A DNA stretch of 29,365 nt, taken from positions 1-29,365 of IMG/VR virus record IMGVR_UViG_3300023297_000067; one strand, given 5' to 3'. The position numbers were made by a program, and so were the translations under genes. Below are positions 1 to 29,365 of this stretch, piece after piece (positions within the stretch are counted from its first letter, which is position 1; every line of letters begins with the position of its first letter). This DNA comes from a virus. Under the pieces are notes generated by a model. That model was not told the DNA's origin, did not search any database, and was given only the letters and a program-made list of their open reading frames with translations.

Positions 1-317
1 TCGTTGATAACGGCAGGGGAATGATTCCATTCCAGGTTTTCATTCGCCATGATCCGCAACATTGTGGCATCGTCGATATTGCGGATTGGAATGTCAATAG
101 TATCAACACTCAAATTTCTAAGCGCGATAAGTCGATGGTGGCCGTATCCTAGCTGAAAGAATCCCTTTTTCGTTGGGTGTGGACGTGCAATGATGTTATC
201 CCAAAAGGTTGTTTCTTGAATTGATGTTTCAAGTCGCTTGACTTTGTCTTTGTCAATTGGATACGTCTTCATCCGTCGGTACGGATTCGGTTTGATCTTG
301 GAAACTTTGATTTTCAT
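1..317 (-). CDS. ParB-like nuclease-domain protein (partial, C-terminus off the left edge)
   Basis: The frame starts at the ATG at 317-315 and stays open to the left edge (about 105 codons visible). The translation begins MKIKVSKIKPNPYR, followed about 40 residues later by ARPHPTKKGFFQLGYGHHR and then LIAL. The 'arginine-proline ... glutamine-leucine-glycine-histidine-histidine-arginine' arrangement is the ParB/Srx fold signature (usually GHRR), here GHHR. Family members bind DNA or CTP, or act as nucleases in plasmid and phage maintenance. The start overlaps the stop of the upstream primase by ATGA, so it is the last visible gene of the leftward early operon. Its role in the phage (partition, regulation or modification) cannot be judged from this fragment. 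Confidence 0.75.
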   Translation of the reverse strand, partial: MKIKVSKIKPNPYRRMKTYPIDKDKVKRLETSIQETTFWDNIIARPHPTKKGFFQLGYGHHRLIALRNLSVDTIDIPIRNIDDATMLRIMANENLEWNHSPAVIN

Positions 318-1195
318 GTTAAAATCTCCTTTCTGATTTGCTCCAATTCAGTGGAAGGCGATTCGGCTGCGTCTTTACCACTCAATTGTATGTTGTACGT
401 TTCACCCTTATATCCAGACAACGAATCTACAAGTTTTCGTGCTGTATCTTGCGCTTGTTTTGTATTATCGAGGCATACAGCACGTATGGGGTATTTAGAC
501 ATTTTGAGAACTTGTGCTGATGTGATAGACAAACCAAACGTAGCTACTGCGCCAGGACCAATGGCCCACACATCAATGGGACCCTCTACGATAACGATAG
601 CATGTCGCGCGAAGTCTTCACCGTATAATAAGGTTTTGTGTGGAATGGTTTCGTATTCTGGTTTGGCAGAAAGATAACGCGGACGTATGTCCTCGTCAAT
701 AGCTCTAGTTGTCCAACTGACGCGTTCTCCCCGGTAAAATATAGGCAAGAACAAGCGCCATTGCATGGCGGGATTAGATAGGGCAATGCCTTGAACAGAC
801 CACAATTCAGCAATATACCGCCAATCGAATCCACGGGATTTTATATACCGCTTATGTGCGTTGTGTAGTGAGCCTACTTCAGCGGGTTTAAGGAATTGAC
901 CTGTGTGTAATTTTAGTTGCTGATGTTCGGGCCGAATACCCTTGGCAATCGTTTTGGCTTCTACATAGGTTATTCCAAATAGGACTGCCATTGTCTCGGT
1001 AATGGAGTGGTGACCACAGTTCCAGCAGTTGACGTATTTATTGGTGATGTCATATCCCATATGATATTTGCCACTGTTCGTGCCGCAGAATGGGCAGTCA
1101 AATTGCAACCATCCATATCGGGCATGGTGGTGGCCTTCGGGCGCTGTGCGTATTCCATTTGATTGTAATAACGTTTCAAAATCCATAGAGGTCAT
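314..1195 (-). CDS. DnaG-like DNA primase (zinc finger plus TOPRIM)
   Basis: The 293-residue protein has an N-terminal zinc finger with C34-C37 (CPFC) and C57-C60 (CWNC), as in DnaG/phage primases. A TOPRIM domain begins near residue 199 with the acidic motif IVIVEGPIDVW (E204) and a following VCLDN strand near 240. Primases of this type synthesise RNA primers for lagging-strand replication. No helicase (Walker A) domain follows, so this is a primase-only protein and the replicative helicase must be elsewhere. Its last codon overlaps the ParB-like start (ATGA). It lies 30 bp downstream of the membrane-anchored protein. A second in-frame ATG three codons in (1186) is also possible; neither start has a strong ribosome site. 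Confidence 0.88.
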   Translation of the reverse strand: MTSMDFETLLQSNGIRTAPEGHHHARYGWLQFDCPFCGTNSGKYHMGYDITNKYVNCWNCGHHSITETMAVLFGITYVEAKTIAKGIRPEHQQLKLHTGQFLKPAEVGSLHNAHKRYIKSRGFDWRYIAELWSVQGIALSNPAMQWRLFLPIFYRGERVSWTTRAIDEDIRPRYLSAKPEYETIPHKTLLYGEDFARHAIVIVEGPIDVWAIGPGAVATFGLSITSAQVLKMSKYPIRAVCLDNTKQAQDTARKLVDSLSGYKGETYNIQLSGKDAAESPSTELEQIRKEILT

Positions 1196-1225
1196 CGCCG
1201 TTTCAATTGGGATTATTTAATACTC

Positions 1226-1654
1226 TCACCTTGAAACCATAATAGGTAGTTCAACCATACTCCAACTATTTTCATCGTTACGTCTTAGTCTCAATACAAA
1301 ATCAGTTCGCACGAGTCCTCCGAAAGTGTTCCGGGCATCCACCCATCCTATCACACAATATTCGGTGTTGCCCAAATACGTGACGCATTCCCTGGGGTTC
1401 TGATAGTCACCACGTAAAATACCGCCGAACCGTGCTGTACTTGGTGACTTGAGACGGTCTTTCACAAAGCTCTCCGCCATAGTCCACGCCTCGATTTTCA
1501 TAGAGACGGAGTCTGGGGTTGATTCTGTTGGCGGCGACGGGGCTCTGTATGGTTTGTACTCACGTGTGTGTCTCGTGTTTGTTGGCTCCTGTAACCACAA
1601 TATGAAACATACCATCATCGTCCCAACAATAGCAAAAAAGACCGTTTTATTCAT
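1226..1654 (-). CDS. Small membrane-anchored protein of unknown function
   Basis: The 142-residue protein starts MNKTVFFAIVGTMMV and has one N-terminal hydrophobic segment (about residues 5-21). A Pro/Ser/Thr-rich linker follows (residues 37-48), then a soluble domain containing FVKDRLKSPSTARFGG and CVIGWVDARNTFGG. This 'V-K-x-R-L-K-S-P-S-T-A ... V-D-A-x-N-x-F-G' pattern recurs in many short phage and bacterial envelope proteins of unknown function. A good ribosome site (AAGGAGAA) precedes the ATG. It sits inside the early operon between the RHH-like gene and the primase, an odd place for a membrane protein. An envelope role such as superinfection exclusion is possible but is only inference. 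Confidence 0.7.
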   Translation of the reverse strand: MNKTVFFAIVGTMMVCFILWLQEPTNTRHTREYKPYRAPSPPTESTPDSVSMKIEAWTMAESFVKDRLKSPSTARFGGILRGDYQNPRECVTYLGNTEYCVIGWVDARNTFGGLVRTDFVLRLRRNDENSWSMVELPIMVSR

Positions 1655-1683
1655 AAGTCATTCTCCTTATGGAAGTTGGGTTT

Positions 1684-1848
1684 TTACCCTGTTGGGTTTT
1701 CTAACCATTTGCGAACGAGTTTCGCCAGTGTTTTAGTCATGGTGGTACCACGTCGCCGACATTCTGCGGAGAAAGCATTTTTCAGTTCCGCTGGAAAGGT
1801 TTCTCCAGTTTTGATGAATAGAATGGATGTTGGTTTTCGGCGTTTCAT
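1684..1848 (-). CDS. Small ribbon-helix-helix-like DNA-binding protein
   Basis: This 54-residue gene starts at the ATG at 1848-1846, which overlaps the helicase stop by ATGA. It ends TAA at 1686-1684. The translation opens MKRRKPTSILFIKTGE, with a short beta-strand-like stretch, followed by two predicted helices, ELKNAFSAECRRRG and TMTKTLAKLVRKWLEN. The 'RG-T-T-M-T-K' turn between helices is typical of ribbon-helix-helix repressors (Arc/CopG/ParD type). Such proteins bind operators as dimers. The ATGA overlap and the RHH-like pattern both support a real gene. It may autoregulate the early operon, but no operator was identified. Confidence 0.65.
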   Translation of the reverse strand: MKRRKPTSILFIKTGETFPAELKNAFSAECRRRGTTMTKTLAKLVRKWLENPTG

Positions 1849-3197
1849 TTGTGTCCCCTGAGATATAATGTGTGGATGTTTAGCTGCTGGTCTTCGCGTT
1901 TACCGTCAAGCGTTTGAGTAACAACGCCTTGTTTTCTTTCTATGCGTTCGGCTACTGTAATATCAACCGTTCCTTTGGCAATAAAATAGTAGATGAGTAC
2001 ATGTTTGCTTTTCTGCCCGATTCGTCGGATGCGTTGCTCAGCTTGTTTGTGCCAACCGGGCACATCCCACAATTCAGCGAAAGCCAGTGTACTAGCTGCT
2101 GTGAGTGTGATAGCTTCTTTTGCAGCTAACGATCCAATAAATATGCGGATGCGTTTGGATGTTTGAAATCGTTTCACGACGCTGTGTTTTGCTTTGCCAT
2201 TGGTTTTTCCGTAAACAGAAACGGCGCAGCGGGAAAATCGTTTTAGTATGGCATCGATTACAAAGTGATGGTGGGCAAACAATACGAGTTTACCGTCATT
2301 TTCTTCAAGAAACGATTCGATCCATTCGATGATTGCGGTTATTTTTCCTTGTGCTGCTAATCTGCGTAGATAGCCGTTGCGGACTAACCGCTCGGCTCTC
2401 CATTCACGGTTCTTTTTTTGGCCTTTGGTTTTGGCGATCCACGCTTTGAAATCGTCTCGTGCCTTGGTGTACTCTGACATATTGTCAATATGCACTAATT
2501 TGACAATCCGGCGTATACTGGGCAGTTCTTTTTGTACGTCTTTTGTCAGTCGTCGAATCATTCCCAATCGTTTCAGTTTGGCGCGAAGCAGTGGCAATTT
2601 ACACGCCCCAGTAAAGTCGAGTCGTCCGTATACAAATTTTGGTTTACAGTAGCGTGTAGCGTACGGTAGGAAATGGGGAAAGGATTTGGGCCATAGCAGA
2701 TTGATGGTCGAGTATAATTCAATGGGGCGACTGAGTAGTGGTGTACCTGATATGGCTATGATGTGGGGGATGTTTGCGCCGATTTTACGGATGATCTGCG
2801 TGCGGTCAGCACCCATAGATTTAATCATGTGGACTTCATCAAGGATCAGGCATTGTGGCCGCATGTGGCGGATGATAAATCGGGACCAGTATAGTGCGAT
2901 TTCATAATTGATGACTATGCGTTTGTGCTGCTGAGGATCGAAATGTTTGGGGGCCGTGAAAGATTCACCTACCGTGGTGCGTAGTCTTGTGTGCTTGCGA
3001 GCTTGCTCTTGCCATTCCCATTTGGCTATAGCGGGGGATATGATCAGGGTGGGGGTTGTGGCTGTTTTGTTTCGGCGTAGGTAGTATAGAGCCTGAATGG
3101 TTTTGCCTAAGCCCATATCATCAGCCAGCAATGCGCGGCCATCAAGCCGTTCGATTGCTAATATACCTTGCTTTTGATATTTGTATAACGACGTCAT
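1845..3197 (-). CDS. SNF2-family (superfamily 2) helicase/ATPase
   Basis: The 450-residue protein shows the SF2/SNF2 motifs in order: Q-like YQKQG (7-11), Walker A DDMGLGKT (26-33), DExH box LILDEVH (around 117-123), motif III SGTP (150-153) and a C-terminal QAEQRIRRIGQK (motif VI). Compact phage proteins of this kind act as DNA-dependent translocases in replication, recombination or transcription remodelling. No nuclease domain is visible. It is bounded by ATGA overlaps on both sides, with the sigma-like gene upstream and the RHH-like gene downstream. All core motifs appear intact, so it is probably active. Confidence 0.92.
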   Translation of the reverse strand: MTSLYKYQKQGILAIERLDGRALLADDMGLGKTIQALYYLRRNKTATTPTLIISPAIAKWEWQEQARKHTRLRTTVGESFTAPKHFDPQQHKRIVINYEIALYWSRFIIRHMRPQCLILDEVHMIKSMGADRTQIIRKIGANIPHIIAISGTPLLSRPIELYSTINLLWPKSFPHFLPYATRYCKPKFVYGRLDFTGACKLPLLRAKLKRLGMIRRLTKDVQKELPSIRRIVKLVHIDNMSEYTKARDDFKAWIAKTKGQKKNREWRAERLVRNGYLRRLAAQGKITAIIEWIESFLEENDGKLVLFAHHHFVIDAILKRFSRCAVSVYGKTNGKAKHSVVKRFQTSKRIRIFIGSLAAKEAITLTAASTLAFAELWDVPGWHKQAEQRIRRIGQKSKHVLIYYFIAKGTVDITVAERIERKQGVVTQTLDGKREDQQLNIHTLYLRGHK

Positions 3198-3751
3198 GAT
3201 AGGCTACATTCCCACAGTTCTGTCAAGCTTTCAAGCACTTGAGATTTGGTCCATTGCAATTTCGTTGTACAGTACCATATGATAGCATCGAGTGTGTTGG
3301 TTGGGTCGTCTGCATCAATTTCATTATCTAGTTCACGTGGGGGATATTGTAGCATTTGCCACACAGCCCATGCGTGGTCGGATACACGTTCACATTTGGT
3401 TGCGAATGTTGTGTGGTATGTTGGACATAGGGATTCTGCTAGTTCGGTATCGTATTTGATTTTGGGTTGTGTGTGTCGTGATTTTTTGCGTATTATAGAG
3501 ATAAAACCCATTTGTAATTTGAACGCGAACCATGTTGTGAACGCAAATTGGTTGTTATATGTATGCAGACATTTCATAAATATTAGATGGCCTTCACCTA
3601 TCCAATCATCAAAATTACCCTCATAGCGGTTGTGGAATTTCCAAACGTATTGATACATCAGTTTTTCACATTGTTCAAATGTTTCAGTTGCGATGTCTTC
3701 ATGTAAAGCTTTGTCGGCCGCTATGTCTGTGTGCAGAGCGATGCTAGACAT
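3194..3751 (-). CDS. Sigma-factor region-2-like protein
   Basis: The 185-residue protein contains, from about residue 45, an NFDDWIGEGHLIFMKCLHTY segment followed by FAFTTWFAFKLQMGFISIIR and a basic KKSR. This matches the layout of sigma70 region 2, the core-binding and -10 recognition helices ('D-x-x-Q-E-G-x-x-x-L-x-x-A-x-x-x-Y ... F-x-T-Y/W ... I-x-x-x-I-R'). A canonical region 4 helix-turn-helix is not obvious in the C-terminal third. It is the first gene of the leftward operon and is preceded by a perfect AGGAGG (3758-3763). It may redirect host polymerase to phage promoters, but a structural relative without sigma activity cannot be excluded. Confidence 0.6.
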   Translation of the reverse strand: MSSIALHTDIAADKALHEDIATETFEQCEKLMYQYVWKFHNRYEGNFDDWIGEGHLIFMKCLHTYNNQFAFTTWFAFKLQMGFISIIRKKSRHTQPKIKYDTELAESLCPTYHTTFATKCERVSDHAWAVWQMLQYPPRELDNEIDADDPTNTLDAIIWYCTTKLQWTKSQVLESLTELWECSLS

Positions 3752-3757
3752 TTAATA

Positions 3758-3763
3758 CCTCCT
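3758..3763 (-). promoter_or_regulatory. Strong ribosome binding site of the early operon
   Basis: AGGAGG on the - strand lies six bases upstream of the ATG of the sigma-like gene (3751). It is one of the few full anti-Shine-Dalgarno matches in the window and fixes this start. Confidence 0.75.
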
Positions 3764-3798
3764 GCGTTAGTATTTCAGTCCGCGTTCATGGCACAGTT

Positions 3799-3827
3799 AG
3801 TATATCTACGACAGCCTAGTCGGTAAA
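3799..3827 (-). promoter_or_regulatory. Putative sigma70-type early promoter
   Basis: On the - strand, TTTACC (3827-3822) and TATACT (3804-3799) are separated by exactly 17 bp. TATACT matches the -10 consensus at five of six positions and TTTACC matches the -35 at four of six. The element lies about 50 bp upstream of the sigma-like gene, downstream of the hairpin that ends the neighbouring leftward pair. This fits an independent promoter for the replication operon. Confidence 0.5.
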
Positions 3828-3830
3828 GCG

Positions 3831-3855
3831 AAAAGCTTAGAAATCTAAGCTTTTT
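3831..3855 (-). terminator. Hairpin between the HTH gene and the early operon
   Basis: AAAAGCTTAG (3831-3840) and CTAAGCTTTT (3845-3854) form a perfect 10-bp stem with a 4-base loop. It lies just past the stop of the leftward helix-turn-helix gene (3864). T-rich sequence follows on both strands, with more T on the + strand, so it could end transcription in either direction. The stem is AT-rich, so termination strength is uncertain. Confidence 0.5.
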
Positions 3856-3863
3856 GTTTTCGT

Positions 3864-4100
3864 TTAATCTGGGGTTTTATTTAGTAAACAGTTAAGTACT
3901 TTATGTAAGTTGTCATGCCGCATTGCACTGCGCCCGTTCAGATAATTGTACAATGTTTGGGTGGATTTGAGTTTTGCGATTTTGGCAAGCTTGTATCGAC
4001 TCCATCCCAGATTCTTACGGATAGCCTCAATTGTGTGCCGCATGAGATTTTCATCGAGAGATTTTAGTGCTGTCTCAATGCGTTGTTTTGACGTGTCCAT
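3864..4100 (-). CDS. Small helix-turn-helix (XRE/Cro-like) regulator
   Basis: I use the ATG at 4100-4098, giving 78 residues starting MDTSKQRIETALKSL. A longer frame exists upstream, but it overlaps the preceding gene in another frame, and its extra residues do not look like protein sequence. The sequence IRKNLGWSRYKLAKIAKLKS followed by TLYNYLNGRSAMRHDNLHKV is a classic HTH: 'S-R-x-x-L-A-K-x-A-x-x-S ... L-x-x-Y-L-x-G'. This is the Cro/CI repressor pattern. A GGGGGAACCTGAAG stretch supplies a weak ribosome site inside the end of the upstream gene. Its position next to the palindromic divergent control region makes it a candidate for the switch regulator. A full CI-type cleavage domain is absent. 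Confidence 0.7.
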   Translation of the reverse strand: MDTSKQRIETALKSLDENLMRHTIEAIRKNLGWSRYKLAKIAKLKSTQTLYNYLNGRSAMRHDNLHKVLNCLLNKTPD

Positions 4101-4105
4101 TTTCT

Positions 4106-4375
4106 TCAGGTTCCCCCATCTATTGTTTCGAGATAAATAGAGTGACAGTCCATAAAGGATTGACGCCCATGCAATCCACAGTTGGGGCATCGCGTTCGTT
4201 GTCCTTTGGTTAGTCGAATGCGAGTAATATATTGAGGGCTTCCGAATGCGGTTGTGAGGGCTTTTGCTTCCCATATTTTAGTAATTACTCCGAGCGTATC
4301 ATGACGACAATCGGGCATTCGATGTACACATACTTTACTGCCAATTTGAAATGGTGTGTCGGGTATGGTTTTCAT
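4106..4375 (-). CDS. Small unknown protein with a C-terminal Cys pair
   Basis: The 89-residue protein starts MKTIPDTPFQIGSKVCVHRM. The N-terminal 'F-x-I-G-S-K-V' and 'G-V-I-T-K-I' resemble a small SH3/KOW-like beta barrel. A TRCPNCGLHGR stretch near residue 63 and a C at about 75 suggest a partial zinc-binding site. It lies five bases upstream of the HTH gene, so the two are probably co-transcribed. I do not recognise the family. A ribosome site is present (GGCGGAAAGGTAG upstream of the ATG). Confidence 0.6.
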   Translation of the reverse strand: MKTIPDTPFQIGSKVCVHRMPDCRHDTLGVITKIWEAKALTTAFGSPQYITRIRLTKGQRTRCPNCGLHGRQSFMDCHSIYLETIDGGT

Positions 4376-4403
4376 CGTTCTACCTTTCCGCCATCCTTTC
4401 CAA

Positions 4404-4429
4404 GCCCCCGCCTATGCCAGCGCGGGGGC
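4404..4429. other. GC-rich hairpin between two leftward genes
   Basis: GCCCCCGC (4404-4411) and GCGGGGGC (4422-4429) form a perfect 8-bp stem with a 10-base loop. There is no T-run on the - strand after it, so a plain intrinsic terminator is unlikely. AGCCCC (4403-4408) could instead pair with GGGGCT (4435-4440), giving two mutually exclusive structures upstream of the 89-residue gene. Confidence 0.4.
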
Positions 4430-4440
4430 GTTAAGGGGCT

Positions 4441-4686
4441 CTATGCCTCCTTGGCTTTGATTGCCAACCATTCTTTGCTGAGGTAGTAATTGACCTTGTC
4501 CGTAACCTCAATGGCGGTCTCCGTGACGCAACCGGTTACTTCCTTGCCACCCACCTCGCAAGAGATAGACGTGCGGCGCGGCAGAAGTGGCGTGGTACTT
4601 GCCGGGTAGTCGGTTGCCGCGCGAAACGTACTGGCCTCAAAAATGAATTGCCCGCCAGCAAGTGTTGTCATTGCAATAAAGTCCAT
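4441..4686 (-). CDS. Unknown 81-residue protein
   Basis: The translation starts MDFIAMTTLAGGQFIFEAST and ends YYLSKEWLAIKAKEA. No motif, signal peptide or membrane segment is evident. The start is supported by a purine-rich ribosome site (GGAAAGGGAAAGAC) just upstream of the ATG at 4686-4684. By eye its DNA is clearly richer in G+C than the flanking AT-rich control region and the neighbouring genes. It is the first leftward gene after the divergent control region, so it is probably among the first expressed. Function unknown. Confidence 0.6.
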   Translation of the reverse strand: MDFIAMTTLAGGQFIFEASTFRAATDYPASTTPLLPRRTSISCEVGGKEVTGCVTETAIEVTDKVNYYLSKEWLAIKAKEA

Positions 4687-4689
4687 CGT

Positions 4690-4937
4690 CTTTCCCTTTC
4701 CAAAATGCTAATGTCTATATTGTTTATCTTCTTTACTATACTATTATAATAGTATTATATTATAATAGATGGGCAAGGGAAATCTTGGGATTTTTGAATA
4801 AAAGTACGGGTTTTTCGGATGGATGTGGGGTTTTACCGCAGAATCCCTATTTTTTCTATGCGAAAATTATAGTAATTTTGCATATATGGCGTATACTTAA
4901 TGTATGTACGTTCGGTTTTTGTATGGGAAGGGATAGC
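4690..4937. promoter_or_regulatory. Divergent AT-rich control region with palindromes
   Basis: This 248-bp gene-free stretch separates leftward early genes from rightward late genes. It contains an 18-bp perfect palindrome at 4738-4755 (ATACTATTATAATAGTAT). The half TATTATAATAG recurs at 4758-4768, 16 bp later. Both copies include TATAAT -10-like cores, so repressor or sigma binding here would touch promoters of both arms. The 4785-4937 part is technically open in the TerS frame, but its composition and the ribosome site at 4925 argue that it is untranslated leader. Confidence 0.5.
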
Positions 4938-5705
4938 ATGGTACAAGCAACATCTAAGAAAAAGTGGATGCGGAAATGGAAACCCGAATTGGCTATTGTG
5001 GGTTATGAATTAGCGCGTGATGGTTTGAAATTGTCCCAGATAGCAAAGGTCCTGAACATCAGTAAACCCACAATCGATAATTGGATTCAAACACGTCCAA
5101 CATTTCGTTTTGCAATTCGCCGAGGACGTCGCTGGCGTAAAGAATCACGCAAATGTACATACGATATGGGTGATTATGTATACGATAGATTGAGTGAGCC
5201 AATGAGGTTGCTGTGGCATAAATTAGATCGTATGCATAGGGCAAATGTAGGCATTGAAAAAGTGGAAGCGATGTTCGCCAATTATGGAAAAGATTTTCGT
5301 CAGCATTTGTTCTTGTGTGCCCTTGTAAAATCTGCGTTTTCTATCGCTGCTGCTTGCCGTAAAGTGGGCATCAAACGGGCCACATTCCAAACATGGTATT
5401 TAGATTCTGATTTTCAAAAACTTGTCCGTGAAATTGAGGACATAAAAGACGATATGTTTGAGAGTAGTTTAATTCGCAAGGTGCTTGATGGGAGTGAGCC
5501 AGCTATATTAGCAGTGGCGCGGTCACGATTGAAAAAACGAGGATACGGGGATAGAGCATCACTGGATGTCAATGTGCAAGGTCAAATAGATCATAACCAT
5601 AAAATGTTCCCCATGGAAAGTTTGAACTTGCCACTGCCTATCCAGAAACAAATACTTGCACATTTGCGTACGGCGAAAGCGATAGATGCTGAGGTTGTCG
5701 CATGA
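4938..5705 (+). CDS. terS: Terminase small subunit
   Basis: I start at the ATG at 4938 (MVQATSKKKWMRKWKPELAI, 255 residues) because GGAAGGG sits five bases upstream. Two DNA-binding helix-turn-helix blocks are visible: LKLSQIAKVLNISKPTIDNW near the N-terminus and FSIAAACRKVGIKRATFQTW in the middle. The end of the second block and the following helix carry FESSLIRKVLDGSEPAILA and a VARSRLKKRGYGDRAS tail, typical of small terminases. TerS recognises the packaging site and loads TerL. The gene overlaps TerL by ATGA, which confirms the assignment. It is the first rightward gene and probably opens the late operon. Confidence 0.85.
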   Translation: MVQATSKKKWMRKWKPELAIVGYELARDGLKLSQIAKVLNISKPTIDNWIQTRPTFRFAIRRGRRWRKESRKCTYDMGDYVYDRLSEPMRLLWHKLDRMHRANVGIEKVEAMFANYGKDFRQHLFLCALVKSAFSIAAACRKVGIKRATFQTWYLDSDFQKLVREIEDIKDDMFESSLIRKVLDGSEPAILAVARSRLKKRGYGDRASLDVNVQGQIDHNHKMFPMESLNLPLPIQKQILAHLRTAKAIDAEVVA

Positions 5706-7177
5706 TTGGGTTTCGTGAATACGATGTGATTCGGAGTATCACGCGGAAATCTTTCTACGAATTCGTGAAAGAGTTTTGGCCTATAGTCGTACAGAACGAA
5801 CCGCTGCAATCCAATTGGCATATTAAGTATTTGTGCTGGGATGCACAACGCGAAGTGGAACGAATATTAGCACGCAAAAAGAAACGTTACGATTATATCA
5901 TATACAACATCCCTCCGGTGAGTCTCAAGTCTACGATATTTGCGATATTTTTGCATGGATGGATATGGGCTAAAAATCCATCTATGAATTTTATCGGTTG
6001 TTCTTATGAGCAAAATCTGATGGTGGGGCATGCACGCAAAGCTAGAGATTTGATTCGGAGTGAACAGTATAAAGCTTGTTTTCCAGAAGTTGTAATTCGC
6101 GGTGATATGAATGCTGTTGGCACGTATGGCACTAAAGCGGGGGGTGTGCGATTTAGTGCGGGCACACAAGGTAGCATCACGGGGAAGCATGGGGATTTGG
6201 TGGTGATAGATGATCCGCTGAATCCTAGGGCAGCGAGGTCTATTGCAGAAACGAAAGCTGTCAAAGAGTTTATCTTAGAAGCATTGCCATCCAGAAAGCG
6301 CGCAATTGATTTGGTACCCACTATACTGATAATGCAGCGGTTGTCTCAGGAAGATCCAACAGGATTTCTTTTGGATATGGCTGAACGTGCGGAAATTCGT
6401 GTGAAGCATGTTTGTTTACCTGCTACACTATCTCCATTGGTAAAGCCTGCAAGCCTAAAAAAATACTATCACGATCAAGGCAAACTACTCAATCCCCAAC
6501 GTTTAGGTTTGTTGGCACTTCAAGAGCTCAAAGCAAGTGGCGATTTTATGTACGCCGGTCAATATGATCAGTCACCCGTACCTATTGGTGGGGGTATGTT
6601 TCAGGCTGATAAATTGTTGATCAAAACACCTCCCGATCCTACCAATCCAAGAAAATGGGTTAAACAAATTCGGTATTGGGATAAGGCTGCTACATATGAT
6701 GATGGGTGTTGGACTGTAGGTTTGCGGCTGGGTAAAGATTTGGATCAGAATTGGTGTATTTTACATGTGGATCGTTTTCGGTTAGAAAGTGCTGCGCGGG
6801 AAAATCGGATGAAGCAGCGTGCCGAGTTAGATGGTAAACATGTGGTTGTTGGGCTTGAACAAGAACCGGGGGGCTCAGGCAAAGGGGACGCGCAGGCATC
6901 TACACGCAATCTAGCTGGGTGGCGTATTGTAGTTGATCGGCCTACTGGTGGTAAAGAATTGCGTGCTGATCCTGTAGCGTCTCAAGTGAATGGGGGAAAT
7001 GTTTATCTGGCACCTGAGGGGTATATTGATGGATTGCCAGAGGCATGGCATGCACCATTTATTGGGGAGATACAATATTTTCCATTCAGCAAATTCAAGG
7101 ATCAGGTTGATGCGCTATCTGGAGCATTTGGGCAGACGTGTCAGGGCACATTCCAAATAGGATTCAACAATCTTTAA
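5702..7177 (+). CDS. terL: Terminase large subunit
   Basis: The 491-residue protein has the ATPase and nuclease parts of a packaging motor. Residues 71-78 (PPVSLKST) are the Walker A variant of the Terminase_6 type, where P-P-x-x-x-K-S replaces the usual glycine-rich loop. Residues 166-171 (LVVIDD) are Walker B. YAGQYDQSPVPIGGGMF (around 284-300) is the conserved linker before the RNase H-like nuclease, and YWDKAA (325-330, D327) carries its first acidic residue. It overlaps TerS by ATGA and is followed 15 bp later by the portal gene. Length and motif order are normal, so it is probably functional. Confidence 0.96.
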   Translation: MIGFREYDVIRSITRKSFYEFVKEFWPIVVQNEPLQSNWHIKYLCWDAQREVERILARKKKRYDYIIYNIPPVSLKSTIFAIFLHGWIWAKNPSMNFIGCSYEQNLMVGHARKARDLIRSEQYKACFPEVVIRGDMNAVGTYGTKAGGVRFSAGTQGSITGKHGDLVVIDDPLNPRAARSIAETKAVKEFILEALPSRKRAIDLVPTILIMQRLSQEDPTGFLLDMAERAEIRVKHVCLPATLSPLVKPASLKKYYHDQGKLLNPQRLGLLALQELKASGDFMYAGQYDQSPVPIGGGMFQADKLLIKTPPDPTNPRKWVKQIRYWDKAATYDDGCWTVGLRLGKDLDQNWCILHVDRFRLESAARENRMKQRAELDGKHVVVGLEQEPGGSGKGDAQASTRNLAGWRIVVDRPTGGKELRADPVASQVNGGNVYLAPEGYIDGLPEAWHAPFIGEIQYFPFSKFKDQVDALSGAFGQTCQGTFQIGFNNL

Positions 7178-7192
7178 TCGTGAGGATAGATC

Positions 7193-8674
7193 ATGGCCAA
7201 GAAAAAGGTAGTACGCAAGGCAAAATCGTCGGTTGAGGATCAACAATTGCAGGGATCGTATCTAAACGTGTTGCGATCTCAAGCACGTGTGAATTCATTG
7301 TTGCAGTATTTGAGTCCTGGGTTGGACATTGATTATGAATGTCGGTATCCAGCAGATATCGAATCGTCACAATGCCGCAAGTTGTTTGATCGTAATGGGG
7401 TGGCGCGTCGTGTGGTTAATCTTTGGCCTGATGAATGTTGGGTGGGTTTGCCAGATGTGTTTGAAACGGAAGATACAAAGGATGAAACTGAGTTTGAAAC
7501 GACGTGGGATTTGCTGCGTCAAAAGAAACATGTTCTGCATTTTTTGAAGCGTATGGATGTACTATCGGGGATTGGTAGTTATGGCATAATGCTTTTGGGT
7601 ATAGACGATGGTGGCAAGTTAGATACCCCAGTGGAGTCGGTTGAAAGTGCATCTGGTGTAATGCCTGATGATTTTACAGGTGCTGTAAAGAAACACCGTT
7701 TATTGTTCTTGAAATGCTTTGATGAATCGGCTGTAACTATTGAGAAGCGCGAACCTAGTACTAACAGCCCCCGTTATGGTTTGCCTCTGTTTTACAAAGT
7801 GACAATGGAGGATGTGACTACGGGGGGCACGCAAGGCATTTCCAAGGATATTCGTATTCATTGGACACGAGTACTTCATTACGCAGACAATCGTTTGACG
7901 AGTGAGTTGTTTGGCGAATCTCGATTGCAGGCCGTATACAACAATCTTCTCGATTTGCGAAAAATTAGTTCTAGCAGTGGTGAGATGTTTTGGCGTGCGG
8001 GTATTAGTGGTACGGCATGGGGTGTCGATCCAGAACTTGTACCAGCGGGCACGACGTTGACCGCAGATCAAAAAACTGATATGAAGGAAGCACTGAGTGA
8101 TTACTACGAGGGTATGCAACGTTATTTATTTTCTTCTGGCATGAAAGCTCAAGACATAGCGCCGAAGCTTACTGATCCCGAGCCCTATATCAAGTCCCAG
8201 ATTTTACTCATTTGTATTGGCATTGCCGTTCCATATCGCGTTTTCATGGGTACTGAGGAAGGCAAGTTGGCGGGTGGCCAGGATCGAAAAACGTGGTTGG
8301 AGCGAGTGGGTGGACGACAGGAGGGTTATGTAACACCGTTAATAATTAGACCCTTTGTTGAACGGTTACAGTTATTGGGTATTTTGCCCATGACAAAAGA
8401 GCCATTTATTGTTAAGTGGCCTGAACGTGATATACCTACCCCGAAGGAACAAGCCGAAACAGCGAAAGATCAAACCGAGGCTATGTCCAAGTACGTCCAA
8501 GGCCAAGTTGATGCATTGATGTCGGAAAAGGATTTCTTGGTTACAGTTTTGGGCCTTGATGAAGATCAAGCAGAATCTATAGGTGACAATGTTGTGGATA
8601 GAGAAGATGATGGGGAGGATTTAGAAGAGCTAGAATTGTCCAAGCCTAAAACACAGCCCGATGAAGAGCGATAA
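7193..8674 (+). CDS. Portal protein (DUF1073-like)
   Basis: The 493-residue protein has features of the DUF1073 phage portal family. An N-terminal segment, CRKLFDRNGVARRVVNLWPD, is followed by WVGLPDVFE. A central TRVLHYADNRLTSELFGESR then leads into the LQAVYNNLLDLRKISSSSGE helix. The last 30 residues are strongly acidic. The portal forms the dodecameric ring at the capsid vertex through which TerL pumps DNA. Its place directly after TerL and before MuF is standard. A ribosome site (GAGGATAG) precedes the ATG at 7193. Confidence 0.9.
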   Translation: MAKKKVVRKAKSSVEDQQLQGSYLNVLRSQARVNSLLQYLSPGLDIDYECRYPADIESSQCRKLFDRNGVARRVVNLWPDECWVGLPDVFETEDTKDETEFETTWDLLRQKKHVLHFLKRMDVLSGIGSYGIMLLGIDDGGKLDTPVESVESASGVMPDDFTGAVKKHRLLFLKCFDESAVTIEKREPSTNSPRYGLPLFYKVTMEDVTTGGTQGISKDIRIHWTRVLHYADNRLTSELFGESRLQAVYNNLLDLRKISSSSGEMFWRAGISGTAWGVDPELVPAGTTLTADQKTDMKEALSDYYEGMQRYLFSSGMKAQDIAPKLTDPEPYIKSQILLICIGIAVPYRVFMGTEEGKLAGGQDRKTWLERVGGRQEGYVTPLIIRPFVERLQLLGILPMTKEPFIVKWPERDIPTPKEQAETAKDQTEAMSKYVQGQVDALMSEKDFLVTVLGLDEDQAESIGDNVVDREDDGEDLEELELSKPKTQPDEER

Positions 8675-8714
8675 TATATATGGATATATAAATCGCTTTT
8701 TGCTGGAGATAAAT

Positions 8715-9002
8715 ATGAAGTGTAAACGTAATCGTCGCGTCAACGGTTTTGTTGCGGTCCACATGACACGGTGTTGGAAGTTTTTGTTTCCGGATTCACT
8801 CACTGCACAATTAGGATTGCGGCGATGTTGGGGTGGCAACGCTAACGGGAGATACTGGAAGCGCTGTAAGTATTTGGAACGATGCTTGCAGCAACCAGTG
8901 GATTGTTTTCTCAAAACACCTGTGTCCTATCGATACGAAACACCATGGATGGTTTTGGACGTACCCAGTAAGGAACGAAAAAGATGCCGACGCACTGGTT
9001 GA
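8715..9002 (+). CDS. Small Cys-rich basic protein between portal and MuF
   Basis: The ATG at 8715 has GGAG seven bases upstream and gives 95 residues starting MKCKRNRRVNGFVAV. The protein holds eight cysteines and many Arg/Lys residues (ending KERKRCRRTG), with a RCKYLERCLQQPVDCF stretch. It overlaps the MuF start by 19 bp in another frame. I do not recognise a family. The Cys spacing (C-x5-C-x6-C) could bind metal, and the charge suggests nucleic acid contact, but both are inference. A longer frame from 8661 overlaps the portal end and lacks a ribosome site, so I do not use it. Confidence 0.5.
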   Translation: MKCKRNRRVNGFVAVHMTRCWKFLFPDSLTAQLGLRRCWGGNANGRYWKRCKYLERCLQQPVDCFLKTPVSYRYETPWMVLDVPSKERKRCRRTG

Positions 9003-9880
9003 ATTTAGATCCTTCCCGTACATATTCATTGCGGATGCGGTATGTGCGTGATATACGCAGGCGGTTACGATGGTTGGATAAAGAGTTGTGGAATCTAATT
9101 GTGACATTGGATGCGTTTGGTTTAGAAGAAACCCAACCATTTCAATTATCTGCACATCACAACGTTATCCGTCACCAATACAAGTTTTTGACTAATCCGC
9201 AGAAGGTGAAGCAATTTAGGGCGTGGCTTACTCAGCAGGTGGATGCGGGAGTGTTGGGCGTTGATTTGCCTACAAGTAAAGATGCGTGGACTGCAACGTA
9301 TGTTGATTCGGCGTATCGCAAAGGAATGATGCGCTCATATACGGATGTCCACAAGGCCGACTTGGCGGTTTCTCCAGCTTGGTATGGAGGATCGAAAGAA
9401 CAGTTTTTGAAGAGTGCGTTCCTTCAGCCGGAAATGCTCAGCAAAATTGAAATGTTGTATGAGCGCGCGTTTGAAAATATGAAGGGTCTGACTGATACAA
9501 TGAAAGGTCAGTTGGGCCGGATTTTAGCAGATGGTGTAGCACATGGACAAGGCGCAAAGAAAGTAGCGCGGGAAATGCGAAAGTCTATTACGTTACTTTC
9601 GCGTGGAAGGGCATCAACTATCGCAAGAACCGAAATTGTTTATGCCCATGCGGAAGGGCAGCTTGATAGTTTTGAGTTGTTGGGTGTGGAGGAAGTATCA
9701 GCGAAGGTCGAATGGTCAACGGCGGGGGATGATCGTGTGTGTGTTGCTTGCGAGGATCAGGAGGGAGAGGTTTATAAGGTGAAGGATGCGCATGGTTTAA
9801 TCCCACACCATCCAAACGGACGTTGTGCTTGGATTCCTGCGGAGAATGTGCCCAAAACAAAGTCGAAACGCAAGCGATAG
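8984..9880 (+). CDS. MuF-type (SPP1 gp7-like) minor head protein
   Basis: The 298-residue protein fits the Phage Mu F / SPP1 gp7 family. A long helical N-terminal half is followed by GRASTIARTEIVYAHAEGQ (about residues 208-226), containing the conserved R-T-E. A C-terminal VCVACEDQEGEVYKV and HPNGRCAWIP give the C-x2-C ... H ... C pattern typical of the family. These proteins attach to the portal and can be ejected with DNA. The start is supported by AAGGAACG. In most relatives the protease/scaffold follows directly, but here a long accessory block intervenes before 21627. The C-terminus is a basic KSKRKR. Confidence 0.88.
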   Translation: MPTHWLNLDPSRTYSLRMRYVRDIRRRLRWLDKELWNLIVTLDAFGLEETQPFQLSAHHNVIRHQYKFLTNPQKVKQFRAWLTQQVDAGVLGVDLPTSKDAWTATYVDSAYRKGMMRSYTDVHKADLAVSPAWYGGSKEQFLKSAFLQPEMLSKIEMLYERAFENMKGLTDTMKGQLGRILADGVAHGQGAKKVAREMRKSITLLSRGRASTIARTEIVYAHAEGQLDSFELLGVEEVSAKVEWSTAGDDRVCVACEDQEGEVYKVKDAHGLIPHHPNGRCAWIPAENVPKTKSKRKR

Positions 9881-9939
9881 CGGATGGACTATTATAGGTA
9901 ATAAAGCAGAAAACATTTATAGATAGGGATGGAATTGGT

Positions 9940-10833
9940 ATGAGTAAATCTTCTACAATAATCCGAGTTTTTCCGAGACGAACTAGTGCGACTCCCGTTG
10001 ATTCGTTAACGGTCATAAATAGGGGTCCAGGATTGGGTTTGGGTTATGATTTTGATGCAGTGGATGAGGTTCATGTTTCGTGTACGTTTACATGGGATTT
10101 ACCGCGCGCTCATTGGTTAGTAAGGCAATGGGGAAGAGTGGCTGATGTAAAATTAGGAGGCCCAGCATTAGATGCAAAGGGTGGTGAATTTGTTGTCGGT
10201 AGGTATCTCAAACCAGGATGTGTCATAACGTCGCGAGGCTGTCCTAATCATTGTTGGTTTTGTGCGGCGTGGAGACGAGAGGGGCGAAAAATAAGGGAAT
10301 TGGAAATTAAGGATGGATGGAATGTGTTTGACAACAATATTTTGGCGTGTTCTGAAAAACATGTTCGGAATGTGTTTAGGATGCTTCGACGGCAATCTGA
10401 ACCGATAGAATTTACAGGGGGTTTAGAGGCTAAGATTTTGCAGCGGTGGCATGCGAAGTTGCTTGCATCTATTCGATTTAATTCTGTGTATTTTGCTTAT
10501 GATACACCGGATGATTGGGAGCCTCTTGTTAATGCGTCTAAATTGCTACAATCTGTGTCTGGACTCAATTTTAATTCAGCTAAATCACTTTCAAGTTCAG
10601 ACATAATTTCGTACAAGTTTCGTTGTTATGTTCTTATCGGATATAAGAAAGATACGATTGAAAAAGCGGTGGATAGGTTGACGCGCACGTGTAAGTTAGG
10701 ATTCGTGCCGTTCGCTATGTTGTTTAATAAAGATATACAATCTGGGGAGTGGCGCGCAACTCAGCGGTTGTGGTCAGGAAACAAAAGGCAGGTATCAGCA
10801 AAATTCAAAAGTATATTAACAGGTGCACAATAA
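9940..10833 (+). CDS. Radical SAM protein
   Basis: The 297-residue protein carries ITSRGCPNHCWFCAAWRREG with C101, C105 and C108. This is the CX3CX2C motif that binds the [4Fe-4S] cluster and S-adenosylmethionine. GGLEA (160-164) is a plausible GGE-like SAM-contact motif and YFAYD (184-188) a core strand. The N-terminal VSCTFTWDLPRAHWL and VKLGGPALDAKGGEF recall B12-binding radical SAM proteins, but no full cobalamin domain fits. Similar short radical SAM proteins occur in phages with unknown substrates. It follows MuF by 59 bp and has a GGGATGGAA ribosome site. The cysteines are intact, so it is probably active. Confidence 0.85.
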   Translation: MSKSSTIIRVFPRRTSATPVDSLTVINRGPGLGLGYDFDAVDEVHVSCTFTWDLPRAHWLVRQWGRVADVKLGGPALDAKGGEFVVGRYLKPGCVITSRGCPNHCWFCAAWRREGRKIRELEIKDGWNVFDNNILACSEKHVRNVFRMLRRQSEPIEFTGGLEAKILQRWHAKLLASIRFNSVYFAYDTPDDWEPLVNASKLLQSVSGLNFNSAKSLSSSDIISYKFRCYVLIGYKKDTIEKAVDRLTRTCKLGFVPFAMLFNKDIQSGEWRATQRLWSGNKRQVSAKFKSILTGAQ

Positions 10834-10892
10834 TCATCTTATCGATAATACTAATGAGGTATAGAAATCTTAACCTATATTGTGAGGATGAA

Positions 10893-11114
10893 ATGGATTT
10901 ACACCAGCAGCAACAAAGTGCATTGGTATCGCGAACCGATTCAGAAGAGATTATGGAAGCAAGGAAAATGCTTGTTTTGAGTTTCAATTGTTTTGTGGAT
11001 GGTTACGGTTTTTCTGAGCCCGATTGTGCGGGTGTACATTCAGCAGAGGTTTTGTTAGATTCATTTATCGAGTATGCAAATAATATTCGGATTGATAAGA
11101 TTATACGATGTTAG
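10893..11114 (+). CDS. Unknown 73-residue protein
   Basis: The start at 10893 (MDLHQQQQSALVSRTDSEEI) is preceded by GTGAGGATGAA. A longer frame from 10749 overlaps the radical SAM gene by more than 80 bp and is unlikely. The protein is acidic, with an N-terminal glutamine run and predicted helices (EEIMEARKMLVLSFNCFVDG, LLDSFIEYANNIRI). No membrane segment or known motif is visible. It follows the radical SAM gene, with which it is probably co-transcribed. Confidence 0.5.
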   Translation: MDLHQQQQSALVSRTDSEEIMEARKMLVLSFNCFVDGYGFSEPDCAGVHSAEVLLDSFIEYANNIRIDKIIRC

Positions 11115-11125
11115 TTTTCCCGCTT

Positions 11126-11161
11126 GGTGGGGCGCACCTACATGGGTGCTACACCGCTTTT
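11126..11161 (+). terminator. Nested hairpin followed by TTTT in the 11115-11232 gap
   Basis: GCACC (11134-11138) pairs with GGTGC (11145-11149), and outer GGTG (11126-11129) pairs with CACC (11152-11155). TTTT follows at 11158. It could be a weak intrinsic terminator after the 73-residue gene, or a structured leader of the next gene, whose AGGAGG ribosome site is at 11221. The stem is interrupted by an asymmetric internal loop. Confidence 0.35.
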
Positions 11162-11232
11162 CGTTGGGAGGGGGCACTACGGTGTGGGTTAGTAGTAGAT
11201 AGGCCGCTACAGGGGCTGCTAGGAGGCTAGAA

Positions 11233-11460
11233 ATGGGTGTGGGTAATTTTGATATAGACGATTATAGCGTTAGAATTGAAAGACTGCTTAATTTTCTGCG
11301 CGATTATGCCGTCAGTGCAAAGATTGAAGGGGGAGAAGCGCAGTTGGCAACTATCAAATCAGAGGTTGAGGATTTAGTAGAACAGACCAAGAAATTGAAA
11401 GATTTGTTTGTGAATTATGGGAGCGATTCAAATGGAAGCACAAGAAACGAATCAGGATAG
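11233..11460 (+). CDS. Small helical/coiled-coil protein
   Basis: The 75-residue protein starts MGVGNFDIDDYSVRIERLLN and is nearly all helix-forming, with a heptad-like stretch LATIKSEVEDLVEQTKKLKD. The start is firm because AGGAGG lies six bases upstream. The end overlaps the next gene. Acidic/basic balance and a short Ser/Asn-rich tail suggest a small oligomerising protein; function is unknown. It sits between the radical SAM gene and the methyltransferase-like gene, in an apparently co-transcribed run. Confidence 0.6.
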   Translation: MGVGNFDIDDYSVRIERLLNFLRDYAVSAKIEGGEAQLATIKSEVEDLVEQTKKLKDLFVNYGSDSNGSTRNESG

Positions 11461-11719
11461 CACATCCAAATCTCTCTGTTTTGGTTCTGGATTTGAGTTG
11501 TGGAATAGTGATACAGCATTGGGGAGAGCTTTGCGGGAGCAATTTCCAGGTGCGGTGACGTCTTTAACGTTGTTGATTTCTGTAAACGAGCCCCCAACAA
11601 TAACTGTGACGTATGACAACCTGGATGTTATGTTGTGTGATGATGTGCCTGATATCATTAAGACGTTTGTGCCCAAAGAGCAACCACCTGAGTTAGATAA
11701 CAAAGAAGAAACGGAGTAA
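11432..11719 (+). CDS. Unknown 95-residue protein
   Basis: I start at the ATG at 11432 (MEAQETNQDSTSKSLCFGSG) because it carries the same GGAGCGATTCAA ribosome-site box as the genes at 12346 and 13415. An in-frame ATG five codons earlier lies upstream of that box. The protein has a beta-rich middle (SLTLLISVNEPPTITVTYDN) and an acidic tail. No known motif is seen. It overlaps the preceding coiled-coil gene by 29 bp and lies six bases before the methyltransferase-like gene. Confidence 0.55.
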   Translation: MEAQETNQDSTSKSLCFGSGFELWNSDTALGRALREQFPGAVTSLTLLISVNEPPTITVTYDNLDVMLCDDVPDIIKTFVPKEQPPELDNKEETE

Positions 11720-11725
11720 ACGCAT

Positions 11726-12334
11726 ATGTTATCATTGCGACATTATGATGCAGTTAAAGCGGGTACGCTGAAAGAACCGCCATGGATGAAGAGGTTTCAC
11801 GTGCATTGGCCTGAATCGTCTGTGCGCTGTTGGCACATAGAGCGGTTTAATGTAGAGTTAAATATAGAAGCTTTGCTTTGCTATCGTGAGGGTAGGGGGA
11901 TGTTTCCGGGGAATTACACGCGTTTGGTACATGATATCAGAGGCGTTGTAATGAGTGACACTACAGCAGAAATCTGGGATATGAAACCCTTTTACGCATA
12001 TGCAAAAGGCCGAATTTTGATTCATGGTTTGGGATTGGGTTGTATGGTGAAGGCATTGCTATCAAAACAATCTGTCACACACATAGACGTTGTAGAGGTA
12101 AATAAGGATATCATTGATTTGGTGGGCAAGCATTTCAAAGATCCACGTGTAACTATTTATTGGGGTGATGCGTTTACATACAAGTGGCCTACGCAAACAA
12201 AGTGGGATTGCGTTTGGCATGATATTTGGGATACTATCAATTCAGATTACAAACCACAGATAACAACGCTGAAACGTAAGTTTGGGGGGCGTTGCCGTTT
12301 GCAGATGTCATGGTTGGATGAACTGATCGGATAG
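11726..12334 (+). CDS. SAM-dependent methyltransferase-like (spermidine-synthase fold) protein
   Basis: The 202-residue protein has a Rossmann methyltransferase core. Motif I is ILIHGLGLG (97-105), followed by an acidic end of strand 2, HIDVVEVNKD (119-128, E124), then VTIYWGDAF (142-150, D148) and CVWHDIWD (162-169). The last pattern resembles the catalytic region of spermidine/spermine synthase-like phage proteins. Family members bind SAM or decarboxylated SAM. The substrate cannot be determined. It belongs to the run after the radical SAM gene, so two SAM-using enzymes stand close together. Its stop overlaps the ribosome site of the following gene. Confidence 0.75.
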   Translation: MLSLRHYDAVKAGTLKEPPWMKRFHVHWPESSVRCWHIERFNVELNIEALLCYREGRGMFPGNYTRLVHDIRGVVMSDTTAEIWDMKPFYAYAKGRILIHGLGLGCMVKALLSKQSVTHIDVVEVNKDIIDLVGKHFKDPRVTIYWGDAFTYKWPTQTKWDCVWHDIWDTINSDYKPQITTLKRKFGGRCRLQMSWLDELIG

Positions 12335-12354
12335 GAGCGATTCAAATGGACAAG
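12321..12354 (+). repeat. 34-bp direct repeat, copy 1 (5' cassette flank)
   Basis: This 34-bp segment spans the end of the methyltransferase gene, a ribosome site, and the first three codons (Met-Asp-Lys) of the next gene. It matches 13390-13423 at 33 of 34 positions; the difference is C versus T at the eighth base. The core GGAGCGATTCAAATGGA also occurs at 11420-11436. Confidence 0.9.
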
Positions 12355-12543
12355 ACACAGCCCACTCAGTCAGACCGTGAGAAGTACATAGCGATGCGCC
12401 CCACTTGTCACTTTCAGTTGATGGGTACCTGTGAACACCCGAAGTATCGGGGCAGGTATATCCTGTGCTCTCGACAAAACTGCCCTCGGATAGAAGAGGG
12501 GAGAACGGCCCAGAAGCCAAACCGGCAGGGAAGTGTTAAATAA
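12346..12543 (+). CDS. Small Cys-rich protein in a repeated flank
   Basis: The 65-residue protein starts MDKTQPTQSDREKYIAMRPT. It contains four cysteines as C-x7-C-x11-C-x4-C (TCHFQLMGTCEH ... LCSRQNCPR), a plausible zinc site. It ends GSVK. The first three codons lie inside the 34-bp repeat, and the last codons plus stop form the 16-bp repeat GGGAAGTGTTAAATAA. The gene is thus flanked by sequences found again around 13375-13423. Function unknown. Confidence 0.65.
   Translation: MDKTQPTQSDREKYIAMRPTCHFQLMGTCEHPKYRGRYILCSRQNCPRIEEGRTAQKPNRQGSVK
12528..12543 (+). repeat. 16-bp direct repeat, copy 1 (3' gene end)
   Basis: GGGAAGTGTTAAATAA encodes the last residues (Gly-Ser-Val-Lys) and stop of the 65-residue gene. 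It recurs identically and in the same reading frame at 13375-13390, at the end of the second Tat-signal protein. Confidence 0.9.
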
Positions 12544-12587
12544 TCCGATCCAGAATCTAAAGGGCGAGCAAGGATGGGAATGAAGAG

Positions 12588-13199
12588 ATGGCATTGACGC
12601 GACGAGAATTCGGTAAGCTGGCGGCCGGTGCGGCGGCAGGGGCAGTGGTTCCTGTGGTGGTTCAGGCAGAAGCTTCGCCTGTGGCGACAGTTGCAAGAGG
12701 AGGCATTCTGGATATCGGGCCGTGTATGCATGTTTTCATGAACCACGAATGTAAATACACAGGTTCTGCTGTGGAGTGTGACCATACGTTTGAGCGATGC
12801 AAGGAGTTGGGCAACAGCATCAACTTTGGTGGTCCACCTATCTCGCCTTATAAGTCTGCCTATGGGCATTCGGGCTTATACCTCGACGGTCTGTGGTGTG
12901 GGCATATCGAATCGGCCGGAACGCCTGGTCGCAGTGTTTTAACGTGGCTGATATTTGGGGATGATCTACAACCGCAGCGGCTGCGTGTTTGTGTGCGGGG
13001 TACGCTTATGTCGCCGCTTTGTCGGACAGGAGTAAATGATATCTATAAATGTGAAATTGTTAACGGGGGGTTTTCATGGAGTGCGACGGTCGAGATCCTG
13101 GAGACTATTTTTTGGCCGTCTGGGGCAGATGTGTTACTGGCGGTTGATGGTGACGTGGTGATAACAGGCATGGTAGATAGTGGTGAAGGAGTACTATGA
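12588..13199 (+). CDS. Exported protein with twin-arginine (Tat) signal peptide
   Basis: The 203-residue protein starts MALTRREFGKLAAGAAAGAV. The T-R-R-E-F-G-K motif, followed by a weakly hydrophobic Ala/Gly/Val stretch and a QAEA cleavage-like site near residue 28, is a textbook Tat signal. The mature part contains seven cysteines and Gly/Asp-rich strands (for example HSGLYLDGLWCGH) and ends in a beta-rich domain (VLLAVDGDVVITGM). Tat exports folded, often cofactor-containing proteins, which is unusual for phage genes. It is followed by a second Tat-signal gene through an ATGATG overlap. I do not recognise the mature domain. Confidence 0.75.
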   Translation: MALTRREFGKLAAGAAAGAVVPVVVQAEASPVATVARGGILDIGPCMHVFMNHECKYTGSAVECDHTFERCKELGNSINFGGPPISPYKSAYGHSGLYLDGLWCGHIESAGTPGRSVLTWLIFGDDLQPQRLRVCVRGTLMSPLCRTGVNDIYKCEIVNGGFSWSATVEILETIFWPSGADVLLAVDGDVVITGMVDSGEGVL

Positions 13200-13390
13200 T
13201 GGCCTTGACACGACGGGAATTTGGGAAGTTGGTGGCCGCTGCGGTGGTTGGGGGTGTGATGCCTTTGGTTGGCGCAGGGGCTGCTGTGAAGGGTAAGACG
13301 ATTGTGGGCCGCGATTTCCGTGTGTTCTTTCAAGGGCGGGAGGTCGGCCGGACGATACCCTTCAAGTTACACGGGGGAAGTGTTAAATAA
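13199..13390 (+). CDS. Short second Tat-signal protein, overlapping the first
   Basis: The ATG at 13199 shares its A with the preceding gene's stop; an extra in-frame ATG at 13196 gives one more Met. The 63 residues start MALTRREFGKLVAAAVVGGV, the same Tat signal as the upstream protein, with GAGAAVKG near the cleavage point. Only about 35 residues remain after cleavage (TIVGRDFRVFFQGREVGRT and a short tail). The C-terminal GSVK and stop lie in the 16-bp repeat. The shortness suggests a truncated paralogue that kept its signal, or a chimera formed at the repeat. Confidence 0.6.
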   Translation: MALTRREFGKLVAAAVVGGVMPLVGAGAAVKGKTIVGRDFRVFFQGREVGRTIPFKLHGGSVK

Positions 13391-13423
13391 ACTGATTGGA
13401 TAGGAGCGATTCAAATGGACAAG
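13375..13423 (+). repeat. Repeat junction: 16-bp repeat directly joined to the 34-bp repeat
   Basis: The second copy of the 16-bp repeat (13375-13390) is joined to the second copy of the 34-bp repeat (13390-13423), sharing one base. At the first locus the same two elements lie at opposite ends of the 65-residue gene. A 3' end joined to a 5' start is what an ancestral tandem duplication junction would leave. Confidence 0.8.
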
Positions 13424-13645
13424 TTGATACCACCCGAACCAAAGGAAACAACTACGCAACCATCTCAAAAGATATGGATTGTCAGGCAAACGGTTCTTGT
13501 TACTTATGTTGTGCGTACAGATACAAGGCGGGAAGCGTTGAATGTCACATCATCTGGCCATCTCCAACCACGTAAAACAGTGGTGACGAAGCAAACGTGT
13601 TATCAGCATATAGACAAACCCCCGAAATATAGGAAGAAAGAATAA
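13415..13645 (+). CDS. Unknown 76-residue protein in a repeated flank
   Basis: The start lies in the second 34-bp repeat, so the first residues (Met-Asp-Lys) match those of the 12346 gene although the rest differs. The protein begins MDKLIPPEPKETTTQPSQKI and has a central beta-like IWIVRQTVLVTYVVRTDTRR and a basic tail (KPPKYRKKE). After its stop, AATAATCCGAT (13647-13657) matches 12539-12549 after the other gene. Both ends are thus shared with another gene while the body is unrelated. No domain recognised. Confidence 0.6.
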   Translation: MDKLIPPEPKETTTQPSQKIWIVRQTVLVTYVVRTDTRREALNVTSSGHLQPRKTVVTKQTCYQHIDKPPKYRKKE

Positions 13646-13652
13646 AAATAAT

Positions 13653-13668
13653 CCGATGTCATCATCGG
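13653..13668. other. Small hairpin after the 76-residue gene
   Basis: CCGATG (13653-13658) and CATCGG (13663-13668) make a perfect 6-bp stem with a TCAT loop, just downstream of the stop at 13645. No T-run follows, so it is at best a weak or Rho-assisted stop or an mRNA end stabiliser. Confidence 0.35.
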
Positions 13669-13730
13669 TTCAATATAAGTGACAAACAGATAGCAAAAAA
13701 TCAGTAGTGTTGTACAAAGGAGTCAGAACG

Positions 13731-14252
13731 ATGAAGTGTAATAGAAATTTATTGTTGATTGTATTACTGATTGTATCCGCAATTGCGTTTACTGGATGTA
13801 CAAAATACGGATACGAAGTGCAGTTGGCAGGGGGGGATAATGTAACACGGGGGGCTGTGGGTGTGATTGCGGATGCGAACAACAGCAGCATTGGTATTGA
13901 GGTGGTGGGGGGATCGGATTTCGAGGATGATGATGTTGCTGTGGGTTTGTATACTAAATTCAATATGGGTGATGTTGCTGGCGATGTTCTAAACAGAGCA
14001 ATACCGGGTGAGTGGGGGTTGGCACAATATCCAGCGAAGTTGTATGGTGGTGTGTCTGTGCTGTATGATACGGCTTATCATAATTGGATTCTCAAGCCTA
14101 GTACGGAACTGCGATTCTTTCCTGATTGGCCCGCACAGCCTACCGTATGGTTGGATTACTATCTATCGGAAAGCAACAGCGATAATATAGACGATGAGAT
14201 CAAGTTGCTGTTTGGTCTTACCATACCGATAGGCACGCAACCGGAACTGTAG
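13731..14252 (+). CDS. Small lipoprotein
   Basis: The ATG at 13731 has AAAGGAGTC upstream. The 173-residue protein begins MKCNRNLLLIVLLIVSAIAF and then TGC, giving a lipobox-like FTGC with lipidated Cys23. This predicts an exported lipoprotein processed by signal peptidase II. The mature part is Gly/Asp-rich and strand-rich (GGVSVLYDTAYHNWILKPST, FGLTIPIG at the end), with alternating polar/apolar residues that recall a small beta-barrel. It may act in superinfection exclusion or envelope modification; that is inference. It lies 15 bp upstream of the adenine methylase. Confidence 0.65.
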   Translation: MKCNRNLLLIVLLIVSAIAFTGCTKYGYEVQLAGGDNVTRGAVGVIADANNSSIGIEVVGGSDFEDDDVAVGLYTKFNMGDVAGDVLNRAIPGEWGLAQYPAKLYGGVSVLYDTAYHNWILKPSTELRFFPDWPAQPTVWLDYYLSESNSDNIDDEIKLLFGLTIPIGTQPEL

Positions 14253-14267
14253 GCATAAGGTCATAAA

Positions 14268-15242
14268 ATGTCAAAACGTTTGAAAGCCCCATTTCCGTAT
14301 TTTGGTGGTAAAGCTACAGTCGCCTCTGTGGTTTGGAAGGCTCTGGGTAATGTGGGGCATTATCTGGAGCCTTTTTGTGGTTCGTGTGCTATCTTGTTAG
14401 CAAGGCCACGTTGGAATTCACAGCGCCATGTAGAAACTGTCGTAGACAAGGACGGTCATATAGCTAATGTATGGCGCAGCTTGCAATCCAATCCGGATGA
14501 AGTAGCTAAGTGGTGTGATTGGCCGGTTAATCATGCAGATCTGATTGCACGTAAACGCAAGCTCAATCTTAATACGGAAACATTGTTGGAACGATTATGT
14601 GCCGATGATGAGTATTACGATTCCAAGTTGGCTGGGTATTACATATGGGCTGCTTCCTGTTGGATTGGGCATGGTTTGATTTGTCCGGGTCAGAGACCTC
14701 ATTTGGTTAAAAGTGCGGGCGTGCATGCTAAGGGTCAGAGACTACATTTGGCTTCTACTGGTAAGGGCGTACAAGAACCTTACAACACGCCAATTTATGA
14801 ATGGTTTCGGAAATTGAGTGAACGTTTGCGAAACGTCCGAGTGGTTTGTGGTGATTGGTCGCGTGTTTGTGGTGGCGATTGGCAACATCAAGTATCGCCT
14901 GCATCACCTGTAGGTATTTTTTTCGATCCACCTTACAGTGATGTGGCTGATCGTCGTGCAGGGATTTATGCTGTGGACAGTCTCCAAGTGGCCCATGATG
15001 TAAGGCATTGGTGTTTGAAGCGAGGTAGTCGTAAGAAATACCGTATTATTTTGGCTGGTTATTACGATGAACATAAGGAGTTGTTGCAACATGGATGGTG
15101 TGTGCATCGTTGGAAGGCTGGTGGTGGTTATGGGAATATTTCAGGCAAAAAGCAAACACGAGGCAAAACCAATAGGCATAAAGAGTGTTTGTTTTTAAGC
15201 CCCAACTGCCTGCGTTCCAAAGGCTTGTTAGATTTGCATTAA
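14268..15242 (+). CDS. dam: D12-class DNA adenine methyltransferase
   Basis: The 324-residue protein has the D12/Dam motif set: PFPYFGGKA (8-16), the SAM-binding EPFCGSCAI (34-42), and catalytic DPPYSD (220-225). The layout matches Dam-type N6-adenine methylases, which methylate short sites such as GATC and protect phage DNA from restriction or alter regulation. The target site cannot be read from the sequence. The middle (about 140-170) contains a small internal repeat (GQRPHLVKS and GQRLHLAST). No partner endonuclease is adjacent, so it is a solitary methylase. All key motifs are intact. Confidence 0.9.
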   Translation: MSKRLKAPFPYFGGKATVASVVWKALGNVGHYLEPFCGSCAILLARPRWNSQRHVETVVDKDGHIANVWRSLQSNPDEVAKWCDWPVNHADLIARKRKLNLNTETLLERLCADDEYYDSKLAGYYIWAASCWIGHGLICPGQRPHLVKSAGVHAKGQRLHLASTGKGVQEPYNTPIYEWFRKLSERLRNVRVVCGDWSRVCGGDWQHQVSPASPVGIFFDPPYSDVADRRAGIYAVDSLQVAHDVRHWCLKRGSRKKYRIILAGYYDEHKELLQHGWCVHRWKAGGGYGNISGKKQTRGKTNRHKECLFLSPNCLRSKGLLDLH

Positions 15243-15624
15243 CGAGCAAGCGATAATATAGGTAGATACAAGGATGTAGGTTTTGACGATCAAGGAGGCA
15301 AAAGTTAATAGAGGTGCTGGCGTCAATAATTATTTTGCTAAAATGGATTGGGTCGTTAATTGTTGTCTTACAGGCCAGCACCTCTATTTGACAAGTGAAT
15401 ATTTCAGTCTATGCGACTGGTTGCCGCACCTTGCTAAAACCGGATTTCGATATATTGCTTTGGTTGGCTTGAAACACCCACTATGTGATGTTATCGGTTC
15501 GCGTACAGAAACTAGGCAACCAGTCTCATTTTTGACTCCTCCGAGGAACTGGGAGGCTTATAAACCTCCGCACACCTGTCTCCAGATAAGTTCTCCCGGT
15601 TTCCTTTTACGAAAGGCGGTACGT
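15243..15624 (+). ncRNA. Highly structured non-coding leader, candidate structured RNA
   Basis: This 382-bp stretch before the secreted-protein gene has nested inverted repeats. A perfect 15-bp stem pairs 15307-15321 (AATAGAGGTGCTGGC) with 15374-15388. Inside it, 15324-15332 pairs with 15357-15365 (9 bp, one G-U), topped by a TTTT-GCT-AAAA tip. An 11-bp stem pairs 15415-15425 (GACTGGTTGCC) with 15515-15525. GGAGG/CCTCC around 15557-15574 and CCTTT-TACG-AAAGG at about 15603-15616 follow; the last hides the ribosome site of the next gene. A reading frame open from 15283 crosses this region, but its translation looks random. It fits no riboswitch or ribozyme class I can recognise by eye. Confidence 0.55.
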
Positions 15625-16209
15625 ATGAAATATCGATTAATTGGATTCGTGTTTGTTTTCGTGGTTGGTGTATTGCCTGGGATTTTAGCGGTAACAACAC
15701 CAATCAAGGCAAATGAAGCTGATGAGGATACGACGTGTGTGCAGGTGTTTTTGGAGATACCCTCAAACATCGATCCAAACCTAGTGCCCATTGATCCTGA
15801 ATCTGGTCGGCGTTTGTATCTGGGTGTATGTGATGCTTATGCTGGACAGGATTTGGTGATTCGGGGACGTGCTTGCGACCCAAACACACAACAAACAGTT
15901 ACATTGTATTATTACGATAGTGGTGAATCAATCCCGTTGAATGAGCATGGTGACTATACGATTGTATATCAGTGTGCGACAACGGGAGTATTCCCGCTAA
16001 CGTTGATAGTTACAGACGACCATCCCGATCAGAAATCATGTGTGGGCACTTGGATTGTACGGGTGCATACAGAGAACAGGCCCCCAGTACTTACGTTGCA
16101 AACATCTACAGCGCGGATGCGCCTGAAGCAAAAAGCGTTGATGGAGTTGGCTAAGCGTGAAGGTACGCATGTGTTGAGACGTCGAGGATACGTTCTCGTT
16201 TCCCAATAA
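15625..16209 (+). CDS. Secreted protein with N-terminal signal peptide
   Basis: I start at the ATG at 15625, with AAAGGCGG upstream; the signal peptide then sits at the N-terminus as expected. The 194 residues begin MKYRLIGFVFVFVVGVLPGI with likely cleavage after PIKANEA. The mature region has four or more cysteines and a strand-rich, Ig-like look (QTVTLYYYDSGESIPLNEHG, WIVRVHTENRPPVLTL). The 'N-R-P-P-V-L' phrase usually opens an Ig/cadherin-like domain, but here a basic helix (RLKQKALMELAKREG) follows. A frame open 114 codons further upstream is rejected. Function unknown. Confidence 0.6.
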   Translation: MKYRLIGFVFVFVVGVLPGILAVTTPIKANEADEDTTCVQVFLEIPSNIDPNLVPIDPESGRRLYLGVCDAYAGQDLVIRGRACDPNTQQTVTLYYYDSGESIPLNEHGDYTIVYQCATTGVFPLTLIVTDDHPDQKSCVGTWIVRVHTENRPPVLTLQTSTARMRLKQKALMELAKREGTHVLRRRGYVLVSQ

Positions 16210-16229
16210 ATCATCACCCTCCTGCTTGG

Positions 16230-16288
16230 GGGAGCGGCAGACCAGCTTTGATTTATGTCTATTGAAGATACGATGCCGCTCCCTTTTT
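16230..16288 (+). terminator. Rho-independent-like terminator with a long loop
   Basis: GGGAGCGGCA (16230-16239) and TGCCGCTCCC (16274-16283) are a perfect 10-bp inverted repeat, followed directly by TTTTT (16284-16288). The 34-base loop is longer than usual. It lies 20 bp after the secreted-protein stop and ends that transcription unit plausibly. Confidence 0.65.
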
Positions 16289-16315
16289 GGTTTAATTTCG
16301 ATCAAGGAGAATAAA

Positions 16316-16486
16316 ATGAACGTGTGGCTTGTTAAACGACATTTGGAAAACATATATTTGAATCAGTATCATGGATGGACACGGAATATAAACCATGCCC
16401 GCACGTTTCCGACCAGACGCGCAGCACGATACGTCAGTCGTGGTACCCCAATAAAAGCAACAGTCACCATACGGGAAAGAGGATAA
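16316..16486 (+). CDS. Unknown 56-residue basic protein
   Basis: The ATG at 16316 has AAGGAGAA upstream. The protein starts MNVWLVKRHLENIYLNQYHG and continues with NHARTFPTRRAARYVSRG, a pattern (H-A-R-x-F-x-T-R-x-A-A) seen in small phage proteins of unknown function. Strongly basic and without Cys. An in-frame extension from 16226 runs through the terminator and is not used. It precedes the next gene by one base. Confidence 0.55.
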   Translation: MNVWLVKRHLENIYLNQYHGWTRNINHARTFPTRRAARYVSRGTPIKATVTIRERG

Positions 16487-16487
16487 A

Positions 16488-16760
16488 ATGCAGACAGAGA
16501 CAAGGCTTGACAGTGCGATCTCATCATCTGTACAGAACATCATGAAAAAGAAGTTCGCCGCAGCGTTGTTTGGCATGTGGATACTGAGTAAGGGGGAAGC
16601 ACCACCATGGATGATTTTTGGCTTGGCTATAGCGGTGATTATAGCTCAGCTGGTGCAAGACGTGATGGCCCAGCGATCAGGCCATCCTGTGCCGTCTCCG
16701 GAGCCAGAGACACCTGATACAGAGACTTCAGTGGAAAGCCCAGCCAGGGAATTGAAATGA
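16488..16760 (+). CDS. Small membrane protein, possible holin
   Basis: The 90-residue protein starts MQTETRLDSAISSSVQNIMK. An amphipathic helix is followed by a moderately hydrophobic stretch (FAAALFGMWIL) and one clear membrane segment, PPWMIFGLAIAVIIAQLVQD. The tail is Pro/Glu-rich. Size and topology suit a small holin, and a possible spanin pair and a lysozyme-like gene lie in the same block, but no family motif proves it. It overlaps the next gene by ATGA. Confidence 0.5.
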   Translation: MQTETRLDSAISSSVQNIMKKKFAAALFGMWILSKGEAPPWMIFGLAIAVIIAQLVQDVMAQRSGHPVPSPEPETPDTETSVESPARELK

Positions 16761-16966
16761 AACCGGATATGCGATTTGTAGTTTCAACATCTTCTAGCAA
16801 CGCACAGGTTGATTTTGCTGCATTGGTGAGAAGATTTCCCAACATGTCGTTGGGAGATTTATCCGATCTTGGTTTGATGTTTGGAGTTACGTTTCGATTT
16901 CGGTTGGTCGAAATAGATCCGTTTTTATGTGACGCATGGAAACGTAAAGTTGCAGGGGAAAGATGA
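16757..16966 (+). CDS. Unknown 69-residue protein
   Basis: The start overlaps the stop of the membrane protein (ATGA). The translation begins MKPDMRFVVSTSSSNAQVDF and has a helix-like LVRRFPNMSLGDLSDLG followed by GVTFRFRLVEIDPF. No motif, signal or membrane segment. The overlap makes coupled translation with the putative holin likely. Confidence 0.5.
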   Translation: MKPDMRFVVSTSSSNAQVDFAALVRRFPNMSLGDLSDLGLMFGVTFRFRLVEIDPFLCDAWKRKVAGER

Positions 16967-16996
16967 ACCCCAACAGACCTAATTAGGAGCAAGATA

Positions 16997-17482
16997 ATGG
17001 GTAGGAAAAGTTCTAATCCACCACCGCCGTCGAATGTGAAACCACCTCCTCCGCCTTCACCATCCAGTCCATGTAATTGGTTTAGACCATGTGTGCATAC
17101 CAACCAATCACAAGATCAAAAATTCAAAGAATATAAACAAGATACGCGCCCAAAACGGAAAGGTTGGGCCCCAGGTCAGTATGTGCATACTTGTCCTAGA
17201 TGTGAAGATTCATACATAGGAGACAAACTGGCGACAGAGTGTGCGGATTGTGCGTATATGTCGGACATCATATACAGAATCTATGCGCCGAGTGAAGCTA
17301 ATGAAGGCCGTCTGTTTGGTTATATGCGTTTGTGTGGTTGTGAGCCTTTGTATCTACCTGTCGGTCTATGTGATTCGGAGATGGGACTTGCATCCCAGAC
17401 GCACGGTTGGATGGACTTAGGGTTTTGGCGATCTTGGGCTGGCCACACACTCAGCGATTTTAGATTGGAGAGAATAGAATGA
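16997..17482 (+). CDS. Proline-rich protein with a zinc ribbon
   Basis: The 161-residue protein starts MGRKSSNPPPPSNVKPPPPP, an extreme proline run. A zinc-ribbon-like HTCPRCEDSYIGDKLATECA (C-x2-C-x13-C-x2-C) follows near residue 56-76, then a folded C-terminal part rich in Trp/Gly/Leu. Pro tracts often serve as rigid linkers or protein-binding sites. The ribosome site is AGGAGCAAG. It overlaps the next gene by ATGA. Family not recognised. Confidence 0.6.
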   Translation: MGRKSSNPPPPSNVKPPPPPSPSSPCNWFRPCVHTNQSQDQKFKEYKQDTRPKRKGWAPGQYVHTCPRCEDSYIGDKLATECADCAYMSDIIYRIYAPSEANEGRLFGYMRLCGCEPLYLPVGLCDSEMGLASQTHGWMDLGFWRSWAGHTLSDFRLERIE

Positions 17483-17739
17483 AATTTCTAACTATATTGC
17501 TATCGTTGATTAGGAAGGTATTCAAACTCTTTGTCCGGCACCAATCACCCCGTAGAAAGTGGAGAACGAAATATGAGTTGCTACGCAGACAACGTGACGA
17601 TTTGTCGGATTTGCATGCAAAGGCTTTGGCTCGTAGTAATACCACTGATGTCCTGCGTTATTATAGGCAGTGGATGCAAACCAGCAGACGTCTCGCATCC
17701 CATCGTGCTACAGGCAAGCAAAGCGGTTATATTGATTGA
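17479..17739 (+). CDS. Basic helical protein, possible inner-membrane spanin
   Basis: The 86 residues start MKFLTILLSLIRKVFKLFVR, a short hydrophobic N-terminus interrupted by RK. A long basic helical region (KWRTKYELLRRQRDDLSDLH, VLRYYRQWMQTSRRL) follows, which could form a coiled coil. A second frame inside it encodes a lipobox protein (17573-17854), the typical i-spanin/o-spanin embedding (Rz/Rz1). However the anchor is short and not a clean type II segment, so this is only suggestive. It overlaps the zinc-ribbon gene by ATGA. Confidence 0.4.
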   Translation: MKFLTILLSLIRKVFKLFVRHQSPRRKWRTKYELLRRQRDDLSDLHAKALARSNTTDVLRYYRQWMQTSRRLASHRATGKQSGYID

Positions 17740-17854
17740 TCCGAACACACCATTTGTTGCACCTTATTCTGCGGTGGTAATGCGGCGTGGCAGGTATCAG
17801 AATTTGGTGGAAGCCGAAATGTGGGCTGTATCACGGGGATATGCGGGCGACTGA
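17573..17854 (+). CDS. Small lipoprotein embedded in another frame, possible outer-membrane spanin
   Basis: The start at 17573 has GGAG eight bases upstream; an alternative ATG at 17615 lacks one. The 93-residue protein begins MSCYADNVTICRICMQRLWL and continues VVIPLMSCVIIGSGC, a hydrophobic stretch ending in a lipobox-like GSGC. The mature part is short (KPADVSHPIVLQASKAVILI and a tail). Most of the gene lies inside the previous one in the +1 frame. This is the nested Rz1-like arrangement; together with the previous gene it could link the membranes for final lysis. Rz1-like proline richness is absent, so it may be an unrelated lipoprotein. Confidence 0.45.
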   Translation: MSCYADNVTICRICMQRLWLVVIPLMSCVIIGSGCKPADVSHPIVLQASKAVILIDPNTPFVAPYSAVVMRRGRYQNLVEAEMWAVSRGYAGD

Positions 17855-17922
17855 AAAGATGACAGCGATACTATATGTAGTGATTGAAAAGGCAATCCAT
17901 ATTAAAAAGTAAGAAGCGCATA

Positions 17923-18378
17923 ATGAAACTGATCAAGCTCACTCAAGGCCAATACACACTTGTCGATGACAAAGTCTACGCGAAACTTTCTAGATACAAA
18001 TGGCGTGCCCAGTGGGACAAGCACACGCAGAGCTTCTATGCCGTACGAAACATTCGCCTGCCCAATGGCAAATGGACTACGGAACGCATGCACCGACGCA
18101 TCTTATGCCTGAAACATGGTGACAAACGACAGGGGGATCATATCAATCACGATACACTGGACAATCGCAGGTTTAATATCCGAATCGTCACGGCAAGTGA
18201 GAACCGGCAGAACAATCGGGGCAAAGGATACTACAAAGCGGGAAGGAAATTTAGAGTCAAGATCAAAGTGGATAATGTAGAAATATATCTTGGAATGTTT
18301 AACACGCCAAGCGAAGCCCGTGCGGCATATTTGGCGGCAAAACGAATCTATCATCCATCGGCACCTATTCTAGGATAG
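17923..18378 (+). CDS. HNH homing-type endonuclease with AP2 domain
   Basis: I start at the ATG at 17923 (MKLIKLTQGQYTLVDD, 151 residues). The HNH core is ERMHRRILCLKHGDKRQGDH through INHDTLDNRRFNIRIVT (about 55-90), with the D-H-x-N-x-D-x-x-D-N-R signature. The C-terminal part, YYKAGRKFRVKIKVDNVEIY to NTPSEARAAYLAAKRIYHP, is an AP2 DNA-binding domain. HNH/AP2 proteins are common mobile endonucleases in phages and often insert between genes. No intron is evident around it. A leader of 68 bp precedes it. Confidence 0.85.
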   Translation: MKLIKLTQGQYTLVDDKVYAKLSRYKWRAQWDKHTQSFYAVRNIRLPNGKWTTERMHRRILCLKHGDKRQGDHINHDTLDNRRFNIRIVTASENRQNNRGKGYYKAGRKFRVKIKVDNVEIYLGMFNTPSEARAAYLAAKRIYHPSAPILG

Positions 18379-18393
18379 TAACACCAACAAGTT

Positions 18394-18606
18394 ATGCGGG
18401 AGAACAAAAAGCAGATGTTTCGGTGGACATACATAATGTTTGTGGTTGGGGATCGACGATGGTGTGAACGCATTTTCGTCATTTCCCTTCTTGCCGCATC
18501 TGTATCTCCGATAGCAATCATAGTTCAAACAATGGGGGAAGTCCGCTGTCGCACAATAAGCGGTATCGTGCGACAATCGCGCCAGAAGCCCAGCACGTAT
18601 GGTTAG
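18394..18606 (+). CDS. Doubtful small membrane ORF
   Basis: A 70-residue frame starts MRENKKQMFRWTYIMFVVGD, with one hydrophobic segment (RIFVISLLAASVSPIAIIV) and a basic tail. It has no strong ribosome site in front of its first ATG, and the second ATG (18415) has GGGAG too far upstream. It lies between the HNH gene and a strong terminator. It may be a genuine small membrane protein or chance. Confidence 0.3.
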   Translation: MRENKKQMFRWTYIMFVVGDRRWCERIFVISLLAASVSPIAIIVQTMGEVRCRTISGIVRQSRQKPSTYG

Positions 18607-18668
18607 TTTCATACACACCCTTACTTAAAAAATACCTTTTAAAATTTAGTTTGTTATGTGCGAGAGTA

Positions 18669-18717
18669 AAAGGGTTGGGGGATCATGTAGGCTCACGACC
18701 CCAACCCTTTGCTTTTT
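18669..18717 (+). terminator. Strong intrinsic terminator
   Basis: AAAGGGTTGGGG (18669-18680) and CCCCAACCCTTT (18699-18710) are a perfect 12-bp inverted repeat with an 18-base loop, followed by GC and TTTTT (18713-18717). It ends the unit containing the HNH gene and isolates the Nudix gene that follows. Confidence 0.85.
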
Positions 18718-18734
18718 AATATGCTGGAGGCGAT

Positions 18735-19397
18735 ATGAAGTCCAATGATGAACAAGTGCTGGTGGTAGATCGTAGAGCTTTGAGTCAGCATATTGCACAT
18801 CCCTCTGGGTTATTAGTGGGCTGCAAAGGTGTTCGTAATTTATTAAAGCCCCTAGCATCCGATTTTTGCAACATACGGTTTATGCTGCGGTCTGAAGCCG
18901 AGCAGGATTCCAAAGTTAAACAAATCATTCCGTATGTTATCATTACGGACGGCAGTAGGTTTTTGAGTTATACTCGGGGTAAGCAGTGTGATGATAGGTT
19001 GAAAGCAAAGCTTAGCATAGGCTTTGGGGGACATATAAATCCAACAGATCAACCACAATTTTTGGCGGATTTATTGAATGCCTGCGTGTATCGTGAATTG
19101 CATGAAGAACTTGTATTGCCAAGCAAGTACACGCAGAATATTGTGGGTGTAATCAATGACGATTCAAATGAGGTGGGCGAACGTCATTTCGGTTTGGTGT
19201 ACTGGCTGTGCGTAAGTGATTTGAATGACATGCAGATAAATTCTGCTGCGGAGATTTGCAACTTATCTATTCTTAATACGGAGTCCGACGCGCCGCTTGG
19301 CCGGGCAGAGTTTTGGAGTCAATTGTGTTGGGTGCATAGGATATCGCTGGCGGTGGAAAATGAAGTGGGCACATTTCGTTGTGAAATCAGACCATGA
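18735..19397 (+). CDS. Nudix hydrolase-like protein
   Basis: The 220-residue protein has IGFGGHINPTDQPQFLADLL followed by NACVYRELHEELVLPS. The R-E-L-x-E-E-L (120-126) after an upstream G-G-H is the Nudix box with a short insert. The glutamates bind the metal that catalyses hydrolysis of nucleoside-diphosphate-linked compounds. An N-terminal domain of about 60 residues precedes it. Phage Nudix enzymes may clean damaged nucleotides or dinucleotide signals; the substrate is unknown. GGAGGCGAT gives a good ribosome site. It overlaps the next gene by four bases. Confidence 0.75.
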   Translation: MKSNDEQVLVVDRRALSQHIAHPSGLLVGCKGVRNLLKPLASDFCNIRFMLRSEAEQDSKVKQIIPYVIITDGSRFLSYTRGKQCDDRLKAKLSIGFGGHINPTDQPQFLADLLNACVYRELHEELVLPSKYTQNIVGVINDDSNEVGERHFGLVYWLCVSDLNDMQINSAAEICNLSILNTESDAPLGRAEFWSQLCWVHRISLAVENEVGTFRCEIRP

Positions 19398-19855
19398 GTA
19401 AAATGAGGTATGATATGTTGAGTGCAAAAGATTTACTTCCATTGTCGTGGGATGAATTGTTAAAGATGGATGCCTTCCGAGAAGCTATTTGGAAGGGATT
19501 GGGTGAGAAGGGACCGTGGGAGCATGACCTGCGAGCGGGAGGTATAGGCAGTGTCGGGGCGGCAGTGGGAGGTTATTGCAGAAAATGCAAGAAAGGAGGC
19601 TACGAATTATTTGGATCTGACGAGCCCTGCCCCGTCCCACCGCCGATCAAGGACCCAGCCGAGGTGGTGGCGGTCAGATTGAAAGGGCGGGCATGGAAGC
19701 AGAAATCATCCGTTAAGGATTTTCTCGATCACATAGCGTCCATTCAAGACGCGTTGAGAATTAAGGGTTCTGTGTGGGTATGGTTTGGGTGGGAAGCCAC
19801 TCCCATCCAGCAAATCATCGTCTGTTTGTTGGTATTGGGATTGATTGGAGTATGA
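19394..19855 (+). CDS. Unknown protein with Cys pair and C-terminal hydrophobic tail
   Basis: The 153-residue protein starts MSKMRYDMLSAKDLLPLSWD with an ATGA overlap. A GGYCRKCKKGGYELFGSDEP region with a later C gives a loose zinc-knuckle pattern. The C-terminus, PIQQIIVCLLVLGLIGV, is hydrophobic and could be a tail anchor. By eye the DNA is richer in G+C than its neighbours. Another possible start is ATG codon 8. Function unknown; it is probably coupled to the Nudix gene. Confidence 0.5.
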   Translation: MSKMRYDMLSAKDLLPLSWDELLKMDAFREAIWKGLGEKGPWEHDLRAGGIGSVGAAVGGYCRKCKKGGYELFGSDEPCPVPPPIKDPAEVVAVRLKGRAWKQKSSVKDFLDHIASIQDALRIKGSVWVWFGWEATPIQQIIVCLLVLGLIGV

Positions 19856-19856
19856 C

Positions 19857-20015
19857 ATGAGTAAAATATCAAAACAAAAAGCTAAAGACCGTAGATGTTT
19901 TAAGCTGATCAACGTCGAGCCTCCAAAAGAAACGGAAAAAGTTACGTGTCCCCAGTGTGAGTTTGTACAGTACAAGAAGGATTATTGTAGTTTGTGTGGG
20001 CATGATTTACGGTGA
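19857..20015 (+). CDS. 52-residue zinc-ribbon protein
   Basis: The ATG at 19857 follows the preceding stop by one base. The protein starts MSKISKQKAKDRRCFKLINV and ends with TCPQCEFVQYKKDYCSLCGH, a C-x2-C-x11-C-x2-C zinc ribbon. The N-terminal half is basic. Such small ribbons often bind nucleic acid or other proteins. The gene is supported by its tight packing and by the clean motif. Function unknown. Confidence 0.65.
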   Translation: MSKISKQKAKDRRCFKLINVEPPKETEKVTCPQCEFVQYKKDYCSLCGHDLR

Positions 20016-20038
20016 GTTTGCAGAGAAAGGTTAGATCG

Positions 20039-20155
20039 ATGAGCGATCCAATTTGGCAAACTAAGAAACAACAACAAGCTTTTTACGCGGTGTTGGTTTG
20101 TTTTGGTTTGATGCTCATTTTGGTTCTCATTCGATTGGCACAGATTTATTTGTAG
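20039..20155 (+). CDS. 38-residue single-pass membrane protein
   Basis: The ATG at 20039 has AGAAAGGTTAG upstream. The protein begins MSDPIWQTKKQQQAFYAVLV and continues into a clear membrane segment (VCFGLMLILVLIRLAQIY). Between two packed genes, with ten bases before the next start. It could be a very small holin-like or accessory lysis peptide; there is no direct evidence. Confidence 0.45.
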   Translation: MSDPIWQTKKQQQAFYAVLVCFGLMLILVLIRLAQIYL

Positions 20156-20164
20156 GAGATTGGA

Positions 20165-20350
20165 ATGATATCGCATTGGAAAACATGGTTTTGGATAGGA
20201 GTCATTGTTCTTATCGTTACTGCCACACGTGCCTGTTTCGGTCCAATAGATGCATCCCGGCAACGCGATATGAATACCACGAGTCATATTTGTTTTGTGG
20301 CGGCAGTTATTTTGTATAAGTTGGACGAGAAAAAAGGAAATGAGAAATGA
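20165..20350 (+). CDS. 61-residue two-segment membrane protein
   Basis: TAGGAGATTGGA precedes the ATG at 20165. The translation MISHWKTWFWIGVIVLIVTA contains a first membrane segment, and TTSHICFVAAVILYKL a second. The tail is basic/acidic (DEKKGNEK). Two short membrane helices suit a class II holin. The lysozyme-like gene follows about 500 bp on, on the other strand. It overlaps the next gene by ATGA. Confidence 0.5.
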   Translation: MISHWKTWFWIGVIVLIVTATRACFGPIDASRQRDMNTTSHICFVAAVILYKLDEKKGNEK

Positions 20351-20868
20351 ATGAGCAAGAGATAGCCTTTTGGGGCAACACACCCCAACATACGATTGAC
20401 TATGCTAATGAGGTTTGTGCCGAAAACCGGCAACGAAAGAATATCCAGAAATACGCAGACCTTAGTGATGTTGAGCTGCGAAGAAAAATAACACGGGTAT
20501 TGGAGCCTGTGCCAGCTAAGATTAGTTCTGTAGAATACAATCCTTGGGCACACCAGATTGATGTGGATGTTGATGTTGTGGGTGCAAACATTTCTACAGT
20601 TACGAAATGCACGAAATGCCATAAGGATAATGTGGATGTGTATCTTCCCTGTTCTATTCCAACTGGTGCGAATGGAAGCTGGGCGGATCTTGCGGACAAG
20701 TTATTAATGCCTCTAAATAGAGGGAATTTGTGTGCCACCGTTCGCAAATTTCCATATATGCTAGAAGGCAATGTTGGGTCGTTGGCTACTGGGTTGCTTA
20801 CTTTTATGTATAAATCAGCCCGTGTCCGTTGTTGTATTCTGTTGGGAGTGTATGATCTACGGCAATAG
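20347..20868 (+). CDS. Unknown 173-residue protein with Cys pairs
   Basis: The start overlaps the preceding stop (ATGA). The protein begins MNEQEIAFWGNTPQHTIDYA. The middle contains VTKCTKCHKDNVDVYLPCSI, a possible zinc site, after a repetitive IDVDVDVVG strand. The C-terminal 12 bp overlap the 3' end of the lysozyme-like gene on the opposite strand. No family recognised. An early helix-rich part (residues 10-60) precedes the Cys region. Confidence 0.55.
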   Translation: MNEQEIAFWGNTPQHTIDYANEVCAENRQRKNIQKYADLSDVELRRKITRVLEPVPAKISSVEYNPWAHQIDVDVDVVGANISTVTKCTKCHKDNVDVYLPCSIPTGANGSWADLADKLLMPLNRGNLCATVRKFPYMLEGNVGSLATGLLTFMYKSARVRCCILLGVYDLRQ

Positions 20869-21255
20869 GTATTTACGGACTCGACCCCAATAGGCTCGTG
20901 TTGAATCTTTCTTATCCCCCCTTGGTCCTCCATTCCATATTCGAGCCCAACGTTCTGGTGTGCCGTTGGGTGCCCACATCAATAGATATCGTACGCAGAT
21001 TTCTACGGATGCTTTCAAATCACGACGGTCGGCTGGCGTATAGGTAGTACCATATTTACGATTAACGTCGGTTATTACAATCACGTGGATTTGTAAGGGT
21101 CCTACCGCGCGGCCGTCGTCTCCGTCTCGTTTGTCGCGACCGCCAGAAGATTCTTCCATACAAATTGCGGTAATTGTTCGGACTAAATCTCTTTGTTGGG
21201 ATTTAGAGATTGTGGGATTCAGGGATAAAATACAGAAGGCTAATGTAATCATCAT
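20857..21255 (-). CDS. Secreted lysozyme/transglycosylase-like protein on the opposite strand
   Basis: The 132-residue protein begins MMITLAFCILSLNPTISKSQ, a short signal peptide. Then come ICMEESSGGRDK (31-42), with the likely catalytic E34/E35 and E-S-S-G, GPLQI (52-56, compare G-L-M-Q-I) and WNGGP (107-111, compare Y-N-G-G-P). This is the order of the SLT/lysozyme-like fold that cleaves peptidoglycan. It may be an endolysin or a virion-associated muralytic enzyme. It is the only - strand gene among about 24 kb of + strand genes, so it needs its own promoter from 21256-21420. A ribosome site AGGAAA (21261-21266) is present. Confidence 0.75.
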   Translation of the reverse strand: MMITLAFCILSLNPTISKSQQRDLVRTITAICMEESSGGRDKRDGDDGRAVGPLQIHVIVITDVNRKYGTTYTPADRRDLKASVEICVRYLLMWAPNGTPERWARIWNGGPRGDKKDSTRAYWGRVRKYLLP

Positions 21256-21626
21256 TCAAGTTTCCTGATTAGACGTTGGTTGATGTCTAGGAGATACGAA
21301 TCTTCTAATACGTTCCATATATCGGTTATTTGGTACATGGACTTTAGCTTTAAGCTAGATAGTTAAGATTTTTTACGTTTCAGCCCTATTACGCATAATA
21401 TATAAGCCCCTAGCATCCCACGTAACAGCCTAACTCCTTTCCTCCTACCCCATAATACCCCCTAACGATTTCACGCCCTTATACGTAAGATTTTGGTATT
21501 TCTCAGCGCTTTAATATGTACGCGCGTAAGGGCCATGCGAAATTTATAGATTTGGGATGCAACAGGCGGTAAATTTTAAGCTGACGCTTGGTACGATTGG
21601 GATTGATTTATATAGGAGATGATACG
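21256..21626. promoter_or_regulatory. 371-bp gene-free region between divergent units
   Basis: The leftward lysozyme-like gene and the rightward capsid operon start from this region. TAGCTT (21345-21350) and AAGCTA (21352-21357) form a palindrome around one base, a possible operator. GCCCTTA near 21476 and TAAGGGC near 21527 form a longer-range inverted repeat. TTTACG (21372-21377) and TAATAT (21396-21401), 18 bp apart, could be a rightward promoter. I see no tRNA or coding frame with a convincing ribosome site until 21627. Confidence 0.45.
21372..21401 (+). promoter_or_regulatory. Putative promoter of the capsid operon
   Basis: TTTACG and TAATAT with an 18-bp spacer approximate the sigma70 consensus (TTGACA and TATAAT). 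The match is moderate and the leader to 21627 would be long (about 220 bases). A phage-specific promoter is equally possible. Confidence 0.3.
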
Positions 21627-23090
21627 ATGCTCAAAAATTCAGCAACGATGGGCAAAACGTTTCATCGCGTTGTCTGCAATCTCAAACCAAAGGACATGAG
21701 GCTAGATAACTTACAGGGTAAAGAATATCTGGTTGTGCCTATGGTTATGCTACTGGAGGGGGTACACAACGGAAGCGAAGGGGCATATTTCTATCCTGCC
21801 AAAGAACTCAAGAAGCGCCCCATGATGTGGAATTCTAAACCCATTGTGGTTTATCATCCCAGTGAGCCTAGTGCCTGCTCCCCTTTGGTTCTCAATACGC
21901 GTGGTATCGGTACTATCATGAACACCAAATGCGTAAAAGGCAAACTGTCTGCTGAAGCTTGGTTGGATAAGGACCGGGTGGAATTGATTGATAATCGTAT
22001 TTCGGATGCTATCACAAAGAAAGAAATATTGGAGGTGTCTACCGGGTTGTTTGCTGATAGTGACGAGACTCCAGGTGTGTGGAATGATGAAGAGTATCAG
22101 GGCACACTATCTAATATCGGCCCTGATCATCTAGCTATTCTGCCGGATCAAATTGGTGCGTGTTCTGTTGAGGATGGTGCTGGGTTATATCGTAACCAAG
22201 CCAATGAGAAAATACATATTTCCCCAGCTTGGTTAAAACGATTTGAAAACGAACAGTCGTCTAACGAGTTGCGGACTGCTTTGAACGAAGCCATCTATAA
22301 GGATGGTGAATACAATTGGGTGGAAGATGTTTTTGATACGTACTTTATCTATTCCACAGATAATGGCAACAAATTGTTCAAGCGTGATTTCAAGGCCGAT
22401 GGTGATGTTATCACATTAGAAGGGTTGCCGGAGGAGGTGGTCCGAAAAATAAGTTATCCCGTAGCGAATGTAAACGTACACAACAAAAATGAAGTTGCTA
22501 ATTTGAAAGGGAGTACAATGGATCGCACAAAAGCGATTAATAGTCTCATCGCCAATAAAGCAACCCAGTGGGAGGAAGATGACCGTGAGTTTCTTAATGG
22601 GTTGAAGGATGAGCAGCTGGAGAAATTGGAGCCTGTGAAAAACGAGGAGAAAGAGACCAAGCCCAAAGCTAAGCCCGAAGCCAAGCCCGACGTGATTGAC
22701 GATAAGGTGGAAAATAAGGAGACGCCGAAAGTCGAACCGCAAACGGATGAGGAGTATCTAAACTCTATGCCCCCGGCATTTCGCAAGCGCTGGGAAACAC
22801 TCGTTCATAACGAGGAGGCCGAGAAGGATCGGCTCATTGATATCATCACCAAGAACGAAAAGAGTAAGTTTACTCCGGAATGGCTCAAGACGCAGGATGT
22901 TGAGATGCTACAAAATCTTGCCGTTCTGGCCAAAGACGAAATCACGGATACCCAAGACAACGTGCCAAATGTACTGCGTTTCAACTATGAAGGGCAGGGT
23001 GATCCCGTAGCCAACGGCGATACATCGAACGTGCCGAAGTTGGGTTTGCCTGTGACGTTCGACCAGAAGAAAGCGGAAAAGACAGCTTAG
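21627..23090 (+). CDS. Prohead protease with fused scaffold (DUF2213-like)
   Basis: The ATG at 21627 has AGGAGAT upstream, giving 487 residues. The N-terminal half resembles DUF2213 phage proteases: PIVVYHPSEP carries H77, EVSTGLFAD carries S138, and NIGPDHLAILPD follows. These fit the catalytic His/Ser pair of this protease fold. The C-terminal part (from about 298) is charged and helical with a K/E/P tract (KNEEKETKPKAKPEAKPDV), typical of a scaffold. The protein would guide and then mature the capsid. It opens the head operon that includes the decoration and capsid genes. The sequence is intact. Confidence 0.85.
   Translation: MLKNSATMGKTFHRVVCNLKPKDMRLDNLQGKEYLVVPMVMLLEGVHNGSEGAYFYPAKELKKRPMMWNSKPIVVYHPSEPSACSPLVLNTRGIGTIMNTKCVKGKLSAEAWLDKDRVELIDNRISDAITKKEILEVSTGLFADSDETPGVWNDEEYQGTLSNIGPDHLAILPDQIGACSVEDGAGLYRNQANEKIHISPAWLKRFENEQSSNELRTALNEAIYKDGEYNWVEDVFDTYFIYSTDNGNKLFKRDFKADGDVITLEGLPEEVVRKISYPVANVNVHNKNEVANLKGSTMDRTKAINSLIANKATQWEEDDREFLNGLKDEQLEKLEPVKNEEKETKPKAKPEAKPDVIDDKVENKETPKVEPQTDEEYLNSMPPAFRKRWETLVHNEEAEKDRLIDIITKNEKSKFTPEWLKTQDVEMLQNLAVLAKDEITDTQDNVPNVLRFNYEGQGDPVANGDTSNVPKLGLPVTFDQKKAEKTA
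22518..23090 (+). CDS. Nested in-frame scaffold protein start
   Basis: Inside the protease gene, AAAGGGAG (22506-22513) lies four bases before an ATG at 22518, in the same frame. From it a 190-residue protein (MDRTKAINSLIANKATQWEE) comprising exactly the helical, charged scaffold portion would be made. This parallels lambda C/Nu3, in which the scaffold is made separately from an internal start. The ribosome site is one of the best in the operon, and it lies just at the domain boundary. Only the internal start is predicted; the domain is the same sequence as the host gene's C-terminus. Confidence 0.5.
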   Translation: MDRTKAINSLIANKATQWEEDDREFLNGLKDEQLEKLEPVKNEEKETKPKAKPEAKPDVIDDKVENKETPKVEPQTDEEYLNSMPPAFRKRWETLVHNEEAEKDRLIDIITKNEKSKFTPEWLKTQDVEMLQNLAVLAKDEITDTQDNVPNVLRFNYEGQGDPVANGDTSNVPKLGLPVTFDQKKAEKTA

Positions 23091-23149
23091 CATTATTGGT
23101 TGGGGCAATAACAAAAAAACAACAACACACGTAAATAGGAGATATGACA

Positions 23150-23596
23150 ATGGCACTTAGTAAGCAGATGATTGCCGTCAAAAACTTTGGTGGTGTGGTC
23201 TACCACGAGCGGGATGCCGCAGAGGCTGGGATTTATCCCGGCATGGCATTGAAAATCGACAGTGATGACGAGTACGCCATCTTTGACACCGAGGGTGGTG
23301 ATGGTCCTTTGGTCGTTGCGATTGAGGATGCCTTGCAAGGTAAAACAGTGAGCGATGTTTACGTTCTCGCCTATCCAGTGCGTGCAATACAATTCCGGGC
23401 TGGCGAAGAGTTTCACGGCCTCGTCCCTGCTGGACAGGATATCACGCACGGCGAAATGCTTACGCGAAATGATTCCGGGCTGTTCATCAGCAATTCCGAC
23501 AGTGGTGATAAGGGCGATACAGTAGCCCAAGCGCTGGAGGATGAGGAAATCGGTAGTGGGGCAGACAGCGTGCTTGTGCGCATGGTAGCTGTGTAA
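23150..23596 (+). CDS. Capsid decoration/stabilisation protein
   Basis: I choose the ATG at 23150 (148 residues, MALSKQMIAVKNFGGVVYHE), eight bases after AGGAG; an earlier ATG at 23144 is too close to it. The protein is strand-rich and acidic, ending GADSVLVRMVAV. Size, composition and location between protease and capsid genes fit head-decoration proteins that bind the outside of the capsid. The motif AVKNFGGVVYHERDAAEAG is not specific. Identity rests mostly on context. Confidence 0.65.
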   Translation: MALSKQMIAVKNFGGVVYHERDAAEAGIYPGMALKIDSDDEYAIFDTEGGDGPLVVAIEDALQGKTVSDVYVLAYPVRAIQFRAGEEFHGLVPAGQDITHGEMLTRNDSGLFISNSDSGDKGDTVAQALEDEEIGSGADSVLVRMVAV

Positions 23597-23663
23597 CGAT
23601 TAGTCAGGGATTGATCGTATCAAAACAAAACACAACAGATTACATTGAATGAAAGGAAGTAAA

Positions 23664-24758
23664 ATGGAGCGTCGAACTTTGAATGCACAGATTGGCGGAT
23701 TGGACGGTCCCAGTCTCCTGAAGCTTATGGATGCTGAGGGCGATCCCGGTATTCTGCGTCCGTTTCAGCATGATGGTAAGTGTTACGTAGAATTGTGGAA
23801 TAAAAGCAAAGGCGAACGGGAAACGCATCGGGTGCCCCACAATACAGCAACGTTGCCGCATGAGGTGTGGCTGGAAATCGATCAGACTGTTACGCGTGCT
23901 ATGCGTAAGCGTCTGAAGGCTGTGGCTGATGTGGAAGAGGCCGGTCTCGTCCGCAACATTCCCAATGGTTTCGCCGTACAGGCACTTATGACCCAGCGGG
24001 CCAGTCGTGTTGGGACTGCAAACCTTGGAATGGACCCGATGCAAACAGGTCCCAAGGATCGGCACGTGAACGATACGGTTCTGATTCCCCTGCCTTGTAT
24101 TTGGGCTGATTGGGGTTTTGGAGCGCGTGAACTGGCCGTTAGTCGTCGAGGTGGATTGCCGTTGGATTTGGCTTCGGCAGAGGATCAGGCGTTTGCTTGT
24201 GCCGAACTAGCTGAGAAGATGCTTATCGGTAACAGCGAGTATGATCAGTATCAGTACATCGCCAATGCCAAGATTTGGGGTTATACCGATTTCACCTCGC
24301 GTGTTACAGGCACCATTACTATTCCGACTGCTGATGCTTGGGTTGGATCAACACTGTTGGGTGAACTTCTTACGGCTATCCAGGCATTGATCGCGGTTAA
24401 GAAGTATGGCCCTTACATGATGTACCTGGCTCCGGCTTGGTCGCGGTATTTGGAAAACGATTATCTGTCCACGACTGCCGGACAGACGACCACAATCACC
24501 ACACGTGAGCGTATTCTGAAACACGGCGAAATTCAGGATATTCGCAGCCTTGACTATCTGACAGGTTGGGACATTCTGCTCGTCCAGATGGAAACGGAAA
24601 CCGTGCGTGAAATCATCGGCATGGATTGGACTACGGTTCAGTGGGAAGAGCAAGGTGGTAATTTGCTTAACTGGCGTATCCTGGGAATTCGTGTGCCACA
24701 GATTCGCAGCGACTACGACGGGAACTGCGGTGTGTGCCATCTGACTGTCGCGACGTAG
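23664..24758 (+). CDS. Major capsid protein (HK97/encapsulin-like fold)
   Basis: The ATG at 23664 has AAGGAAG upstream, giving 364 residues (MERRTLNAQIGGLDGPSLLK). Features fit the encapsulin/linocin-like branch of HK97 capsids: an N-terminal arm, a long helix with LWLEIDQ-like acidic positions (VWLEIDQTVTRAMRKRLKAV), a hairpin with DFTSRVTGTITIPTADAW, and a C-terminal P-domain-like run. Position after protease and decoration genes and before connectors is decisive. By eye its codon usage is more regular and G+C-rich than most of the accessory block, which suits a highly expressed gene. The fold is inferred from pattern and place. Confidence 0.82.
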   Translation: MERRTLNAQIGGLDGPSLLKLMDAEGDPGILRPFQHDGKCYVELWNKSKGERETHRVPHNTATLPHEVWLEIDQTVTRAMRKRLKAVADVEEAGLVRNIPNGFAVQALMTQRASRVGTANLGMDPMQTGPKDRHVNDTVLIPLPCIWADWGFGARELAVSRRGGLPLDLASAEDQAFACAELAEKMLIGNSEYDQYQYIANAKIWGYTDFTSRVTGTITIPTADAWVGSTLLGELLTAIQALIAVKKYGPYMMYLAPAWSRYLENDYLSTTAGQTTTITTRERILKHGEIQDIRSLDYLTGWDILLVQMETETVREIIGMDWTTVQWEEQGGNLLNWRILGIRVPQIRSDYDGNCGVCHLTVAT

Positions 24759-24811
24759 TTCTAGTTGTGTTTTAGTGAAAGTTGATAATCTCGTTTGGAA
24801 AGGCGAATAAC

Positions 24812-25219
24812 ATGTTGTTTCGATTGAAGATGCAGGATGAGCAGGGTAATAAGGTTGGCATTCATATTGTGGGCGATACGACTTATCATCCTGGGGATAC
24901 GATTGAAAGTGCGGTTGATCTGTGCAAGCTTGTCCGTAACAAGTTTGAGTTGGTGGCTCCGGACGTCAACGTACCCCGTCCTGTGATTCCAGTAGTCACT
25001 TCCACCGAACGGAACGGAGGGGCGATGTTCGGCTTTCGCCCCTCCAGTTCCAAAGTGCTCAATTTAACAGAGGACTATCCGCAAGCGCAGGCGGTCGGCG
25101 TTGAGGTGTTGTATAATACGCAGACAAAACGGTTTGCGGTGAGGAAAGACAAGCACATCCTTGTTAGGGTGAGCAAGATCGTATCGTTGGAAAACTATCT
25201 GGACGGACTTGTAAAGTAA
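24812..25219 (+). CDS. Unknown head protein after the capsid gene
   Basis: The start at 24812 (MLFRLKMQDEQGNKVGIHIV, 135 residues) has GGAAAGGCG upstream. The N-terminal part contains a strand-rich region with YHPGDTIES, and the C-terminal RVSKIVSLENYLDGLVK is helical. A G+C-rich inverted repeat lies inside the gene (25016-25045). I do not recognise the family; proteins here in related phages are small head or head-completion components. It lies four bases upstream of the DUF115-like gene. Confidence 0.6.
   Translation: MLFRLKMQDEQGNKVGIHIVGDTTYHPGDTIESAVDLCKLVRNKFELVAPDVNVPRPVIPVVTSTERNGGAMFGFRPSSSKVLNLTEDYPQAQAVGVEVLYNTQTKRFAVRKDKHILVRVSKIVSLENYLDGLVK
25016..25045. repeat. Intragenic 10-bp inverted repeat
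   Basis: GGAGGGGCGA (25016-25025) and TCGCCCCTCC (25036-25045) are perfectly complementary with a 10-base loop, in the middle of the 135-residue gene. The codons are translated normally. A stem this strong inside a late mRNA is uncommon. Confidence 0.6.
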
Positions 25220-25222
25220 GCT

Positions 25223-25876
25223 ATGTCTGTTTGGACGATAGATCCTGTTTGGCTAGGTGGTGATGTGTTTATCATCGGCGGTGGCCATAGTTTGCAAAAG
25301 ATGAAGTTTGATTGGTCGTTGTTACATGATGAACACACGATTGGATGTAATGATGCCTACAAATGGGGTGAGCGGGTTTGCAAACTATGTTTTTTTGGAG
25401 ACATGACGTGGTATAAACACCACAGAGATAATTTGTCTCGATTCTCTAATCCAGTTTTTACCAACGTTACAGGACTTAAGAAGACTAAAGATTTGTGGTT
25501 GTGGTTTGTGAAGCGGTACGGTACGGGACTACATCCGGACGGTATTGGTTGGAATGGCAACACGGGTGCAGCTGCCATTAACCTAGCTATATTGTTGGGA
25601 GCCCAACGAATCTACTTATTGGGTTTTGATATGCAACGAATAGATGACAAATCTAATTGGCATGTTGATAACGTTAGACCTGCGGCAACCGCACCCAAGA
25701 TTTATGAAATGTTTGTTAGATGTTTCAAAAGGCTTGTGCACGATTGGAAAGCAAAGTTTTCTGATGTTGAAATCTACAATGTTACAGATTGTAGTGCTTT
25801 GTCGTCTGATCTTATTCCTTGGCTGAATCCAACTGAGTTTTGGGCTGCGCGTACGTGTGAGAAAGGGATCGACTGA
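25223..25876 (+). CDS. DUF115/MptE-like protein (possible nucleotide-sugar or pterin-linked enzyme)
   Basis: The 217-residue protein shows VFIIGGGHSLQ (about 15-25), HTIGCNDAYKWG, KLCFFGDMTWY, GIGWNGNTGAAAINLAILLG and RIYLLGFDMQ. This set (G-G-G-x-S-L, G-C-N-D-A, F-F-G-D, N-T-G-A-A-A, L-L-G-F-D) fits the DUF115 group, related to 6-hydroxymethylpterin pyrophosphokinase MptE and some sialyl/glycosyltransferase-like proteins. The phage role is unknown. It is located between head genes and overlaps the next gene by one base (TGATG). A wholly structural protein is not excluded. Confidence 0.6.
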   Translation: MSVWTIDPVWLGGDVFIIGGGHSLQKMKFDWSLLHDEHTIGCNDAYKWGERVCKLCFFGDMTWYKHHRDNLSRFSNPVFTNVTGLKKTKDLWLWFVKRYGTGLHPDGIGWNGNTGAAAINLAILLGAQRIYLLGFDMQRIDDKSNWHVDNVRPAATAPKIYEMFVRCFKRLVHDWKAKFSDVEIYNVTDCSALSSDLIPWLNPTEFWAARTCEKGID

Positions 25877-26286
25877 TGGCTGTCAGGACAACGGAAGCTT
25901 TGGTTGGCACAATAGTCGAGTTGGATTCGGATACGTCTGTTGATTCCATCATCACGGTTGCGAATGTCATCGTGACCAAACATTGTACTGATACTGCTTT
26001 GACAGCGACTGAATTGGAATTGATTGAACGGTATCTAACGGCTCATTTGTATTCGTTGAAGTACAGGCGAACGATTTCGGAAAAAGTGAGTACAATCGCG
26101 GATACTTTTCAACATTCCGAGGATCTTGGTTTCAATTCGACGGAGTTTGGCCAAACTGCAATGAGGTTGGATTGGAGTGGCGCGCTTGCGGCACTGGACA
26201 AATCGATGAAAGAGGGTTTAGGGAGAACGGTTGACTTGGATTGGGCGGGTACAGAAAATCCCAATTCAACGGAAACCAGTTCATGA
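25876..26286 (+). CDS. Head-tail connector (gp6-like)
   Basis: The 136-residue protein overlaps the preceding stop by one base. It starts MAVRTTEALVGTIVELDSDT. The helix-rich body with TELELIERYLTAHLYSLKYR and DTFQHSEDLGFNSTEFGQTA resembles HK97 gp6/Gp15-like adaptor proteins that sit under the portal. The C-terminal tail is acidic. Identity comes from context and general pattern more than from a diagnostic motif. Confidence 0.6.
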   Translation: MAVRTTEALVGTIVELDSDTSVDSIITVANVIVTKHCTDTALTATELELIERYLTAHLYSLKYRRTISEKVSTIADTFQHSEDLGFNSTEFGQTAMRLDWSGALAALDKSMKEGLGRTVDLDWAGTENPNSTETSS

Positions 26287-26295
26287 GGAGGCACA

Positions 26296-26652
26296 ATGGA
26301 TAGTTCGCCATTAACACAGCTTGGGATTGGCGGTATTTTTTGCATCGTTGTTTTGAGGGAGGTTTTTGGATTTCTAAATCGAACCAAGAGTAACGGAACC
26401 AAGGGTAACGGAAGTTTGAAACAAGTTGTGACTAGGGATGAGTTGGACCGCAAATTTAGCACTGTCCAACACACTGACAATTGCCAACAGATAGTTAGAC
26501 GGTTTGACATCATGTTTGAAACGATTGTTGCGCAGCGAAAGGAAGATTTGGAGGCACAGAAAGAAAATCGTACAGCACAGGACACTCAGTTTGAAAGAAT
26601 GATAGTTACACTGAATAGGGTCCAGGTTTTGGTTGAGAAAACAGATGCCTAA
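26296..26652 (+). CDS. Membrane-anchored coiled-coil protein within the connector genes
   Basis: GGAGGCACA precedes the ATG at 26296. The 118-residue protein begins MDSSPLTQLGIGGIFCIVVL, with one N-terminal membrane segment (ICIVVLREVFGFL-like). A long helical region follows: RRFDIMFETIVAQRKEDLEA and ENRTAQDTQFERMIVTLNRV. This looks like a membrane-tethered coiled coil, unusual among head-completion genes. It may act in lysis or in the virion at entry. It overlaps the following gene by eight bases. Confidence 0.55.
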   Translation: MDSSPLTQLGIGGIFCIVVLREVFGFLNRTKSNGTKGNGSLKQVVTRDELDRKFSTVQHTDNCQQIVRRFDIMFETIVAQRKEDLEAQKENRTAQDTQFERMIVTLNRVQVLVEKTDA

Positions 26653-27007
26653 TAAAAGCCGTATCCAAAATCAGGATTGTGTGTATTGGCCCCTGGATCT
26701 CACTGAGTCTGGTGCTCAGAGTTTCAATAGCTATGGGGAGCCACAGTTTGCAACTCCTCAAGCGTTGAAATGTCGTTGGGAGGGAAGAATAGAAAAGTTT
26801 ATGGATGATAAGGGAGAGGAGGTTGTAAGCAAAGCTGTAGTAATGGTGGATGGTGTTGCGGTGGGTGGTGTTTTGATGGAAGGTGAGTTGACGGATATAA
26901 CGGACGCCGACAACCCATTGCTGAATGACGGAGCGTACCAAATCAAACGATACGATACAGTGCCCAATAGAAAAGCTACTGTGATGTTTAGGTGGGCGTA
27001 CTTGTAA
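26645..27007 (+). CDS. Head-completion/adaptor-like protein
   Basis: I start at the ATG at 26645 (MPNKSRIQNQDCVYWPLDLT, 120 residues), which overlaps the upstream gene end. The sequence is strand-rich with RWEGRIEKFMDDKGEEVVSK and GAYQIKRYDTVPNRKATVMF, resembling small head-tail stopper or adaptor proteins. It overlaps the next gene start by one base (TAATG). No diagnostic motif. Confidence 0.6.
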   Translation: MPNKSRIQNQDCVYWPLDLTESGAQSFNSYGEPQFATPQALKCRWEGRIEKFMDDKGEEVVSKAVVMVDGVAVGGVLMEGELTDITDADNPLLNDGAYQIKRYDTVPNRKATVMFRWAYL

Positions 27008-27369
27008 TGGCAAGGATAACACATGTTACTGGTGTTTCAAGTATCATGGCGAAACTCCGTGCGGTTGGCATGCAGCAGGGAATGCTTATGGAGGGACGTC
27101 TCAAAAGGGCCGGTTTGTTTGTTCAGCGGGAAAGTCAAAAAGTGGTGCCTGTGGAATATGCGGTGTTGAAAAATTCAGCCTTCACACGCAAATTGAAAGG
27201 GATTGGATTTACAGCTGATATTGCTGTTGGCTATACGGCTTTTTATGCTGCGTATGTCCACGAGGATTTGCAGGCTAGGCATAAACCGGGAAAGAAAGCA
27301 AAGTATCTTGAACATCCAGTAATAGAGAATCGCAGAAAGATACTTGCTATCATAGCGGGCACGATATGA
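27007..27369 (+). CDS. HK97 gp10-like head-tail/tail-completion protein
   Basis: The start at 27007 (MARITHVTGVSSIMAKLRAV, 120 residues) shares a base with the preceding stop. The N-terminal helix followed by AGLFVQRESQKVVPVEYAVL, then YTAFYAAYVHEDLQARHKPG, matches HK97 gp10-type proteins: 'V-P-V-x-T/Y-G-x-L-x-x-S' and the conserved 'Y-A-x-Y-V-H-E'. The C-terminal helix carries basic residues. These proteins join the head to the tail tube. Motif agreement is good. Confidence 0.8.
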   Translation: MARITHVTGVSSIMAKLRAVGMQQGMLMEGRLKRAGLFVQRESQKVVPVEYAVLKNSAFTRKLKGIGFTADIAVGYTAFYAAYVHEDLQARHKPGKKAKYLEHPVIENRRKILAIIAGTI

Positions 27370-27391
27370 CGTGGTATAAAGGGAGATAATT

Positions 27392-27667
27392 ATGGCGGGT
27401 ACTTGGGACTTCAAGCTGGCTGTTGAGGATAGTGAAAATCAGATTGTAAGGATCAACGCCACACGATCCGACGATGCCACAAATCCTCCAACTACTGTAT
27501 CTGTTGCTCTCAGCGCTGATATTTCAACCCCGGAATTGAAGTTGGCCGCTTTGGATAGGTTATGGGCAAAATACGAGACTATCACAACCAAAGCTGCTGC
27601 GATTAAAAATGTTTTGGGTACGTTGGAAGCGGCAGCTAAAGCAAATTTTGAAGCACGGGAGGCATAA
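27392..27667 (+). CDS. Unknown 91-residue structural protein
   Basis: GGGAGATAATT precedes the ATG at 27392. The protein starts MAGTWDFKLAVEDSENQIVR, with short strands followed by a helical second half (LAALDRLWAKYETITTKAAA). It ends two codons before the next ATG. No motif seen; placement suggests a head or tail structural component. Confidence 0.5.
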   Translation: MAGTWDFKLAVEDSENQIVRINATRSDDATNPPTTVSVALSADISTPELKLAALDRLWAKYETITTKAAAIKNVLGTLEAAAKANFEAREA

Positions 27668-27668
27668 G

Positions 27669-28109
27669 ATGCTCGCAAAATACTTTAGATTTCGAGTGCT
27701 CAGTGCTCTTGATTTGACGTTGACTTTCAACGATGGTGCCGTCATTGAGGTGACGTGGATTCCTTGGAAGTTTGATGGCGGGGCCAGAAGTAACGGGGCT
27801 GAGGTCAAGCAGAATTCTGCTTTCCTGACGACTGGTGGATCGCTGGCAGCTGCTGCTGAAACTGAGGGGACTGTGGTCGATAACAGTTCCGATTTGTATC
27901 TCGGTCTCAATGGAACCTTCCGCGTCGTCGCCGATCTGACCAGTAGCGATGGTACGATGTATCTCTATGTCGAAGAATCAACAGACAACAGCGTATGGCC
28001 CTCCGATCAAGCCGACTTCGATATTGAACTACACATGGATTTTGTCTGTGCGTTGCAAATGAGTACAGACGCTGCTGATGAAGGGGCGGCTAAAAACTTT
28101 AGTCTCTGA
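27669..28109 (+). CDS. Unknown virion protein, strand-rich
   Basis: The ATG at 27669 (146 residues, MLAKYFRFRVLSALDLTLTF) follows GGGAGG at 27657. The protein is Asp/Ser/Ala-rich and strand-rich: DGAVIEVTWIPWKFDGGARS, YLGLNGTFRVVADLTSSDGT and YLYVEESTDNSVWPSDQADF. It resembles small tail or decoration proteins of siphophages but shows no diagnostic motif. Its position just upstream of the fibre gene suggests a base-plate or fibre-attachment role, which is inference. Confidence 0.5.
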   Translation: MLAKYFRFRVLSALDLTLTFNDGAVIEVTWIPWKFDGGARSNGAEVKQNSAFLTTGGSLAAAAETEGTVVDNSSDLYLGLNGTFRVVADLTSSDGTMYLYVEESTDNSVWPSDQADFDIELHMDFVCALQMSTDAADEGAAKNFSL

Positions 28110-28114
28110 CGACA

Positions 28115-29365
28115 ATGCCTATCTTCGCTCCATCCAAATTGGTTCTCCCCGGCACTGATGGTCTCGTCGGCCTGTGGGACCCGTCTATCCAGGGAGCGGG
28201 CGGAACAAAGCTTGTCGATCTGAGCGGGTATAATTCGCATGGAACGTTTGGCACGTCTTCGGATGTGTCATGGGAAACGACTTCGCGGGGTGTCTCGCTT
28301 TACTTCGATGGTTCCTCAGTCGGCGTTAGCGGTGTCCCCAAGAATCTCACAGGATATCCGTTCTCAGTTTCATTGTGGACGCGATCGACTGCAACGACGT
28401 GGTCAACTTTGTTCTGGATGGGGGATGGCACTAGGACTGACAAGATGTTCGTTGTATGGTTTCGGAATGTCTCCGGCCATATAACGATTTCCGCCAGAAA
28501 TGCAAGTGAGAAGTACACTGCTTCCACCAACGCATTCAACGATGGGAACTGGCATCACGTCGTGGCCGTGTTTGCTACGGCGACTGATAGGCGTCTTTAC
28601 GTGGACGGCAATTTAGAGGCGTCCAATGCGTCTTCAGTCCCGTTCATTACATCGATGAACAAGTGGACGCTTGGCCTTGCCGGTGACTCGTCCCCCGGTG
28701 CTGCATACGAAGGGCACTTGGATTCTGTCTCGCTCTATAATTGCGAGCTTAGCCCTTCTGTAATCCGTAGTTTCTACCGCGATTCCCGCCAGATGTTCCG
28801 CCGCGAGCCCATCGAGTTCTGGGGGGCGTTGGTCGGCAGTGGTGGGACATCCCAGGCTTTAGCGGGAGTAATTGCAGCTCAAGCGGCTGTGACTGGTTCT
28901 ATGTCTCTTGCGGCATCGTTAGCGGGGTCTACAGCAGCCGTATCCACTGTCTCAGCTGCGATCTCGGTCGGTATGGGTATATCTGGCCTTATTACGGGTA
29001 CAACGGCTCTAACAGGCCGTGTGGCGGTTGTACGGGGTATCAGTGGAGCTATCGCGGCGGTTACAACCGTTTCGGGCGGTTTAACCGTTGCTCGAAACAT
29101 ACAAGGAGCAATAGCAAGTCAATCGGTCGTCAGTGGTTCACTTTCAACAGATAAAAAGTTGGCAGGATTAACGACAGTTCAATCTGTCGTAAGTGGTTCG
29201 CTTTCAACAGATAAAAAGTTGGCAGGATTAACGACAGTTCAATCGGTCGTCAGTGGTTCACTTTCAACAGATAAAAAGTTGGCAGGATTAACGACAGTTC
29301 AATCTGTCGTAAGTGGTTCGCTTTCAACAGATAAAAAGTTGGCAGGATTAACGACAGTTCAATCG
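28115..29365 (+). CDS. LamG-domain fibre protein with tandem repeats (partial, runs off the right edge)
   Basis: The frame from the ATG at 28115 is open to the right edge (417 codons). Residues about 10-230 look like a LamG/concanavalin-A-type module: GLVGLWDPSIQGAGG, LYFDGSSVGVSG, FSVSLWTRST, NDGNWHHVVAVF, RRLYVDGNLEAS and GHLDSVSLYN. From codon 249 the sequence is made of 20-residue repeats. LamG modules bind carbohydrates, so host-surface recognition is likely. The ribosome site is weak. By eye the DNA is G+C-richer in the LamG part and A+T-richer in the perfect repeats. Confidence 0.8.
   Translation, partial: MPIFAPSKLVLPGTDGLVGLWDPSIQGAGGTKLVDLSGYNSHGTFGTSSDVSWETTSRGVSLYFDGSSVGVSGVPKNLTGYPFSVSLWTRSTATTWSTLFWMGDGTRTDKMFVVWFRNVSGHITISARNASEKYTASTNAFNDGNWHHVVAVFATATDRRLYVDGNLEASNASSVPFITSMNKWTLGLAGDSSPGAAYEGHLDSVSLYNCELSPSVIRSFYRDSRQMFRREPIEFWGALVGSGGTSQALAGVIAAQAAVTGSMSLAASLAGSTAAVSTVSAAISVGMGISGLITGTTALTGRVAVVRGISGAIAAVTTVSGGLTVARNIQGAIASQSVVSGSLSTDKKLAGLTTVQSVVSGSLSTDKKLAGLTTVQSVVSGSLSTDKKLAGLTTVQSVVSGSLSTDKKLAGLTTVQS
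28859..29365 (+). repeat. 60-bp coding repeats with 120-bp higher-order period
   Basis: Eight complete 60-bp units and part of a ninth are in frame. The first four are diverged (for example LAGVIAAQAAVTGSMSLAAS) and the fifth is transitional. The later ones are identical in protein (LAGLTTVQSVVSGSLSTDKK). From 29123 on, units of phase TCG-GTC-GTC...TCA and TCT-GTC-GTA...TCG alternate. They differ only at three third-codon positions, all synonymous, and the array continues beyond the window. Confidence 0.9.

Follow-up and report, generated by a model that had tools for sequence, protein, structure and literature searches.

The hairpins upstream of a gene for a predicted secreted protein form an RNA leader of ~355 nt, which lies between the stop of a methyltransferase gene (15242) and the ATG at 15625 in the window, the window being the whole 29,365-base record of an uncultured virus analysed here, which carries terminase, portal and major capsid genes. 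The comparison of two versions of the sequence makes a structured leader well supported, and its repression of translation is moderately supported. Overall, the preferred reading is the structured 5' leader of a phage cassette with one gene, a leader that probably holds down the translation start, and to this reading a probability of about 0.58 is given. In a preliminary description the region was suggested to fold as an RNA of ~340 bases, being either a non-coding RNA or a cis control element. The folded RNA is supported by compensated stems in one homologous leader, with two distinct sequences in all, and the evidence leans towards a cis-acting leader.

Features of the leader and its surroundings (positions in the window unless another contig is named; L004 is the locus of the diverged relative, G001 and G002 are phage contigs)
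Feature	Position	Strand	Remarks
D12-type DNA methyltransferase-like gene	14268-15242		stop at 15242; 5' neighbour of leader
Promoter-like box GCGATAATATAGGTAGATA	15250-15268	+	identical 19 nt in relative, L004 4644-4662
Box-to-P1 stretch	15269-15303	+	~35 nt; missing from relative (alignment)
P1 hairpin	15304-15392	+	15-bp perfect core, outward extension to 18 bp
Linker TATTTGACAARTGAATATTTCAGTCT	15385-15410	+	25/26 nt conserved in relative
P2 hairpin	15411-15529	+	arms 15411-15425 x 15515-15529
P3 hairpin	15543-15606	+	arms 15543-15561 x 15586-15606; short T run after
P4 hairpin, CCTTT-TACG-AAAGG	15603-15616	+	over Shine-Dalgarno-like GAAAGG, 15611-15616; relative has CCTTTTATGAAAGG, L004 4978-4991
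Predicted secreted protein, 194 aa	15625-16209	+	ATG at 15625; downstream of leader; 83% identical in relative
Intrinsic terminator, GGGAGCGGCA ... TGCCGCTCCC TTTTT	16230-16285	+	same place in relative, one compensated pair
GCGATAATATNNGTAG sites, window	8668, 15250, 17865
GCGATAATATNNGTAG sites, G001	53560, 54602, 57755, 65657, 37970(-), 35136(-)
GCGATAATATNNGTAG sites, G002	7303(-), 1890(-)

Hairpins of the leader

The 15-bp perfect stem noted earlier (15307-15321 x 15374-15388) is the core of P1, which encloses a 52-nt loop with an inner 9-bp stem; these inner 9 bp (15324-15332 x 15357-15365) can be found in the window as described, but are not kept as such in the diverged relative. The 11-bp stem that follows (15415-15425 x 15515-15525) is also present and, when widened to 15411-15529, has 14 of 15 possible pairs, giving P2, with a loop of 89 nt that has a variable internal stem of its own. 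The GGAGG/CCTCC hairpin (15552-15569) exists in the window and sits inside P3 as a competing hairpin, but it is not conserved and is displaced by P3 in the full-leader fold, where P3 has a mean pair probability of 0.92. There is a further hint, from inspection, that the P3 5' arm may pair instead with a conserved TGTCTCC in the P3 loop, in both phages. The small TACG-loop hairpin said to cover the ribosome site is P4, found where it was described. The linker, which includes TTGACAARTGAATATTTCAGTC, has two options, a small bulged hairpin or a helix of 8 nt in which its ATATTTCA pairs with the TGAAATAT that lies at the start codon.

The folding of this region is stronger than its composition would give, the 342-nt segment having a minimum free energy of -110 kcal/mol against -88 +/- 5 for shuffled sequences (22 better; z -4.3; 0 of 100 shuffles as stable). 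Among ~390 tiles of 200 nt taken from both strands, excess stability is highest for that at 15301. The window has five perfect stems of at least 11 bp with loops of up to 150 nt, where shuffles have 0-2, and of the five a pair adjoin each other in the leader.

The stretch of ~35 nt that is particular to the window holds an AAGGAGG that resembles an RBS but lacks a start codon, similar to the RBS at 16299; at 15287-15308 the insertion carries CGATCAAGGAGGCAAAAGTTAA, which is close to the RBS (16299-16320) of the gene at 16317, and CGATCAAGGAGGCAAAAGTTAA in front of P1 is possibly the relic of a gene start.

The 194-aa protein encoded downstream has a hydrophobic N-terminus resembling a signal peptide, it has no match in Pfam, PHROG or NCBIfam, and its AlphaFold model is poor (pLDDT 35.5). 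Elsewhere among the structural genes there are two genes with weak enzyme matches, 9940-10833 resembling radical SAM enzymes and 11726-12334 polyamine aminopropyltransferases. The right end of the window (29099-29365) matches several overlapping places at G001 21485-22063, so that this end of the record is a repeat array. In the relative the methyltransferase gene (L004 3900-4200) is expanded by tandem in-frame repeats of GVHAKGQRPNLANAGK, with fewer repeat units in the window (14687-14760).

Comparison with a diverged relative

The same leader is found letter for letter in IMGVR_UViG_3300031227_000125, which shares 99.9% identity with the window across 29 kb, and in IMGVR_UViG_3300023251_000021, both from IMG/VR. 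A single diverged relative with the leader was detected, IMGVR_UViG_3300033145_001721, with 83% identity to the window in the secreted protein, 90% in the portal and 93% in the capsid, thus all comparison of the leader is between two distinct sequences. A search for the secreted protein in IMG/VR and genome contigs gave only near-identical window records and this one relative, and no close relatives by DNA or protein were found among sequenced phages. Using the methyltransferase, portal, capsid and a holin-like neighbour as anchors brought up further phages but no other version of the leader. In total five anchor proteins, two DNA patterns and two covariance models were used as queries and a third version was absent; the covariance models (P1 with linker; P3) run on 389 kb of related loci recovered just the two known versions, and no second copy of the element occurs elsewhere in the window phage or its relative.

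Both phages have the same order of box, P1, linker, P2, P3, P4 with the ribosome site, secreted-protein gene and terminator. Almost every letter is conserved in the box, the linker and the P2 stem, and likewise in the 3' arm of P3 and in P4 together with the ribosome site and start; the P1 and P2 loops have diverged. The P1 arms are AATAGAGGTGCTGGC/GCCAGCACCTCTATT in the window and GGATGCTGAATTGC/GCAATTCAGCATCC in the relative, where they pair perfectly over 14 bp (up to 22 predicted), so that perfect pairing is present in both despite the different sequence.

The preliminary description had set compensatory change in the long stems as its test, and with n=2 sequences P1, P2 and P3 are found to pair through 18 substitutions. 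Across 42 compared pairs 41 form in the relative, with five double changes, six one-sided changes that keep pairing, one terminal pair broken and one pair gained; random placements of the same substitutions matched the observed pairing in 0 of 200,000 trials. Three of the compensatory double changes lie in P1, the 5' arm of which was placed in register by hand, since ~35 extra nt lie in front of it in the window. The P2 stem contributes one double change, one one-sided change, one gained pair and the lost terminal pair, whilst in P3 all 14 compared pairs are kept through one double and four one-sided changes with none broken. Using P2 and P3 alone in an alignment blind to structure the result is still p = 0.0005. 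For P3 the intended register is 100% paired and sliding the partners by 1-3 columns leaves 32-61%, a comparison for which the shuffle control of the tool is powerless with two sequences. Four of the P3 changes retain pairing by means of G-U, therefore an RNA from the + strand is favoured. What would be expected of a structured cis-acting leader, compensated structure and the same downstream gene in both phages, is thus found.

Transcription unit and translation start

The motif GCGATAATATNNGTAG, allowing up to 2 mismatches, occurs 3, 7 and 6 times in three phage records compared with 0-2 times in shuffles, and its sites mostly lie no more than ~50 nt upstream of the start of an ORF on the same strand. 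The sites have no obvious -35 box and probably represent the phage's own class of promoter. The TTGACA of the linker was considered as a -35 box, it has no -10 at 16-18 nt on inspection and was unlisted by the scan. Of the listed sites, that at 15250 is the only one separated from the conserved gene that follows by ~350 nt of structured sequence that is not translated. The start of the RNA is inferred to lie at ~15262-15270, just past the box. At the other end the terminator has an unusually long loop, as does that of the relative, which has only four U. The box and the conserved terminator that enclose leader and gene therefore suggest a promoter-leader-gene-terminator unit.

Transcription would start just past the box and continue into the secreted-protein gene. 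As P4 covers the Shine-Dalgarno in both phages and the linker can pair over the start codon, the translation start would then be held down, until the leader is opened by some factor, by temperature or by co-transcriptional timing. P1, as the first element past the promoter, probably also shields the 5' end of the RNA. The 8-nt match of ATATTTCA and TGAAATAT is the longest of 24 gene starts compared (others 4-7) and this linker-start pairing is invariant in the two phages; it appears in the relative's ensemble fold, and in the window the linker prefers the small local hairpin. The predicted probability that the Shine-Dalgarno is unpaired is 0.30 for the leader gene in the window against 0.05-0.87 for other genes, and 0.03 in the relative. 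The ordinary predicted access to the ribosome site in the window makes the step of translation control the weak one in this scheme.

An extension of the scheme, which is rather unlikely, is that the ~350-nt leader belongs to a new class of phage regulatory RNA, in which an invariant linker over the start codon and P3 with its competing hairpins form a switch, so that synthesis of the exported protein would be confined to a particular signal or infection stage.

Alternative explanations

A stand-alone non-coding RNA of ~340 nt, with P3 and the UUUU after it as a terminator or attenuator and the gene reached by read-through, is possible though doubtful. P3, to which alternative helices exist, does have an 18-bp stem with a G+C-rich middle and then UUUU in both phages, the terminator of the gene in the relative shares the long-loop type with just four U, and the strong structure with P1 at the 5' end would be consistent with such an RNA. 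However, this U tract is short, P4 and the ribosome site adjoin P3, and the leader is directly 5' of the same gene in every known copy. A simple terminator scan listed nothing between box and ATG, P3 included, although the scan allows loops of 3-8 only and because of this misses the terminator of the secreted-protein gene as well. It is improbable that the element acts as DNA, whether as a site of recombination, replication or packaging or as palindromes kept perfect by template-switch repair. The cores of P1 and P2 are almost all Watson-Crick pairs, the over-stability is seen on both strands, and the P1 arms vary in length and sequence between the phages as repair of quasi-palindromes could yield, but the changes in P3 pass through G-U, and these positions would be mismatched in DNA or on the opposite strand. 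Furthermore, the position is exactly between promoter-like box and ribosome site and no repeat copy occurs elsewhere in either phage.

The frame from 15283, for which protein conservation would have spoken against a folded RNA, is open in the window into the gene and could extend the secreted protein at its N-terminus, or encode a leader peptide from the ATG at 15343, with peptide ends (QH-YLT-EYFSL) that are similar in both phages by eye. Yet in the relative a TGA just past the linker breaks this frame, which is not that of the gene, and the conserved P2 block falls there in a different frame with respect to the gene; conservation of protein is thus absent, with the blocks in differing frames. 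Neither ATG is preceded by a ribosome site, the third positions of the linker are conserved in 8 of 8 cases against 69% identical in the gene, and there is no match in Pfam. Coding is therefore the least credible of these explanations, and very improbable.

Comparison with known RNAs and phage loci

No match to Rfam 15 was found in the window at gathering thresholds, and, in agreement with the earlier failure to match the element to a riboswitch or ribozyme, no such model came near threshold in either phage. The best sub-threshold model was RF01798 (g2) on P3, with 25.1 bits in the window and 19.1 in the relative against a gathering score of 70 (E values 0.04 and 0.9), which from its name we take to be the sRNA G2 of M. 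tuberculosis. The alignment is full-length in both phages and the arms are similar. The score is far below gathering and conservation of G2 is reported from the M. tuberculosis complex only (PMC2764107), the match is thus most likely due to chance.

The GOLLD and ROOL RNAs are likewise large folded RNAs in phage genomes (PMC12286853). GOLLD is often >800 nt and found near tRNA islands (PMC12286853), whereas the leader directly precedes a gene and differs in size and setting. The covariance models of GOLLD and ROOL gave no match on the window, which also has no tRNA.

As one gene placed among structural genes between its own promoter-like box and a terminator, and with a predicted exported product, the unit resembles the moron or accessory loci of phages that have their own promoter (PMC7067206). 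Unlike in those loci, the box of the leader is common to other genes of the phage, therefore lysogenic expression of the unit is not required. The finding reveals a promoter-like box that recurs in this group of phages, and with it a self-contained cassette for a predicted exported protein. Should the leader gate translation, it would offer a compact case of RNA folding controlling phage genes; should it instead be an RNA of its own, it would add a new non-coding RNA to those of phages.

To our knowledge it is uncommon for a large structured leader of a phage genome to have compensatory changes behind it. Structured 5' leaders that mask the ribosome site include RNA thermometers and the protein- or ligand-controlled leaders of bacterial and phage genes. 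The leader described here shares with them the arrangement of promoter, folded leader, hairpin over the Shine-Dalgarno and gene, but differs in its strong P1 and P2 stems, long variable loops and invariant linker, with no Rfam model at threshold. It is therefore new to the RNA library searched, yet of a known general kind.
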